The position numbers and the translations under genes are program-made. Below, in pieces: positions 1-55,142 of a stretch of 55,142 nucleotides of DNA. The DNA is taken from contig JABXHW010000060.1 of assembly GCA_013373425.1 (NCBI GenBank), positions 1-55,142 of the forward strand. The letters run 5' to 3'. Numbering within the stretch: position 1 is the first letter of the stretch; each line of letters opens with the position of its first letter. Origin of the DNA: Flavobacteriia bacterium (GTDB taxonomy: Bacteria > Bacteroidota > Bacteroidia > Flavobacteriales > Schleiferiaceae). The notes under the pieces were generated by a model that ran no database searches, was not told the DNA's origin, and saw only the letters and a program-made list of their open reading frames with translations.

Positions 1-20
1 CAGTACCCAGTACCCAGTAC
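1..20. repeat. Heptanucleotide tandem repeat, cut by window edge
   Basis: The first 20 bases are almost three perfect copies of the heptamer cagtacc. They resemble the NNAGTAT heptamers found at 1650-1677 and 3618-3638. The array probably continues left of the window. It lies 22 bp downstream of the stop of the thioredoxin gene at 43-885. Confidence 0.7.
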
Positions 21-42
21 ATCAAGTCGGCTATGGAGAATC

Positions 43-885
43 TCACTCAGCTACCTTGTTAATTTCAGATTCAATAGTTCTTCTTACTTGCCAACTTCGC
101 AACCATTTAAACTCTTTTAGGTATCCAACCGATTCCAATATGAGTCGGTTCTCCTTTGAAAATATCATTGTGGAAGGATAAAATTTGGAGGGTTTGAGTT
201 CACGGATAAATCGATCATTATCCAAGGCGACTGGAAGGTCTAAGTCTAATCTATTTAGAACATGGAGAATTGCAGAGTCTGAGTCAACGCCAACGTTGAT
301 GGTTAAGAATTCTACGTTTGGATTATTCTTGTATTCTTCCCTGAGCAATTGAAACTCGGGTAGAGCTTTTACACATGGCACACAGTTCTTAAACCATAGT
401 TCAACTACTTTCACTTTACCATTATCCCTTGGGAAACTCTTGAAAGTTCCATCTACAAAAGCGTAAGCTGCAGTCTCATTTTTTTCTGAGCCTCCATGAA
501 AGGTGATTTCACTGATTCTTAGGTAAGTTATTGAAGCGTATCCAGCAATGAATACGATTAACACTGTTAAAGCACGATGTCTAAGCGAAGTCAATTTCAA
601 GCATGTAATCACACCCAATGCGTAGCAGGACAATCCTATGACGTCGGTGTATTTTACAGATAATTCCCAAGGCATCAGGAAGAAAATCAAACCAACGCTC
701 AAACCCACGACCATCGCTTTTTGCGATGCTGTGCCTTTCTTTAAAGTCAATCCAGCCAGAATACCTAGCGCTACATAGATCAGCAGCACTCCACCGTAGA
801 AGTGGAGCAGGAAAGTAAGGTTTCTCAGGAAGGCTAAGCCGAGGCCAAATAGACTCCAAGCTAATATTTTACCAACACGTACCAT
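43..885 (-). CDS. Membrane-anchored TlpA-like thioredoxin, partner of the bacteriocin-like gene
   Basis: Protein of 280 aa. About the first 125 residues hold roughly five hydrophobic membrane segments. A thioredoxin-like domain follows (about residues 145-270), with the redox motif C168-V-P-C171 preceded by W-F-K-N, as in TlpA/ResA-type extracytoplasmic thioredoxins. Family knowledge: such proteins reduce, form or isomerise disulfides outside the cytoplasmic membrane. The gene starts inside the 3' end of the upstream Cys-rich gene (17-nt overlap), so the two are translationally coupled. I infer that it handles the disulfides of that eight-cysteine product. The membrane part replaces the usual single anchor and resembles the MauE/DoxX-like modules often joined to thioredoxins in Bacteroidota, but I cannot assign it firmly. 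The start is the ATG at 885. Confidence 0.8.
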   Translation of the reverse strand: MVRVGKILAWSLFGLGLAFLRNLTFLLHFYGGVLLIYVALGILAGLTLKKGTASQKAMVVGLSVGLIFFLMPWELSVKYTDVIGLSCYALGVITCLKLTSLRHRALTVLIVFIAGYASITYLRISEITFHGGSEKNETAAYAFVDGTFKSFPRDNGKVKVVELWFKNCVPCVKALPEFQLLREEYKNNPNVEFLTINVGVDSDSAILHVLNRLDLDLPVALDNDRFIRELKPSKFYPSTMIFSKENRLILESVGYLKEFKWLRSWQVRRTIESEINKVAE

Positions 886-1474
886 TGCAAGGATGAGCTA
901 ACCAAGATCCACAACCTCGATTTGTTGTTAAGGAACATCCAGTTTTACATTCTAAGTCAAATACTCCAAATGGTGCTCCACAAGAATCGGAGTCTGAATT
1001 ACACTCACACTCAGTTTCATCCTCCGGTCCTCTGGTGCTGCTTCCTCCTCCAATGAGGTCAAGATTGCTATAATAATCTTCTAATGTGAATGGTTTGCAT
1101 GTGCAGATTAAATAATATAAATCTCGTTTTGAGATATACTCTAGAGCCCTTGGCTTCCATTGATCTTCGAATTCGAACAATTGATCTCTCCCGTCATGTG
1201 AAAACCAAGTGGAATGACAAGCTGAAATCATTTCTACTAGAATTTCCTCTTGCTCATCAGTCCATTCGAAAGATTGCAAGGCATCTGCTATCTTAAATTG
1301 CCAGAACTCAAGTTTTACTTCATTGCTTGCGGTTAAGTACCATTCACGACTTTGTGATTCGGACATCTCATAGATGTGGTGGTAATTAGCTCGACCAATA
1401 TTCTGCTCATGTTGGCTTGTACATCCTGTCCAAGCTAGAAAACAGAGGTAAAAAGTTGATTTTAAAAATTTCAT
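869..1474 (-). CDS. Fulvocin C-like bacteriocin precursor (Cys-rich C-terminus)
   Basis: Protein of 201 aa. The start is placed at the ATG at 1474 because it opens a lipoprotein-like signal (MKFLKSTFYLCFLAWTGC, possible lipidated Cys18); an upstream in-frame start at 1564 would bury that signal. A helical middle region (about 40-130) precedes a G142-G-G144 and an acidic linker. The last 47 residues carry eight cysteines (156, 158, 165, 176, 180, 188, 196, 200) in a C-x-C-x6-C ... G-C-G pattern. From memory, fulvocin C of Myxococcus fulvus, a 45-residue peptide with four disulfides, has the same opening spacing and a G-C-G near its end, and Bacteroidota encode 'fulvocin C-related' proteins of this length. 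The gene overlaps the thioredoxin gene downstream. Function as a toxin, and processing at the glycines, are inference. No immunity gene is recognised in the window. Confidence 0.7.
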   Translation of the reverse strand: MKFLKSTFYLCFLAWTGCTSQHEQNIGRANYHHIYEMSESQSREWYLTASNEVKLEFWQFKIADALQSFEWTDEQEEILVEMISACHSTWFSHDGRDQLFEFEDQWKPRALEYISKRDLYYLICTCKPFTLEDYYSNLDLIGGGSSTRGPEDETECECNSDSDSCGAPFGVFDLECKTGCSLTTNRGCGSWLAHPCNGTCW

Positions 1475-1794
1475 GTTTGGTAAAATGGGTTGGTAATGAG
1501 AAGAACGCGAGAGTTTTTGAGGAATCTTGTAAGTATTTAATGCAATTGGATTGCTAACTACCAATTAGGTCATAAAAAGAAATCAATTTACCTCAGTCAA
1601 GATAGTAGTGCTCGGAAACACAAGCACGCATGCACGTTAGCACGTCCAGCTAGTATTAAGTATCCAGTATTGAGTATTGCTGTAAAACTACCGCGCCTCT
1701 AGCGAAGAGTACACCTCAACTTATGCTAGTGTAGCCAGTCCCTGTAAGTTCAACACTCCAACCCCGTCCAACCCCCCGGACTCAAAACAACAAC
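1475..1794. other. Divergent intergenic region with repeat array
   Basis: This 320-bp gap separates the bacteriocin-like gene (minus) from the redoxin gene (plus). Its centre holds the octamer/heptamer array at 1618-1677. I found no convincing TAnnTTTG promoter for either side and no additional gene. Confidence 0.5.
1618..1677. repeat. Octamer-then-heptamer periodic array, copy 1
   Basis: Four 8-nt units, most of the form acNNNNgc (for example acgcatgc and acgttagc), occupy 1618-1649. They are followed without a gap by four 7-nt units of the form NNAGTAT at 1650-1677. The segment 1632-1671 matches 3600-3639 at 38 of 40 positions, so the same octamer-to-heptamer junction occurs twice in the window. 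Confidence 0.8.
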
Positions 1795-2421
1795 ATGCGA
1801 CTATTTAGCTTTGCACTTCTTTCAATGGTGTTATTTACAGCACCTTCCTTTGCACAAAGTCCTGCTGACTATGGGATGGAAACGGATGACCTACCGGTAG
1901 GCCTCATGGTGGGAGATGAAGTTACTTCAAGTGTTCTTACGAACGTGAGTGGTGAAGAGCTAAGCTTGGTCAATGATGGATATACCGTGGTTTTCTTTTA
2001 CCGTGGTTCCTGGTGTCCCTATTGTACACGACATCTTTCGGCCTTGTCGGATTCATTGCCTTTCATCTTGGAAAGGGCAGACCGTGTTATTGCCTTAACG
2101 CCTCAAGTTGAGGAAGAAGAATTAGAAATTGCAATTGAGTTGGCGGGGATGAACCTAGATATCGTTGTAGATGAATCTGGAGAATGGATGAAGTACTTCG
2201 ATGTCGATTTTGTGGTGACTCAAGCCTATCAGGAGAAGATTATCAATAATCTGCACACCAGCCTTGGTGAGACTAATGGTCAAAGGGAGGTTGTTCTGCC
2301 TGTTCCCGCGGCATACATTATCGATTCAGACGGCAGGATTATTTGGCGATACTTTGATATTAATTACAGAAAACGCCCTTCACCCTCTGTGATTTTCGAA
2401 AACCTTCCTTCAGCTTCTTGA
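1795..2421 (+). CDS. Secreted redoxin / peroxiredoxin-like protein
   Basis: Protein of 208 aa with an N-terminal Sec signal peptide (MRLFSFALLSMVLFTAPSFA, cleavage near residue 20) and an AhpC/TSA-Redoxin-type thioredoxin fold. The active-site stretch is R-G-S-W-C-P-Y-C at about residues 70-77. The cysteine pair in a G-S-W-C-x-x-C context is typical of Bacteroidota redoxin-domain proteins; the C-terminal part has the usual I-I-D-S-D-G-R-I-I-W strand. Likely a periplasmic thiol peroxidase or thiol-disulfide enzyme. The next gene, a YpdA-like thiol reductase, begins a few bases downstream on the same strand, so the two probably form a redox operon. Substrate unknown. Confidence 0.75.
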   Translation: MRLFSFALLSMVLFTAPSFAQSPADYGMETDDLPVGLMVGDEVTSSVLTNVSGEELSLVNDGYTVVFFYRGSWCPYCTRHLSALSDSLPFILERADRVIALTPQVEEEELEIAIELAGMNLDIVVDESGEWMKYFDVDFVVTQAYQEKIINNLHTSLGETNGQREVVLPVPAAYIIDSDGRIIWRYFDINYRKRPSPSVIFENLPSAS

Positions 2422-2452
2422 ACACTTGAATCAAAGTTCGGTTCTTCGTGGT

Positions 2453-3412
2453 ATGGATGTATACGACGTGATTATTGTTGGCGCTGGTCCTATCGGGTTA
2501 GCCTGTGGAATTGAAGCTCAGAATAAGGGACTGACCTATCTCATCATCGACAAAGGTCCGTTGGTGAATGCGCTGTATAACTATCCATTGGAAATGACCT
2601 TTTTCTCGACTTCTGATAAGTTAGAAATCGGTGGGGTACCCTTTATCAGTCATAATCCGAAGCCGACTCGGAGTGAAGCGCTGGAGTACTATCGCAGAGT
2701 TGCCCAAAGTAAGCGTCTCAATACAAGGCTTTATGAGAAGGTAGAGTCGATTGAGAAGGAAGGAAACATCTTTAGCGTGTCGACCTCCAAATCGGAGTAT
2801 GAAGCAAGGAATATTGTCCTAGCTACTGGCTTCTACGACATTGCCCATGAGTTGAATATTCCAGGCGAAGAGCTACCAAAAGTTCAACATTACTATAAAG
2901 AGGCGCATCCATATTTCGGACAAAAACTTGCCATTATTGGTGCTAAGAACTCCGCTGTGGATGCTGCTTTGGAATGCTGGCGTAAGGGTGCGGAAGTAAC
3001 CATGTTTATCCGAGGCTCAGAAATCACCGATCGAGTGAAGTACTGGGTCAAGCCAGATATAGAGAACCGAATTAAAGAAGGCAGTATAAAAGCCTACTTC
3101 AACACAGAGGTCAAGGAGATTCTTGCCAATAAAGTTCGTTTTACCAGCCCTGACGGAGAAAGTGAGATAGAGAACGATTTCGTTTTGGCGCTCACAGGTT
3201 ACGAGCCCAATTATTCATTCCTTGAATCACTCGGCATCGAACATACCAAGGACGAAGTTCGAAAGCCACTCTACAATGAATCTACTATGGAAACCAATGT
3301 GAAAGGTATCTACCTCGCTGGAGTAATTTGCGGTGGCATGGAAACCAATAAGTGGTTTATTGAGAATAGTAGGGTGCACGCGGAAGTGGTGATGGAGCAG
3401 ATTGGGGGGTAA
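2453..3412 (+). CDS. ypdA: YpdA-family bacillithiol-disulfide reductase (putative)
   Basis: Protein of 319 aa, a pyridine nucleotide-disulfide oxidoreductase without the classic CxxC. The FAD-binding G-x-G-x-x-G is at the N-terminus (VIIVGAGPIGLACG), the family-specific stretch follows (NYP..MTFFSTSDKLEIGGVPFI), and a second Rossmann motif is seen at I-I-G-A-K-N-S-A-V-D-A-A. Family knowledge: YpdA/Bdr uses NADPH to reduce bacillithiol disulfide, and Bacteroidota commonly carry it. The ATG at 2453 is chosen because it puts the dinucleotide fold at the very N-terminus as in the family; a TTG at 2426 in the same frame would add nine residues. It lies just downstream of the redoxin gene. The repeat family begins two bases after its stop codon. 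Confidence 0.85.
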   Translation: MDVYDVIIVGAGPIGLACGIEAQNKGLTYLIIDKGPLVNALYNYPLEMTFFSTSDKLEIGGVPFISHNPKPTRSEALEYYRRVAQSKRLNTRLYEKVESIEKEGNIFSVSTSKSEYEARNIVLATGFYDIAHELNIPGEELPKVQHYYKEAHPYFGQKLAIIGAKNSAVDAALECWRKGAEVTMFIRGSEITDRVKYWVKPDIENRIKEGSIKAYFNTEVKEILANKVRFTSPDGESEIENDFVLALTGYEPNYSFLESLGIEHTKDEVRKPLYNESTMETNVKGIYLAGVICGGMETNKWFIENSRVHAEVVMEQIGG

Positions 3413-3413
3413 T

Positions 3414-3456
3414 AGGAACGCAAGAGCGCTGGTATGCAGGTGAGCACGTTTGCGCG
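3414..3456. repeat. Octameric array, first of two direct copies
   Basis: Five 8-nt units ending mostly in GC (aggaacgc, then aagagcgc, and so on) run from 3414 to 3453. The 43-nt block 3414-3456 recurs at 3562-3604 with 41 of 43 identities. It starts directly after the ypdA stop codon. Confidence 0.8.
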
Positions 3457-3533
3457 AAATTCAGCGGCATGTTCTGATATTCATCGGGTTACCACCCGAC
3501 GCTAGGTAGAATTATGAACTAAGCACCTCAGAT

Positions 3534-3638
3534 TCGGTATCCAGTATCCACAGAGGAACGCAGGAACGCAAGAGCGCTGGCATGCAGGTGAGCACGTTTG
3601 CACGTAAGCACGTCCAGCTAGTATTCAGTATCCAGTAT
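3534..3638. repeat. Heptamer-octamer-heptamer periodic array, copy 2
   Basis: Two heptamers (tcggtat, ccagtat) at 3534-3547 lead into eight consecutive octamers at 3554-3617, most ending in GC, such as aggaacgc twice in tandem and acgtaagc. Three NNAGTAT heptamers follow at 3618-3638. The 292-bp gap 3413-3704 contains nothing else that I can recognise. Confidence 0.85.
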
Positions 3639-3704
3639 TTGTTCAGATCAACCTCGCCTCAACATACGAGTACACCCCTAGCCGAGATAGTTTGTCCCCA
3701 GCAC

Positions 3705-4400
3705 CTAGTTCTCCGTACCTTCCTCCACAACATACCTCAAATACACATATGTAGATCCGGAAAACGTGGCCTTCCACTTAATCGGAAGAACTTCGCCTTC
3801 GGCATACCACCCTTCATAGATGGTGCCTGGGACGGCCGCGAATCGGTGCACGGTTGGAATTTGTTCGCGTGTCATCCAATGTGCTTCCGTGCTATCACGT
3901 CCAATTTCTTGCATTTCGAAGAAGCTGAAGTCGGTTTGTCCGGACAATAGAAACGGCATTGACTCCTCGTAGCTGATGGTGTCGAGGCCACGCAATACCA
4001 AGTCCATTTGAGTGATTGTAAATAGCGTTGGGTAGGTGTGTGGAATACTGAAGGTGTCTCGTCCTTCCTGTTGAAGAATCGCATCTTCTTGCATTATTCT
4101 TCTCACTTTATTTCGGTCGTGCATCGACACTTGCATCAGTGGCTTGCCATGAGGGTCAAGCCACAGTGAGTCCACAGCAGTAACCCCTGGACCTTCCAAT
4201 TCTTGTACTCGGTAAAATCCGTAATCAGATGGGATAAGCTGCACGTGCAACATGGCAGGGGTTTGACCGATATACCCTTCTTCTTCGATGAACATCTTGT
4301 AGGTTACTCGCTCGGCTTGGACTATACCAGGCATTGGAGTTTTTTGGCTACCACAAGAAACGAGAATGGCAAAAAGGCTGAAGATGATGACATGTTTCAT
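3705..4400 (-). CDS. Putative lipoprotein, unknown function
   Basis: Protein of 231 aa. The ATG at 4400 is chosen because it starts a clear lipoprotein signal (MKHVIIFSLFAILVSCGSQK, lipobox V-S-C at about residue 16); the frame stays open up to 4664, but that extension runs into the divergent exodeoxyribonuclease gene. The mature part (about 215 aa) is predicted beta-rich, with many aromatic and charged residues and no cysteine cluster, and I recognise no family. It is single and divergent from xth, with only 76 bp between the two starts. Likely an envelope lipoprotein. Confidence 0.7.
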   Translation of the reverse strand: MKHVIIFSLFAILVSCGSQKTPMPGIVQAERVTYKMFIEEEGYIGQTPAMLHVQLIPSDYGFYRVQELEGPGVTAVDSLWLDPHGKPLMQVSMHDRNKVRRIMQEDAILQQEGRDTFSIPHTYPTLFTITQMDLVLRGLDTISYEESMPFLLSGQTDFSFFEMQEIGRDSTEAHWMTREQIPTVHRFAAVPGTIYEGWYAEGEVLPIKWKATFSGSTYVYLRYVVEEGTEN

Positions 4401-4443
4401 GCTACCAAGGTACTGTATCGCTGGGCAATTTCGATGCATCCTC

Positions 4444-4451
4444 CTATCTTG
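4444..4451 (+). promoter_or_regulatory. Possible -7 box for the exodeoxyribonuclease gene
   Basis: TATCTTGC resembles the Bacteroidota -7 consensus TAnnTTTG. A CTG 20 bp upstream (4421-4423) could serve as the -33 element. The transcript would start about 20 nt before the ATG at 4477. Confidence 0.35.
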
Positions 4452-4476
4452 CCGATTCAAATAAAAGAATCCGAGT

Positions 4477-5238
4477 ATGAAATACATTTCCTGGAACGTG
4501 AACGGTGTGAGAGCGGTAGCCAAAAAGGGCTTTTCGGACAAGGTTAGAGCGATGAATCCAGACATTCTTTGTCTGCAAGAAACCAAGGCCACGCCTGAAC
4601 AAACTGCTGAAGCTGTTGCTGATTTGGGAGAGTATAAGGTGTTCGGATACGGCGCTGAGCGCAAGGGCTATAGCGGCACAGCTATCCTTTCTAAAAAGGA
4701 ACCCTTGAATGTCACTTATGGCATTGGTGTAGAGGAGCACGACACGGAAGGGCGAGTAATTACTGCTGAATTCGAAGAGTGTTACGTGGTGACTACATAT
4801 GTCCCAAACTCTGGCAATGGCCTTAAACGATTAGACTATAGAGAGGGATGGGATGTGGCGATGCAAGACTTCTTGAAGTCGCTCGATGCAAAGAAGCCGG
4901 TGATTTGGTGCGGTGATTTGAATGTTGCCCATCAGGAAATCGACATCGCTCGACCTAAGTCCAACTACAATAAAACGGCTGGTTATACACAAAAGGAAAT
5001 CGATGGTATGACTCGACTTCTTGAAAGCGGGTTCATTGATACCTTCCGCGAAATGCATCCTGATGAAGTGAAGTACTCCTGGTGGAGCTACCGCGGAGGA
5101 GCTAGAGAAAAGAATATCGGCTGGCGCTTGGATTACTTCGTAATATCGGAACGACTGAAGGACAAAGTGGAAGAAGCCTTCATCCTGAATGAGGTAGAAG
5201 GCTCCGACCACTGTCCTGTTGGGTTGGTGTTAGCTTAA
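4477..5238 (+). CDS. xth: Exodeoxyribonuclease III (AP endonuclease)
   Basis: Protein of 253 aa, the normal length for the ExoIII/AP-endonuclease 1 family. Family motifs visible in order: ISWNVNGVRA at the N-terminus; DILCLQETK with the metal-binding Glu; the catalytic block GDLNVAHQEID; and the C-terminal SDHCPVGL holding the catalytic Asp-His pair. Family knowledge: the enzyme cleaves DNA 5' of abasic sites and has 3'-5' exonuclease and 3'-repair activity in base excision repair. It is a single gene divergent from the lipoprotein at 3705-4400; the gene at 5245 converges on it with only 6 bp between stops. Confidence 0.95.
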   Translation: MKYISWNVNGVRAVAKKGFSDKVRAMNPDILCLQETKATPEQTAEAVADLGEYKVFGYGAERKGYSGTAILSKKEPLNVTYGIGVEEHDTEGRVITAEFEECYVVTTYVPNSGNGLKRLDYREGWDVAMQDFLKSLDAKKPVIWCGDLNVAHQEIDIARPKSNYNKTAGYTQKEIDGMTRLLESGFIDTFREMHPDEVKYSWWSYRGGAREKNIGWRLDYFVISERLKDKVEEAFILNEVEGSDHCPVGLVLA

Positions 5239-5244
5239 AACGTA

Positions 5245-5643
5245 CTAGGCGGATTTCGAAAGCTGATTTTCGTGAATCGCTTCATACAAATATTCGGCCC
5301 GGGCCACCCTTTTGGTGCGCTTTGGGCCTTGTAGTATTCTTACGAACAGACGAAGTTTCACACTCCTTTTCTCGGAGGGGTAGAAGCGGGCCATAATCTC
5401 AACGCGATCGCCAAGTTGGGCGTCGTTGAACTTGTCGAGATTTACATTTCTCCGGAACTTCTCATATTCCGGAGCAACCCGTAATAGTTCTTGAATGGGC
5501 TCCTCGGTGCTCTCTTCAATCTCAGTGAGCAAGTCCCATAATTTGAGCTTCCCGCTTTGGTCGGTGCGAGGCTCTGTCACCGTGAATTCACGGCTAAAGG
5601 TGTTACTGGTTTGTGCTTTGATGCTTGTTAATAGATCTTTCAT
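5245..5643 (-). CDS. Conserved-looking hypothetical protein
   Basis: Protein of 132 aa, soluble, with no signal peptide or membrane segment. The second half (from about residue 70) reads as alternating beta strands with a G-D-R-V-E-I-M-A-R stretch and a basic K-R-T-K-R segment. This is faintly reminiscent of hotdog-fold thioesterases, but too weak to call a function. It is convergent with xth. The upstream region (5644-5994) holds a terminator facing this gene and no clear promoter. Confidence 0.6.
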   Translation of the reverse strand: MKDLLTSIKAQTSNTFSREFTVTEPRTDQSGKLKLWDLLTEIEESTEEPIQELLRVAPEYEKFRRNVNLDKFNDAQLGDRVEIMARFYPSEKRSVKLRLFVRILQGPKRTKRVARAEYLYEAIHENQLSKSA

Positions 5644-5775
5644 AACAGGGGTGGTCTTGGGGATTCATCACTAGGTTCAGGTACTCGGTTAATCGATTTC
5701 CAATTGACGTTGCGGCGATACATGTTGTGATGATTTTGACACATGGTTTTCATGATATTTGAATTAAACTGGGTT

Positions 5776-5813
5776 AAAAAAAAAGAGGTGCCTCCTCAGG
5801 GAAACACCTCTTT
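5776..5813 (-). terminator. Strong intrinsic terminator (minus strand)
   Basis: On the minus strand a 14-bp stem (aaagaggtgtttcc pairing with ggaggcacctcttt, including G-T pairs) closes a four-base loop. It is followed by a run of nine T. On the plus strand the stem is 5782-5813 and the A run 5776-5784. It lies about 180 bp beyond the stop of the gene at 5995-7926, unusually far for that gene's own terminator. Confidence 0.85.
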
Positions 5814-5950
5814 CAAAATTGTCTTTCGGTCACTTAACAGGTTATGAGGCATCTCCCAGATATATGCGCGTGATTGACCATCCACATATGATTGCGGCGG
5901 GTACAAATCGTTGCGATATACTGTTTTGAGTTGCTCATGCTACGAAGTTA
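5776..5950 (-). ncRNA. Candidate small RNA ending in the strong terminator
   Basis: About 165-175 nt on the minus strand between a promoter-like TAACTTCG (one mismatch to TAnnTTTG, around 5950-5957) and the intrinsic terminator at 5776-5813. No coding frame fits. Length and terminator would suit a 6S-like or other regulatory RNA, but I could not build a convincing 6S fold by eye. It could instead be just a long 3' UTR of the upstream gene. Confidence 0.3.
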
Positions 5951-5994
5951 ACGAAGTTATCTTTTACTATGGTGTGCCGACAGCCGAAAAAATA

Positions 5995-7926
5995 TCAGCT
6001 CGCATTACTCTTATAACGAAGGAAGCTCTGAACAAGTTGGTTGTTGTTCATTTCTTCAATCGCATTATTACTTAAGAATTGTTGGATTACCGGGTGTTTG
6101 GAAGTGCCATTCAATGCCCGAATAGAACCAATTAGGATTCGACCGTATTTCTGTTTCTGTTGGTCGTTCAATCCTTCAGCTTGAACTAGGTTGTACAACA
6201 TCAATGCGGCTCCATCTGGGTTGTTTTGTTCCATGTAGATTTCCGCTTTATTGAGACGTAGTTCATTGTTATACGGACTTATACTCAAACCGCGCTCGTA
6301 CATTTCCATAGCTGACTCGAGTTGATCTTGGTACTTATACCAGTTACCATATTGATTAATGGTACTCGTGTTCCAAGGGTTGATTTCGAGGGCTTCATCG
6401 AAATGGGCCTTCGCCTCATTCATTCTAGCTTGATTAAACTGACCGTTTTGCATGGTCGATGTTGCCATCAGCGAGAGACCTTTGAAGTAGGGTAGAGGAT
6501 TACCCACCAAATCGATATTAACCACATCGAGATCAATCTTGTCGTACGCATTGAGTATCGCAGTAGGATTCTGTTGATCGTTACCAATGTTGATTTGCTT
6601 CACCTCACGCTCTGCGCTCATTCGGATATAACTGCGATGCAAGGAGAGCAGTCCTAGTGCCAGGCCAATAATAACAACAGGTCGAGCTCCAACGCTCTTA
6701 CCTTTCATTTGTGAAATGAGATAGGCCGCTGCCATGAAAACAGGAACAGCTATGTCAACGCGTTCAATCGGAAATTCCCCCATGGCATAAGCCATGAAAC
6801 CCACTATCATCGCAAGTGCTCCTAGTGTGCGCATGCGCTCATCTACATCATCTGTAGTCCGAAGTTTTGCAATTCCAGCGAAAAGCGTGAGTACCCAAAA
6901 GCCTAAATAGAGCAAACCTCCAATGATTCCATTCTCCGCAAACGTCCATACATAATCATTGTGCGGACGAATAACGCCAGTCTCGCCATTTGAAACTCTT
7001 GTATTGGTCCCTTCTAAACCGTGCTTTGCGAAATTGAACTTCCACTGTCCGGCGCCGATACCCGTGATAGGCTGCTCAGAGATCATCTCTCCAGAGTTCT
7101 GCCAATACTTAAAACGCAGGTCAATATTGGCAGTTTCGAGTACGGCATCCTTGATGTGAGGCTGACTTGAGAAGGCAATGATTCCACCTAGTAGTACAAT
7201 AAATCCAACTCCGATATACTTCACAGGGATGACGGTAGAAGTTGAGCCTGCGGGGCGAAGAAGCCGACTTCCAACGAGCAGAGTAATGGATGAAAGCACG
7301 GCTGCAATCCACACACCACGCGTTCGAAGAAGTATGATGTCTATGGTACAAAGCGCTATCGCAACTATGGCAATTTTACTCCAGAGTGGGTGTTTTGCTT
7401 GTGCCGTTCTCAAAGAAGCAAGAAGCCCGATGAGCAAAGCGGCAGCCGTAAAGTTTTTGTGTCCGAATGGAGCAAAGGCTGAATAAATTTCATCGGTTTC
7501 CAAAGCGCCTTTCAAGGCAATGACTCCTCCTATTATACTGAAGACTACCATGCCTCTCGAAAAGTTATCGAAGGTGAGGATGCCGGTTTTGAAAAGTTGT
7601 ATCGCTCCCATGAGGATGGAGAGGTAGAGGCCGTAACGTGTGAAGGTTAGCCACCATTCGGGCATGCTAAACACGTGACTAAGCCCAAGTGCTGAAGTAG
7701 CGAAGAAACCCGTGAACAGCAATAGAGGAAGAGGAAGTTCGAAACGCTCTCCTTTTTTCATCTTCACAAGCCCGATTCCTAGCGCAACGGAAGCGAAAAG
7801 CGACCATGCCACTGTCCGTGGTAGGAGGTAATACTCGTTCAGAGCATCGGATGAAATGAGTGGAATAACGGCGAGAAAAAGGATGGTGATAATTCCCGCA
7901 GTTTGTGTTTTGTTGTTGGTACTCAT
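5995..7926 (-). CDS. O-antigen ligase-like membrane protein with C-terminal TPRs
   Basis: Protein of 643 aa. The first ~400 residues form about 10-12 membrane segments with the Wzy_C/O-antigen-ligase hallmark: a large loop containing GIGAGQW..F and R-P-H-N-D-Y-V-W-T-F-A-E-N-G-I-I-G. The G-H-K-N-F-T-A-A and L-R-T-R-G-V-W-I stretches are also typical. From about residue 480 it carries TPR-like repeats (NPWNTSTINQYGNWYKY; SPYNNELRLNKAEIYM). Family knowledge: these proteins join lipid-linked polysaccharide repeats or transfer glycans to lipid A or proteins; Bacteroidota members often have C-terminal TPRs. It is not linked in an operon to the polysaccharide locus, so it may act in general O-antigen or protein O-glycan transfer. 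The start is the ATG at 7926. Confidence 0.8.
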   Translation of the reverse strand: MSTNNKTQTAGIITILFLAVIPLISSDALNEYYLLPRTVAWSLFASVALGIGLVKMKKGERFELPLPLLLFTGFFATSALGLSHVFSMPEWWLTFTRYGLYLSILMGAIQLFKTGILTFDNFSRGMVVFSIIGGVIALKGALETDEIYSAFAPFGHKNFTAAALLIGLLASLRTAQAKHPLWSKIAIVAIALCTIDIILLRTRGVWIAAVLSSITLLVGSRLLRPAGSTSTVIPVKYIGVGFIVLLGGIIAFSSQPHIKDAVLETANIDLRFKYWQNSGEMISEQPITGIGAGQWKFNFAKHGLEGTNTRVSNGETGVIRPHNDYVWTFAENGIIGGLLYLGFWVLTLFAGIAKLRTTDDVDERMRTLGALAMIVGFMAYAMGEFPIERVDIAVPVFMAAAYLISQMKGKSVGARPVVIIGLALGLLSLHRSYIRMSAEREVKQINIGNDQQNPTAILNAYDKIDLDVVNIDLVGNPLPYFKGLSLMATSTMQNGQFNQARMNEAKAHFDEALEINPWNTSTINQYGNWYKYQDQLESAMEMYERGLSISPYNNELRLNKAEIYMEQNNPDGAALMLYNLVQAEGLNDQQKQKYGRILIGSIRALNGTSKHPVIQQFLSNNAIEEMNNNQLVQSFLRYKSNAS

Positions 7927-8000
7927 GTGTTGCGACTAGTTCAGGAACACAAGGTACAATCTTCAAGAGTGAAGAAACAAGAGGGGCTATAAAAAGCGAA

Positions 8001-8021
8001 CCCCGCTCAAAATGAGCGGGG
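8001..8021 (-). terminator. Terminator of the rpsF-rpsR-rplI operon
   Basis: A 9-bp perfect stem (ccccgctca / tgagcgggg) with a 3-nt loop lies 32 bp past the rplI stop. On the minus strand a T-rich stretch (five T) follows about six bases later. Confidence 0.7.
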
Positions 8022-8052
8022 GACTCGCAATAAACAAAGCTGATTTGTCAGC

Positions 8053-8505
8053 TTAAGCGTCTGTTCCAACCACTTCGAACTCCAACTCGAAGCTCACGTC
8101 GCGGTGTAGGCGCATTTTAGCAATCTGGTTTCCAACGTTCTTTACAGAACCACCGAGGATAGTGATGAATCGACGATCCACCTCGAAACCTCTCTTGCTG
8201 AGTTCGTCAGCAAGGTGGTTGTTTGTAATCGCACCGAAGAGTTTGCCATTCTTTCCTGCCTTTGCAGAAATCTTGAGCTCGTTCTTTTGAAGTTGCTCGG
8301 CCATCTTCTTAGCGTCGTTGATAAGCTTTTCTTCTTTGTGTGCACGCTGACGAAGGTTCTCCGCCAATACTTTCTTAGCACTGTCAGTAGCAAGCTTAGC
8401 TTTTCCTTGTGGGATGAGGAAGTTACGACCGTAGCCGTCCTTCACAGTTACCACTTCGTCTTTAAAGCCAAGGTTCTCTACGTCTTGGGTCAAAATAATG
8501 TCCAT
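8053..8505 (-). CDS. rplI: 50S ribosomal protein L9
   Basis: Protein of 150 aa, typical for L9. The N-terminal signature is M-D-I-I-L-T-Q-D-V-E-N-L-G with K-D-G-Y-G-R-N-F-L-I-P and G-K-A; a long charged connecting helix follows (about 45-75), then the C-terminal domain. L9 binds 23S rRNA and spans two globular domains joined by that helix. Last gene of the rpsF-rpsR-rplI operon, 9 bp after rpsR, with a terminator downstream. Confidence 0.97.
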   Translation of the reverse strand: MDIILTQDVENLGFKDEVVTVKDGYGRNFLIPQGKAKLATDSAKKVLAENLRQRAHKEEKLINDAKKMAEQLQKNELKISAKAGKNGKLFGAITNNHLADELSKRGFEVDRRFITILGGSVKNVGNQIAKMRLHRDVSFELEFEVVGTDA

Positions 8506-8514
8506 GGTAATCCC

Positions 8515-8808
8515 TTATTTCAAGTTGTCGGCAACGTAAGGCATGAGGCCAAGGTGGCGCGCACGCTTAATTGCTTGAGACAATTTGCGTTGATACTTGA
8601 GTGAAGTTCCAGTGATACGACGTGGAAGGATTTTACCTTGCTCGTTTACAAAACGAAGAAGGAACTCTGGATCCTTGTAGTCGATGTGCTTGATGCCATA
8701 CTTCTTGAAGCGGCAATACTTCTCCTTGATACCGGTGTCAATGCTGATCGGCTGTAGGTAGCGAATTTCGCTTTGAGAAGACTGTTGTGCGGTTTGCTCT
8801 AAATTCAT
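8515..8808 (-). CDS. rpsR: 30S ribosomal protein S18
   Basis: Protein of 97 aa. The S18 core is clear: [17 protein letters not shown], then [10 protein letters not shown] and the helix ending [10 protein letters not shown]. The first ~20 residues (Gln/Ser-rich) extend beyond the minimal S18, as is common in Bacteroidota. S18 pairs with S6 on the 30S platform, and the two genes lie 11 bp apart. Confidence 0.97.
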
Positions 8809-8819
8809 GGTACTTGGAA

Positions 8820-9158
8820 TTAGGCGTTAGACTTTTGCTTCTTGCGACGCTTGTCTGCGTAATCAACACCGTACTTGTCCATCTTGATGGTCAAGAATCG
8901 CATGATTCGCTCGTCACGCTTCATTTCAACTTCCATTGGAGCGATAGTCGTTCCTGGAGCCTTGAATTCAACAAAGTGGTAAAATCCACTCTTCTTTTTC
9001 TCAATGGCGTAAGCCAATTTTTTCAACCCCCAGTTCTCGTGGTTGATGATCTCTCCGCCTGCGTTCTTAATCAAGCCAAGATACTTCTCTGCCGCTTCCC
9101 TTACCTGTTCATCAGATAAGACGGGATTCAAAATGAAAACGGTCTCGTACTGGTTCAT
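8820..9158 (-). CDS. rpsF: 30S ribosomal protein S6
   Basis: Protein of 112 aa with the S6 pattern [16 protein letters not shown], the W-G-L-K-K-L-A-Y-x-I-x-K-K-K-x-G-F-Y core and the R-F-L-T-I-K strand. The ATG at 9158 is chosen although the frame is open to 9209: the predicted promoter -7 box (9207-9214) overlaps the longer start, and S6 proteins begin at this methionine. The C-terminus is a basic tail (RRKKQK). First gene of the operon with rpsR and rplI. Confidence 0.97.
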
Positions 9159-9178
9159 AAATAATTGAATTTGAATGC

Positions 9179-9200
9179 GATCCACGTTCATTCGTGAATC
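9179..9200 (-). promoter_or_regulatory. Hairpin at the 5' end of the rpsF transcript
   Basis: In the short rpsF leader, an 8-bp stem (gattcacg / cgtggatc, one G-T pair) closes a six-base loop and ends 20 bp before the ATG. It starts close to the predicted transcription start. rpsF leaders in many bacteria carry an S6:S18-binding hairpin; a CCG-containing stretch lies just 5' of this stem. Assignment to that leader family is a guess. Confidence 0.35.
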
Positions 9201-9206
9201 GGGCGG

Positions 9207-9237
9207 CAAAGATACAACGTAGTGTGTTGATTTACAA
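9207..9237 (-). promoter_or_regulatory. Promoter of rpsF-rpsR-rplI
   Basis: On the minus strand TTG (9235-9237), a 20-bp spacer and TATCTTTG (9207-9214) match the Bacteroidota -33/-7 promoter (TTG, N19-21, TAnnTTTG) exactly. Start of transcription is expected near 9200-9203, giving a leader of about 40-45 nt. Confidence 0.8.
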
Positions 9238-9261
9238 TAGAGAGAAGGAAAAATGGATAGT

Positions 9262-9340
9262 GGACGGAGGGCCGAGGACGGAGGTGTGGCACTGCCATCA
9301 ATTTCCTCCTCACGTCCCTACGTCCGCACATCCGTACTTC
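9262..9340. repeat. Heptamer and octamer arrays between hflC and rpsF
   Basis: Four 7-nt units starting GG (GGACGGA, GGGCCGA, a second GGACGGA, GGTGTGG) fill 9262-9289. After 19 bases come four 8-nt units at 9309-9340, such as cctacgtc and cgtacttc. The two halves are roughly of opposite purine/pyrimidine bias. Same style of periodicity as the arrays at 1618, 3534 and 11329. Confidence 0.75.
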
Positions 9341-9345
9341 CCCAC

Positions 9346-10287
9346 CTATTGCGAATCTTCCAAGTACTGATAAAGCTCAGAGTCAGTCGATAGAATAACC
9401 GTCGTTTGTTCGTCGAAGGTTTTCTCTAAAGTTTCCATGGACTTCAAGAAGCTGTACAGTTCTCTTGCTGCGGCAGAGCGGTTGTAAGCTTGAGCATAGA
9501 TAGCGGCTGCTTCTGCATCAGCTTCACCTCGAATTTCCTCGGCTGTTCTGAAGGCTTCCGATTGAATGGTTTGGAGGTCGCGTTCCTTTTCACCATTAAT
9601 TCTCGAAGCCTCACCTTGCCCCTCGGATCTAAATTTGTCGGCTATTCTGAAGCGCTCACTTTTCATTCGTTCGTAGACCTGAGTTCTCACTTCCTCGATG
9701 TAATTGATACGCTTGAATCTGAAATCAAGAATTCGAACACCGAGTTCGTTGGCTCGTTCGTTGGCAGACTCTTGGATCATGTTTTGGATACGTTGGCGTC
9801 CTACGGATATGTCAATCAATGTATCACCGATCAATTCGCTTATTCTACCAGAGGATTGCGGACTTCTATTTGTACTTCTCACAGCTTCCTCCAAATTGTG
9901 GTTCGCAATGAAGTCACGGGTTTCACCATCCAAAATGTCGTCAATTCTCGATTGCGCTCCACGTTCATTCTGCATACGCTTGAAGAACTGCAAAGGGTCA
10001 GTAATCTGCCATCTAGCATAAGTGTCCACAAAAATGAATTTCTTGGATTTAGTGGGAACTTGATTTGGATCGCCATCCCATTCCAAGAAGCGCTTGTCGA
10101 AGAAATGGGCCTTCTGGACAAAAGGAACTTTAAAGTGAACTCCTGGCTCTGTAACCGCTTCACCTACGGGTCGACCAAACTGCGTAACCACAACCTGCTC
10201 ATATTCACGAACAATATAGAAGGAGCTCGCAAATGTGATAACGCCGGTCAAGGCTACAAATAGGATTATAATATTTCTAATTTTCAT
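9346..10287 (-). CDS. hflC: HflC, protease modulator (SPFH/band 7 protein)
   Basis: Protein of 313 aa with one N-terminal membrane anchor (about residues 5-25) and an SPFH/prohibitin domain opening with Y-I-V-R-E-Y-E-Q-V-V-V-T-Q-F-G-R-P and the EPGVHFKVPF signature. A long Ala/Glu-rich helical region follows (G-E-A-S-R-I-N-G-E-K-E-R-D), ending in A-R-E-L-Y-S-F-L as in HflC. Family knowledge: HflK and HflC form a large cage around the FtsH protease and modulate its access to membrane proteins. Its ATG overlaps the hflK stop by one base (TAATG), so the pair is coupled. Confidence 0.93.
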   Translation of the reverse strand: MKIRNIIILFVALTGVITFASSFYIVREYEQVVVTQFGRPVGEAVTEPGVHFKVPFVQKAHFFDKRFLEWDGDPNQVPTKSKKFIFVDTYARWQITDPLQFFKRMQNERGAQSRIDDILDGETRDFIANHNLEEAVRSTNRSPQSSGRISELIGDTLIDISVGRQRIQNMIQESANERANELGVRILDFRFKRINYIEEVRTQVYERMKSERFRIADKFRSEGQGEASRINGEKERDLQTIQSEAFRTAEEIRGEADAEAAAIYAQAYNRSAAARELYSFLKSMETLEKTFDEQTTVILSTDSELYQYLEDSQ

Positions 10288-11258
10288 TATTGAGGGTTTG
10301 AGGCTTGTTCGAGTTGCATTTGAAGAAGGGGTAAGATGTTATTACCCGATTCGTCTGTGATGATCCGATTGCCCAACTTGGGCAAGATGCGTTGCATGGT
10401 TTCCAAGTAAATACGCTTCTTGGTCACCTCTGGAGCTCGAACATATTCGTTATACAGTGCGATAAAGCGTGCAGCTTCACCTTCAGCATTATTAACTCGG
10501 GCCGTGGCATAACCGTCGGCCTTATTGATGGTCTCTTCTGCCTGACCTCTTGCTCTAGGAATCACTCGGTTGTAATCCGATCTCGCTTGGTTAATCAAGG
10601 TCTCCTTTTCTTGCTGAGCTTCGTTCACTGCGTTGAAGGCAGCTTTTACAGGATCAGGTGGGTTCACGTCTTGTAAAACGACCTGGTCGATTTCTAAGCC
10701 TAGACTGTATTCATCACACAGCTTTTGAAGCAAGACTTGAGCCTCACTTGCAATCTCGGCACGACCAATTGTGATGACTTCATTTACGGTCCTGTCGCCT
10801 ACAATCTGGCGCATTGCCGCTTCAGAGACATCACGCAATGTCGTTTCGGGGTTTCGTACTTTGAAAAGGTAGTTGTACGGGTCTTTCACGCGATACTGAA
10901 CCACCCATTCCACATCAGCGAGGTTAAGGTCGCCAGTGAGCATCAGAGATTCATCATCGTATCCATTCTTAGAATATTCTGATTCTACTCCGGCTCTCAC
11001 CGTTCTGAAACCAAATTCCTGCTTTTGCTGTCTTTCTACCGCAACACGTGCAACCGATTCAATGATAGGTATCTTGAAGTGAAGACCAGGTTCAAGCGTT
11101 CTGCTGTACTTGCCAAATTGGGTAACTACTCCAACTTCTTCCGTTTCAATTTGAACGAAACTTCCAAAGAGAAGTATGAGTCCCAATATGGAAATCACTC
11201 CGATCCGTACATACCTAAGTATTTGGCGGAGTTGATTTTTAGAGTTGTTTTCGGCCAT
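10287..11258 (-). CDS. hflK: HflK, FtsH protease modulator
   Basis: Protein of 323 aa. A cytoplasmic N-terminus, one membrane segment (about 17-37), then the SPFH domain (V-T-Q-F-G-K-Y-S-R-T-L-E-P-G-L-H-F-K-I-P) and the HflK block L-N-L-A-D-V-E-W-V-V-Q-Y-R with D-V-N-P-P-D-P-V. The helical part contains R-A-R-G-Q-A-E-E and ends in the L-E-T-M-Q-R-I-L-P segment. It lacks the Gly-rich N-terminus of proteobacterial HflK, which is usual outside Proteobacteria. Forms the FtsH-HflKC complex with the next gene. Confidence 0.92.
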   Translation of the reverse strand: MAENNSKNQLRQILRYVRIGVISILGLILLFGSFVQIETEEVGVVTQFGKYSRTLEPGLHFKIPIIESVARVAVERQQKQEFGFRTVRAGVESEYSKNGYDDESLMLTGDLNLADVEWVVQYRVKDPYNYLFKVRNPETTLRDVSEAAMRQIVGDRTVNEVITIGRAEIASEAQVLLQKLCDEYSLGLEIDQVVLQDVNPPDPVKAAFNAVNEAQQEKETLINQARSDYNRVIPRARGQAEETINKADGYATARVNNAEGEAARFIALYNEYVRAPEVTKKRIYLETMQRILPKLGNRIITDESGNNILPLLQMQLEQASNPQ

Positions 11259-11603
11259 AGTCTATTTGAGTTATGATTTTGATTGTTCGTTTAATCTAAA
11301 CAACTCAAAAATGTCTACATAGTTGAAAAGAGTAGAGGTCGAAGAGCAGAGAGTGAAGGGCGATTAAGGAGGACTGGGGACCAAAGACCGAAGAAGGAGG
11401 TTATAAGCCGACTATTTTTCGGAGTACTACCTCGGTCCCCCGTCCTCCGTCAATTCCTCCTCCATCCCATTCTGAGAATTTAACTTCCATACTGAGACCA
11501 ACGCCCTCATTTCACACCTATTTAGTACTTCCGGGAAGCGCATGTTCTGCAGCACGTAGCGCCAGTTTTACATTTGACTAAATCACTGTGAAAACAACTG
11601 ATC
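11259..11603. other. Intergenic region between hflK and the polysaccharide locus
   Basis: This 345-bp divergent gap is dominated by the heptamer array at 11329-11398 and its inverted partner at 11431-11451. No gene is seen. It marks the left border of the exopolysaccharide locus. Confidence 0.5.
11329..11451. repeat. Ten in-phase heptamers plus inverted heptamers
   Basis: From 11329 to 11398 ten consecutive 7-nt units stay in phase, mostly starting AG or GG and purine-rich (for example AGGTCGA, AGAGTGA, AGACCGA). After 32 bases, three units of the complementary type (CTCGGTC, CCCCGTC, CTCCGTC) occupy 11431-11451, giving an imperfect inverted arrangement. A small ccga/tcgg hairpin sits in the spacer. 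Confidence 0.8.
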
Positions 11604-12767
11604 ATGCTAAACATCTTCTTTTATATTGCCTTCGGATACCTCGGGATTTGGACTGCCTACCTGGGCTTCTTTTCTATCCTGGGAGTGTTTCATCGTCCCA
11701 AGAAAATGCTGCGACGGGTAAAATCGAATTCCTATGCGGTCATTGTGCCTGCTTATAAGGAAGATGCGGTGATCATCGATTCAGTTTCCCAAAATCTGAA
11801 GCAGTTTGGTAGTGATGTACGGAGTCGACTCTTTGTCGTTGCAGATTCTTTGTCTACTGAAACGCTTCAGAATTTGAGCGAATTGAATGTGACTATCATT
11901 CCCGTCCACTTCGATCATTCTACCAAGGCGAAAGCAATCAACGAAGCGCTAAAGCACATTTACTCAAGTGAATTTTCACACACAGTTATTCTTGATGCGG
12001 ATAATATTATGGACCAAGACTTCTTCGCGAAGCTTGAGGCTTATCCGAACGCTAGATTGAAAGCGGCGCAAGTGCATAGAACAGCTAAAAACCAGAACTC
12101 TTCGATGGCCATTCTCGACTCATTAAATGAGGAAATGGGAAATCACATTTTTAGAAAAGGTCATGTTGTAGCAGGATTGAGCTCAGCACTCATCGGCTCG
12201 GGGATGGTTTTCGAAACGGAATTATTTAAGTCGGCCATGCAATCGATTCGCGACACGGCGTCGGAAGATAAAATGTTGGAGTTTGGATTACTAGAGCGCG
12301 GGATTCGGGTGAGCTATCTCCCGGATGTTTTGGTGTTCGACGAAAAAGTGTCTAATGCTATTCAGTTTGAAGGACAACGATCTAGATGGGTGGCTGCTCG
12401 CTTCTTCTACCTGAAAAACTTCGCTTGGAAAGCTTGGAAGCAGTTGCTTTCTGGTAACTTCGATTATTTCAACAAGTGGCTGCAGTTTCTATTGCCACAA
12501 AAAATCCTTCTCCTAGGATCTACATTTCTGCTCGGTGTAGTTAGTCTTTTTAATCCAGCATGGATCGTCCTTGGAGTTGGGCTAGTTGCGACTCAAATAG
12601 TGATGATTGCCGTGTGTATCCCAGGGCGACTTGTGAATGCGGAAATGCTGAAGAGCGCCCTCCTTCTTCCTGTCGTGCTTTGGAAAATGCTCAGCTTGAT
12701 GTTACGCATAAGAAAGATCGATACCCAGAAGTTCAACGTTACAGAAAAGGGGCAGCTCGCATCATGA
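11604..12767 (+). CDS. Membrane-bound glycosyltransferase, family 2 (processive type)
   Basis: Protein of 387 aa. An N-terminal membrane helix (about 3-27) precedes a GT2 domain (A-V-I-V-P-A-Y-K-E-D at about 48), with the metal-binding D-A-D in I-L-D-A-D-N, a later S-E-D-K and the acceptor-site Q-R-S-R-W. That Q-x-x-R-W motif is characteristic of cellulose/hyaluronan synthase-like enzymes. Two C-terminal membrane helices follow (about 300-345). It probably adds sugars to the lipid-linked exopolysaccharide repeat or makes a homopolymer; the sugar is unknown. First gene of the locus on the plus strand, overlapping the sulfotransferase gene (ATGA). Confidence 0.82.
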   Translation: MLNIFFYIAFGYLGIWTAYLGFFSILGVFHRPKKMLRRVKSNSYAVIVPAYKEDAVIIDSVSQNLKQFGSDVRSRLFVVADSLSTETLQNLSELNVTIIPVHFDHSTKAKAINEALKHIYSSEFSHTVILDADNIMDQDFFAKLEAYPNARLKAAQVHRTAKNQNSSMAILDSLNEEMGNHIFRKGHVVAGLSSALIGSGMVFETELFKSAMQSIRDTASEDKMLEFGLLERGIRVSYLPDVLVFDEKVSNAIQFEGQRSRWVAARFFYLKNFAWKAWKQLLSGNFDYFNKWLQFLLPQKILLLGSTFLLGVVSLFNPAWIVLGVGLVATQIVMIAVCIPGRLVNAEMLKSALLLPVVLWKMLSLMLRIRKIDTQKFNVTEKGQLAS

Positions 12768-13696
12768 TGAAAGTAAAATCTCGACTAATGCAAAGGGTTC
12801 GTCCCTATGTGCTTAGTGCCAATTATCGTTTAGGCAATTACAAGGATGTCCATTGGATCATCGGGTCTGGTCGTTCAGGCTCCACCTGGGTTTCAGATAT
12901 GATTGGCTATCGACGCAAATTGCGCAATGTTCTAGAACCCTATCGCCCGCATGTTATTGAACAATCGAATCTTATGCCGCTTCATGCTTATGTACGAAGC
13001 GGTACACTCCCTGAAGATCTGAGAACCTATTATGCTTCGGTTTTCTCAGGGGAATTTCAACATCCCGACATGGATAGTGCGGCGAACTCGCTGTTTTACC
13101 GTGGGTTATTGGTGAAAGATGTCTTTGCATCATTATTCGCAAAGAGTGTATCCGATGCCTTTCCTCAGGTAAAAGTATCCTTGCTGATTCGCAACCCTCA
13201 TGATGTTGCTATCAGTATGATGAGCAAGTCGAGCTGGACGTGGATTGATGATCCTGCAGTTTTTCTAGAGAATGAAGAGCTCGTTGAGGATTATTTGGAG
13301 CCTTTCAAAGATCTAATTCAAGATATTAGCGAAGGCAGAAGTCAATACTTGAAGTACATCACAGTGTGGTGCATATCGAACTACGTACCATTGATGCAGT
13401 TCGGTCTCGACGGTCTCAATGTCCTCTATTACGATTGTATCAAACGTGATCCGGTTGGGGAGGTTTGGGACTATTGGGAGAGATGGGGGAATAGTCGTAG
13501 AAGAATGGTCATTCCGACCTGGAAGTCGAAGAAGCTCAGCGCTGTTTCTATCGGTCGTAAGTCGATTGTAAATGAGCCAGGCAGATCTGAAGTGGAGAGA
13601 GGGAGAAGAATTCTAGAAGACTTTGGATTCGGCCAGCTCTACACTATGGATGGCCGGCCGAATCGCGATGCACTGAGTAAAACTTTTGTGCCTTAA
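12764..13696 (+). CDS. Sulfotransferase
   Basis: Protein of 310 aa. The PAPS-binding 5'-phosphosulfate loop is W-I-I-G-S-G-R-S-G-S-T-W near residue 27, and the 3'-phosphate motif is L-L-I-R-N-P-H-D-V-A-I-S-M-M. These define cytosolic carbohydrate/Stf-type sulfotransferases that move sulfate from PAPS to an acceptor. The ATG at 12764 is chosen because it overlaps the upstream stop as ATGA; the frame is open further upstream inside the glycosyltransferase gene. It converges on the acetyltransferase gene, and the two share a TTAA at their stops. Likely decorates the polysaccharide made here. Confidence 0.82.
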   Translation: MMKVKSRLMQRVRPYVLSANYRLGNYKDVHWIIGSGRSGSTWVSDMIGYRRKLRNVLEPYRPHVIEQSNLMPLHAYVRSGTLPEDLRTYYASVFSGEFQHPDMDSAANSLFYRGLLVKDVFASLFAKSVSDAFPQVKVSLLIRNPHDVAISMMSKSSWTWIDDPAVFLENEELVEDYLEPFKDLIQDISEGRSQYLKYITVWCISNYVPLMQFGLDGLNVLYYDCIKRDPVGEVWDYWERWGNSRRRMVIPTWKSKKLSAVSIGRKSIVNEPGRSEVERGRRILEDFGFGQLYTMDGRPNRDALSKTFVP

Positions 13697-14304
13697 ACGC
13701 GCTCCCATTCTTCTGTTTCAAAATTGTATTTCTTGATCACCTTGGCAGGATTCCCTGCGGCAATGCTGTAGTCGGGAACATCTTTTGTCACCACACTACC
13801 GGCGGCTACCACTGAATTCTTTCCAATGGTCACTCCAGCAGTAATTACACTATTAGCGGCAATCCATGCTCCGGATTTGATGTGAATCGGAGCAGTGTTG
13901 ATCGGCTGTTGGTGAATTGGAGTGTGTACATCTCTGTATTCATGGTTGAGTCCGGATAGTGTTACGTGTTGTGCGAAGATTACATCGTCCTCGATAATGG
14001 CGGGACCAATTACCGTATTGCCAATACCGATGCGAGTTCGATCTCCAATGTGAACATCACCGACACCATTATTGATAACACTGAAATCTTCGATGGTGCT
14101 GTTCGCGCCAATGTGAAACTTTCTGTGAGGCAATACGTCCATTCGGACCCGGCGACAGATTTTGGCTCCTTTGCCCTTTGAGTGTACCACTGGGTTCACA
14201 AACCAGCTCACCCATTTTCTAGGTCGAGCTTGATTTTTAGGAACCATGAGTTGATGTAACAATGACTTCAACTTTTGATTTTGGAGTAAGGCTGACGTTG
14301 TCAT
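13693..14304 (-). CDS. Left-handed beta-helix acetyltransferase
   Basis: Protein of 203 aa with hexapeptide repeats from about residue 75 (I-G-A-N-S-T-I-E-D; I-G-D-R-T-R-I-G; I-G-K-N-S-V-V-A-A-G-S-V-V-T-K-D-V). The C-terminal pattern G-N-P-A-K-V-I-K-K is typical of WcaF/NodL/maltose-O-acetyltransferase-type enzymes, and the catalytic His is probably the one in S-G-L-N-H-E-Y. Transfers acetyl from acetyl-CoA to a sugar. The ATG at 14304 overlaps the upstream glycosyltransferase stop as ATGA; an earlier in-frame start at 14346 is less likely. Probably O-acetylates the polysaccharide. Confidence 0.85.
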   Translation of the reverse strand: MTTSALLQNQKLKSLLHQLMVPKNQARPRKWVSWFVNPVVHSKGKGAKICRRVRMDVLPHRKFHIGANSTIEDFSVINNGVGDVHIGDRTRIGIGNTVIGPAIIEDDVIFAQHVTLSGLNHEYRDVHTPIHQQPINTAPIHIKSGAWIAANSVITAGVTIGKNSVVAAGSVVTKDVPDYSIAAGNPAKVIKKYNFETEEWERV

Positions 14305-15488
14305 GATGCTAAGGCTTGATAGATTTTGTCCACTGAGTTTTTCCAAGAGTGCATGGATGCGAACTCGATTCTTTTAGTAGCAAGATGCGGGGAATTTGAA
14401 GCCAAGGCCTCTCTAATTGCACTCTGATACCCCTTCACTCCTGTAGTTAGATAGCAGTGGTCTGCGAACATTTCCATTGCTCTTGTTTTCGTCGCTACGG
14501 TTGGCTTACCCATAAAGAGATACTCATCAATCTTCCTTGGATAATTACCGATGGTAACTTCGTTGACACGTTGTGGATTGATGGCCACGTCGAATGAACG
14601 GATATAAGATGCCAACTCTTCTTGAGGCTTCGAACCTGTGAAAGTGACATTGTCTAGATCGTGCATAGCGCTCGATTGAAAGGCTGGATCTTCTGGACCC
14701 ACAAATACCCATTGCCACTGACGGTTTTCTGCAGTGAGCTTCTCCAGAAGTTGCACATCGAGGCGCTGACTGTTCAATGCTCCTACATAGCCGATTACTG
14801 GCTTCTCCTTGGAAAATGGTTCACTCGAAATTTCAAGGGCTTCCTTAAATAAGGTGTAATCACAACCCTGTCCTACGAAGCTTGAGTTCTCATTGTACTG
14901 CTTGGCGATATCAGATAAGAACTCTGAATTGCACACCACTGCGTCGTATTTAGCAAGAATTTCAGGCTCAATTCGCTTTCCGTGCTTCTGCCAGTATGGG
15001 ACAGCCAAGAAATAGTCGCGATAGTAGTAAAGGCTCTTCTTCGCATCCAACATGGTGTTCAGATGGAAGCCATTAAACAATTCTCCATCATTTAAGAAGA
15101 TGTAGTTCTCCAAGCCTAAATGAGCCACAGCTTTCTTAATCTCCTTCGCCAACAAGTAGTTGTTGAAACGAAGCGCCAAGTCGTACCATGAACCTTCAGG
15201 GAAACGATTAATAGATAATAGTGTGCAACTAGGAGTAAATGCAAATAGGTTTTCACTCACTTGCTCAATTTGAGAATCAATACCTGTCTTCTCACCTCGC
15301 TTGTTCTTTGCCGACGTGCTCGTGCGGTTTTGGAAACCCTTCATGCGCGTGAGAATGTCAAGAGGACGATTCACGTACAGCACCTTGTTGTCTTTGGAAA
15401 TCTCCATCGCGATGTTCTTGGCATTGCTTCCGATTTCAGTGCCCCAGCTTTGCTGCGACAGGATCACGTAGTTAAATCTTTTTGTCAT
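14301..15488 (-). CDS. Glycosyltransferase, GT4/TuaH-like
   Basis: Protein of 395 aa with a GT-B fold. The N-terminal half begins F-N-Y-V-I-L-S-Q-Q-S-W-G. The C-terminal half has the strand V-I-G-Y-V-G-A-L, the F-V-G-P-E-D turn, and the nucleotide-sugar-binding stretch K-I-D-E-Y-L-F-M-G-K-P-T-V-A-T. This is the pattern of family 4 transferases related to TuaH. No membrane segment. Forms a two-gene operon with the acetyltransferase, divergent from the flippase. Sugar and acceptor unknown. Confidence 0.8.
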   Translation of the reverse strand: MTKRFNYVILSQQSWGTEIGSNAKNIAMEISKDNKVLYVNRPLDILTRMKGFQNRTSTSAKNKRGEKTGIDSQIEQVSENLFAFTPSCTLLSINRFPEGSWYDLALRFNNYLLAKEIKKAVAHLGLENYIFLNDGELFNGFHLNTMLDAKKSLYYYRDYFLAVPYWQKHGKRIEPEILAKYDAVVCNSEFLSDIAKQYNENSSFVGQGCDYTLFKEALEISSEPFSKEKPVIGYVGALNSQRLDVQLLEKLTAENRQWQWVFVGPEDPAFQSSAMHDLDNVTFTGSKPQEELASYIRSFDVAINPQRVNEVTIGNYPRKIDEYLFMGKPTVATKTRAMEMFADHCYLTTGVKGYQSAIREALASNSPHLATKRIEFASMHSWKNSVDKIYQALAS

Positions 15489-15521
15489 CTTTCAAGTATT
15501 AATGACTCAAGAGTACGAAGA

Positions 15522-16853
15522 GTGAAGAGTAAATGGCTTGAAATAAGGAGTTTGAGCGGGAAAATCAGTCGATCTACGAGATCTGTCTCATTTTTGAACA
15601 GCTTTTTCTCATCCTTGGTCGGAATGCTGTCTTTTATGGTATTGGTGCGGGTTCTCAATCCGACCCAATTTGGGTATTGGGTGTTCTTCCTGGGCGTTTA
15701 CACTTTATTAGACATGCTTCGCTCGGGGTTACTCGGTGGAGCGGCGGTCAAGTTCTACACTTCGGATGAGTCTGAGGAGAATTTGATTCAAATCGAGAAA
15801 TCCGTTCTCCAATTGGCGTTCAAGCTAAGTTTTGCCTCTTTTTTGGCTCCTTTGGTTTATTACCTATTTGATTGGGGGATGGAGTCCTCTGAGTTAGAGG
15901 TGTTGGCCTTGGGGATTGTCCCGCTGTCTTTTATCAGTTCCTTTTCGGTTGTGGCTACTTGGTTCTCTCAAGCCAAGCAGAACTTCAAGGCCATCTTCCA
16001 AATTAGAATGCTTTCACAAGTCAGCTTCTTGTTACTCGTCTTATTAGGATGGTATCTGGAGTTTGGACTGGTTGAAATATTCTACGCCTACCTTTTATCG
16101 AACCTCTTGTCTACCACGGTTGTACTGCTGATGCAAAGAGTCAAGTTGAATGATCTTGTCGGGAGGTCGAAAGCTTGGGAGAAGAAGTTGTTCTCCTTCG
16201 GCAGGTATTCCATGGGGACCATCCTGGGCAGTAACCTACTCAGAAATTCGGATACCTATTTATTAATGGCTCTACTCAATGCCACGAGTGTAGCTATTTA
16301 TAATGTGCCAGGAAGGATAATGGCCCTGCTCGATATCCCCATTCAAGCATTTAGCTCTGCAGACTACCCAAGGTTGGTGGATTGGGCCAAGAGAGAAAAG
16401 TGGGTGGAGCTACAGAATGCTTTCAATAAAGGCATCGGGTTGTCCATAGTCGTTGTCTGGCCAGCCGCCATTCTCGTCTTCACATTTGCAGATTTCGTGG
16501 TTTGGGTCATAGCGGGTAGTCAATATGAGAATTCCGTTCTCATTTTGAGAATATTCACGGTTTTTGCCATGATGTTACCGTTAGATCGCTATGCTGGAAT
16601 GATGCTAGACGCATTGGGAATTCCGCAAAAGAATATGACGAAGATGTGGATCATGCTCAGCTCAAACATCATATTCGATATTCTGGTTCTGAACTTTGGG
16701 TACGGCGTAAATGCAGTGGCAATGGTGTCTATAGCGACATACGCTATTGGAGTAGGGCTTGGTTTCTTCTATTTGAAAGGGCGAGTTCAGCTTCAAATTT
16801 TCAAGAGTATATCCTCCGCTTTTCAACTCGTTCTTCTAAAAGTTAGACGATAA
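15522..16853 (+). CDS. Oligosaccharide flippase (Wzx-like, MATE/MOP superfamily)
   Basis: Protein of about 443 aa with 12 or so predicted membrane helices (first near V-S-F-L-N-S-F-F-S-S-L-V-G-M-L-S-F-M-V-L-V-R-V-L) and the family-typical N-P-T-Q-F-G-Y-W. The frame is open back to 15261, but that part is antisense to the divergent glycosyltransferase gene. I place the start at the GTG at 15522; a TTG at 15552 is also possible. Family knowledge: Wzx moves undecaprenyl-linked repeat units to the periplasmic face. Fits the Wzx/Wzy route together with the co-polymerase (20428) and Wzy-like protein (22551). Confidence 0.85.
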   Translation: MKSKWLEIRSLSGKISRSTRSVSFLNSFFSSLVGMLSFMVLVRVLNPTQFGYWVFFLGVYTLLDMLRSGLLGGAAVKFYTSDESEENLIQIEKSVLQLAFKLSFASFLAPLVYYLFDWGMESSELEVLALGIVPLSFISSFSVVATWFSQAKQNFKAIFQIRMLSQVSFLLLVLLGWYLEFGLVEIFYAYLLSNLLSTTVVLLMQRVKLNDLVGRSKAWEKKLFSFGRYSMGTILGSNLLRNSDTYLLMALLNATSVAIYNVPGRIMALLDIPIQAFSSADYPRLVDWAKREKWVELQNAFNKGIGLSIVVVWPAAILVFTFADFVVWVIAGSQYENSVLILRIFTVFAMMLPLDRYAGMMLDALGIPQKNMTKMWIMLSSNIIFDILVLNFGYGVNAVAMVSIATYAIGVGLGFFYLKGRVQLQIFKSISSAFQLVLLKVRR

Positions 16854-16870
16854 TCCACTTTTTGGGAAGA

Positions 16871-16887
16871 ATTCTCAAAATGAAAAT
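16871..16887. promoter_or_regulatory. Operator-like palindrome upstream of the regulator gene
   Basis: ATTCTCAAAATGAAAAT matches the perfect palindrome ATTCTCAAATTGAGAAT at 34441-34457 at 15 of 17 positions. It lies just upstream of the -7 box of the regulator gene. A second, weaker palindrome (TTTCAAATTGAAA, 16903-16915) sits at the expected transcription start, and a 7-bp inverted repeat (ATATCGT / ACGATAT) brackets the area (16886-16921). Confidence 0.5.
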
Positions 16888-16893
16888 ATCGTG

Positions 16894-16901
16894 TAGATTT
16901 G
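16894..16901 (+). promoter_or_regulatory. -7 box of the regulator operon
   Basis: TAGATTTG matches TAnnTTTG exactly and ends 18 bp before the ATG at 16920. I see no good -33 TTG at the usual distance, which would fit a promoter that needs an activator bound at the palindrome directly upstream. Confidence 0.6.
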
Positions 16902-16919
16902 ATTTCAAATTGAAACGAT

Positions 16920-18248
16920 ATGAACCACGTATGGATTATTGAGGACGATTCGATGTACGCTCAGATGCTCAAGCAGCAGATTGAGAAGTCGGGAGATTTT
17001 GTTGCCGATGTGTACAACGAAGCAGAGAAGATTCTTAACAAAGGACTTGAACTTCCAAGAGCAGTCTTTTTGGATTATCAGCTTCCAGGCGATAATGGCA
17101 CCAAGGTGCTCGACTATCTACATGGAATCGATAGCGAACTTCCTATAGTAATTGTATCCGGTCAAGAAGATCCGAACGTAGCCGTGAAGCTCATTAAGAA
17201 AGGAGCTTACGACTATGTCACAAAAACAGCAGATACTCCACGTCAGCTCGCTTCCATCCTTGCTAAGTTGAGCAAGCAGATTCGCATGAAGGAGGAACTA
17301 GAAGTTCTTCGTTCTGAATTGGGAAAGAAGCGTGACCTAACCGATGTGATGGGGAGTTCAGCAGCCGTTTCGAAGTTGGCGCCTCTATATAATAAGGCAT
17401 CTAATACCGGGATTGCAATTTCACTAACTGGTGAGTCTGGTGTTGGGAAAGAAACGCTTGCTAGAGCGATTCATGAGAACTCTGAGTTCGGTGTCAACCA
17501 GTTTGTTTCAGTTCCAATGGGTTCACTGCCTTCAAAAGATGTGGAAAGCTTCCTCTGTGGAAGAATGGACAATGACACTTTCGTTCCAGGGGCTTTCGAG
17601 CAAGCGAAAGGCGGAACGATTTACCTAGACGAAATCAGCGACATCGATACTTTCAATCAAACTAAGCTTTTGTTGATGTTACAGACTGGAAAGTACGTTC
17701 CGGTCAATGGCACGGAGCAATACAGTATCGATTGTAGAATCATCTCATCTACGAATAAGAATATGAAGGAGCTTGTGAAGTCAGGTGCCTTTAGAGAAGA
17801 CCTCTACTTCAGATTACTCGGTTTGCCAATTCACATCCCTTCTCTGAAGGATCGCAGAGGCGATATCCTCGTATTTGCACGTGACTTTGCCAATACATTC
17901 TGCCGTTCGCATAAAATGGACCTCCTCCGATTCGACAAGGAAGCACAGGATAAGCTTCTCGATTACAACTGGCCGGGAAACGTGAGAGAATTGATGGCTG
18001 TGGTTGAACTCGCTTGTGTGATGGCGGAGGGAGAATACATCAAGGCGGAAGATATCCGCTACGAGGAGACTTCTCCGAGTGATGACTTGCTCAGTAAGGA
18101 GCGCTCACTACGCGAGTACACTTCAATGATTATCGAGTATTTCCTTCAGAAGTATGAAGGGGATATCCCAAAGGTGGCAAGTGTCCTAGAAATAGGAAAG
18201 TCGACTATCTATCGCATGCTCAAGAATAACGAAATCACTTTACCATAA
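16920..18248 (+). CDS. Receiver-AAA+-Fis regulator lacking the sigma-54 GAFTGA loop
   Basis: Protein of 442 aa. The receiver domain (1-120) has E8-D9-D10, phospho-acceptor D52 and a conserved Lys in Y-V-T-K. The AAA+ domain has Walker A G-E-S-G-V-G-K-E (about 171-178), Walker B G-G-T-I-Y-L-D-E-I and the arginine region F-R-E-D-L-Y-F-R-L. The C-terminal Fis-type helix-turn-helix ends V-L-E-I-G-K-S-T-I-Y-R-M-L. In NtrC-type activators the loop that contacts sigma-54 reads GAFTGA; here the corresponding stretch is shortened and reads V-P-G-A-F-E-Q-A, so the loop is missing. It probably does not drive sigma-54 promoters and may act as a DNA-binding repressor, an activator of another kind, or an ATP-dependent scaffold. 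First gene of a cluster with a lone receiver and the sugar transferase. Confidence 0.82.
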   Translation: MNHVWIIEDDSMYAQMLKQQIEKSGDFVADVYNEAEKILNKGLELPRAVFLDYQLPGDNGTKVLDYLHGIDSELPIVIVSGQEDPNVAVKLIKKGAYDYVTKTADTPRQLASILAKLSKQIRMKEELEVLRSELGKKRDLTDVMGSSAAVSKLAPLYNKASNTGIAISLTGESGVGKETLARAIHENSEFGVNQFVSVPMGSLPSKDVESFLCGRMDNDTFVPGAFEQAKGGTIYLDEISDIDTFNQTKLLLMLQTGKYVPVNGTEQYSIDCRIISSTNKNMKELVKSGAFREDLYFRLLGLPIHIPSLKDRRGDILVFARDFANTFCRSHKMDLLRFDKEAQDKLLDYNWPGNVRELMAVVELACVMAEGEYIKAEDIRYEETSPSDDLLSKERSLREYTSMIIEYFLQKYEGDIPKVASVLEIGKSTIYRMLKNNEITLP

Positions 18249-18256
18249 AACTTAGA

Positions 18257-18634
18257 ATGATGAAGCCTACAATGCTACTCGTAGACGATGAGCCAATGAT
18301 TCAGCTACTTCTACAACAGATTTTTCAAACCGACTATGACGTTCACGTTTTTAGTAACGGACAAGAAGCTTTGGAATGGATGTACCAAGGGGTCATTCCG
18401 GATTTGGCCATCATCGATATTCAAATGCCTGAAATGGATGGATATCAACTGATGGAGCACATGAAATCTTCAGGATTTTTCAAAGAGGTCCCTGTGTTCG
18501 TACTCTCTGGCGAAGAAACCAGCTCTGATCGAATTAAGTCATTGGAGATGGGGGCCATCGACTATCTCGTAAAGCCATTCAATCCAACTGAGCTCTTGCT
18601 TAGAGCAAATCGCATCCTAAAGTCAGTATCATGA
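18257..18634 (+). CDS. Single-domain response regulator (CheY-like)
   Basis: Protein of 125 aa made of one receiver domain: acidic pair D10-D11, phospho-acceptor D54 in I-I-D-I-Q-M-P-E-M-D-G, Ser in V-L-S-G, and Lys in Y-L-V-K-P-F. All key residues are present, so it should be phosphorylatable. There is no output domain. It starts 8 bp after the regulator gene and overlaps the sugar-transferase gene by ATGA, which suggests that it signals by contact with one of those two. No kinase is encoded next to it; the nearest is the hybrid kinase at 30939-33791. Confidence 0.9.
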   Translation: MMKPTMLLVDDEPMIQLLLQQIFQTDYDVHVFSNGQEALEWMYQGVIPDLAIIDIQMPEMDGYQLMEHMKSSGFFKEVPVFVLSGEETSSDRIKSLEMGAIDYLVKPFNPTELLLRANRILKSVS

Positions 18635-19734
18635 TTCACGCACTATACATCGGTCAGAATCCTGAAGTAGTGGAGCATTTGAAGCTTCACGTGGATTCCG
18701 TTGATCACGTCTGGAGCGTCCTTCAACTCACGCTCAACAAAGAGAAGTTTACCCAAGTAAACTTGGTGATTGCAGATAAGAAGCAAAAAGGGACACGTGT
18801 AAGCGATTTGGCCATGCTCATCGAACAAAGCTTGGTGGTTTCCAATATTCCAATCATCCTACTTGGACAAGCATACACTAAAAGTGAGCGTACCGAATTC
18901 ATCAAATTGGGAATCGCAGAACTCTGTGAAAATATTTCAGAGTTGGGCTTGTCAATTCGTTTGATTCAAGCGAGAACAGCCAAGGCAACGCCAAAGTTTC
19001 AACATCGCGTTTTCCCAACGATGCCCTGGGCGAAGCGTTTGTTTGATATCACATTTTCAGCCCTATTTCTGATAGCTATTTCACCAATCTTACTCCTCAT
19101 TGCACTGGCCGTGCGATTGGATTCTAGAGGTCCAATTATCTACAAATCGAAGAGAGTGGGAAGAGGGTATCAGGTGTTCGACTTCCTCAAGTTTAGAACT
19201 ATGAAAGTGAACGGTGATCATCTTGTGAAGGACCTCATGAAAGAAAATCAATACGCCAACGAAGAGTTGGATGAGATTGTGATTCGATCGAGTGAAACGC
19301 TTATCGATGCATTGGGTAACCCTATTGACGAAGAGAGCTTTCTACAGCAAAAGAAACGCGATAAGTCGGGTGCTTTCTTTAAAGTGAAGAACGATCCGAG
19401 AATTACCCGAGTGGGCAGGTTTCTGCGCGCAACTAGCCTTGATGAGCTTCCACAGTTTGTGAATGTACTTCGTGGAGATATGAGTGTTATTGGTAACAGA
19501 CCCCTTCCACTTTACGAAGCAGAACAACTGACTACCGACCAATGGGTGACTCGCTTCCACGCCCCAGCTGGAATTACCGGACTATGGCAAGTGGAGAAAA
19601 GAGGTCGTGCCGAAATGAGTGAAACCGAGCGCAAGGAATTGGACAACAGCTATGCATTGAACTACAGTTTCATGTACGATATGAAGTTGCTTTTGAGAAC
19701 CATCCCCGCTCTAATGCAGAAAGAAAATGTTTAA
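18631..19734 (+). CDS. Pseudo-receiver fused to initiating sugar-phosphate transferase
   Basis: Protein of 367 aa. Residues 1-115 have the alternating pattern of a receiver domain (N-L-V-I-A-D-K at the phospho-Asp strand, P-I-I-L-L at the next), but the acidic pair is absent (Y-I-G-Q-N-P), the switch Thr/Ser position is Gly and the conserved Lys is lost (E-L-C-E-N). It is therefore a pseudo-receiver. A membrane helix (about 137-157) starts the bacterial sugar transferase domain: [31 protein letters not shown], and G-I-T-G-L-W-Q-V. Family knowledge: such enzymes load the first sugar-1-phosphate onto undecaprenyl phosphate. The insertion around 205-250 is longer than usual. Fusion to a receiver-like part suggests signal control at the committing step. 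Confidence 0.85.
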
Positions 19735-20425
19735 GTCAATCTACATCGTTGTTGCCTTGATGGTACTCACGGCATCAGCCGTCGGCCAGTCGGATACAAC
19801 TCGATCTACCGCGGGTTCCGACCTAAGTATGTACTTACCACCCCTGCAGCTTCTCATTGATTCAGCAGTCGCGAATTCGCCTCGACTTGCGCACTACGAT
19901 GCCATTGTTGAGAGCTACGAATACAACTTGAGTGCTACTCGCAACAGTTGGACGGATCAGATTACCGTAGGAGGTTCTTATAACTACGGTAACCAGGGTC
20001 AAGCTGCAAATACGCTCTTTCTTGGAAATCAATTGACGGTTGGTGTTTCTATTCCATTAGGGACCATCATCAACAGACGTAATAACATCCGAATTGCTAA
20101 GGCACAATTGGAAGCCGAAGAAATGACGTATCAATCGGCTCTTCTCGAAGTTCAAGAAGAGGTGATTGAAACGTACAACGACCTACTGCTATTCCAGCGA
20201 TTGATTGGTATCCAGGCAGAGGCGATGCAAAGTGCGCAGTTGGCGATGGAGATGGCAGAGGAGCGTTTCAGAAGAGGCGAACTAACGATGGACCAGCTCG
20301 GTACTTATATTGAGCTCCAGGCCAAGTATAAGACGAGCTACGAAACCATGCGTACAGAATTCAGCAACACGTATTACAAACTCGAGCGTATCGTGGGGAT
20401 CCCACTTAGCGCCTTTGAACAGTAA
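19727..20425 (+). CDS. Short TolC-like outer-membrane efflux family protein
   Basis: Protein of 232 aa with a signal peptide ([20 protein letters not shown], cleaved near 20). One TolC-type repeat is visible: L-I-D-S-A-V-A-N-S-P-R-L, a beta-strand pair around residues 75-105, and long helices with E-E-V-I-E-T-Y-N-D-L-L. Ordinary TolC proteins have two such repeats and about 420-480 aa, so this is about half size. Short TolC-like proteins occur in Bacteroidota polysaccharide operons beside Wzc-type proteins. It may form part of the outer-membrane exit or a periplasmic link. It overlaps the sugar transferase by 8 nt. Confidence 0.72.
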   Translation: MFKSIYIVVALMVLTASAVGQSDTTRSTAGSDLSMYLPPLQLLIDSAVANSPRLAHYDAIVESYEYNLSATRNSWTDQITVGGSYNYGNQGQAANTLFLGNQLTVGVSIPLGTIINRRNNIRIAKAQLEAEEMTYQSALLEVQEEVIETYNDLLLFQRLIGIQAEAMQSAQLAMEMAEERFRRGELTMDQLGTYIELQAKYKTSYETMRTEFSNTYYKLERIVGIPLSAFEQ

Positions 20426-20427
20426 TC

Positions 20428-22581
20428 ATGAATCAGATTTTCCATTTCATCCGGATATTCCAGCGCAACCTCAAGTGGATGTTCCTACTCTCTATCTTGA
20501 CTGCCGGAACAGTGTATTGGTTTACACGCAATATGCCACATGAATACGAGAGTGAGACTGAAATATTCACGGGTATCACTTCGGGCTTGAGTATTGAGAA
20601 TGTAGAAGGAGCGAAAATGGACTTCTTCGCAGCAAACAACGCATTCGATAACCTCATCAATATCATTCAAAGTAGACAAACCAAACAAGAGGTAGGAATG
20701 CGCTTGTTGGCAAAGCATCTGCTTGTAGAATCTCCCTCATTAGAGCTCATTTCTGAAGAGTCTTATGCCGACCTCCATCAGTGGTTGAGCGTTGAGACGA
20801 TTGATCAATTGAAAGTAGAGAGTGATGAAGAGGCTACGTATCAGAACATCAAAGCGTGGTATAACGAGGCGTTCTATTCCGATGAGGTGGGAATGGTATT
20901 AAATAGTGGTTTTTCGCCTTATTCTGAAAGAGCAATCAATGGCGTACGTGTTTCGCGTCTTCAAAACTCCGATTTAATCAGAATCCACTACACATGGAAA
21001 GATCCTGCTATTGCGCAGCAGACACTTGATATTCTGAATAGTGTGTTTATCCGCTTGGTTGCCGAGGTGAAAGTAGCTCAAACAAGTGATATCGTCGGGT
21101 ATTTTCAAGAGCAGGTAAATCTTGCTGAGGAGCGGTTAAATGGAGCCGAGCAAAAGCTTTCGGAGTTTCGAACTGAGAACCGAGTGATTAACTACGGTGA
21201 GCAGACCAAAAGCATCTCCATGATGAAAGAATACATGGAGGATGAGTATCAGAAGGAGCTTGCAGCACGTGCATCGGCGCAGGCGGCTGTGGCGCGATTA
21301 GAGACGCAGCTTTCGGTAAACAAGGAGATGCTCCAGTACAGTGAGAGTATGCTAGAGAAGCGAGCCGAGTTGGCTCAAATCAGCTCTGAAATCGCTGTTC
21401 TTGAGGTGTATTTGAACGATGAAGAGCAACTCATTGAATTGAGAAGAAGAGCAGACGAGCTCTCTGCATCAATCAGTCGTGATTTGTTCAACCGAATGGA
21501 ATACAGCAGAACGACAGAAGGTGTACCAGTTACTGCACTTCTCACTGAATGGTTGGATGCTACCTTATCGCTTGATCGGATTCAAGCGCGCATCCGAGTT
21601 TTTGAAAACCGAAAGGTGTACTTCAACGAGCTCTACGATGAATTCTCAGTGGTGGGTTCAACCATCGGTCGATATGAACGGGAAATTGGAATTGAAGAGA
21701 AGAACTATTTGGAGTTGTTGCATAGCTTGAACCTCGCATTGATGCGTTTGAGTAGCGAAACCTTGGCCAGCGATGGCTTGCAAGTAACCGTTGAGCCTTT
21801 CTTTCCATTGAGTCCGCTTCCTTCCAAGCGTTTCCTACTCGTAGTCTTGAGCTTCATCTTGAGCTTCATGCTGCCTTTCGTTGTTGCGGTTGTCAAGGAC
21901 TTGCTCGATTTGAGTATCAAAACTGGAGATCGATTGGCTCAGTTCTCAAATGTAACGCACATTGGCTCTATTCCAAAAGCAAGTCTTGTTGAAAAGCAAG
22001 CCAACTTGGATTCAGCACAATTCAAAGCACAGTATATGCGCTTGATTTGGGCGAAGATTGAGAAGAATATTCAAGTGAATATGGACAAGCCCGTTCTGAT
22101 TTCTATAGCAAGCTTACGCTCTGTAGAGGGGAAGTCTTATGTATGTGAGAGCCTTCTCGAAGCACTCGGTCGTCAGGGATTGAAGGCGATTCACATTCAA
22201 CCTGGAAAAGGGAATTATTCAGTGGATGACAAGTTGAGAGGAGTGGAGGATGTTCAGACGCTTTCTGACGAGAAGTTGGATGATTACGATGTGGTTCTAC
22301 TTGAAGTTCCTGCCCTTCTTGAAAAGCCATACCCTGTTAAGTTGCTCGCCACCTCGGATTCGCTAGTAACCGTTGCATGGGCTGGCCGAATTTGGAACAA
22401 AGCTGATTCTAAGAAATTGGCCGAGTTGGATCTTGAGTCACCGCAAGTACTTCTCAATGGTGCGGATTTAGAGGAAATGGAATCTGTACTTGGAGAACTG
22501 CCAAAGTCGAGAAGTGCACTTAGAAAGTACCTAAAGAAGCTAGTTCAGTTTCAATTTAAGTCTTCTGTAGCTACTGCTTGA
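20428..22581 (+). CDS. Wzc-like polysaccharide co-polymerase with degraded kinase domain
   Basis: Protein of 717 aa. An N-terminal membrane helix (about 18-36) leads into a Wzz-type periplasmic part with long coiled coils (about 210-310). A second helix (about 467-487) is preceded by the P-x-x-P-x-x-P-x-x-K-R type sequence P-L-S-P-L-P-S-K-R. The cytosolic part resembles a BY-kinase, but the P-loop is degenerate (S-L-R-S-V-E-G-K-S), the Walker A' Asp is missing (K-A-I-H-I-Q-P-G-K) and there is no C-terminal tyrosine cluster. It probably controls chain length without kinase activity. The 3' end overlaps the convergent Wzy-like gene by 31 bp. Divergent from classical Wzc, so I give no gene symbol. 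Confidence 0.83.
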   Translation: MNQIFHFIRIFQRNLKWMFLLSILTAGTVYWFTRNMPHEYESETEIFTGITSGLSIENVEGAKMDFFAANNAFDNLINIIQSRQTKQEVGMRLLAKHLLVESPSLELISEESYADLHQWLSVETIDQLKVESDEEATYQNIKAWYNEAFYSDEVGMVLNSGFSPYSERAINGVRVSRLQNSDLIRIHYTWKDPAIAQQTLDILNSVFIRLVAEVKVAQTSDIVGYFQEQVNLAEERLNGAEQKLSEFRTENRVINYGEQTKSISMMKEYMEDEYQKELAARASAQAAVARLETQLSVNKEMLQYSESMLEKRAELAQISSEIAVLEVYLNDEEQLIELRRRADELSASISRDLFNRMEYSRTTEGVPVTALLTEWLDATLSLDRIQARIRVFENRKVYFNELYDEFSVVGSTIGRYEREIGIEEKNYLELLHSLNLALMRLSSETLASDGLQVTVEPFFPLSPLPSKRFLLVVLSFILSFMLPFVVAVVKDLLDLSIKTGDRLAQFSNVTHIGSIPKASLVEKQANLDSAQFKAQYMRLIWAKIEKNIQVNMDKPVLISIASLRSVEGKSYVCESLLEALGRQGLKAIHIQPGKGNYSVDDKLRGVEDVQTLSDEKLDDYDVVLLEVPALLEKPYPVKLLATSDSLVTVAWAGRIWNKADSKKLAELDLESPQVLLNGADLEEMESVLGELPKSRSALRKYLKKLVQFQFKSSVATA

Positions 22582-23987
22582 ACCTTAGGATCGAGCAGGG
22601 CGAACACGAAGTAGAGACTAATAAAAGTGGTGGTTGAAATTGGGAATTGACTCATGACCGAGTTCCCATAGTTCGCCATCAATATTCCGGCATAACCGGC
22701 CATGAAAGCCATCCCATAGACCTTGTTTTTTCCGGGCGGAGCTTTAAGCACTAGTCTGCCTCCCAAGAACAGGATTACCAACCATATCCCGACATATAGA
22801 TTCCGACCAATCAATCCTGTTTCTGCTCGCACCCGCGTGTACAATCCGTCGGGTTCAAAATCAGCCAACCACGTTCCAGGTGAGAAGCGGTTCCCCCATG
22901 AACCGGTTGTACCCAATCCTCCTCCAAAGGGTTTGTCTTGAAGGTAGAGCGTAAGGCGCTCTCGATTTACTGTTCTGGTTTTTAAGCTGGCGTTCTCTGG
23001 ATCTAGTGCCGTTCGAAGTCGGTTGATTTCATAATTGCTCTGTCCGATGGTCGTGAATTTCAAAAAGCTGAATGCGAGGGCGAATACGACTAAGCCGGGC
23101 ACAAGAACACGAAGGTTTTTGGTGAGAATCAAGTAGACCAATCCTCCAACTGCTGGTACAGCAATCGCACCGCGTGTTCCGGAAATGAGCAACCCATAAA
23201 AGAAGAAAAGAGCAAGAACTCCCAGTAGGATTCTTTTCGATTTTGAAAAGTAATTGCTCAAAGCGAGTATGCCACAAATTAGGGAGATTTGTCCCATTGC
23301 AGCGCCAAAGGTTCCCGCATCAAAATAGTACGAGAAGATTCGAAGTTTTCCGAAGAGCATGTGTGTGACAGCGCCTCCTTCATCTAGCCAACGTTGTTCA
23401 GCTGCGCTTACTCCAAACATCGATTGCTTGATTGCCCAAAGTCCGCCAAGAATTGAGAAAGCAATCCAAATGTACATGAAGGTCTTCAGGTCTTTTTTAT
23501 CTCTAAAGGTGAGGAAGAGAATCATGAAGATGAGGAACTGGTAGAGTCCGATTCCTCTCATGCTGTAGAACCATGCTTCGAAGCTATAGGCAAGCGGATT
23601 AAAGATTTGAAAGACGACGTAAAGCATCCACACCGACATCAATAAGAATACAGGATGTCGGAGTCGACTCACATCTAGTGATTTGTACTCCTTGATGAAG
23701 AGAACGAGTATGCTCAATACGAGTAGGATATCCACAGCGAGTCCGAAAGGAATTCCGCTGGGGACATATCTACCAAGTATAGGGAGTATGAAACTCAGGA
23801 TGAGAACTGCGTAAAGACCGAATTTCGGAAATGTGAAAATGAAGTAGAGGAAAAAAATACCAACTATTCCGCCTATGATAGCCGAAAGGGCTGCCCATTC
23901 AAACTGACTAATTATCAAGCCGAGTAGAAGGGCAAGTGAGGCGATGCCAAGAACTTTGAGCGAGTTGATCCAGATTGCTTTGTTCAC
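22551..23987 (-). CDS. Wzy polymerase / O-antigen ligase-like membrane protein
   Basis: Protein of 478 aa with about 11-12 membrane helices and the family's large periplasmic loop: Y-L-Q-D-K-P-F-G-G-G-L-G-T-T-G, followed by G-L-Y-T-R-V-R-A-E-T-G-L-I-G. The G-T-R-G-A motif is at about residue 268. Within a Wzx/Wzc-type locus it is best read as the repeat-unit polymerase; ligase activity cannot be excluded. The start is the GTG at 23987, forming a GTGA overlap with the stop of the upstream secreted protein. Overlaps the co-polymerase gene tail-to-tail by 31 bp. Confidence 0.8.
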   Translation of the reverse strand: MNKAIWINSLKVLGIASLALLLGLIISQFEWAALSAIIGGIVGIFFLYFIFTFPKFGLYAVLILSFILPILGRYVPSGIPFGLAVDILLVLSILVLFIKEYKSLDVSRLRHPVFLLMSVWMLYVVFQIFNPLAYSFEAWFYSMRGIGLYQFLIFMILFLTFRDKKDLKTFMYIWIAFSILGGLWAIKQSMFGVSAAEQRWLDEGGAVTHMLFGKLRIFSYYFDAGTFGAAMGQISLICGILALSNYFSKSKRILLGVLALFFFYGLLISGTRGAIAVPAVGGLVYLILTKNLRVLVPGLVVFALAFSFLKFTTIGQSNYEINRLRTALDPENASLKTRTVNRERLTLYLQDKPFGGGLGTTGSWGNRFSPGTWLADFEPDGLYTRVRAETGLIGRNLYVGIWLVILFLGGRLVLKAPPGKNKVYGMAFMAGYAGILMANYGNSVMSQFPISTTTFISLYFVFALLDPKVQAVATEDLN

Positions 23988-24739
23988 ATCAAGCCGAGTG
24001 CGGCGAATTGGTTTAAATCACATTCAAAGTACACATATTCCAAGAGTCGTGGTGTGCCGAAAAGAGAATTTCCACGAATGGTTACATCGCTGAGTACACC
24101 TCTTACATCATGAAATATTTGGTGATTCGAATAGAGCATGAATCGAACGATTTCAGATTCGGCATAAACTTCAGCTTGAAGGATGAGGTAACGATTAGAA
24201 GATTCCTGTAAGTTGATGCGAGGTATGATTCGATCGAGTGTACGTCTTCGAGAGACGTTCTGTACCGTTCCGGAGGCACGCAAACGATAGCTGAATTCGC
24301 GAAGGTTAGTATCCTGAATGGATGCGATTTCACTTTTCGGCTTCTCTATGACAAAGTAGTGTACACTTCGCCAATCGTCCCACCCTCGTCCGGATCTGGG
24401 GTATTCATATGCACCATCGGTGAATGGCTTTAAGATGAGTAATAATGTATCTTCACCATACGTGAATTGATAAGTAGATATCGACTCGAAGTTGTCGATG
24501 CCCAATTCATTTTGATCTTCCTCAAGCTGTTCGATGTTGGATGAGAGAATTCTCTTGTAGATTCTGTTTTCTCCTGAGATCCATTTTCCATCTAGCGAGT
24601 AGGACCACCCAGTTACAGATTCCTCCAAAATGTCGGTGGGCTCTTCTGGGATTGCCAAAATGGGAGAGTTGTGTCTCGATTGAGAAAAACTCGAGAGAGA
24701 CATGGCGATGAGTGCGCTGAATAGAATTGCTTTCTTCAT
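23984..24739 (-). CDS. Secreted protein of unknown function, coupled to Wzy-like gene
   Basis: Protein of 251 aa with a Sec signal peptide (MKKAILFSALIAMSLSSFSQ). The ATG at 24739 is used because it opens this signal; the frame is open to 24862, but that region overlaps the divergent glycosyltransferase. The mature part is predicted beta-rich, with several aromatic-acidic stretches (G-R-G-W-D-D-W-R) and no cysteine pairs. I do not recognise a family. The 4-nt coupling to the polymerase gene suggests a periplasmic or outer-membrane role in assembly of the polysaccharide. Confidence 0.65.
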   Translation of the reverse strand: MKKAILFSALIAMSLSSFSQSRHNSPILAIPEEPTDILEESVTGWSYSLDGKWISGENRIYKRILSSNIEQLEEDQNELGIDNFESISTYQFTYGEDTLLLILKPFTDGAYEYPRSGRGWDDWRSVHYFVIEKPKSEIASIQDTNLREFSYRLRASGTVQNVSRRRTLDRIIPRINLQESSNRYLILQAEVYAESEIVRFMLYSNHQIFHDVRGVLSDVTIRGNSLFGTPRLLEYVYFECDLNQFAALGLM

Positions 24740-24779
24740 GACATAGTACTTTTCAGCTCTAAAATTATGCGACCGAATC

Positions 24780-25691
24780 ATGGCCGAGCCGTTAATCTCC
24801 ATTCTGACCGTACAATTCAACCAAATTGAGTTGACACTCCAATTTTTGGACTCGATTTCCAAGATTGACTACGAGAACTATGAGGTGATCGTGGTAGATA
24901 ATGCCTCTGCAGTGGATGACACTGACCGACTTCAAGCTGCCATGCCTGAAGCAACGGTGATTCGTTCTGAAATCAATTTGGGATTTGCAGGCGGCAACAA
25001 CTTGGGTCTTCCTCATTGTAAAGGAGAAGCCGTACTCTTCATTAATAATGATGTGGAGGTTGAGCCCGATTTCTTGTCTCATTTAGTCCAATATTGGAAA
25101 CACTGTCCCAATTTGGGAATGATGTCCCCTAGAATCCAATATTATGACCCTCAGGGGGTTGTTCAGTATGCTGGAGCCACCGACCTATCTAGATTTACTC
25201 TCAGAAATCGTTCTTTGGGTTTTGGGGAGTTAGATAGCGGACAGTATTCAGATGTTCGTCCCACATCATTTATACACGGTGCGGCCATGTTAGTGCCGAG
25301 CCAAGTAATCAAGGATGTGGGCACAATGGAGGAAGCGTTCTTCCTTTATTATGAAGAATACGATTGGTGCGCACGGATTAAAGCAGCGGGTTTCCCGATT
25401 TACTATTGTGGACCCGCTTTAGTCTACCACAAGGAGAGTATGAGTGTCGGAAAGGACAGTCCCTTGAAGAGTTACTACATGACGCGAAACCGAATTTGGT
25501 TTGCGCAGAGGAACCTGAAGGGGTTAGAACTCTTAATCACTTTGGTCTTTTTGTACACGGTTGCACTGCCGAAGAAATTATTAACCACCCTATTCCAAAG
25601 ACGATTGGATTTGTTCCGAGCCACGTGGCGAGGAGCGTCATTTAAACCAAGTCGTTATGAGAATAGGAATCGAAGCTCAAAGGTTATTTAG
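24780..25691 (+). CDS. Glycosyltransferase family 2 (rhamnosyltransferase-like)
   Basis: Protein of 303 aa, a soluble GT-A enzyme: S-I-L-T-V-Q-F-N-Q, V-I-V-V-D-N-A-S, N-L-G-F-A-G-G-N-N-L-G, I-N-N-D-V (DxD equivalent), H-G-A-A-M-L-V, and E-E-Y-D-W-C-A-R near residue 197. The last motif and overall layout are those of WbbL/RfbF-type rhamnosyltransferases and galactofuranosyltransferases. Overlaps the next glycosyltransferase gene by 35 nt, starting a four-gene transferase run. Confidence 0.85.
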   Translation: MAEPLISILTVQFNQIELTLQFLDSISKIDYENYEVIVVDNASAVDDTDRLQAAMPEATVIRSEINLGFAGGNNLGLPHCKGEAVLFINNDVEVEPDFLSHLVQYWKHCPNLGMMSPRIQYYDPQGVVQYAGATDLSRFTLRNRSLGFGELDSGQYSDVRPTSFIHGAAMLVPSQVIKDVGTMEEAFFLYYEEYDWCARIKAAGFPIYYCGPALVYHKESMSVGKDSPLKSYYMTRNRIWFAQRNLKGLELLITLVFLYTVALPKKLLTTLFQRRLDLFRATWRGASFKPSRYENRNRSSKVI

Positions 25692-26781
25692 AAAGTCCAA
25701 GCATGGAATGGACTTCGTTGCACTCGAACTCATCAAGAACCTCCCTACAGATGGAGAGCATGAGTACTTTGTTTTCGTCAATGCTACCGACGAGGAGTGC
25801 AGAATTCAGAACTTTCCGAACGTTACCATTGTAAATCATACTGCCTCTTATGCAGTGTGGGAGCAGTATTGGTTGCCACGTCAGGCGCGTAAAATGGATT
25901 TGGATGTGCTCCACTGCACGGCGAACACATTTCCCATTTTCTCGCGTGTTCCGGTGGTTCTCACTTTACATGATGTGATTTTCATTGAATCGAATCCGCT
26001 ATTCTCTAATGGTTACACAGTGTATCAGCGATTCGGGAATATGTACCGACGCCTACTGCTCAAGTACTTCAACAAGAGCATCCGCAGAGTGGCAACAGTG
26101 TCTCGATTTGAAAAGCTCAATATCAAAATACGCCTGGGAAGTAAGTTGAAGACCGATGTGATCTACAACGGAGTGTCTGAGCATTTCAATCCCGATGTAG
26201 TTGAGCATCCGTCAAAGGAGATGGTGCGAAAGCGTTACCAACTGCCGTGGCACTACTTCTTGTACTTGGGGAATACAGACCCAAAGAAGAATACGCCGAG
26301 AACACTTCGTGCATTTGCGGAGTTCGTGAAGGATCATCCTGCCGCGAACCTAGTTGTAGGCGACCTCAAGCCGAGTTATATCGAAAAGTGCCTCCCTGGA
26401 GAGAAGTACGCATTTGCTAGAAAGAGAATTCATCCTGTCGGCTACATTGAAAATCGTCACTTGCCTGATTTGATCAAGTTAAGTCAAGGGTTCCTTTATC
26501 CTTCATTGCGAGAGAGTTTCGGACTTCCATTGCTAGAGGCGATGGCTTGTGGAGTGCCTGTGATTACAGCGGACACCAGCAGCATGCCTGAGATTGCACA
26601 AGATGCAGCCATCAAAGTAAATCCCAAATGTGAGAAAACGTTAACCAACGCCATGAACTCGCTGTGGTCTAGTGACGTGTGGAAGAATCACTTTAGAGAA
26701 TTAGGTATTCGCAGAAGTGCTGAATTCAGCTGGAAGCGAATGTCTGAGCAATATGTTCAACTCTATGAAAATGTGGCCTAA
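25657..26781 (+). CDS. Glycosyltransferase family 4
   Basis: Protein of 374 aa with a GT-B fold. The N-terminus M-R-I-G-I-E-A-Q-R-L leads to the L-T-L-H-D strand, and the C-terminal domain has Y-L-G-N-T-D-P-K-K-N, Y-P-S-L-R-E-S-F-G-L-P-L-L-E-A-M-A-C-G-V-P-V-I (the E-x7-E donor-binding signature) and S-S-M-P-E-I. Resembles mannosyl/glucosyl transferases such as WbaZ/MtfB. No membrane segment. Linked by 35-nt and 1-nt overlaps to its neighbours. Confidence 0.88.
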   Translation: MRIGIEAQRLFRKSKHGMDFVALELIKNLPTDGEHEYFVFVNATDEECRIQNFPNVTIVNHTASYAVWEQYWLPRQARKMDLDVLHCTANTFPIFSRVPVVLTLHDVIFIESNPLFSNGYTVYQRFGNMYRRLLLKYFNKSIRRVATVSRFEKLNIKIRLGSKLKTDVIYNGVSEHFNPDVVEHPSKEMVRKRYQLPWHYFLYLGNTDPKKNTPRTLRAFAEFVKDHPAANLVVGDLKPSYIEKCLPGEKYAFARKRIHPVGYIENRHLPDLIKLSQGFLYPSLRESFGLPLLEAMACGVPVITADTSSMPEIAQDAAIKVNPKCEKTLTNAMNSLWSSDVWKNHFRELGIRRSAEFSWKRMSEQYVQLYENVA

Positions 26782-27638
26782 TGAATAGCAAGTTCAAAAT
26801 ACCACAGACTATAGAGGCTCACATTCCTTTTCGTCATACGGACCTTAGAGGTGTTACAGGGGATGCGCTTACTCAAGTGTATCAGAAGCTTTCCGAACAC
26901 AAGGTAAAGAGCGGAATTCTAGTATCGATTGTGATTCCAGCACATAACGAAGAGCGCGTTCTGTTTGCAACCCTTCGATCACTTGCGGCTCAGGAAACAG
27001 ACTTCCCTTTTGAAGTGATTGTGGTGGATAACAACAGCTCCGATCGAACGGCAGAATTGGCCTTGAAGAGTGGAGCTCTGGTATGTGGTGAATTGAATCA
27101 GGGAGTAGCCTGGGCTCGACAAAAAGGATTGATTAAGGCTCAAGGGGAGATCATTGTTACGGGTGACGCCGACACATTGTATCCACCGCATTGGTTGCAA
27201 ACCTTGGTTGAGCCATTGCGAAAAGATTCACGTATCAGCTGTACATATTCACTACACTGCTTGATAGATGAGAATGATAGATATGCCTTCTCGCACTATG
27301 CTTACCAACATGCCAAGCGCTTACTCATTGCGCTTAGATCTTTCCGAAGAGGACAGTTGAACGTTGGTGGAGCGAGCATGGCATTCCGAAAGAAGCAGGC
27401 CTACTTGTTAGGTGGATATAATCTCAATCTGAATAGAGGAGAGGATGGCTACTTGGCACTTCGACTTACTCGCTTCGGAAGCATTCAAATGGTAGCCGAT
27501 AAGCAAGCTTATGTCTATACCAGCAATAGGAGAATGCTCAATGATGGACATATTCTACACGCCTTTATGATACGTGCTCTACACAGTACAAGGCACATGC
27601 TCTCCTTTCTTTCCAAACAACAAATTCCAGCATCATGA
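26781..27638 (+). CDS. Glycosyltransferase family 2
   Basis: Protein of 285 aa. An N-terminal extension of about 45 residues precedes the GT-A core: V-S-I-V-I-P-A-H-N-E-E, V-I-V-V-D-N-N-S-S-D-R-T, G-E-I-I-V-T-G-D-A-D-T (DxD), and N-R-G-E-D-G-Y-L. It has no membrane segment. The ATG overlaps the upstream stop as TAATG. Sugar unknown. Confidence 0.85.
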   Translation: MNSKFKIPQTIEAHIPFRHTDLRGVTGDALTQVYQKLSEHKVKSGILVSIVIPAHNEERVLFATLRSLAAQETDFPFEVIVVDNNSSDRTAELALKSGALVCGELNQGVAWARQKGLIKAQGEIIVTGDADTLYPPHWLQTLVEPLRKDSRISCTYSLHCLIDENDRYAFSHYAYQHAKRLLIALRSFRRGQLNVGGASMAFRKKQAYLLGGYNLNLNRGEDGYLALRLTRFGSIQMVADKQAYVYTSNRRMLNDGHILHAFMIRALHSTRHMLSFLSKQQIPAS

Positions 27639-28798
27639 TTGCCATTATTTATTGGGTAGGTCTAACTCTTTTATTCTACACCTACCTCGGATATCCAATC
27701 GTTATTTCCTTCATCAGTTTTTTCAAAAAGAACTTGAACTCATTTTCGAGTTGGGAGGAAGCAGATTTACCTTCAGTCACACTCATCATCCCAGCATATA
27801 ATGAGGCCGACTTGCTGAAGGAGAAGATTCAAAACAGCTTGTACTTGAACTATCCAGAGGATAAGTTGAGAATTGTGGTTGTGGCAGACGGGTCAACCGA
27901 TGCCACACCTACCATCGCAGAAAGCTACATGGAGGTCGATTTGCTATACCAACCAGAGCGAAGAGGAAAGTCGGCTGCACTTAACCGTGCTATGCAACAC
28001 GTGAAATCAGACGTTGTTGTGTTCAGTGATGCGAATACGTATTTGAGAGCTGATACCCTACTCCACATGGTTCAACCATTCACGGATGAAGCGGTTGCCG
28101 GAGTTTCTGGAGAGAAAACGGTTCAGGTAAGAGATCAAGACGGAACGAATGCCGCTGGTGAAGGATTGTATTGGAAATACGAGTCTTTTCTGAAGCGAAA
28201 AGACGCTGAGGTGCATTCCATTATGGGGGCAGCAGGAGAATTGATCGCTTTGAGAACGGATTGTTATACAGAACTTGATGAGTCTACTATTTTGGACGAC
28301 TTCATGTTGTCGTTGCGCCTAGTTGAAGACGGACGTCGCATTGCTTATGTGCCTGAGGCTAAAGCTTTGGAGCGCGCATCGGCGAGTATCAAGGACGAAT
28401 TGAAGAGAAAGGTTAGGATCGCAGCAGGAGGCTGGCAGTCTATTGTTTGGCTGGCCTCGCTGTTGCAATTCTGGAAGCATCCATTGATCAGCTTCATGTA
28501 TGTTTCTCATCGCGTTCTACGCTGGTCGATCAGCGCGTTTGCCCTGCCTTTGGTTTTCATCTTGAATGCTTTCTTGACGCAAGAAGGATTGGAGTATCAA
28601 CTCCTACTTATCGGTCAAGTTGCCTTTTACCTCCTCGCTGCCATAGGCTTTCGCGAAAGGGAGAATCCCAATAAGCGCATGATGCTTTTCGTACCCTACT
28701 ATTTCACGATGATGAACTATGCAGTATGGGCGGGCTTCATTCGTTTTTTGAATAACAATCAGTCGGCAGTTTGGGAGCGTGCTCAGCGCGCCACCTAG
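27635..28798 (+). CDS. Membrane glycosyltransferase family 2 (PgaC/cellulose synthase-like)
   Basis: Protein of 387 aa. One N-terminal helix, a GT2 domain with V-T-L-I-I-P-A-Y-N-E-A, V-A-D-G-S-T-D, V-V-F-S-D-A-N (DxD variant) and I-L-D-D-F (catalytic D), and the R-K-V-R-I-A-A-G-G-W-Q segment in place of the Q-x-x-R-W. Two or three C-terminal membrane helices follow (about 290-375). Architecture is close to N-acetylglucosamine/beta-glycan synthases. It is the last of the four transferase genes joined by overlaps (ATGA with the previous one). Confidence 0.83.
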   Translation: MIAIIYWVGLTLLFYTYLGYPIVISFISFFKKNLNSFSSWEEADLPSVTLIIPAYNEADLLKEKIQNSLYLNYPEDKLRIVVVADGSTDATPTIAESYMEVDLLYQPERRGKSAALNRAMQHVKSDVVVFSDANTYLRADTLLHMVQPFTDEAVAGVSGEKTVQVRDQDGTNAAGEGLYWKYESFLKRKDAEVHSIMGAAGELIALRTDCYTELDESTILDDFMLSLRLVEDGRRIAYVPEAKALERASASIKDELKRKVRIAAGGWQSIVWLASLLQFWKHPLISFMYVSHRVLRWSISAFALPLVFILNAFLTQEGLEYQLLLIGQVAFYLLAAIGFRERENPNKRMMLFVPYYFTMMNYAVWAGFIRFLNNNQSAVWERAQRAT

Positions 28799-28917
28799 TG
28801 TAAGAATTAGAAAAGGAGTTCCCAGTCTGAGAATCAGCATCATTAAGCATGGGGTAGTGGACGTGACCCTTCATTAATCATACAATTGCCACTAACTATG
28901 CCTTTAAATACTACGTC

Positions 28918-30942
28918 ATGAAAAGACTATCCATCCTCATCGTAGCGGTTCTACTTATCGCATGCGAGAAGAACATAATCGAAGAGCCAACGCCATCCGA
29001 CCAAAGTCCATTGACTATGGAAAATATGGATGTAGCGAATGGTTTTAATTACGAAACATCAAGCCTTGTGGGAGGTAGCATCCAAGTGTTGGACTTGGAT
29101 GATAATCCGATGGAGAACGTGCGAATTTCCCTCTATGACAAACGACCTGATGAAGGAGGGAAAGTCCTTTTCCAAGGTCTGACGGATAACAGTGGTCAGT
29201 TCACACCTGGATTCACTTTACCAAGACATATTGAGCGGGTGGCAGTTGTTTGTCATGCTATGGGTTTCCCGAACTTGAAGGTAGTAGAAGTACGTTCGGG
29301 AAATCTCATAGCCACTTTTGGTGGTAGCTCCTTCAAGGCGTTGAACGGAACAGGGAAGGGAGAAAACTTCAAAACGATTACTTCGGCTGGAGCGAACTGC
29401 TTTTATATTTCAACCTATAATTCCCAAGGGGTTCCCGCTAATTTTGAGCCTGTGAATGATGTGGTTGATCAGAGTTTTCTGGACATGGTGAACTATTCGC
29501 TGCCAGAACAAGCTCCTGTTCCTGTCGCCAATCCACATTATTTGGCCACAGGGAACAGCACAGACATTGATATTAGTGCGAATGCAGATGTCTGGATCAC
29601 TTTCGTACATGAAGGAGCTGGGTACAGAAATGCTTTGGGATACTTTACCTATCCAACCAACAACCCTCCAACATCCACAGCGGCTATTGATAGCATTTTC
29701 ATTCTTCTTCCCAATGCGAGTTTTCAAAATTCGGGAGGTGGTTTGTATTCGGGAAACAAGATTCGTTTGGGGCAATTTGGACCGAATACGTCTATTGGAT
29801 GGGTAATCTTTCAAAATGCTTGGGACGGGAGTGGCGTAAATGTAAATCGTCAGAAGTTTTATTCGAACCCAGACTTCAACCCCGAATCAACAGCCGCTCG
29901 CAGACAACACAATGTTCAGCTTTTTGACAATTCAAGAGATGTGATTCTCATTGGTTTTGAAGACTTGAACCGCGACGGTGGATCGGATGAGGATTTCAAC
30001 GATCTGATCTACTATGTGACGGCGAATCCAATTACAGCGGTATCAACAATCAATCTACCTACAACTACTGAGGTAGCGCCTGATTCCGACTTGGATGGTG
30101 TCGTGAATACAGGAGATGACTATCCCTTTGATGCGAATAAGGCCTTCGATAATTGGGCGTATGGAACCCTCGCCTTTGAAGATATGTGGCCGCTTAAAGG
30201 GGATTATGACTTTAATGATTTAGTAGCGGGATATGCATTCAATCAAGTGACCAACGCGAATGGACTCGTAGTTGAGATTAATATGGATCTTGAAATCCGC
30301 GCCATTGGAGCGGCGAATACCAATGCATTGGGATTCGTTTTGGGAGACGCGTTGAGTTCTGACATTGGTTCTATCAATGGCCAATTCCTCAATGGGAACG
30401 TTGTGAACACCAGTGGAGGTGAAGACGGTCAAACGAATGCAGCTTTCATCGCTATCGATGATATGTATGAATTCTTAGGAAGGCCGGAAGGCGCCTTTTT
30501 CAATACATTGGATTTCAAACCCGCTGAGGCTTATGATTCCTTGAGTATTCAAATTACAATGGCCAATCCGGTGTCCCCATCTGTCCTAGGTCCTGTTCCT
30601 TTCAATGCGTTCATTGTTCCAGGAGGCGTTTCTGGAGGAGGTGCTAGAACCGAAATTCACATGGCTAATTATCCACCATCAGATTTGATGAGTGGAGATG
30701 AGTTTGGCAATGCCGACGACGATAGTAATGCGAATCAAGGACGGTGGTACAAGACCGAAACGAACTTGCCTTGGGCTATCAATGTAGCCTCTACACAGTA
30801 TGATCACGTGAAGGAATTCGAACCGATTATCGATGCCTATCTACACTTTGCAGCATGGGCAGAGTCAGCGGGTTTGCAGTATAGCGATTGGTACCAACCG
30901 AATGCTGGATACAGAAACTCAAGTAAGATTTTCGGGAATTAA
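28918..30942 (+). CDS. LruC-domain lipoprotein (DUF4114/DUF4842-type)
   Basis: Protein of 674 aa with a lipoprotein signal (MKRLSILIVAVLLIAC, lipidated Cys16). After a carboxypeptidase-regulatory-like segment (about 50-110), a DUF4114-type region contains E-D-L-N-R-D-G-G-S-D-E-D-F-N-D-L. A calcium-binding thrombospondin-3-like piece follows (D-S-D-L-D-G-V), and then the LruC domain with K-G-D-Y-D-F-N-D-L-V. Family knowledge: LruC proteins are common surface lipoproteins in Bacteroidota and Leptospira; the biochemical role is unclear. Convergent with the hybrid kinase gene; the stops overlap by 4 bp. Its position at the end of the locus suggests a cell-surface partner of the polysaccharide, but that is inference. 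Confidence 0.82.
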   Translation: MKRLSILIVAVLLIACEKNIIEEPTPSDQSPLTMENMDVANGFNYETSSLVGGSIQVLDLDDNPMENVRISLYDKRPDEGGKVLFQGLTDNSGQFTPGFTLPRHIERVAVVCHAMGFPNLKVVEVRSGNLIATFGGSSFKALNGTGKGENFKTITSAGANCFYISTYNSQGVPANFEPVNDVVDQSFLDMVNYSLPEQAPVPVANPHYLATGNSTDIDISANADVWITFVHEGAGYRNALGYFTYPTNNPPTSTAAIDSIFILLPNASFQNSGGGLYSGNKIRLGQFGPNTSIGWVIFQNAWDGSGVNVNRQKFYSNPDFNPESTAARRQHNVQLFDNSRDVILIGFEDLNRDGGSDEDFNDLIYYVTANPITAVSTINLPTTTEVAPDSDLDGVVNTGDDYPFDANKAFDNWAYGTLAFEDMWPLKGDYDFNDLVAGYAFNQVTNANGLVVEINMDLEIRAIGAANTNALGFVLGDALSSDIGSINGQFLNGNVVNTSGGEDGQTNAAFIAIDDMYEFLGRPEGAFFNTLDFKPAEAYDSLSIQITMANPVSPSVLGPVPFNAFIVPGGVSGGGARTEIHMANYPPSDLMSGDEFGNADDDSNANQGRWYKTETNLPWAINVASTQYDHVKEFEPIIDAYLHFAAWAESAGLQYSDWYQPNAGYRNSSKIFGN

Positions 30943-33791
30943 ATCAACTGCTCAATTCTTCTGAGCTCAACTTCAACAGCTGGGATGTACTTCTTGAATA
31001 ACTCTTGAATTACATCCCATTGCTTGTTGATGTTTTCTTCATTTTGAAAGCGCAATGTGTCCTCCAAATTCTGGAATTCAGTCTGAAGGATAGGCACTCC
31101 CACCATGGTAAAGCCAGGCTTCATCTGGTGAGCAATCTTCTGAGCTTCCTTGTAGTCCTTGTTCATGATGAATTGATGCAGTGAAGACTTTAGGCGATCA
31201 AACTGATTGAAGAACAACATGAACATGTCATACTGCGACTTCAAATTGCCATCGTAAAACATATTCATGGTCTCTCTATCGAGTAAAGCATCTGGCTTAG
31301 GCGTGGCTACTGGTTTTACAATCGCTTGTTTTGCTTCATCAGACCCTTCACCGAGCCATGTGGCTAATCGTTGTTTCAATTCGAATGGGGTGAAAGGCTT
31401 GGTCATGTAGTCGTTCATTCCCAAATCATACGCCTTGTTCTTTTTGGTTGAAAGAGCAGAGGCAGTTAGCGCGATAATAGGCGTATCGCTATTTGGCGAT
31501 TCGCTGTTTCGAAGCTTGATAGTGGTTTCATATCCATCCATCACCGGCATGGAGATGTCCATGAAGATTAGGTCGTATTTCTTCTTCTTACACATGTCCA
31601 AGGCCTCCAAGCCATTGTTGGCCATATCGTAATCTAGCGGCTCATTCTTGAGCAGCTTCTGAATGTAGTTCTGATTGATAACCGTGTCTTCTACGAAGAG
31701 AACAGACTTGTTTGTGTCGAATTTTGTGCTATCGACTTTACGTGAGGAGATCTTCTTTTTCGTCACTTCCAGTGGGAGCTTCACTATAAAGGTGGTTCCT
31801 TCTCCTTTTGTGCTTTCTACTTCAATGCTTCCATGGAGGAATTCAACAATCTTCTTGGAGATGGAAAGGCCGAGTCCTGTTCCGCCATATTTTGTCTGCG
31901 TGTCTCGCGTCTCTTGACGGAACTGTTCAAAGATGTCTTTCAATTTATCTTCTGAGATGCCGATACCTGTATCCTTCACAGTGAATGTGACTTCACATCT
32001 TCCGTCTTTGCCGGCTTGCAGCTCTGTGGAAAGGGTGATTTCTCCTTCATTGGTGAACTTCTCTGCGTTCCCGAGAAGGTTATACAAGACTTGATTGATC
32101 ATAGTTTCATCCCCTCTTACCAGATTCTTGAGCTCTGGCGAATGGGTGATGAACTGAATAGGCTTGTTTTTCGCTTTGAGCTCGAAGGTCTTGTGAAGGG
32201 TGTTGAGCATGGCGCTCAAATCAAAATCAATTTCATTGAGCTCTAGTCGACCCGACTTAATCTTGGAGAAGTCTAGGATATCCGTAACCAAGTTGTTTAA
32301 AAGGTTCGCCGAATATTGGATCATCTCCAGGTATTCCTTCTGCTCGTTGGTTGGATTGGTATCATAGAGTAAGTGACTCATTCCAATCACTGCATTGAGG
32401 GGAGTGCGGATTTCATGACTCATACTTGCCAAGAACTGCTGTTCGGCTTCTTGTGCTTGCTCAGCTACTTCTTTGGCATTGAGAATTTCCGTTTGAAGGA
32501 GTTTTTGATCGGTGATATCGAAATGAATGCCTACCGAACCAATGACTTCTCCTTTTAGATTGTAGAAGGGAGCCCCGGAAATGATGGTCCAAATTCGCTC
32601 TCCATTCTTTTTGATAAGCTCTACTTCAAAAACACTCTGTTCTCCACGAGCTCTTTTCTCGTGTTCGGAATCCAAGACAGGCAGGTATTCTGGAGCGAGA
32701 AAGACGTCTTCTCCACGCTTACCCAAGAGCTCCGCTTCTGTATAGCCTATCATTTTACTGAACCAATCGTATACGCGGGTAATCTTGCCATCTTTATCAA
32801 CTTCCAAGAGGCCCAGCTCCATGTTTTCAATGATGCCGCGATACTTTTCCTCACTATTTCGAATTTTGAGATCAAGTTGTTTTTGTGCGGTTACATCCAC
32901 AAACTGCCAGAGCGTTCCCAGGAGCTGATCTTCATTGTAAATCGGCACGTAGTCAAATTGGATGTAGCGGCCATCTCGAAGTTCAACCTCTTGACCAGAC
33001 ACTTTGTGTGAAGAGTGACTTACTTTCTCAAATTCTTCACGCGGGATGCTAAAGTGATTGGTCACATTTTCGAGGATTGTATCCAGAGAATGGCCAATGA
33101 GTTCTTGTGGTTGTTGGTCGATCCTGAAGAAATCACAGAAGTAGTTATTGATTTGAAGAATCCTTCGGTCGCTTGATTGGAGCAACACTCCTGAGTGTAG
33201 GTTGTCGACGAGATTTCGCAATTGCAGACCTTGTGTAAGTAGGATATGTTCATCCTCTTTCTGCTGCGTGATATCACGTGCGATATTGAGGGCTTCCGCC
33301 ATCGAGCCGTCCTCATCGTATGAGAACTCAATATTCTGTCCGAGCCAGATTTGATTTCCATTACGAAGCGGAGTTGGAAACTCAATGTAGGCTCGTGGCT
33401 CTCTGTTCTTAACTACCTTCTTTAATTGCGAGATGATAGTAGCCTTGTGGCTTTCGGCAATGAACGAGGTGTAGTGTTGTAGAATGATTTCTTCGACAGA
33501 AAGGTTGAGCTTTTGAACGCCTACACGATTGACGAAAGAAATGAGTCCTTCTTTGTTGGTGACAAAGATGATTTCATTTGCGCCTTCAATGAGGTTCCGA
33601 TAGCGGGTTTCGCTTTTTGCTAAATCATTTGTGCGTTGTTCAACCTTAGATTCCAACTGAGCATTTAAGTTGCGCAGTTGCTCATTCGCGTTGTAGAGCT
33701 CCAAAGATTTCGACTCAAGGAGAGCTTCGGCTGCTTTTCGAGCGTTGATCTCACGCTCTATTCGCCTTTTGAGTGCGTCTTCTGAGCTCAT
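30939..33791 (-). CDS. Soluble hybrid histidine kinase (PAS3-HisKA-HATPase-REC-HPt)
   Basis: Protein of 950 aa without membrane segments. An N-terminal coiled coil (1-60) is followed by three PAS domains (about 62-180, 190-305, 313-430). HisKA has H459 in S-M-S-H-E-I-R-T-P-L-N; the HATPase has N-L-L-G-N-A-E-K-F-T and G-T-G-L-G-L-S-I. The receiver has D745 in F-M-D-I-S-M-P, and the C-terminal HPt has H888 in A-H-Q-M-K-P. All phosphorelay residues are present. It is translationally coupled to the H-NOX gene (TAATG), the classic pairing in which NO-bound H-NOX changes kinase activity. The output could be the orphan regulators at 16920 or 18257, which is speculative. Confidence 0.9.
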   Translation of the reverse strand: MSSEDALKRRIEREINARKAAEALLESKSLELYNANEQLRNLNAQLESKVEQRTNDLAKSETRYRNLIEGANEIIFVTNKEGLISFVNRVGVQKLNLSVEEIILQHYTSFIAESHKATIISQLKKVVKNREPRAYIEFPTPLRNGNQIWLGQNIEFSYDEDGSMAEALNIARDITQQKEDEHILLTQGLQLRNLVDNLHSGVLLQSSDRRILQINNYFCDFFRIDQQPQELIGHSLDTILENVTNHFSIPREEFEKVSHSSHKVSGQEVELRDGRYIQFDYVPIYNEDQLLGTLWQFVDVTAQKQLDLKIRNSEEKYRGIIENMELGLLEVDKDGKITRVYDWFSKMIGYTEAELLGKRGEDVFLAPEYLPVLDSEHEKRARGEQSVFEVELIKKNGERIWTIISGAPFYNLKGEVIGSVGIHFDITDQKLLQTEILNAKEVAEQAQEAEQQFLASMSHEIRTPLNAVIGMSHLLYDTNPTNEQKEYLEMIQYSANLLNNLVTDILDFSKIKSGRLELNEIDFDLSAMLNTLHKTFELKAKNKPIQFITHSPELKNLVRGDETMINQVLYNLLGNAEKFTNEGEITLSTELQAGKDGRCEVTFTVKDTGIGISEDKLKDIFEQFRQETRDTQTKYGGTGLGLSISKKIVEFLHGSIEVESTKGEGTTFIVKLPLEVTKKKISSRKVDSTKFDTNKSVLFVEDTVINQNYIQKLLKNEPLDYDMANNGLEALDMCKKKKYDLIFMDISMPVMDGYETTIKLRNSESPNSDTPIIALTASALSTKKNKAYDLGMNDYMTKPFTPFELKQRLATWLGEGSDEAKQAIVKPVATPKPDALLDRETMNMFYDGNLKSQYDMFMLFFNQFDRLKSSLHQFIMNKDYKEAQKIAHQMKPGFTMVGVPILQTEFQNLEDTLRFQNEENINKQWDVIQELFKKYIPAVEVELRRIEQLI

Positions 33792-34330
33792 TACAATTTC
33801 TCGATTCTGAATGTCACTTTGCTCCCATCTTTCTCCAGCAACTCCTTTTGGATTTGAACAGACTCACCGTATTGTTCGGCCGCTTTCTCAATAAGGCCTA
33901 GAGCGAAATCGCTTAGCTTTCGTTCGGATGAATAAATCAACTCCATGGCAGAGGGAGTCAGATCTTTAGTTTCAAAACTGGGGAGTTCTGCATCGCTGTA
34001 TAGCTTTCTTACCTCAACGTGTATATGTCCATGAATAGAATCGAGGAAGTCGAATAGGGTAGGAGCACTATCGAAGAACCCTCTGTAATTTGAATGTAGG
34101 TGATTGAAGAAGTAGTTTCCGAAAAGTCGAATCAATTCTGGAACGGGTATGTCAGAATGTTGATGGAGGGAGGCAATCATATCAACTAGCTCCGCGTGGT
34201 TGTATGTACCGACAGCAGTGTATGCTCCGTCGTTGGCTAAATCTGATTCTGCGATGATGCGATCGACCATTTCGTAGCCAAATGCATCCTCTACCATTTC
34301 CAAAAACTCGGTGAATACGATTCCTTTCAT
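33791..34330 (-). CDS. H-NOX heme nitric-oxide sensor
   Basis: Protein of 179 aa, the usual single-domain H-NOX size. The proximal heme ligand is H100 in L-D-S-I-H-G-H, P117 sits in the conserved A-E-L-P segment, and the Y133-x-S135-x-R137 motif that holds the heme propionates is intact. Family knowledge: bacterial H-NOX binds NO on ferrous heme and regulates a partner kinase or cyclase encoded beside it, often controlling biofilm formation. Here the partner is the hybrid kinase just downstream. Upstream, about 90-130 bp from the ATG, lie the two palindromic sites at 34420-34457. Confidence 0.93.
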   Translation of the reverse strand: MKGIVFTEFLEMVEDAFGYEMVDRIIAESDLANDGAYTAVGTYNHAELVDMIASLHQHSDIPVPELIRLFGNYFFNHLHSNYRGFFDSAPTLFDFLDSIHGHIHVEVRKLYSDAELPSFETKDLTPSAMELIYSSERKLSDFALGLIEKAAEQYGESVQIQKELLEKDGSKVTFRIEKL

Positions 34331-34419
34331 AACCTGACATCTCTAATTATGGTAAATGTCGTCTCCATTATAGAATAACAGTCGAGAGCGCCGGAGATTA
34401 ATGAACCATAAGATAGGGA

Positions 34420-34457
34420 ATTCTAAGATTGAGATGCATTATTCTCAAATTGAGAAT
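34420..34457. promoter_or_regulatory. Two palindromic operator-like sites, 21 bp apart
   Basis: 34441-34457 reads ATTCTCAAATTGAGAAT, a perfect palindrome (8-bp arms, central A). 34420-34436 is a degenerate copy (13 of 17 identical) starting exactly 21 bp earlier, which would place both on the same helix face. They lie between the divergent H-NOX and dnaX genes. A close relative (15 of 17) lies at 16871-16887 before the Fis-type regulator gene. Confidence 0.55.
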
Positions 34458-34529
34458 CCACTGTGGAAAAGTAGGTGGTAACTTCCTTCAGATGAGCCCT
34501 TGAAAATTTCGATTTTCTCGCTGTAGCCC

Positions 34530-34537
34530 TATATTTG
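34530..34537 (+). promoter_or_regulatory. -7 box of dnaX, almost no leader
   Basis: TATATTTG matches TAnnTTTG and ends 10 bp before the dnaX ATG, with TTT 20 bp upstream as a weak -33 element. Transcription should begin about 3-7 nt before the start codon. Confidence 0.6.
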
Positions 34538-34547
34538 TTTCACGCCC

Positions 34548-36335
34548 ATGAGCACAGAAAATCAGTACATCGTTTCCGCTAGAAAGTACCGTCCATCCAC
34601 GTTTGAGTCGGTGGTCGGTCAGCAGCATATTACCAATACACTCCAGAACGCCATTGAGCAAGATCACTTGGCTCAAGCCTTGTTGTTTTGCGGTCCGCGT
34701 GGAGTGGGGAAAACAACGTGTGCACGAATTCTTGCTAAGAAAATCAATGAGCATTACGGGACAGAAGGTGAGGATTATACCCTCAATATCTTCGAACTCG
34801 ATGCTGCCTCGAATAACTCTGTAGATGATATTCGAAGTTTGATTGAGCAAGTGCGATTTGCACCTCAAGTGGGAGAGTTCAAGGTGTACATCATCGATGA
34901 GGTTCACATGCTCTCTCAAGCGGCGTTTAACGCTTTTCTGAAAACTCTCGAGGAGCCACCAAAGCACGCCATCTTTATTTTGGCGACTACCGAAAAGCAC
35001 AAGATTATTCCAACCATCCTCTCTCGTTGTCAGATTTTCGACTTCAAGAGAATTACGGTAGAGGACATCGCGAAGCATCTGGCTTGGGTAGCTCAGCAAG
35101 AAGGAATCACGGCTGATCCCGATGCATTACACCTCATTGCACAGAAGGCGGATGGTGCGTTGCGTGATAGCCTTTCTATTTTTGATAGAATTGCATCTTT
35201 CAGCGATCAGAATATCAGCTATGAAGCCGTTCTCGAGAACCTCAATATTCTCGATTACGATTATTACTTCCGAGCAGTAGAGCACATTCAAGCTGGATCA
35301 GTAAAAGATGTGTTGCTGCTTTTCAGAGAGATTCTGGATAAGGGCTTTGATGGTCACATGTTCTTAACCGGACTCGCTTCTCATCTTCGCGACTTGCTTG
35401 TTGGGAAAGATCAAGCTACACTTGCATTATTGGAGGTAGGCGAGAACATCCGCCAACGATACATCGAGCAATCGGGTAAGGTAGATCTCGTATTCCTCAT
35501 TCAAGCCCTGAAGATTTGTACCGAGGCCGATGAAAAGTACAAGGCGAGTCACAACCATCGCTTACACGTCGAAGTTGCACTTCTAAAGCTCACGGAACTC
35601 GTTCAGTCTGTGAACGAAAAAAAAAACTCAGCTAGTCAGCCCGTAGCCGGGCCACCACAACAGGAAGTTGTAGTTGAGGTAGCTCCTGCAAGGCGACCCA
35701 CTCCAAAGGAAGAGCCTAAAGAATCCTCATCGCCATCTGCACCTGATGCGGAAGCAACTCCACCAGCAGAAGAAAAGCCGAAATCTGAGCCTCGTCCTTC
35801 GGCATTACGACAAGGACCTGAGCCGGAGAAGCGCGAGGTAGTAAAGCCCAAGTCGCGAAGAGGCTCCCGACTAAAAGGATATTCGCTGAAAGACCTGGAT
35901 GCCAAACCTGAAGTGGAAGGCGAAGAAGGGACGGAGGAATCAACCGCGAGAATTGATACTTCAGGATTACCCAAGGAGTATTTTTCTGAGCACGAACTGA
36001 AGGACGTGTGGCAGGCCTACTTGAAAAAGGTAGAGCACAAAAAATCGATTTATAGCACCCTATCCCGCCATCAACCTAAGTTGTTGGACAACTTCAAGAT
36101 TGAACTTGTTCTAGATAACAAGATCCAAGAAGGGTACTTGCAGGGTGCACGTCCGGACCTGATGGCATTCCTTCGAACCGAGCTGAAAAACTTCAAGATT
36201 GAACTTATCTCCAAGGTGACGGAAAAGGAGGAAGTGAAGACCTTGTACACTCCGGAAGAGAAGTACCAACACATGGTTGAAAAGAATCCAATCCTTGCAG
36301 AGTTTAGAAAGAAACTCGATCTCGACTTAGAGTAG
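34548..36335 (+). CDS. dnaX: DNA polymerase III gamma/tau subunit
   Basis: Protein of 595 aa as the full-length tau form. The clamp-loader AAA+ part has Walker A G-P-R-G-V-G-K-T-T, Walker B Y-I-I-D-E-V-H-M-L, sensor I A-T-T-E and the S-R-C arginine finger. The cysteines of the usual zinc-binding insertion are absent: the stretch between K-K-I-N-E-H and L-D-A-A-S is short. A Pro/Glu-rich linker (about 360-450) precedes the tau C-terminal domain. At the end of the clamp-loader domain, an A10 run (35617-35626, codons 357-360) creates a slippage or frameshift site; reading shifts either way hit a stop within a few codons, yielding a gamma-like product of about 362 aa. Confidence 0.95.
   Translation: MSTENQYIVSARKYRPSTFESVVGQQHITNTLQNAIEQDHLAQALLFCGPRGVGKTTCARILAKKINEHYGTEGEDYTLNIFELDAASNNSVDDIRSLIEQVRFAPQVGEFKVYIIDEVHMLSQAAFNAFLKTLEEPPKHAIFILATTEKHKIIPTILSRCQIFDFKRITVEDIAKHLAWVAQQEGITADPDALHLIAQKADGALRDSLSIFDRIASFSDQNISYEAVLENLNILDYDYYFRAVEHIQAGSVKDVLLLFREILDKGFDGHMFLTGLASHLRDLLVGKDQATLALLEVGENIRQRYIEQSGKVDLVFLIQALKICTEADEKYKASHNHRLHVEVALLKLTELVQSVNEKKNSASQPVAGPPQQEVVVEVAPARRPTPKEEPKESSSPSAPDAEATPPAEEKPKSEPRPSALRQGPEPEKREVVKPKSRRGSRLKGYSLKDLDAKPEVEGEEGTEESTARIDTSGLPKEYFSEHELKDVWQAYLKKVEHKKSIYSTLSRHQPKLLDNFKIELVLDNKIQEGYLQGARPDLMAFLRTELKNFKIELISKVTEKEEVKTLYTPEEKYQHMVEKNPILAEFRKKLDLDLE
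35617..35626 (+). promoter_or_regulatory. A10 slippery tract in dnaX (gamma/tau switch candidate)
   Basis: Ten A in a row, read GAA AAA AAA AAC in the tau frame. Gain of one A, or a -1 ribosomal shift, gives K-L-S then TAG at once. Loss of one A gives a TAG six codons after the shifted codon begins. The site sits exactly between the clamp-loader domain and the linker, as in dnaX genes known to make gamma by slippage or frameshifting. Confidence 0.6.
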
Positions 36336-36367
36336 TTCTACTGAAATCTAACCTTTCCTGATTGTCG

Positions 36368-36375
36368 TATCTTCG
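36368..36375 (+). promoter_or_regulatory. Possible -7 box for the giant secreted protein
   Basis: TATCTTCG differs from TAnnTTTG at one position and ends 29 bp before the ATG at 36405. No -33 element is evident. Confidence 0.4.
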
Positions 36376-36404
36376 AAGGAGCACTAAACGAAGACCTGAC
36401 TGTC

Positions 36405-39400
36405 ATGAAGCGATTGTTACTGCCGCTAACGGCGATTTCTGCCCTAACTCTATTCTTCTTTTTGCAATCTCCTACTGAAAAGGAGGCCTATCGCGATATG
36501 GTGAATGCTCACCCTTATTCGCAAAGGACTCCCTTGACGATGGAGGAACTCGACGCCATTCCAAAGAGAGATCGCCCTGACCTAGCTTGGGAGCAGGATT
36601 TCTTGGCAACGATAGACCCGAACTTGGGTAGACCCGCTCCCGAGCGTTTGCACGACGCTTACCGACAAGTGGAGACTTTCCAGAATCAAACTTTCTCAAC
36701 ACCTGGAGCTGCTGGAACCCCTTGGGTTGAAAGAGGTCCAACCAACGTAGGAGGAAGAACTCGAGCTATCATGTTCGACCCGAATGATACCGCCCATAAG
36801 AAGGTTTGGGCTGGAGGCGTTACGGGCGGACTATGGTACAACAATGACATTACAGACATCAACAGCACATGGGTTGCCGTAGATGATTTCTGGGATAATA
36901 TTTCAATCACATCCATCGCTCATGACCCGACCAATACCAACGTATTCTACGTAGGAACCGGTGAAGGCTGGGGTGCAGGTGCTAGTAGGGGCGAAGGCGT
37001 ATGGAAGTCGATTGACGGCGGTGCTACTTGGACCCAACTTTCCGCTACAACCAGTTTCTATTATGTAAACGACTTGGTAGTTCGCAATGAAAGTGGAACA
37101 GGAGTGCTTTATGTTGGAACGCGCGGTAATTACTACAATGGTCAATGGCATGGCAGCGCTGCTCAGGGATTACAGCGTTCCACAAATGGGGGGTCCTCAT
37201 TTACTCAAGTCATGCCGAATATTCCTGGCGAGACTTTCAACTATGCCGTGGCTGATATTGAATTGGCTGCCAATGGTCGAATTTGGGTGGGAACTCAAGA
37301 TGCGTCCTATGGCGGAACGGATAGAGGAGGAGGAAGAGTATTGTATTCTGACAATGGAACGACATGGACCTCTTCTTACAACTCAACCTCTGGTGACAGA
37401 GTTGAGATTGCTTGCGCACCATCGAATAGCAACTACGTTTATGCGCTGGTTGAAGTGAGCTCACAAATTGGCGAACTCAAGGTGACCACCAATGGTGGCA
37501 CAACTTGGGGCAACATGACACAGCCGAACGATGCGGACCCGGGTATTTCATCAACAGATTTTTCAAGAGGACAGGCTTGGTATGATATGATCTTGGCCGT
37601 TGACCCAACGACAGCAACTACAGTTTATGCTGGAGCAATTGATTTGTTCAGAAGTACAAATACAGGTGGGGCTTGGACACAAATCTCACACTGGTACGGC
37701 GGATTCGGATATCCCTATGTGCATGCCGATCAGCACCAATTGGTATTCAACCCCAATAATTCGAGTCAATTGTTGATTGGAAACGATGGTGGAGTGCAAA
37801 TGACAGATAATCCTACTGCGTCATCGCCGACGTTCACTTCCCTGAATAGAAACTACAACGTCACTCAATTTTATGCGGCGGCCTTGCATCCAAACTCCGG
37901 GAGCAATTACGCCCTAGCGGGAACTCAGGATAACGGAACTCAGCAGTTTTCTACGGCCGGATTGGCTGGGACTGTAGAAGTCACGGGTGGTGATGGAGCT
38001 TTCTGTTTCATTGATCAAACCAATCCGAATATTCAAATTACGAGCTACGTATACAATAGCTATTGGAGAAGTACAGATGGGGGAAGTACTTTCCAGAATC
38101 CGCGCTTCATCAATGATCAGTCAACCGGTAGGTTTATCAACCCAGCAGATTACGATGATAATCAAGATGCACTTTATTCGGCTAGAACGACAACAACTTT
38201 GAATCGGGCACTGAATGTGGGTGGGACTCCTTCTGTGAGCTCCATTACGATATCAGGTATGTCTGATATGGCATCCCACATTCGCGTATCGCCTTACACC
38301 ACGTCTTCGACCACTCTTTTTGTGGGAACAGGATCTGGCGATTTATTCAAAGTGACGAATGCGAATAGTTCTCCATCAGCTACGAGTATTGGTTCGGCAT
38401 TGCCTGCAGGATATATTTCGTGCGTGGAGATTGGGGCTAGCGAGAATGAATTATTGGTAACGTACACGAACTATGGATTGACCTCAGTTTGGTACACCAA
38501 TAACGGAGGTACGACTTGGGTGAGCAAAGAAGGGAATTTGCCAGATATGCCTGTTCGATGGGCTCTTTTCAATCCAAATGATAGAACGGAAGTAATTCTC
38601 GCAACTGAAGTTGGTGTTTGGGAAACATCAAACTTTGCAGCGAGCTCCCCGTCTTGGTCGCCGAGCAATAGCGGGTTAGCGAATGTGAGAGTGGATATGC
38701 TCCAGATTCGAGACAGTGATGATATGGTGATTGCTGCAACGCACGGAAGAGGAATGTTCATGAGCAATGGCTTTGGTCAGCCTACGGTTCCAGTAGCTGA
38801 CTTCACAGCTTCGAACACTTCTCCATGTGTTGGCGAAAGCGTGAGTTTGATGGATAACTCTACAGGAATTCCTACATCCTATGCGTGGTACATTTCACCA
38901 TCTACCTTTAGCTATCTGAATGGAACCGACTCTACCTCAGCTTCTCCTGAAGTGAGTTTCAGCACATCGGGAACGTACACGATTGGCCTGACGGTCAGTA
39001 ATGCCAATGGAACCGACAGTGTGTTGCGAATTGGGCATGTTGATGTGGGTGGATTTGGACTTCCTTATTCAGAAGATTTCGAGTCTGGATTTACAGATTG
39101 GACAATTGATAACCCTGATGCGGGGATCACATGGGCGAGCTATACTGTTGGAGGAAACTCACCGGGTTCAACTGCCATGGGAATTAACAATTACGGTTAC
39201 AGCACCACTGGTCAGCGGGATGGTTTGATTTCTCCGCCATTAGATTTTACCGGGTACTCCTCAATTACTTTAGATTTCGATTACGCATATAGAAGGTACA
39301 GTTCATCGTATCAGGATAGTCTTGCAGTTTACATTAGTACAGATTGTGGTGCGACTTGGACCAAAGTGGCATCCTATAGAGAAAATGGAACGAGCAACTT

Positions 39401-41393
39401 CGTGACTGGCTCAGATTTAACCAGTTCATTTACTCCGTCGACCACAGGTGATTGGTGCGGTACAAGTCCAACATGTCCATCCATCAACCTCAATGCTTAC
39501 GCGGGGAATAGTGGAGTGAAGATCAAGATTGAAAATATCAACGGGTATGGTAACTACCTGTATGTCGACAATATCAGCGTGACAGGTGTATTGAATGTTG
39601 CGCCCACCTCCAATTTCACGGCGTCTAGTACACAAGAGTGCGAGAATCAGACAATAACGTTTACAGATAACTCAACGGGTTCGCCATCCTCATGGAGCTG
39701 GACGGTCACGCCGAGTTCAGGAGTGAGTTATGTGGGCGGGACGAGCGCGACGAGTCAGAATCCACAGATTCAATTCGCTAATAGTGGCTCGTACGATGTG
39801 AGTCTTACAGCTACAAACGGCATTGGCTCTGATGTAGAACTGAAATCGAGCTACATCACAATTGATCCTGTAGTTACACCAGCAGCAAGTATTAGTGTGT
39901 CTCAAAACAATATTTGCTCGGGCACGAGTGTCACTTTCACAGCGACTCCAACCGGAGGTGGAAGTTCAGCTACGTATCAATGGAAATTGAACGGTTCCAA
40001 CGTTGGGTCTAATAGCACGACCTACACTTCATCGAGCTTATCTTCTTCCGATTCAATTTGGGTAGAGTTAACAAGCAGCGAGTCGTGCGCAAGTCCGACT
40101 ACCGTTACCAGCAATGGAATTGGAATGAATGTGACACCAACGATTACGCCTTCGGTGAGTATTTCTTCGAGTTCATCCACCATTTGTTCAGGTACAAATG
40201 TGACCTTCACTGCTAATCCATCGAATGGAGGCAGTTCACCTCAATACGCTTGGAAAGTCAATGGTGCAACTGCGGGTACGAATAGTTCTTCCTTCTCTTC
40301 CAGCACACTCACCAATGGTGATGTGGTAACGGTTGAGCTCACCAATAGCGATGCTTGTGTATCAACGGCCACGGTGACTTCGAATTCAATCACTATGACC
40401 GTGAATCCGTCAGTAACCCCACAAGTATCGATAAGCAACAACGCGACAAGCAATACGGTATGCGATGGAACTTCTGTAATGTTTACTGCAGCACCCACCA
40501 ATGGTGGAAGTTCACCTGTTTATCAGTGGATTGTGAACGGCAGTCCAGTTGGGACAAATTCATCCACATACACTTTACAGCAGTCGCCAGGTGTATATGA
40601 TGTACGTGTTGCCTTGGTCAGCTCTGCTTCTTGCTTAACTCAAGCGAGCGATACAAGTACGACATCGACTATTACTGTTGATGCTCTTCCGACAGTCACA
40701 CTGACAACACCGTTTATCATCAATGCTTATTGTAAAGAGGATACGATTCCTCTAACGGGTACACCGACGGGAGGAACCTTCAGTGGTGCTGGCGTGAACG
40801 GAACGGAATTCAGAGCTTCAGATGCAGGAAATGGAACGCACTGGGTGTATTACACGTACACGAATTCGAATGGCTGTTCGGCAAGCGATTCTGCTTCTGT
40901 GCTCGTGGAGATTGTACCTGAACCTCAGATAAGCTATTCAAATGGAGTACTTACTTGCACGACGACTGGTTTTCCATATCAGTGGTTTGATGCCAATGGG
41001 CCTATTGCAGGCGAGACGAATCAGACTTTTACACCAACTGCAAATGGAACTTATTACGTTCGGATTAATGGCACAGACTGTTTTGACGAATCGTCGAGTA
41101 TAAGTGTCAATGATATCCATTTGGAAGAGTGGAGCTCTGTATCGAGCGTATCACTTTATCCGATTCCTGCCAGTCATGTGCTTACTTTAGAGGTGGATGC
41201 ACTCACTTCTGAAGAAGTCCTATTAGAAGTGACTGAGATGAGCGGTAAGGTGGTGATTCGTGAAGTCATCGAGCTTCAAGCTGGAAGTCAAAGTCGACAA
41301 CTAGAAGTAGGTAATCTTACTTCTGGGGCGTACTTACTGAGAATGACAGGAGAGAGCGGAGCCATGGTGAAATCATTTGAAATAGTCCGATGA
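36405..41393 (+). CDS. Giant T9SS-secreted beta-propeller / PKD / Ig-like protein
   Basis: Protein of 1662 aa with a signal peptide (1-21). Residues about 105-790 hold BNR/VPS10-sortilin-like propeller repeats (S-x-D-G-G-x-T-W type: S-I-D-G-G-A-T-W-T, S-T-N-G-G-S-S-F, T-T-N-G-G-T-T-W). A PKD domain follows (about 795-880), a jelly-roll 'choice-of-anchor' segment beginning Y-S-E-D-F-E-S-G (about 887-1062), a second PKD (about 1067-1155) and three tandem Ig-like repeats of about 90 aa (1156-1428). The last 75 residues are a type A T9SS sorting domain (L-Y-P-I-P-A-S near its start, L-T-S-G-A-Y-L-L-R near the end). Probably a cell-surface or released adhesin/glycan-binding protein. Overlaps the next lipoprotein gene by ATGA. 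Confidence 0.87.
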   Translation: MKRLLLPLTAISALTLFFFLQSPTEKEAYRDMVNAHPYSQRTPLTMEELDAIPKRDRPDLAWEQDFLATIDPNLGRPAPERLHDAYRQVETFQNQTFSTPGAAGTPWVERGPTNVGGRTRAIMFDPNDTAHKKVWAGGVTGGLWYNNDITDINSTWVAVDDFWDNISITSIAHDPTNTNVFYVGTGEGWGAGASRGEGVWKSIDGGATWTQLSATTSFYYVNDLVVRNESGTGVLYVGTRGNYYNGQWHGSAAQGLQRSTNGGSSFTQVMPNIPGETFNYAVADIELAANGRIWVGTQDASYGGTDRGGGRVLYSDNGTTWTSSYNSTSGDRVEIACAPSNSNYVYALVEVSSQIGELKVTTNGGTTWGNMTQPNDADPGISSTDFSRGQAWYDMILAVDPTTATTVYAGAIDLFRSTNTGGAWTQISHWYGGFGYPYVHADQHQLVFNPNNSSQLLIGNDGGVQMTDNPTASSPTFTSLNRNYNVTQFYAAALHPNSGSNYALAGTQDNGTQQFSTAGLAGTVEVTGGDGAFCFIDQTNPNIQITSYVYNSYWRSTDGGSTFQNPRFINDQSTGRFINPADYDDNQDALYSARTTTTLNRALNVGGTPSVSSITISGMSDMASHIRVSPYTTSSTTLFVGTGSGDLFKVTNANSSPSATSIGSALPAGYISCVEIGASENELLVTYTNYGLTSVWYTNNGGTTWVSKEGNLPDMPVRWALFNPNDRTEVILATEVGVWETSNFAASSPSWSPSNSGLANVRVDMLQIRDSDDMVIAATHGRGMFMSNGFGQPTVPVADFTASNTSPCVGESVSLMDNSTGIPTSYAWYISPSTFSYLNGTDSTSASPEVSFSTSGTYTIGLTVSNANGTDSVLRIGHVDVGGFGLPYSEDFESGFTDWTIDNPDAGITWASYTVGGNSPGSTAMGINNYGYSTTGQRDGLISPPLDFTGYSSITLDFDYAYRRYSSSYQDSLAVYISTDCGATWTKVASYRENGTSNFVTGSDLTSSFTPSTTGDWCGTSPTCPSINLNAYAGNSGVKIKIENINGYGNYLYVDNISVTGVLNVAPTSNFTASSTQECENQTITFTDNSTGSPSSWSWTVTPSSGVSYVGGTSATSQNPQIQFANSGSYDVSLTATNGIGSDVELKSSYITIDPVVTPAASISVSQNNICSGTSVTFTATPTGGGSSATYQWKLNGSNVGSNSTTYTSSSLSSSDSIWVELTSSESCASPTTVTSNGIGMNVTPTITPSVSISSSSSTICSGTNVTFTANPSNGGSSPQYAWKVNGATAGTNSSSFSSSTLTNGDVVTVELTNSDACVSTATVTSNSITMTVNPSVTPQVSISNNATSNTVCDGTSVMFTAAPTNGGSSPVYQWIVNGSPVGTNSSTYTLQQSPGVYDVRVALVSSASCLTQASDTSTTSTITVDALPTVTLTTPFIINAYCKEDTIPLTGTPTGGTFSGAGVNGTEFRASDAGNGTHWVYYTYTNSNGCSASDSASVLVEIVPEPQISYSNGVLTCTTTGFPYQWFDANGPIAGETNQTFTPTANGTYYVRINGTDCFDESSSISVNDIHLEEWSSVSSVSLYPIPASHVLTLEVDALTSEEVLLEVTEMSGKVVIREVIELQAGSQSRQLEVGNLTSGAYLLRMTGESGAMVKSFEIVR
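39874..40690 (+). repeat. Three tandem Ig-like domain repeats inside the giant protein gene
   Basis: Three consecutive segments of about 265-275 bp encode the same pattern: a C-S-G-T or C-D-G-T start, T-F-T-A-x-P or M-F-T-A-A-P, G-G-S-S, Y-x-W, N-G, then an S-x-S or A-x-S Cys region. Bases vary between copies, so they are not recent exact duplications. Confidence 0.75.
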
Positions 41394-41812
41394 AAAAGTT
41401 GATAGCCATTTTCGTGGCCTCGTTAGTATTGATATCGTGTGGGCCTCAAAAGGATCTTCCAGAAGGAGACATGGTTCGGTTACAACGATCGGTCACCGGA
41501 ATTCAAGGCATACGCATGCTAAATTTCTGGTATCAAAGTCAATATGCCAATGGCACCCAAGTAGATTCGGTAGTTGTTGAAGGTGTTCACTTTCCGGCTC
41601 AATGGGCACCTACGACCGAGATTCAAATCATGGAAGGGCAGGTGATGCTCGAAGTGAGGTCGGATGCGGAAGGGGAACCCGAAGTACAGCCTCACCCAGT
41701 CTATGGAGTATTAATGAATGCTTCCGAGGTGACTGTCGAGTTATACATTCAAGGCGAATTTTACGGACTGCGCTCGGTGAAAATCGACTATCGAGACGAA
41801 GACGTTCAGTAG
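41390..41812 (+). CDS. Small lipoprotein coupled to the giant secreted protein
   Basis: Protein of 140 aa with a lipoprotein signal (MKKLIAIFVASLVLISC, lipidated Cys17). The mature part is predicted all-beta and contains no recognised motif. It starts inside the stop region of the giant T9SS gene (ATGA), so the two should be made together; it may help to anchor or fold that protein. Convergent with the next gene with 2 bp between stops. Confidence 0.72.
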   Translation: MKKLIAIFVASLVLISCGPQKDLPEGDMVRLQRSVTGIQGIRMLNFWYQSQYANGTQVDSVVVEGVHFPAQWAPTTEIQIMEGQVMLEVRSDAEGEPEVQPHPVYGVLMNASEVTVELYIQGEFYGLRSVKIDYRDEDVQ

Positions 41813-41814
41813 GG

Positions 41815-43416
41815 TTAAGGTCCGAATTGGCAGGTGACGGCAAGCCTTTGCGAACTTCGGATAAATGGAGCACGACTGCCTGTTCGATAAACGGAAGACC
41901 TGAAATTTGGTCCTGTTATCAATTCTGAGGCATCATGTGGAGGAGCTTCCAATCCATACTCTTTGTATTCTGAAGTCACGAGCCAAGATGCAGATGCATA
42001 CATCTCATTTTCGATTAGAAACCTTAAGTAGCGCATGAAGGCTGATTCCTTCTCTTCGACGCTCAAATTCGGAAGCTTCAGACTAAGTTCAAAATTCAGC
42101 AGATGTGCTAGGAGCTCACTGTATCCAGTAGCGGGTTTATCCATGGTGTCACCTTCAACCCATTCAATGATTTCCAAGAGAATCTGATAAACAGTTTCTG
42201 CATTCCCCTCGGTTGCACGTCGATTCCAGAATTGAGTGAAGATAGGCAGGGTGCTATCGGAATGCATATCATAAGATGCTACCAACTTCACGGCTAAATC
42301 ATAGTAGCTAAGCGTTAAGTTCCCGTATCCCACAAGGGAAATGCTGTCTCGTATAGCGTATCGTTTTTTCTGAAGGGTTGATCGACTAACAATCTTTTCG
42401 ATGCCAATCCATTTGACAGTGTTCCACACACGCAGCAGTGCATCAGGCTTTCGTAAATGCTTGGATTGCTCGAGAAAGTCCGCATCGGTATATGTTAAGT
42501 CTGTTTTGAATTCTGTCAATTCAATGCTGTTCAGATGACTACCGAAAACGAGGGTCTCGCGAACGACTGGGTCGAGTTCTGTGTGGTTGAAATCGGTTCC
42601 TCTCGGAATATCACCCGCATCGAGGAAGAGTGCTAAGGTATCCAATTCGCCATCGCTCAACACGTACGAGTCACTGTAGTCTGTTATCAATAGGTAATCG
42701 AAGGAGGAGAATGGTCTATCTATAAAGTCGGCGTAAAAAGTATGACCAGAATTGTCATTCTCTAAATCAGACTTACCATTACAGACAAGGGAGTACTTTA
42801 CTATTCCATTGTCAACTGTATTGAAGTAAAGCCCATCTAGTTGACGGCTATAGCGGCTAATTCCATACGCTCTTTGGAAGGGGAAAAATCTCTTACTGTC
42901 ATCATTAGATCGAATAAAGTTCAATTCCCATCCGCCAGGATTTGTTATTTCCCGAGCAAGAGGGTAGTATTTGCCGTCATGTTGAAGAAGCACATCACCG
43001 TACTCGCTTTCATTGAGGTGAATGGAGTCGATAGGACCAGTAATGGCGAGACTATCTGGTAAGAGTGCCTTTACGGTTTGAATCACGCGACCGCTTTCTT
43101 CAACTATGGAGAGCATAATGCTTGGTTCAGTAGAAGACTTGTGTGAAAGTGCAATAGGAGTAACCCAGTATGGCACAAAACCATCTTTACTTCTACGCTT
43201 GATAAGTAAGCTATTTGCCCTTAAGTGTCCTGTGTATTCGGGCGTTATCCAGTCGGTTAGCTGGGAATCCTCCTCATCAAAACCACACTGAAATATTGGT
43301 GTTTTATAGAACGCTGCGTTCATCGATTCTGGCAGATAAGCCTCCGGATTGCAAGCCGTAATGCTCAGAGTAAAAACCAATAGAATTGACCAAAAACGAG
43401 AGCGAGTAGAGCGCAT
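41815..43416 (-). CDS. Large putative lipoprotein, unknown function
   Basis: Protein of 533 aa with a lipoprotein signal (lipobox I-T-A-C, Cys22). The first ~250 residues look beta-rich; the second half is more helical, with several L-L/E-L helices. No motif is recognised. It is a single gene convergent with the small lipoprotein and divergent from the carboxypeptidase gene, whose start is 67 bp away. Its codon use and composition look like the neighbours. Confidence 0.68.
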   Translation of the reverse strand: MRSTRSRFWSILLVFTLSITACNPEAYLPESMNAAFYKTPIFQCGFDEEDSQLTDWITPEYTGHLRANSLLIKRRSKDGFVPYWVTPIALSHKSSTEPSIMLSIVEESGRVIQTVKALLPDSLAITGPIDSIHLNESEYGDVLLQHDGKYYPLAREITNPGGWELNFIRSNDDSKRFFPFQRAYGISRYSRQLDGLYFNTVDNGIVKYSLVCNGKSDLENDNSGHTFYADFIDRPFSSFDYLLITDYSDSYVLSDGELDTLALFLDAGDIPRGTDFNHTELDPVVRETLVFGSHLNSIELTEFKTDLTYTDADFLEQSKHLRKPDALLRVWNTVKWIGIEKIVSRSTLQKKRYAIRDSISLVGYGNLTLSYYDLAVKLVASYDMHSDSTLPIFTQFWNRRATEGNAETVYQILLEIIEWVEGDTMDKPATGYSELLAHLLNFELSLKLPNLSVEEKESAFMRYLRFLIENEMYASASWLVTSEYKEYGLEAPPHDASELITGPNFRSSVYRTGSRAPFIRSSQRLAVTCQFGP

Positions 43417-43470
43417 AAGACGGTGGTTGAGCTTCTAAGATATTGATTTCGGATAACGGTCTGTGCCGCG

Positions 43471-43478
43471 TATCTTCG
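43471..43478 (+). promoter_or_regulatory. -7 box giving a leaderless carboxypeptidase mRNA
   Basis: TATCTTCG (one mismatch to TAnnTTTG), with TTTC 20 bp upstream (43447-43450), ends only 5 bp before the ATG at 43484. The transcript would start at or next to the start codon. It also overlaps the longer in-frame GTG start at 43463, which argues against that start. Confidence 0.5.
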
Positions 43479-43483
43479 CGAGC

Positions 43484-44197
43484 ATGATTCGCAAGAGTAT
43501 AACGATACTGCTCATCTCGATATTGGGGATAGCAGGGCATGATGCCCCAACCTACGACGTTCCGGAATTAACCGGTCAGTTTGAACCTTCAGAACACAGC
43601 GATTTCCGTCAGCTTCGTTCTCGTTATACCAACCGTGAGCAAGCATGGCTTCGAAAGGAAGCAGCTGATGCATTTGAGGAGATGGCAGACTCTGCCGCTC
43701 TCGATGGCATTCGAATCTTCGTCGTTTCAGCCACTCGAAACCATGAGTATCAAGTTGATATTTGGACCCGCAAATGGCAGGGGAGAAGTGGAGAAGATGT
43801 AGAACGAGCATTGAGTATTTTGGAATACAGTTCCATGCCAGGAACCTCTCGTCACCATTGGGGCACAGACCTAGATATCAACTCCGTTGAGCCAAGCTAT
43901 TTTGAATCGGGTCAAGGTTCAAGAGTATACGAATGGATGCACGCGAACGCACACAAGTTTGGATTCTTCCAGCCGTACACCGCACAAACACGCGGACGTA
44001 CGGGCTATAACGAAGAAAAATGGCACTGGAGTTATCAGCCTATCGCGCGCAAACTCTTAAAGGCCTATAACCACTTAGTTACCCCTGATCACATCAACGG
44101 ATTTCCAGGTGCAGAAACCAATGCAGAAATCGATGTGATTAGAAAGTACGTCAATGGGATCGCTGAGTTTCCAGGTAATCCCTTTATGCAACGATGA
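43484..44197 (+). CDS. D-alanyl-D-alanine carboxypeptidase, M15/VanY family
   Basis: Protein of 237 aa with an N-terminal signal or anchor helix (3-20). The zinc-binding blocks of peptidase family M15B are clear: S-R-H-H-W-G-T-D-L-D (His and Asp ligands) and E-K-W-H-W-S-Y (catalytic Glu and third ligand His). Trims the terminal D-Ala of peptidoglycan stem peptides. The ATG at 43484 is preferred because it starts the signal peptide and the promoter box lies directly before it. Overlaps the next sulfotransferase gene by ATGA. Confidence 0.88.
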   Translation: MIRKSITILLISILGIAGHDAPTYDVPELTGQFEPSEHSDFRQLRSRYTNREQAWLRKEAADAFEEMADSAALDGIRIFVVSATRNHEYQVDIWTRKWQGRSGEDVERALSILEYSSMPGTSRHHWGTDLDINSVEPSYFESGQGSRVYEWMHANAHKFGFFQPYTAQTRGRTGYNEEKWHWSYQPIARKLLKAYNHLVTPDHINGFPGAETNAEIDVIRKYVNGIAEFPGNPFMQR

Positions 44198-45027
44198 GCA
44201 GTCCGATTGTAGTTGGCGCCCTTGGAGGCAGCGGAACTCGCGTAGTGTCGAGTATTCTTCAAGCATGGGGAGTGGATATGGGGAGAACCCTGAATGAAAG
44301 CGAGGATGAGCTTCTATTTACTCACCTTTTCAAGCGACCAGGATATATTCACGCAGTGAGTGATAAGAACTTGCAGCAACGTCTTAGAGCCTATGGTCAG
44401 CTTCGTTCTAAGGGAACGATTCACAGAAAGGAGTACGCGAAGTGGATGCGTGAAGCACTCGACCCTGTCCACGAATTGGATCAGCCATGGGTAGAAGGTG
44501 CGATTAAAACCTATCAAGAAAACCCATCGGGCAAGAACGATTGGGGATGGAAGGAGCCTAACAGTCATGTTATCCTGCCACATCTCGTGTCTGTGTTTCC
44601 AAACATGAAGTACATCCACGTGATTCGTCACGGATATGCAATGGCTAAGAGTTCAAATTTGCAACAGCTTAACCTCTGGGGGATGCACTACGGTATTCGT
44701 CCAGAGAAAATTGCAGATGAGCCTGTTATGGCGCAATTTCATTATTGGAGAGTGGCGAATTTGGGAGCTAAACTGGTAGGCGAGAAACTACTAGGTGAAC
44801 GTTTCTTCTTGCTTCGAATCGAAGATTTGGTGGAACATCCAGTCGATACCTTAGGTAGACTCGCTTCTTTCCTCAAAATGAATCTTGACGCTGAAATGTT
44901 GGTGGAAGGACAGAAGATCATCACTCGTCCATCTTCCTTCGATCGATACAAGGAAGTTACTGCAGAAGACGTGGGAGACGACGGAACGAGCTTGCCTTTA
45001 TTCGGGTACGCGAACCCATCGAACTAG
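44194..45027 (+). CDS. Sulfotransferase-family protein
   Basis: Protein of 277 aa. The 5' PAPS-loop-like motif is V-V-G-A-L-G-G-S-G-T-R near the N-terminus, and the 3' motif is Y-I-H-V-I-R-H-G-Y-A-M-A. The loop is G-G-S-G-T-R rather than the common R-S-G-T-S/T, so acceptor or activity may differ. A downstream L-R-I-E-D-L segment is typical of the fold. Coupled to the M15 peptidase (ATGA) and convergent with the GT2 gene at 45024; the two stops overlap in CTAG. Confidence 0.75.
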   Translation: MSSPIVVGALGGSGTRVVSSILQAWGVDMGRTLNESEDELLFTHLFKRPGYIHAVSDKNLQQRLRAYGQLRSKGTIHRKEYAKWMREALDPVHELDQPWVEGAIKTYQENPSGKNDWGWKEPNSHVILPHLVSVFPNMKYIHVIRHGYAMAKSSNLQQLNLWGMHYGIRPEKIADEPVMAQFHYWRVANLGAKLVGEKLLGERFFLLRIEDLVEHPVDTLGRLASFLKMNLDAEMLVEGQKIITRPSSFDRYKEVTAEDVGDDGTSLPLFGYANPSN

Positions 45028-45884
45028 GCTTTAATCTTGAGACTTGCCAGCGTTTTTAGCATGGACACTTTTAGTCCTACTTCACTGTTCTTATAAGCCT
45101 CAACCGCGGATTTAAACTCACCGGCTTTGTGAAACTGACGTGCGTTGTGGTAGGCTCTGAAGTGGCTGATTCGGCTCAATAACGCTTCACTTACCCAACC
45201 GGCTTCGACCGCCTTTTTTAAAGCAGCTCCAATTCGTTTGTCATGTGCCGATTTGTCTTTGGTCATGCCGTGATTTACGCGGTATTGCGTATCGACAAAA
45301 CCCATGCGACGTATGTTGAGCCCATCGTGATAAGCACGTGTCCACAAGAGCGCATCTTCCACGCCGTGAATATTAGGGTCGGTGTCAAATTCCCACTTCA
45401 TGGCATCTTTTCTCAGCACCGTAGCAGAGGGTGTAATTGGATTCTTTAACCAGATTACTTCAATAGAATCGAGCTTCGCATCTCGGCGTTTGTGCATCAT
45501 GCCCGACTCAGAGCGCCATTCCCAAATGGGGTGATAGAGCAAGTCGGTTTCTGGGTGCGACTCGAGATAGCTACGTGTGTGTTCTATTTTTCTAGGCGTC
45601 CATACATCGTCGGCATCCAACAGAGCGATGTAATCGGATGTCATGACTTCAAGTCCGGAATTCCTTGCTGAACCCAAACCGCCATTGGGCTTTTGAACGA
45701 TTTTCCAAAGAATGGTATTGTCCTCATGCGCATACTGACGAACGATGGTTTCGGTCTCATCTGTGGAACCGTCATCAACGATGCAGATTTCGTAGGGCAG
45801 TTCGGTTTGATTCAGCACCGACTCGAGGGTCTGACCAATCGTCTTCGCCGCATTGTATACCGGAATCAGTACACCAATCTTCAT
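45024..45884 (-). CDS. Glycosyltransferase family 2
   Basis: Protein of 286 aa. GT-A core at the N-terminus: I-G-V-L-I-P-V-Y-N-A-A, I-V-D-D-G-S-T-D-E-T, N-G-G-L-G-S-A-R-N-S-G, A-L-L-D-A-D-D-V-W (DxD). The C-terminal ~80 residues are helical. Soluble. It starts 5 bp after the neighbouring GT2 gene at 45890-46936, forming a three-gene minus-strand run with the sulfotransferase at 46976. Confidence 0.87.
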   Translation of the reverse strand: MKIGVLIPVYNAAKTIGQTLESVLNQTELPYEICIVDDGSTDETETIVRQYAHEDNTILWKIVQKPNGGLGSARNSGLEVMTSDYIALLDADDVWTPRKIEHTRSYLESHPETDLLYHPIWEWRSESGMMHKRRDAKLDSIEVIWLKNPITPSATVLRKDAMKWEFDTDPNIHGVEDALLWTRAYHDGLNIRRMGFVDTQYRVNHGMTKDKSAHDKRIGAALKKAVEAGWVSEALLSRISHFRAYHNARQFHKAGEFKSAVEAYKNSEVGLKVSMLKTLASLKIKA

Positions 45885-45889
45885 TCTTT

Positions 45890-46936
45890 CTACGCCTTTT
45901 TATCAGGGTCGAATAACAGACCCGGGAATACTCGGTTAATCCACTTTCTCAGTTTTCCTTTAATCCCCAACCAAGTGGTGAAGTTGCTGAGAATATGGAA
46001 GAACAAAGTTAGAATCAAGCTCAGAGGTAGCCACGGTTTCCAGCGAAGAAATTCGAAGAAAAGTCGAAAATTGTGCTTTGTGTTCGTCCAGTTCCATTTT
46101 TGGCGGAAAAGACTGCCACTCCACCAGCCAGCTACTATTCTATGAGCCTTCCAAAGCTTTGAAAACTGGGGAGATCCATTTCGGGCGATGAACTTAAAAA
46201 TGAGGAGGATTTCGTCGTATACCTTCGGGGTCAGATTCGCGGTATGTCGCTGGGTGACGGGGTGAGTCCGGAAGTAATTCAACTCGATGTTCTTGTAGGC
46301 AAGCTTGCCTTTCAGGAGAAGCTTTGCATAGAACATCCAATCTCCATTTAGTTTCCAGCCCGGTTCTGCTCCACCTACTTCTAGGTAGGTCGATTTACGA
46401 ATCAACGCCGCACTAGCATTTGGAATGATGTTGTGAAATAGAAGCAAGTCGGATGCAATGCGATGACCATCTCTAATGAAGTCATCTTTCCACAAATCGC
46501 AAGAATCCTTGAACAGGAAGTTGTAGTCCTCCTGATAGCTTCTCATTCTCACTCCGGCCTCATCAACAATAACAGTCTGAGCATAGGCCAAAACGACTTC
46601 TGTATCCCCTTCAAGGATGGGGAGTAGATTCTCTAAAAGGGAAGAATCGGCAAAGTCATCACTTTCAGCAATCCAAATAAAATCACCCGTAGCTAAATCA
46701 ACTCCTTTATTCCATTGAACGAAGGTGGATCCAGAGTTCTGCTCATTAAAATGGGTCCGAATCCTTGAATCACTTTCAGCATATTTCGAAATGATTTCTC
46801 TCGAATTATCCTGAGAACAATCGTCGAGAATAATCACCTCAATGTCTTTAACACTTTGGTTCAAGACGCTCTCAATCCGCTGTGTAAGGAACGGAGCATG
46901 ATTGTAATTTGGGATTATGACGGAGACCTTTGCCAA
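45890..46936 (-). CDS. Glycosyltransferase family 2
   Basis: Protein of 348 aa. The GT-A core opens V-S-V-I-I-P-N-Y-N-H-A, followed by I-L-D-D-C-S-Q-D-N-S and I-A-E-S-D-D (DxD equivalent). The C-terminal part has a W-rich amphipathic or membrane-associated stretch (about 300-325). Lies between a sulfotransferase gene (39 bp upstream) and another GT2 gene (5 bp downstream). Confidence 0.87.
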   Translation of the reverse strand: MAKVSVIIPNYNHAPFLTQRIESVLNQSVKDIEVIILDDCSQDNSREIISKYAESDSRIRTHFNEQNSGSTFVQWNKGVDLATGDFIWIAESDDFADSSLLENLLPILEGDTEVVLAYAQTVIVDEAGVRMRSYQEDYNFLFKDSCDLWKDDFIRDGHRIASDLLLFHNIIPNASAALIRKSTYLEVGGAEPGWKLNGDWMFYAKLLLKGKLAYKNIELNYFRTHPVTQRHTANLTPKVYDEILLIFKFIARNGSPQFSKLWKAHRIVAGWWSGSLFRQKWNWTNTKHNFRLFFEFLRWKPWLPLSLILTLFFHILSNFTTWLGIKGKLRKWINRVFPGLLFDPDKKA

Positions 46937-46975
46937 GGAGGATATGCTTTGATTGCGAAGGTAAGGTTTGATGAC

Positions 46976-47740
46976 TTACTGCGAATAGCCAAATTTCGAC
47001 ATGAGGTCTGCAACTTCACTTAGGTCGATTTCGGAAGGTTTCACAGCTCTGTCGGGGTGAATTCTCTCAGCAAATGAATGCACTAGATTTACTCCCACGA
47101 ATCGTCCCAAGTCTGTTAGGATTTGCCCTCCTTCGAGTAATGCCTCATATTGAATCGTCATTACTCTTCGCTTGGGTAGCCTAGAAGTTTGAGTTAGTGC
47201 ACGCTCGACATATTGCTTCCATAGGTTTACATTGAACCGGACGTCGTTTAATCTTTCGTCATAAACCTCTCCTTCGACATCATTACGACGCCTCAAACTA
47301 TCGGCAACAGAACCCGGATGGCGAACTACATGAATGACTTTCGCCTTCGGGAAGAGTTTGAGCCAAGCTTCCAAGGTGAAGGTGCTCCTAGGATCTTTGA
47401 ACCCCCACGGCTTGTTGAGTCGCCATTTAATCAGCCATCCTCGAGGCTTGCCATTCCAAGAGTAATCGTTTGGGTCAATTTGAAAATGATTGACGAACAT
47501 GCTTATGGCCGATTCTGAAGAACTGTATTCCACATTAATCAACTGTGGGTCGATCCACGAGTTGCCCACAGCTGCCAACATTTGTTGATTGACACTCAGA
47601 AAAGGCATGGATTCTTCATTGTGATCACGATGCGCTCCCATGTTCACACCGGCATCATGCAGCAACTTGGCAACCAGGGAAGTGCCTGAACGGTGCATGC
47701 CGATGATGATGATTGGGCGCTGGAAATGGGTACCTATCAT
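46976..47740 (-). CDS. Sulfotransferase
   Basis: Protein of 254 aa with a textbook PAPS loop I-I-I-G-M-H-R-S-G-T-S-L-V-A-K-L-L (from about residue 12), the G-F-K-D-P-R segment and the 3'-phosphate motif V-I-H-V-V-R-H-P-G-S-V-A-D-S-L. Typical Stf0/Sulfotransfer_3-type carbohydrate sulfotransferase. First gene of a minus-strand run with two GT2 genes, so it probably modifies the glycan they build. Confidence 0.85.
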   Translation of the reverse strand: MIGTHFQRPIIIIGMHRSGTSLVAKLLHDAGVNMGAHRDHNEESMPFLSVNQQMLAAVGNSWIDPQLINVEYSSSESAISMFVNHFQIDPNDYSWNGKPRGWLIKWRLNKPWGFKDPRSTFTLEAWLKLFPKAKVIHVVRHPGSVADSLRRRNDVEGEVYDERLNDVRFNVNLWKQYVERALTQTSRLPKRRVMTIQYEALLEGGQILTDLGRFVGVNLVHSFAERIHPDRAVKPSEIDLSEVADLMSKFGYSQ

Positions 47741-47846
47741 GAAACTCGAAATTCAATGGGTAAGGTACGACTCAGAAGTAGACTGTGGAAGAGGAGAGTG
47801 AAGAAGGCTCATACACTGGGTTTTAGGTGAATTTATAGGGGATTTT

Positions 47847-47893
47847 GGGTGGTGGGATTCTCGTGCCCCAACGGGGCCGGCCTCCAGCCACCC
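47847..47893. repeat. Nested inverted repeat (stem-loop)
   Basis: Outer arms gggtggtgg (47847-47855) and ccagccaccc (47884-47893) can pair. Inside lies a perfect hairpin GCCCC-AAC-GGGGC (47865-47877). There is no T run on either side, so it is not a plain terminator. Confidence 0.5.
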
Positions 47894-48102
47894 TCCGACG
47901 CAAAATTCTGAATTCCCCCGCCGTTACCCGTAGTATAAACGTTTACAATCGGGTAGTTTTGAACAGGTAGCCGGATGATTTTCAGTATTGGAAATCAGGT
48001 GCCTAAGCGCGCGTTCACATCTTTCGGATTTCAAGTGTAGAGGAGACCTTTGAGGGTGAAATCATCAGTTGTAGTTTATCATGATACTTTGATGGCGCTG
48101 AT

Positions 48103-48110
48103 TATCTTTA
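48103..48110 (+). promoter_or_regulatory. -7-like box next to the start codon
   Basis: TATCTTTA (one mismatch to TAnnTTTG) ends 4 bp before the ATG at 48115, implying a leaderless or nearly leaderless mRNA. A -33 element is not obvious. Confidence 0.4.
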
Positions 48111-48114
48111 CAGC

Positions 48115-48990
48115 ATGCGTATTCTCATCTATGGTTTAGCGAAGAGTGGAACCACAGCTCTTCACATCAAGATTAAAGCGGGCATGGAAGCCCACTTTAA
48201 AACTGATATTACTGAAGTGTTCGAGTCGGTTCGACGTGAAGGAAATACTCTGTATAAAAGAGATGAATCGAAGTTCGAATTGACAGAGCACACCTTGGTG
48301 AAATCACTTCTACCTGCTGTGGATGGAAAAGGGGCATCCCCGGAATCGATTTTGTCGGATTACGCAGATTTCGACAAGAAGATTTTTATCGCACGCGACC
48401 CTCGAGATCGCTGGATCAGTGCATTCTTCTATCGCTGGTATCACATGCATAATCCGAACAAAGCAGATTTTGAGCGAGCACATCGATTGACGGAATACAA
48501 GGAGCAACATCCATCAGATATACCGTTCTATTCGCTCTTCAGTACAAAGCCATCACGAAACGAATCGTGGGCAGCTCGACAGATAGAACTTCACGAGAAG
48601 GTGAAGGGATTTCTTACTAAAGCGAAAGATCAAGATTGGTTCGTCTTGAAGTATGAAGACTTGATGGATGGGAATCTGAATGACCTAGAGAAGTACTTGG
48701 GATTATCGCTTTCTGAAGAGAATAAAAATGATCAGCGATTTTCTCATGTGGCGAGAAGTAAGAAGCATGGTAACTGGCGACGTTGGTTTACAGAAGACGA
48801 CGTAGAATTTTATCAGCCTGTGTTTAACGACTATCTCGATTTTGTTGGATACGATATCACGGATTGGAAGTTGACTGGCACTGATCATTTACCTGCGCAG
48901 GAAGGTTCATCATATATGTACAAATTGTTCCATGGTCATCACCACAAACACCACTCGAAGAAGAAAGGCTGGAGAAAGCTCTTTAAATAA
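48115..48990 (+). CDS. Sulfotransferase with His/Lys-rich tail
   Basis: Protein of 291 aa. The PAPS loop is I-Y-G-L-A-K-S-G-T-T-A-L-H at the N-terminus and the 3' motif F-I-A-R-D-P-R-D-R-W-I-S follows near residue 100. The C-terminal region W-R-R-W-F-T-E-D-D-V matches the usual K-W-x-x-x-F/W-T segment. The last ~20 residues are rich in His and Lys (H-G-H-H-H-K-H-H-S-K-K-K), an unusual tail that could bind metal or acidic glycan. The gene stands alone, and its last 8 bp overlap the convergent ABC-transporter ATPase gene. Confidence 0.85.
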   Translation: MRILIYGLAKSGTTALHIKIKAGMEAHFKTDITEVFESVRREGNTLYKRDESKFELTEHTLVKSLLPAVDGKGASPESILSDYADFDKKIFIARDPRDRWISAFFYRWYHMHNPNKADFERAHRLTEYKEQHPSDIPFYSLFSTKPSRNESWAARQIELHEKVKGFLTKAKDQDWFVLKYEDLMDGNLNDLEKYLGLSLSEENKNDQRFSHVARSKKHGNWRRWFTEDDVEFYQPVFNDYLDFVGYDITDWKLTGTDHLPAQEGSSYMYKLFHGHHHKHHSKKKGWRKLFK

Positions 48991-50188
48991 GCTCCCAAGA
49001 TTGGTCGATGTACACTCCTGTACGCTGAGTAGAGAATAAATCTCCGCTTCCGAAATAATCGCCTTCCAAGACCTCAAAAACCAATGCGCGCTTCACATCG
49101 TCTGCAATGATGTTCTGTTCAGTGAGGCGAGCGTTGACGACATATTTGCCGGTCATTAGAGGAACTTTGTCCAACGCACATCTCACCTTACCCGAGGCAG
49201 GCAAGTTGCTGAGGTTAGCTCCTGAAAGGTGATTCGATAGGGCGGCGATGAAACCATCATTTTCTCTTCCAATACTCAGACGGAAATTTAGCGCTGAAGG
49301 CGGTTTATCTCCTGAATATTCAATTTCGAGGTAGGCAGGCTGACCAGAGCGCAATTCTGAAATCGGACTGCCATCTTCATGGGTGAATCGCATCGATTCT
49401 AACCTGAATGCGCCAGAACCCTCACGGTCTTTACGATCTTTCAAATCAATCTCAATCGACTTCTTTTCTAAGGAGCGATTGTAGAAATTGGTAATCTCTT
49501 CAGGGGTTCCAGACTTTACCAAGCTTCCTTTGTCGACATATATGGCATCCGTACACAAATCGTTAACTGCGCGCATATTGTGACTTACAAAGAGTATGGT
49601 TCTACCTTGATGGCGAGAAACGTCTTCCATTCGCTCCAAGCATTTTCGCTGGAAGCTTGCATCACCAACGGCTAACACCTCATCGATAAGAAGAATTTCT
49701 GCAGTTAGATGGGCGGCTACTGAAAAAGCGAGTCTAACTTTCATGCCGCTAGAGTAGTGCTTCACCGGCATGTGAATGAACTGCTCAACACCTGAAAATT
49801 CTATGATTTCATCTAGACTGGCTTTGATTTCAGTCTTGGTCATCCCAAGGATGGAACCGTTGAGGAAGATATTGTCGTAGCCGCTGAGCTCCGGGTGGAA
49901 TCCCGTTCCCACTTCCAACAAACTGCTCATTCTACCATTGGCCGTAAACCGACCTTCAGAAGGATAGGTAATTCGTGATAGTACTTTGAGAAGTGTACTT
50001 TTTCCTGCCCCGTTTGGACCAACAACTCCTAGTACTTTTCCTTCTTCTAAGCTCAAATCGATATTGCGAAGTGCCCAAAACCAATCTTCATTCTTGGATG
50101 GGTTCAACCTTCCTAAAAGTGAAGTTGACTTCTGGCGTAGACGGTACTTTTTGCCGATGCCTTCGAGATGTAGAGCATGCTTACTCAT
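48983..50188 (-). CDS. Polysaccharide export ABC transporter ATPase (Wzt-like)
   Basis: Protein of 401 aa. The ATPase part has Walker A G-P-N-G-A-G-K-S-T, signature Y-S-S-G-M-K-V-R-L-A-F, Walker B I-L-L-I-D-E-V and the switch His in S-H-N-M. The A-V-G-D-A-S-F-Q-R-K-C sequence after Walker B is characteristic of the Wzt/TagH class. Residues from about 245 form a Wzt-C-like beta-sandwich, which in some O-antigen systems recognises the modified chain end. It is coupled to the permease gene (ATGA). Exports a finished polysaccharide across the inner membrane. Confidence 0.9.
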   Translation of the reverse strand: MSKHALHLEGIGKKYRLRQKSTSLLGRLNPSKNEDWFWALRNIDLSLEEGKVLGVVGPNGAGKSTLLKVLSRITYPSEGRFTANGRMSSLLEVGTGFHPELSGYDNIFLNGSILGMTKTEIKASLDEIIEFSGVEQFIHMPVKHYSSGMKVRLAFSVAAHLTAEILLIDEVLAVGDASFQRKCLERMEDVSRHQGRTILFVSHNMRAVNDLCTDAIYVDKGSLVKSGTPEEITNFYNRSLEKKSIEIDLKDRKDREGSGAFRLESMRFTHEDGSPISELRSGQPAYLEIEYSGDKPPSALNFRLSIGRENDGFIAALSNHLSGANLSNLPASGKVRCALDKVPLMTGKYVVNARLTEQNIIADDVKRALVFEVLEGDYFGSGDLFSTQRTGVYIDQSWELI

Positions 50189-51018
50189 AGGGTGTCGGCC
50201 ATGTTTCGTTCAACGCTGTGAAAGTATATCCATCCCGAAATCAATAGTGTAATTGCTACTCCGATAGAGATAGCAAGGTGCTCAATCGATAATTCAGAAT
50301 TAAAAAGCCCGAATCTGGATAAATCAATAATACCGGCCATCGGATTGAGGTAAGACATCCAAGCTAAGCCTTCTGGTAAAGCTCGACTTAATATTCCAGT
50401 AGGGTAGGCTACTGGAGTAAGGAAGAATAAAAACTGTACGATGTAAGGCAAGGCGTGCTGAACATCTCTGAAGCGAATACTCAAGGCCGATGTCCATAGA
50501 GAGATTCCCGTGCCTGCAATCCAAGTGAGTAGAATCGCTACTAAAATCCAGACACTATTCATTGTGAATCCGATGCCCATTACCACAACACCAACAAGTA
50601 AAAGTAGGAGCCCAATGCCTAAATCCATCAAGCCTACTGCTGATTTTGAAAGGGGTAGTACTACCCGTGGGAACCAGATCTTCCGAATCATATGCTGTGA
50701 TTGAACCAAAGACTGACCTCCTTGAACTGCAGCAAAACTGAAGTAACTCCAAAGAATTTGTCCGCTCAAAGCGAAGAGAGGATATTCGATACCGCCCGTA
50801 TCTACATTCAACATCTTGCCGAATACAAAGGTGAGAATGAAGACTAAGACGAGAGGTTGAACAATAGCCCAAATGTATCCAAGTCGGGTTTGAACGAACC
50901 GAACGCGAAAGTCTCTCACGGCAAGTGAGATGAGGAGTTCTCTGTACTTTCGAATGTTGCTAAAACTCCCTTTGGCCAATGGAGCCTTGGAGTCTACAAC
51001 GGTGATTCTATCGGGCAT
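50185..51018 (-). CDS. Polysaccharide export ABC transporter permease (Wzm-like)
   Basis: Protein of 277 aa with about six membrane helices, the usual ABC-2 permease form. Family cues: an N-terminal amphipathic stretch R-K-Y-R-E-L-L-I-S-L-A-V-R-D-F-R-V-R-F, then T-R-L-G-Y-I-W-A-I-V-Q-P-L, and R-D-V-Q-H-A-L-P-Y-I-V-Q in the loop. Partner of the Wzt-like ATPase. Divergent from the type B T9SS gene. Confidence 0.9.
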   Translation of the reverse strand: MPDRITVVDSKAPLAKGSFSNIRKYRELLISLAVRDFRVRFVQTRLGYIWAIVQPLVLVFILTFVFGKMLNVDTGGIEYPLFALSGQILWSYFSFAAVQGGQSLVQSQHMIRKIWFPRVVLPLSKSAVGLMDLGIGLLLLLVGVVVMGIGFTMNSVWILVAILLTWIAGTGISLWTSALSIRFRDVQHALPYIVQFLFFLTPVAYPTGILSRALPEGLAWMSYLNPMAGIIDLSRFGLFNSELSIEHLAISIGVAITLLISGWIYFHSVERNMADTL

Positions 51019-51105
51019 GTGGGGAAATTAGCAAAAAAGGGAGACTCACGAGGCATTAGAGAGAGGCTGTTTCTCGTACTAGTTTTTGGAGGGATTATCG
51101 CTAAA

Positions 51106-52752
51106 ATGATTTCATATCTTGTCACAAACTACCTTGAGTTGAGAAACCTAGCCGCTTTCATACTATTTTTCGTTACGTCTCATACATACGGCCAATGTCA
51201 GGTTACAGCCTCAACAGACACTCTTTGGGCTTGTGATGGGGGCTCGATTACCTATGCGGCTACAGGCGGTTCCAACTATGAATGGTCTGGGATGAGCTCC
51301 ATGAGTTGTGTGAACTGCTCAACAGGTACGGCCACGGTTAGTCGCAATGATACCTTAATTGTGAAATCCACAACCACGGTGAATCAACTTGCCGTAAACG
51401 GCGATTTTAGTCAAGGGAACACAGGATTCGGATCCGCCTATACTTACAATCCAAACACGATTTGGAATGAGGGAACCTACGCGGTAGGAACGAACCCCAA
51501 TGCAGTCCACCCGAATTTCGGCACTTGGGGAGATCATACCACAGGGAATGGGAACTACATGTTGGTGAATGGTTCAACGAGTGGTGCTGCCAACTTGTGG
51601 ACTCAGAATGTGGCCTTTCCGCCAAACGTTACGGTTACCATGCGGTGGTGGACGCTCACTTTTGTCACCCCACCGGGCTCGCTTCGATTACGCGTGAATG
51701 GAACAATCATAGGTGCGAATGCTCCAACACCGAATGTGGCAGGTGTCTGGCAAAGCACAACGCGCACCTTTACTTCTTCGCCGACTGGAAACAATTTAAT
51801 TGCTCTGCAGACGGTCTCGAGCGCTCTTGCTGGAAATGACTTCGGGCTCGACGATATCTCTTACGCGTATTCATGCGAAGCTTACGATACCATTTATGTT
51901 CAAGTTCGGCCAAACCCAACTGTGAGCATCGATTCCATTGTTGAGATTGGAGGTTGTGATGAACTATGTGCGAACTGGTTACCGGCCTCTACCATAGATA
52001 CTACCGCAGGAATGTGGGTATGGGATTTTGGAGATGGATCTACTCTAGATACGAGTTTCTCGCCCTATCATTGCTATTCTTCTCCAGGTTCATATACTCC
52101 ATCTGTACTAGCTACCAACGAACACGGCTGCTCAGCTACGGTAGTGTTGAACCCTGTTTTTGTGGGGCAAACTCCAACCTGGATGGATTTGATTCCTCAA
52201 GTTTCAGGTGGGTATTGGAATGGAAACGTTTTCATCATTCCTTCAGTTAATCCAAGCATTTCGGTGATTGGAAACTTCACACAGTATATGGATGTTGATT
52301 CTCTGTTCATCGATTGGGGAGATGGGAATTCTGATGATTCCGGACCGTACTTCAACACTAATGCAGTTACAGGTCAGCATGATTACAGCAGCAATACCAC
52401 AAGGGCTCGAATCTGTTTTGAAGCGTACAATCCAGTTTCTTGTTTTGATGAAATCTGTATTGATGTGGTGTTCACTCCCTTTATAGAGATTCCAAACGTG
52501 TTCTCACCAAATAACGATGGAATGAATGATGTCTTCTTGCCTGATTTTAGAGGGGCTGAAACGGTTCGGTGGACCGTGTTCAATCGCTGGGGTAGAGTGG
52601 TCTATGATTCTGAATCTGCTACTGAAGGCTGGGACGGCACAGTGAATGGTCGACCAGTGGCAGAAGGGGTGTATTTCATCACTGCTATAGCAAATGGAGC
52701 TGCTGGTCAAGAGCCCTACAAACTTCAGGGATCAGTTCACGTCTTTCACTAG
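51106..52752 (+). CDS. T9SS type B secreted protein with PKD domain
   Basis: Protein of about 548 aa. The frame is open from 51019, but the ATG at 51106 (or the TTG at 51139) fits a signal peptide ending ...F-V-T-S-H-T-Y-G. Cys-rich N-terminal part, a carbohydrate-binding-like beta domain (about 80-260) and a PKD domain (W-V-W-D-F-G-D-G-S near residue 307). The last ~85 residues form the gliding-motility-associated type B sorting domain: I-P-N-V-F-S-P-N-N-D-G-M-N-D-V-F, N-R-W-G-R-V-V-Y, W-D-G-T-V-N-G, G-V-Y-F. Exported across the outer membrane by T9SS; surface role unknown. Confidence 0.88.
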   Translation: MISYLVTNYLELRNLAAFILFFVTSHTYGQCQVTASTDTLWACDGGSITYAATGGSNYEWSGMSSMSCVNCSTGTATVSRNDTLIVKSTTTVNQLAVNGDFSQGNTGFGSAYTYNPNTIWNEGTYAVGTNPNAVHPNFGTWGDHTTGNGNYMLVNGSTSGAANLWTQNVAFPPNVTVTMRWWTLTFVTPPGSLRLRVNGTIIGANAPTPNVAGVWQSTTRTFTSSPTGNNLIALQTVSSALAGNDFGLDDISYAYSCEAYDTIYVQVRPNPTVSIDSIVEIGGCDELCANWLPASTIDTTAGMWVWDFGDGSTLDTSFSPYHCYSSPGSYTPSVLATNEHGCSATVVLNPVFVGQTPTWMDLIPQVSGGYWNGNVFIIPSVNPSISVIGNFTQYMDVDSLFIDWGDGNSDDSGPYFNTNAVTGQHDYSSNTTRARICFEAYNPVSCFDEICIDVVFTPFIEIPNVFSPNNDGMNDVFLPDFRGAETVRWTVFNRWGRVVYDSESATEGWDGTVNGRPVAEGVYFITAIANGAAGQEPYKLQGSVHVFH

Positions 52753-53207
52753 GCATTTTCCCTAGATCGTCTCCTGCGCCTTCTTCTCATTTTCTTTCTA
52801 ATTCCAGCTGCCAAAGCGATAAAATACAAGGCAATCCCAGTAAAGTAAATGGGCAATCCCAAGCTAGAGGTGATGGTCTCTTCAGCGGTTGGGATATGAA
52901 TAAAAATAGATAGACCTGCCGCGAGAATGAGCGCCCCTAGAATGCAGAGTCGAGTTATCCATAATGCGAGTATTCTTCTGTCTGATGACTTATTGTTTAG
53001 CATTCGGATTCCAAGTCCAATAAGGTGAACGATAAGTACTCCAAAAGCTAAACCAACAACTACCAAAGAATGATCGAGGACGATATACGTGTCGTGAATA
53101 TTGATATCTAAATCACCATTGAAGTTGAACTGTGTGATGAGCCCAGTACATACAAGGAAAAGGACGATGAGCGAGAGCGAATTTCGAAGGGGAGCACGCG
53201 TTGACAT
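52749..53207 (-). CDS. Small membrane protein with an I-N-I-H-D-T-Y motif
   Basis: Protein of 152 aa. The start is placed at the ATG at 53207, which begins just before the first membrane helix; the frame is open to 53324. About four helices (14-32, 45-68, 80-105, 115-140) and an arginine-rich C-terminus (R-R-R-R-R-R-R-S-R). Between helices 1 and 2 it has D-I-N-I-H-D-T-Y-I-V-L. This resembles the H-D-T-Y-x-V segment of heme-copper oxidase subunit I, but the rest of the oxidase is absent. Small proteins with this motif occur in Bacteroidota; function unknown. The last 4 bp overlap the end of the T9SS gene. Confidence 0.65.
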   Translation of the reverse strand: MSTRAPLRNSLSLIVLFLVCTGLITQFNFNGDLDINIHDTYIVLDHSLVVVGLAFGVLIVHLIGLGIRMLNNKSSDRRILALWITRLCILGALILAAGLSIFIHIPTAEETITSSLGLPIYFTGIALYFIALAAGIRKKMRRRRRRRSRENA

Positions 53208-53329
53208 CAATTGAAGGTTTATCTGAGAGGTTGGATTGAAACTAGTGACATTCTCAATACCAAATTGTAGGCCATGACTTACATGAATTTGAAGAAGTTT
53301 GCTAATTTTTGCTGTCAAATTCAAGTTAT

Positions 53330-53875
53330 ATGAGAAGCTCCCTCCTCGCCTTGTTATGCATTTCTTTTAGTCTAGGGGCAATGGCTCAAACCTCTATTTT
53401 GCTTTCTTATAATCGAGACTTTAGTGGTCGCTTTGGAGTCGGATTGACACTTAACGAGCAAGCATGGGACAATTGGGGTATTCACATGAATGTGAATGTC
53501 CTGTTCAATGGAGATATTCCAGACTACGTAGTGTCTAGAGTGTATTTGAACTTTCTTGAAGAATCGGGCGACAGTTACGTGCGATATGCTCGGCAAGAGG
53601 GCAGCTATACTTGGGGATTTCGATGCGGACCAACGTATAGAATTCATGGAGGTCACCACGCGCAGACCAGCCTTGGGTTCCAATTTCAACCCCAATATGC
53701 CTACTATTCAACCGAGCTGGGGTTGCTTGCTACAGAGCTAGGGTTAAACTACTATGGAAGCTCATCCATTGGGTATCTCTTCCTGCACAGGATCTTCAGC
53801 TTTGGCCTGACATACACCGAATCTTGGACATCAGATGCTGATTTCTTCTCTATGGGTGTCGGGGTCACCTTTTGA
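53330..53875 (+). CDS. Putative outer-membrane beta-barrel protein
   Basis: Protein of 181 aa with a signal peptide (MRSSLLALLCISFSLGAMAQ). The mature part alternates aromatic and polar residues in strands of about 10 residues (for example Y-T-W-G-F-R-C-G-P-T-Y-R-I) and ends in phenylalanine (M-G-V-G-V-T-F), as outer-membrane barrels do. No family is recognised. The ATG at 53330 starts the signal peptide; the preceding TTG at 53309 in the same frame is unlikely. Confidence 0.72.
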   Translation: MRSSLLALLCISFSLGAMAQTSILLSYNRDFSGRFGVGLTLNEQAWDNWGIHMNVNVLFNGDIPDYVVSRVYLNFLEESGDSYVRYARQEGSYTWGFRCGPTYRIHGGHHAQTSLGFQFQPQYAYYSTELGLLATELGLNYYGSSSIGYLFLHRIFSFGLTYTESWTSDADFFSMGVGVTF

Positions 53876-53881
53876 TGGAAA

Positions 53882-54469
53882 CTAATCCTCTGGTTTTAGA
53901 AGATAGATTTTGATAACCGGATCAAAAGTGTCAATCTCTTCAAATTTTCCAATCCCAGCAGACTTCATGAGTCCTTTCATGTAACCCTGTTTTGCGTAAT
54001 GCTTGAAATGGGGGTAATGCTTGTTGAATCTTTGGTCTAACCAGAGTAGCAGTTTGTGCTTGAAGTGTTTAGGCTCACTAAACCCGCAAATGATGGTCGT
54101 ATTTGAAGCCGTGACCTGTTTTTTGAGAATATTTTTTGCTGCATCTTGGGGAATAACGTGATACAGAAGGCTCGAAATTGAGGCATCGAATCGATCAGCT
54201 GGAAGTCCATCTTCAAGTACGTTGCTTTCAATGAACTGAAGATGTTCGTGACCTTCGGATTTGACTCTCTGTTTAGCAAATTCAATAAGCGACCGAGACA
54301 AGTCGATGCCGACTCCGTGTTTAAGTTTTGATGCGAGTTTTAAGAGCAGATCTCCATTGCCACAGCCTACTTCCAACACCGTTGACCGTTCTTCAACTAA
54401 ATTGACTATCTGTTCCCTGATGGGGCGCAGATAGCGGTCCACTGTGTTTGCCTTCACTTTTCCTTTCAT
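53882..54469 (-). CDS. Class I SAM-dependent methyltransferase
   Basis: Protein of 195 aa. SAM-binding motif I is V-L-E-V-G-C-G-N-G-D-L-L, followed by G-V-G-I-D-L-S (acidic residue of motif II) and D-A-S-I-S-S-L-L-Y-H-V. Substrate unknown. The ATG at 54469 is preferred over one at 54523, since it lies 5 bp after the stop of the upstream gene instead of overlapping it by 50 nt. Forms an operon with the DUF2200 gene. Confidence 0.85.
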   Translation of the reverse strand: MKGKVKANTVDRYLRPIREQIVNLVEERSTVLEVGCGNGDLLLKLASKLKHGVGIDLSRSLIEFAKQRVKSEGHEHLQFIESNVLEDGLPADRFDASISSLLYHVIPQDAAKNILKKQVTASNTTIICGFSEPKHFKHKLLLWLDQRFNKHYPHFKHYAKQGYMKGLMKSAGIGKFEEIDTFDPVIKIYLLKPED

Positions 54470-54473
54470 GTGA

Positions 54474-54842
54474 CTATGTGCTTCTAAGAATCTTCTCCAT
54501 TTTCTTGCCCTTGGCGAGCTCATCCACCAACTTGTCCAAATAGCGTGCTTGACGGGTTAATGGAGTTTCAATCTCTTCAATTCTATACCCACAAATGACA
54601 TCCTTGATTAAGTCGGCATTTGGATTGAGTGTTGCTCTTTCGAAGAAAGTTTGGAAGGTCACTTGTTCATCGATCAAACTCTGGATGGTCGATTCATCGT
54701 ATCCCGTAAGCCAGGTAATTACCTCGTGCAGCTCCTCTACCGATCGCCCCTTCTTTTCCACTTTAGTCACGTAGTGTGGATAGACAGAAGAGAACTTCAT
54801 TTCTGCAATTTTCCTGTCGTGTTCGGGAGTGGTCGTGGGCAT
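54474..54842 (-). CDS. DUF2200 family protein
   Basis: Protein of 122 aa, almost entirely matching what I know of DUF2200: [24 protein letters not shown], then [21 protein letters not shown] and [16 protein letters not shown]. Soluble, alpha-helical and basic; function unknown. The ATG at 54842 is used because the family starts close to the T-P-E-H-D-R segment; the frame is open to 54896. It precedes the methyltransferase gene. Confidence 0.9.
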
Positions 54843-54945
54843 GGTGTCGCTGAGTTTTACACCAAAGATAGGGGATTGTGGGAGAGTGTTAAGCATCTAG
54901 CATTTGGCGCTTAGCCTGTTTGGGGAAAATGCACGATTGGGGTGT

Positions 54946-54987
54946 AGTTGCGAGTAGCGGGTGACGAGTTGCGAGTGGGGCGATACG
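54946..54987. repeat. Six in-phase heptamers
   Basis: Six consecutive 7-nt units, mostly of the form RGTNNCG (AGTTGCG, AGTAGCG, GGTGACG and so on), fill 54946-54987. The same unit type reappears at 55130-55142 and is cut by the window end. Confidence 0.8.
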
Positions 54988-55026
54988 TAAAACGGTCACT
55001 GGAGTTGTTGGATTCATTTTTAATAG

Positions 55027-55046
55027 CATGGGGTGGAAACCCCATG
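55027..55046. repeat. Perfect inverted repeat
   Basis: CATGGGGT and ACCCCATG form an 8-bp stem around a GGAA loop. No T run follows closely on either strand, so a terminator role is unsupported. Confidence 0.6.
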
Positions 55047-55074
55047 GAAGAGGTGTCAAGTGATCAGGCAACGA

Positions 55075-55142
55075 GCATATAGCACGTGGCACCTGGCCAT
55101 TTTGGTGAAAACAGACAATTGGGTTTATCAGTGGCGGGTAGC
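55075..55142. repeat. Further heptamer runs at the window end
   Basis: Three heptamers starting GC (gcatata, gcacgtg, gcacctg) at 55075-55095, then AGTGGCG and a cut GGTAGC at 55130-55142. Confidence 0.6.

Follow-up and report, generated by a model that had tools for sequence, protein, structure and literature searches.

A conserved A10 run in dnaX of Bacteroidota as a probable programmed slippage site

How can one uninterrupted reading frame provide both a long and a short form of the clamp-loader subunit? The question is raised by dnaX in a 55,142-nucleotide stretch of DNA from a Flavobacteriia bacterium of the Schleiferiaceae (this whole stretch is hereafter the window), in which ten consecutive A's lie in the tau frame with nearby stops in both other registers. 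A first-pass annotation had read this arrangement as a gamma/tau switch. We examined the gene itself, its dnaX relatives across the genus, family, order and phylum, and the features that might distinguish a slipping polymerase from a shifting ribosome.

The dnaX gene and its A10 run

The predicted product is a full-length DnaX. NF011531, the NCBIfam model for the full-length protein, matched it at 748.8 bits (cut-off 685) over residues 5–594, that is, across the whole protein, and its best solved matches were the gamma/tau chains of E. coli. The Pfam match to domain III (PF12169) covers residues 226–356, and the A10 run opens in the next codon, directly 3′, so that the run does lie in the tau frame at the end of the clamp-loader domains, where the first-pass annotation had placed it. 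The head upstream of the run makes up the entire putative gamma apart from its last 6–10 residues (Table 1).

Table 1. Features of dnaX in the window (window positions).
Feature	Position	Strand	Basis
dnaX (tau reading frame), 595 aa; gamma/tau subunit of DNA polymerase III	34548..36335	+	ORF, NF011531, Pfam, solved matches
Shared head, residues 1–356: ATPase, lid, domain III	34548..35615	+	Pfam PF13177, PF22608, PF12169
A10 slippage run (putative), codons GAA AAA AAA AAC, codons 357–360	35617..35626	+	Sequence, conservation in relatives
TAG, register of one extra A (or −1 ribosomal shift); 362 aa product	35633..35635	+	Sequence, translation
TAG, register of an A9 or A12 run; product of 365 or 366 aa	35644..35646	+	Sequence, translation
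Tau-only linker and C-terminal part	35627..36332	+	ORF; NF011531 coverage

We translated copies of the gene with different run lengths. The A10 gene gives tau, with a calculated mass of 67.4 kDa. With A11, translation ends at the first TAG after 362 aa (KKKLS; calculated 40.9 kDa), with A9 at the second TAG after 365 aa (KKTQLVSP; calculated 41.2 kDa), and with A12 at that same second TAG after 366 aa (calculated 41.3 kDa). These translations bear out the earlier predictions that one extra A would give K-L-S and then TAG, that one A less would reach a TAG after a few codons, and that a gamma-like protein of about 362 aa with the clamp-loader domains would result: the computed lengths are 362–366 aa, and the Pfam domains extend to residue 356. 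The prediction that a −1 ribosomal shift would likewise yield K-L-S held in part; the same TAG is reached, but a shift on A_AAA_AAC may give N-L-S instead.

The 3.09 Mb assembly contains just five distinct runs of ten or more A or T. The dnaX run is the only one of the five that lies within an open frame longer than 100 codons, and two of the others adjoin inverted repeats and are terminator-like. As judged from the relatives sampled, most of which have A9 or more at the same place, the dnaX run is beyond chance.

On the minus strand at 30939–34330, a Haem-NO-binding (HNOB) protein stands beside a PAS/hybrid histidine kinase that also has receiver and Hpt domains, and together they are likely a nitric-oxide sensing pair. 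Downstream of dnaX on the plus strand, the product of 36405–41393 is a 1662-aa protein that combines PKD domains and Ig-like domains with a Por secretion tail.

We consider it probable that the A10 run serves as a programmed site of slippage, mainly of RNA polymerase, through which one gene would give two clamp-loader proteins. RNA polymerase would slip on the template T10 and produce an mRNA pool with varied run lengths. Messages with 10+3n A's would encode the 595-aa tau; on the others, translation would stop at a TAG two or six codons beyond the run, giving a gamma of 362–366 aa. This putative gamma would retain ATPase, lid and domain III in full and would have no tau tail; the two products would be made in some ratio, and gamma would presumably enter the clamp loader.

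Run, stops and tail frame in the relatives

Relatives of the gene were gathered at the levels of genus, family, order and phylum, giving 206 dnaX genes in one pipeline, the order and phylum sets being a selection picked for spread; named loci (the best 80 of 574) formed a second sample. At least nine A's stood at the junction in 189 of the 206 genes of the phylum-wide sample, and this persistence among relatives supports reading the site as a gamma/tau switch by slippage. The run was present in 75 of the 78 readable genes of the same family (A10–A13), in 74/77 genes from other families of the order, in 26/28 from other orders of the class and in 14/21 from other classes of the phylum, and A≥9 was found in 67 of the best 80 of 574 named loci. 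The family sample comprises 88 genomes, eight of which contributed no dnaX piece to the collection; the other 80 are 79 in the pipeline plus G063, whose locus (L059) was dropped from the main pipeline although A10 is present, and the family rows, also 80, include two loci unreadable at the site (L095 and L096; Ns, contig end), hence the 78. One genome, G057, is counted twice: L048 and L074 are two different dnaX genes (A13, A11) on two contigs, and G057 is perhaps, or even probably, a mixed bin.

Run length was exactly 10 in 142 of the 189 genes and 9–11 in most. The run began at codon position 1, 2 or 3 in 35, 110 and 44 genes, respectively, and the peptide across it varied (EKKK, EKKN, KKKS, LKKK, SKKK and others). 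Since all three codon positions are used, it appears to be the nucleotide run that is conserved and not a single peptide. Elsewhere in the genes, 315 of 364 gene parts had a longest A run of 5–7, and seven had one of 9 or 10.

The run seems dispensable in the phylum, because several Bacteroidales lineages among the best 80 of 574 named loci are without it. Among the 13 run-less loci of this sample, 11 are titled Bacteroidales, Bacteroides, Bacteroidaceae or Prevotellaceae and two only Bacteroidetes; other Bacteroidales among the best 80 of 574 keep the run (e.g. L296, L298, L314). Run-less dnaX genes of Bacteroides, Bacteroidaceae, Prevotellaceae and other Bacteroidales are found at L290, L292, L300, L301, L315, L321, L326, L328, L329 and L330. 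Eight of these 10 loci fail to close one or both off-registers within 10 codons, suggesting that the switch was lost there. For the family coded f16, with genomes of 0.3–0.6 Mb, eight of 13 loci were examined: three of the seven with 0.6 Mb genomes have A10–A11 near the head end and the others have none. The f16 loci other than G102 (12) are outside all counts, and G102 is included in the 77 order genes. In G102 itself (L179/L333; 0.34 Mb genome), dnaX stops right after the clamp-loader part, at about 348 aa, with no downstream tau tail detected, and it is possibly a gamma-only gene.

The stops beyond the run were compared with a recoding control, in which the tails of 180 genes with a known tail frame (two of 182 were too short) were each recoded synonymously 200 times with the gene's own codons. 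The register of one A less was closed within 10 codons in 170 of the 180 genes (control mean 46%, best recoding 56%) and that of one A more in 178 (control 63%, best recoding 73%). Both were closed in 169/180 genes, compared with 29% after recoding, in a control that counts genes as independent though many are close kin. Run-less genes differed in the same direction. In the whole-genome set, both registers were closed in 170/182 genes with the run and in 3/13 without, the 13 including three ribosomal-type genes described below. Among the named genes (best 80 of 574), the figures were 62/66 and 2/12 (Fisher p 5e-8), where the tail frame of L305 and L324 is not known and L311, with an uncertain tail frame (the one assigned to it closes after 2 codons), was kept as a failure. 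The off-register count for run-less genes starts at the longest A stretch near the junction, a somewhat arbitrary anchor that in G037 differs from the slippery site. Early closure of both registers was absent in 12 of the 182 run-bearing genes; by family code, all run-bearing genes were closed in 20 of 28 families, part of them in six and none in two (f10 and p43, one sampled gene each). The recoding control and the contrast with run-less genes agree, indicating that nearby stops in both other frames are under selection across the relatives, as the first-pass annotation had suspected from the window.

The frame of the tau tail relative to the head was 0 in 122 of 182 genes, −1 in 57 and +1 in three, with two further +1 tails among the named loci (L251 and L276; best 80 of 574). 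In these split genes the DNA directly encodes gamma, and tau requires a slip. On gene trees of 205 heads (FastTree; IQ-TREE quick), we counted at least 21 changes of tail frame, nine of them within the family, whereas label shuffles on the gene tree (n=50) needed 48 or more; leaving out the three ribosomal-type genes brings the count to 20, and omitting G002 as well brings it to 19. G052, a −1 tail with its break some 95 codons past the run, was excluded from the frame-change and −1-register counts. The window's own genus holds both forms, with tau in frame in G000 and G001 and in +1 in G002, which has A11 and, differing by a single A, may be a sequencing error. In other flips (e.g. G033, G035, G089) A10 is unchanged and the flanks are altered. 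All 12 genes examined from genus code g21 have A10 with the tail in −1, and the split layout also occurs in single-contig genomes (G131, G196) and in separate records, such as that of Flavobacterium denitrificans DSM 15936 among the named loci (L285; A10, tail in −1). On these comparisons, the relatives strengthen the finding far beyond what a single sequence provides.

The same relatives bear on explanations that involve no slippage in expression. The run might be selected as a lysine-rich protein patch, or have drifted, without any recoding, and every register of it does give two or more lysines. This explanation predicts AAG-written KKK in relatives, but KKK occurs at the junction in none of the 28 readable run-less genes (searched from 15 codons upstream to 30 codons downstream of the longest nearby A stretch), although AAG accounts for 31% of lysine codons elsewhere in the dnaX genes of the run pipeline (AAA, 69%). 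The first-pass annotation had proposed conservation of the run as a check, and relatives do not break it with synonymous codons. As the closure of both other registers and the tails in other frames would also be left unexplained, we regard a lysine patch as very improbable. A contingency tract, in which phase-variable length changes in the genome switch tau on and off, strikes us as just as improbable: an A10 could mutate, and G002 is one A different, but the length stays at 10 in 142/189 genes, the frame also changes with A10 intact and flanks altered, and being fixed in a tau-less state would probably cost a cell its replication function. The run lengths and the split genes might also be artifacts of assembly or of homopolymer sequencing, given that homopolymers are error-prone, that the distant break in G052 looks like an error and that the A11 of G002 might be one. 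Such errors, however, would have to recur as the same split across g21, in single-contig genomes and in separate records, and the tau frame is intact in the window; we give this explanation hardly any credence.

Polymerase or ribosome

Gamma could instead be made by the ribosome, a route that the first-pass annotation had left open beside transcriptional slippage, with tRNA-Lys slipping back one base on A_AAA_AAC, or sliding on poly-A, in a −1 frameshift like that of E. coli dnaX. The heptamer A_AAA_AAG is absent from the tau frame at the window site, and A_AAA_AAC, a possible slippery heptamer, lies inside the A10. In E. coli, A_AAA_AAC is much less shift-prone than A_AAA_AAG and the single lysine tRNA helps ribosomal shifting, according to passages of PMC5009743. 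Only tRNA-Lys(UUU) was seen for lysine among 25 tRNA hits in a tRNA set that is incomplete; a single lysine tRNA, as in E. coli, would make a ribosomal share possible. Ribosomes slide on iterated AAA codons in E. coli kinetics described in part of PMC4363877. The tails of split genes are −1 in 57/60 (56/59 without G052), far outnumbering +1 tails, which also fits ribosomal −1 shifting. A downstream folding z below −2 was found in nine of 57 tail −1 genes (16%) compared with 4% of in-frame genes, so that some split genes may have a stimulator. A clear ribosome-type signal is, moreover, present in three genomes of the same family.

Against this, run-bearing genes have no general downstream hairpin (mean folding z −0.33 for 120 in-frame and −0.51 for 57 tail −1 genes), and SD-like motifs upstream of the run are few (10/189 genes, compared with 4 at the control position). 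In the window, the motif set used for the relatives found no SD-like motif among the upstream bases of dnaX, the downstream region has no significant hairpin (folding z −0.98; 30 of 200 shuffled sequences matched or exceeded its stability), and an Rfam search of 35000–36400 gave no match. The run, mostly 9–11 A's, is also longer than the six of a heptamer, and five genes (G103, G152, G002, L251, L276) would need a +1 shift for tau. Further, registers that a −1 shift never enters are closed all the same. Of 121 genes with tau in frame, 111 close the tail +1 register within 10 codons (control 46%, best of 200 recodings 55%), and of 56 genes with the tail in −1, 55 close the tail −1 register (control 58%, best 75%). 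The closure of both registers, together with the lack of a hairpin or Shine-Dalgarno stimulator, favors transcriptional slippage as the likelier mechanism, with a ribosomal contribution possible; a mainly ribosomal origin of gamma at these runs we hold to be unlikely, though a good deal less so than a lysine patch, a contingency tract or sequencing error.

The ribosome-type signal belongs to G037, G060 and G061 (L087, L085 and L086), the only three readable family genes without the run. At about 1240–1330 of the oriented locus, CCA AAA AAG TAG or TAA replaces the A run, and a long hairpin on GGUCUG...CAGACC (−19.9 to −26.5 kcal/mol) follows 5–6 bases after AAG. Gamma is in frame, and the tau tail continues in −1. 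Going by this sequence pattern, the site is a ribosomal frameshift signal, with tau predicted to arise by a −1 shift. The three genes form one clade (support 100) that is joined to four run-bearing family genes (support 96), and from this nesting the swap is most simply read as derived. The heptamer-plus-hairpin pattern was found in two of 395 genomes of the order (G037 and G060), both in this clade; G061 is outside the searched list.

Known systems and evolutionary reading

The dnaX gene of Thermus thermophilus reportedly undergoes transcriptional slippage on an A9 run, as described by Larsen and colleagues in 2000. Passages of two papers (PMC1088944, PMC5009743) describe this gene as having nine A's with stops in both other frames and as undergoing polymerase slippage, with gamma making up about half of the product, and the RNA:DNA hybrid of Thermus RNA polymerase is put at about 9–10 bp in a passage of the latter. 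The window gene resembles it in having a single tau ORF, a run of at least nine A's in the tau frame at the end of the clamp-loader part, near stops in both other registers, and gamma expected from other run lengths. It differs in having A10 in place of A9 and in the position of the run, about 60% through the gene compared with seven-eighths in Thermus (part of PMC1088944), and in the window the slippage is predicted from sequence.

A predicted counterpart comes from GeneTack (Antonov et al., 2013; PMC3711429), parts of which list 17 dnaX genes with two ORFs, ten A's being present in nine, and predict transcriptional slippage; only Chlorobi are named in those parts, for shorter runs. Ten A's and predicted transcriptional slippage are common to those genes and ours, and the split relatives share their layout, whereas the window encodes tau in one ORF and would be invisible to a frame-transition search of the kind those parts describe. 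In E. coli, dnaX serves the same purpose by a −1 ribosomal shift at A_AAA_AAG with an SD and a hairpin, none of which is found at the window site in significant form. G037, G060 and G061 do carry A_AAA_AAG and a hairpin, but with the roles reversed relative to E. coli, gamma being in frame and tau reached by the shift.

As far as the cited parts of these papers go, this kind of slippage run is already known, from the Thermus A9 and from the 2013 prediction of A10 dnaX genes. We had less reason to expect that it would be so widespread in Bacteroidota, that the frame would flip repeatedly, or that A_AAA_AAG, a stop and a strong hairpin would take its place in one clade. A literature search of titles and abstract openings, with most subscription papers outside it, gave no description of the run's spread across the phylum, of how often the frame flipped or of the within-family swap.

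We lean slightly towards a history in which Bacteroidota inherited a polymerase-slippage switch in dnaX, the tail register was near-neutral and moved about 20 times among 0, −1 and +1 (apparently once in the window's genus), one clade swapped to a ribosomal signal, and part of the Bacteroidales lost the switch. Within that reading, the tail register would be near-neutral because a slipping polymerase makes both proteins either way. If true, this would be a case in nature of a single site passing from transcriptional to translational recoding, and the frame flips and the mechanism swap would form natural test sets for how transcriptional and ribosomal recoding come to replace each other. Annotation pipelines may call many of the split dnaX genes broken or short, though they are probably functional. 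Whether gamma, the short clamp-loader subunit, is needed by bacteria at all is a long-standing debate based on E. coli, as a passage of PMC5009743 recounts. A selection-guarded site in most of the Bacteroidota genes sampled, together with the replacement of the mechanism in one clade, suggests that both forms matter there.
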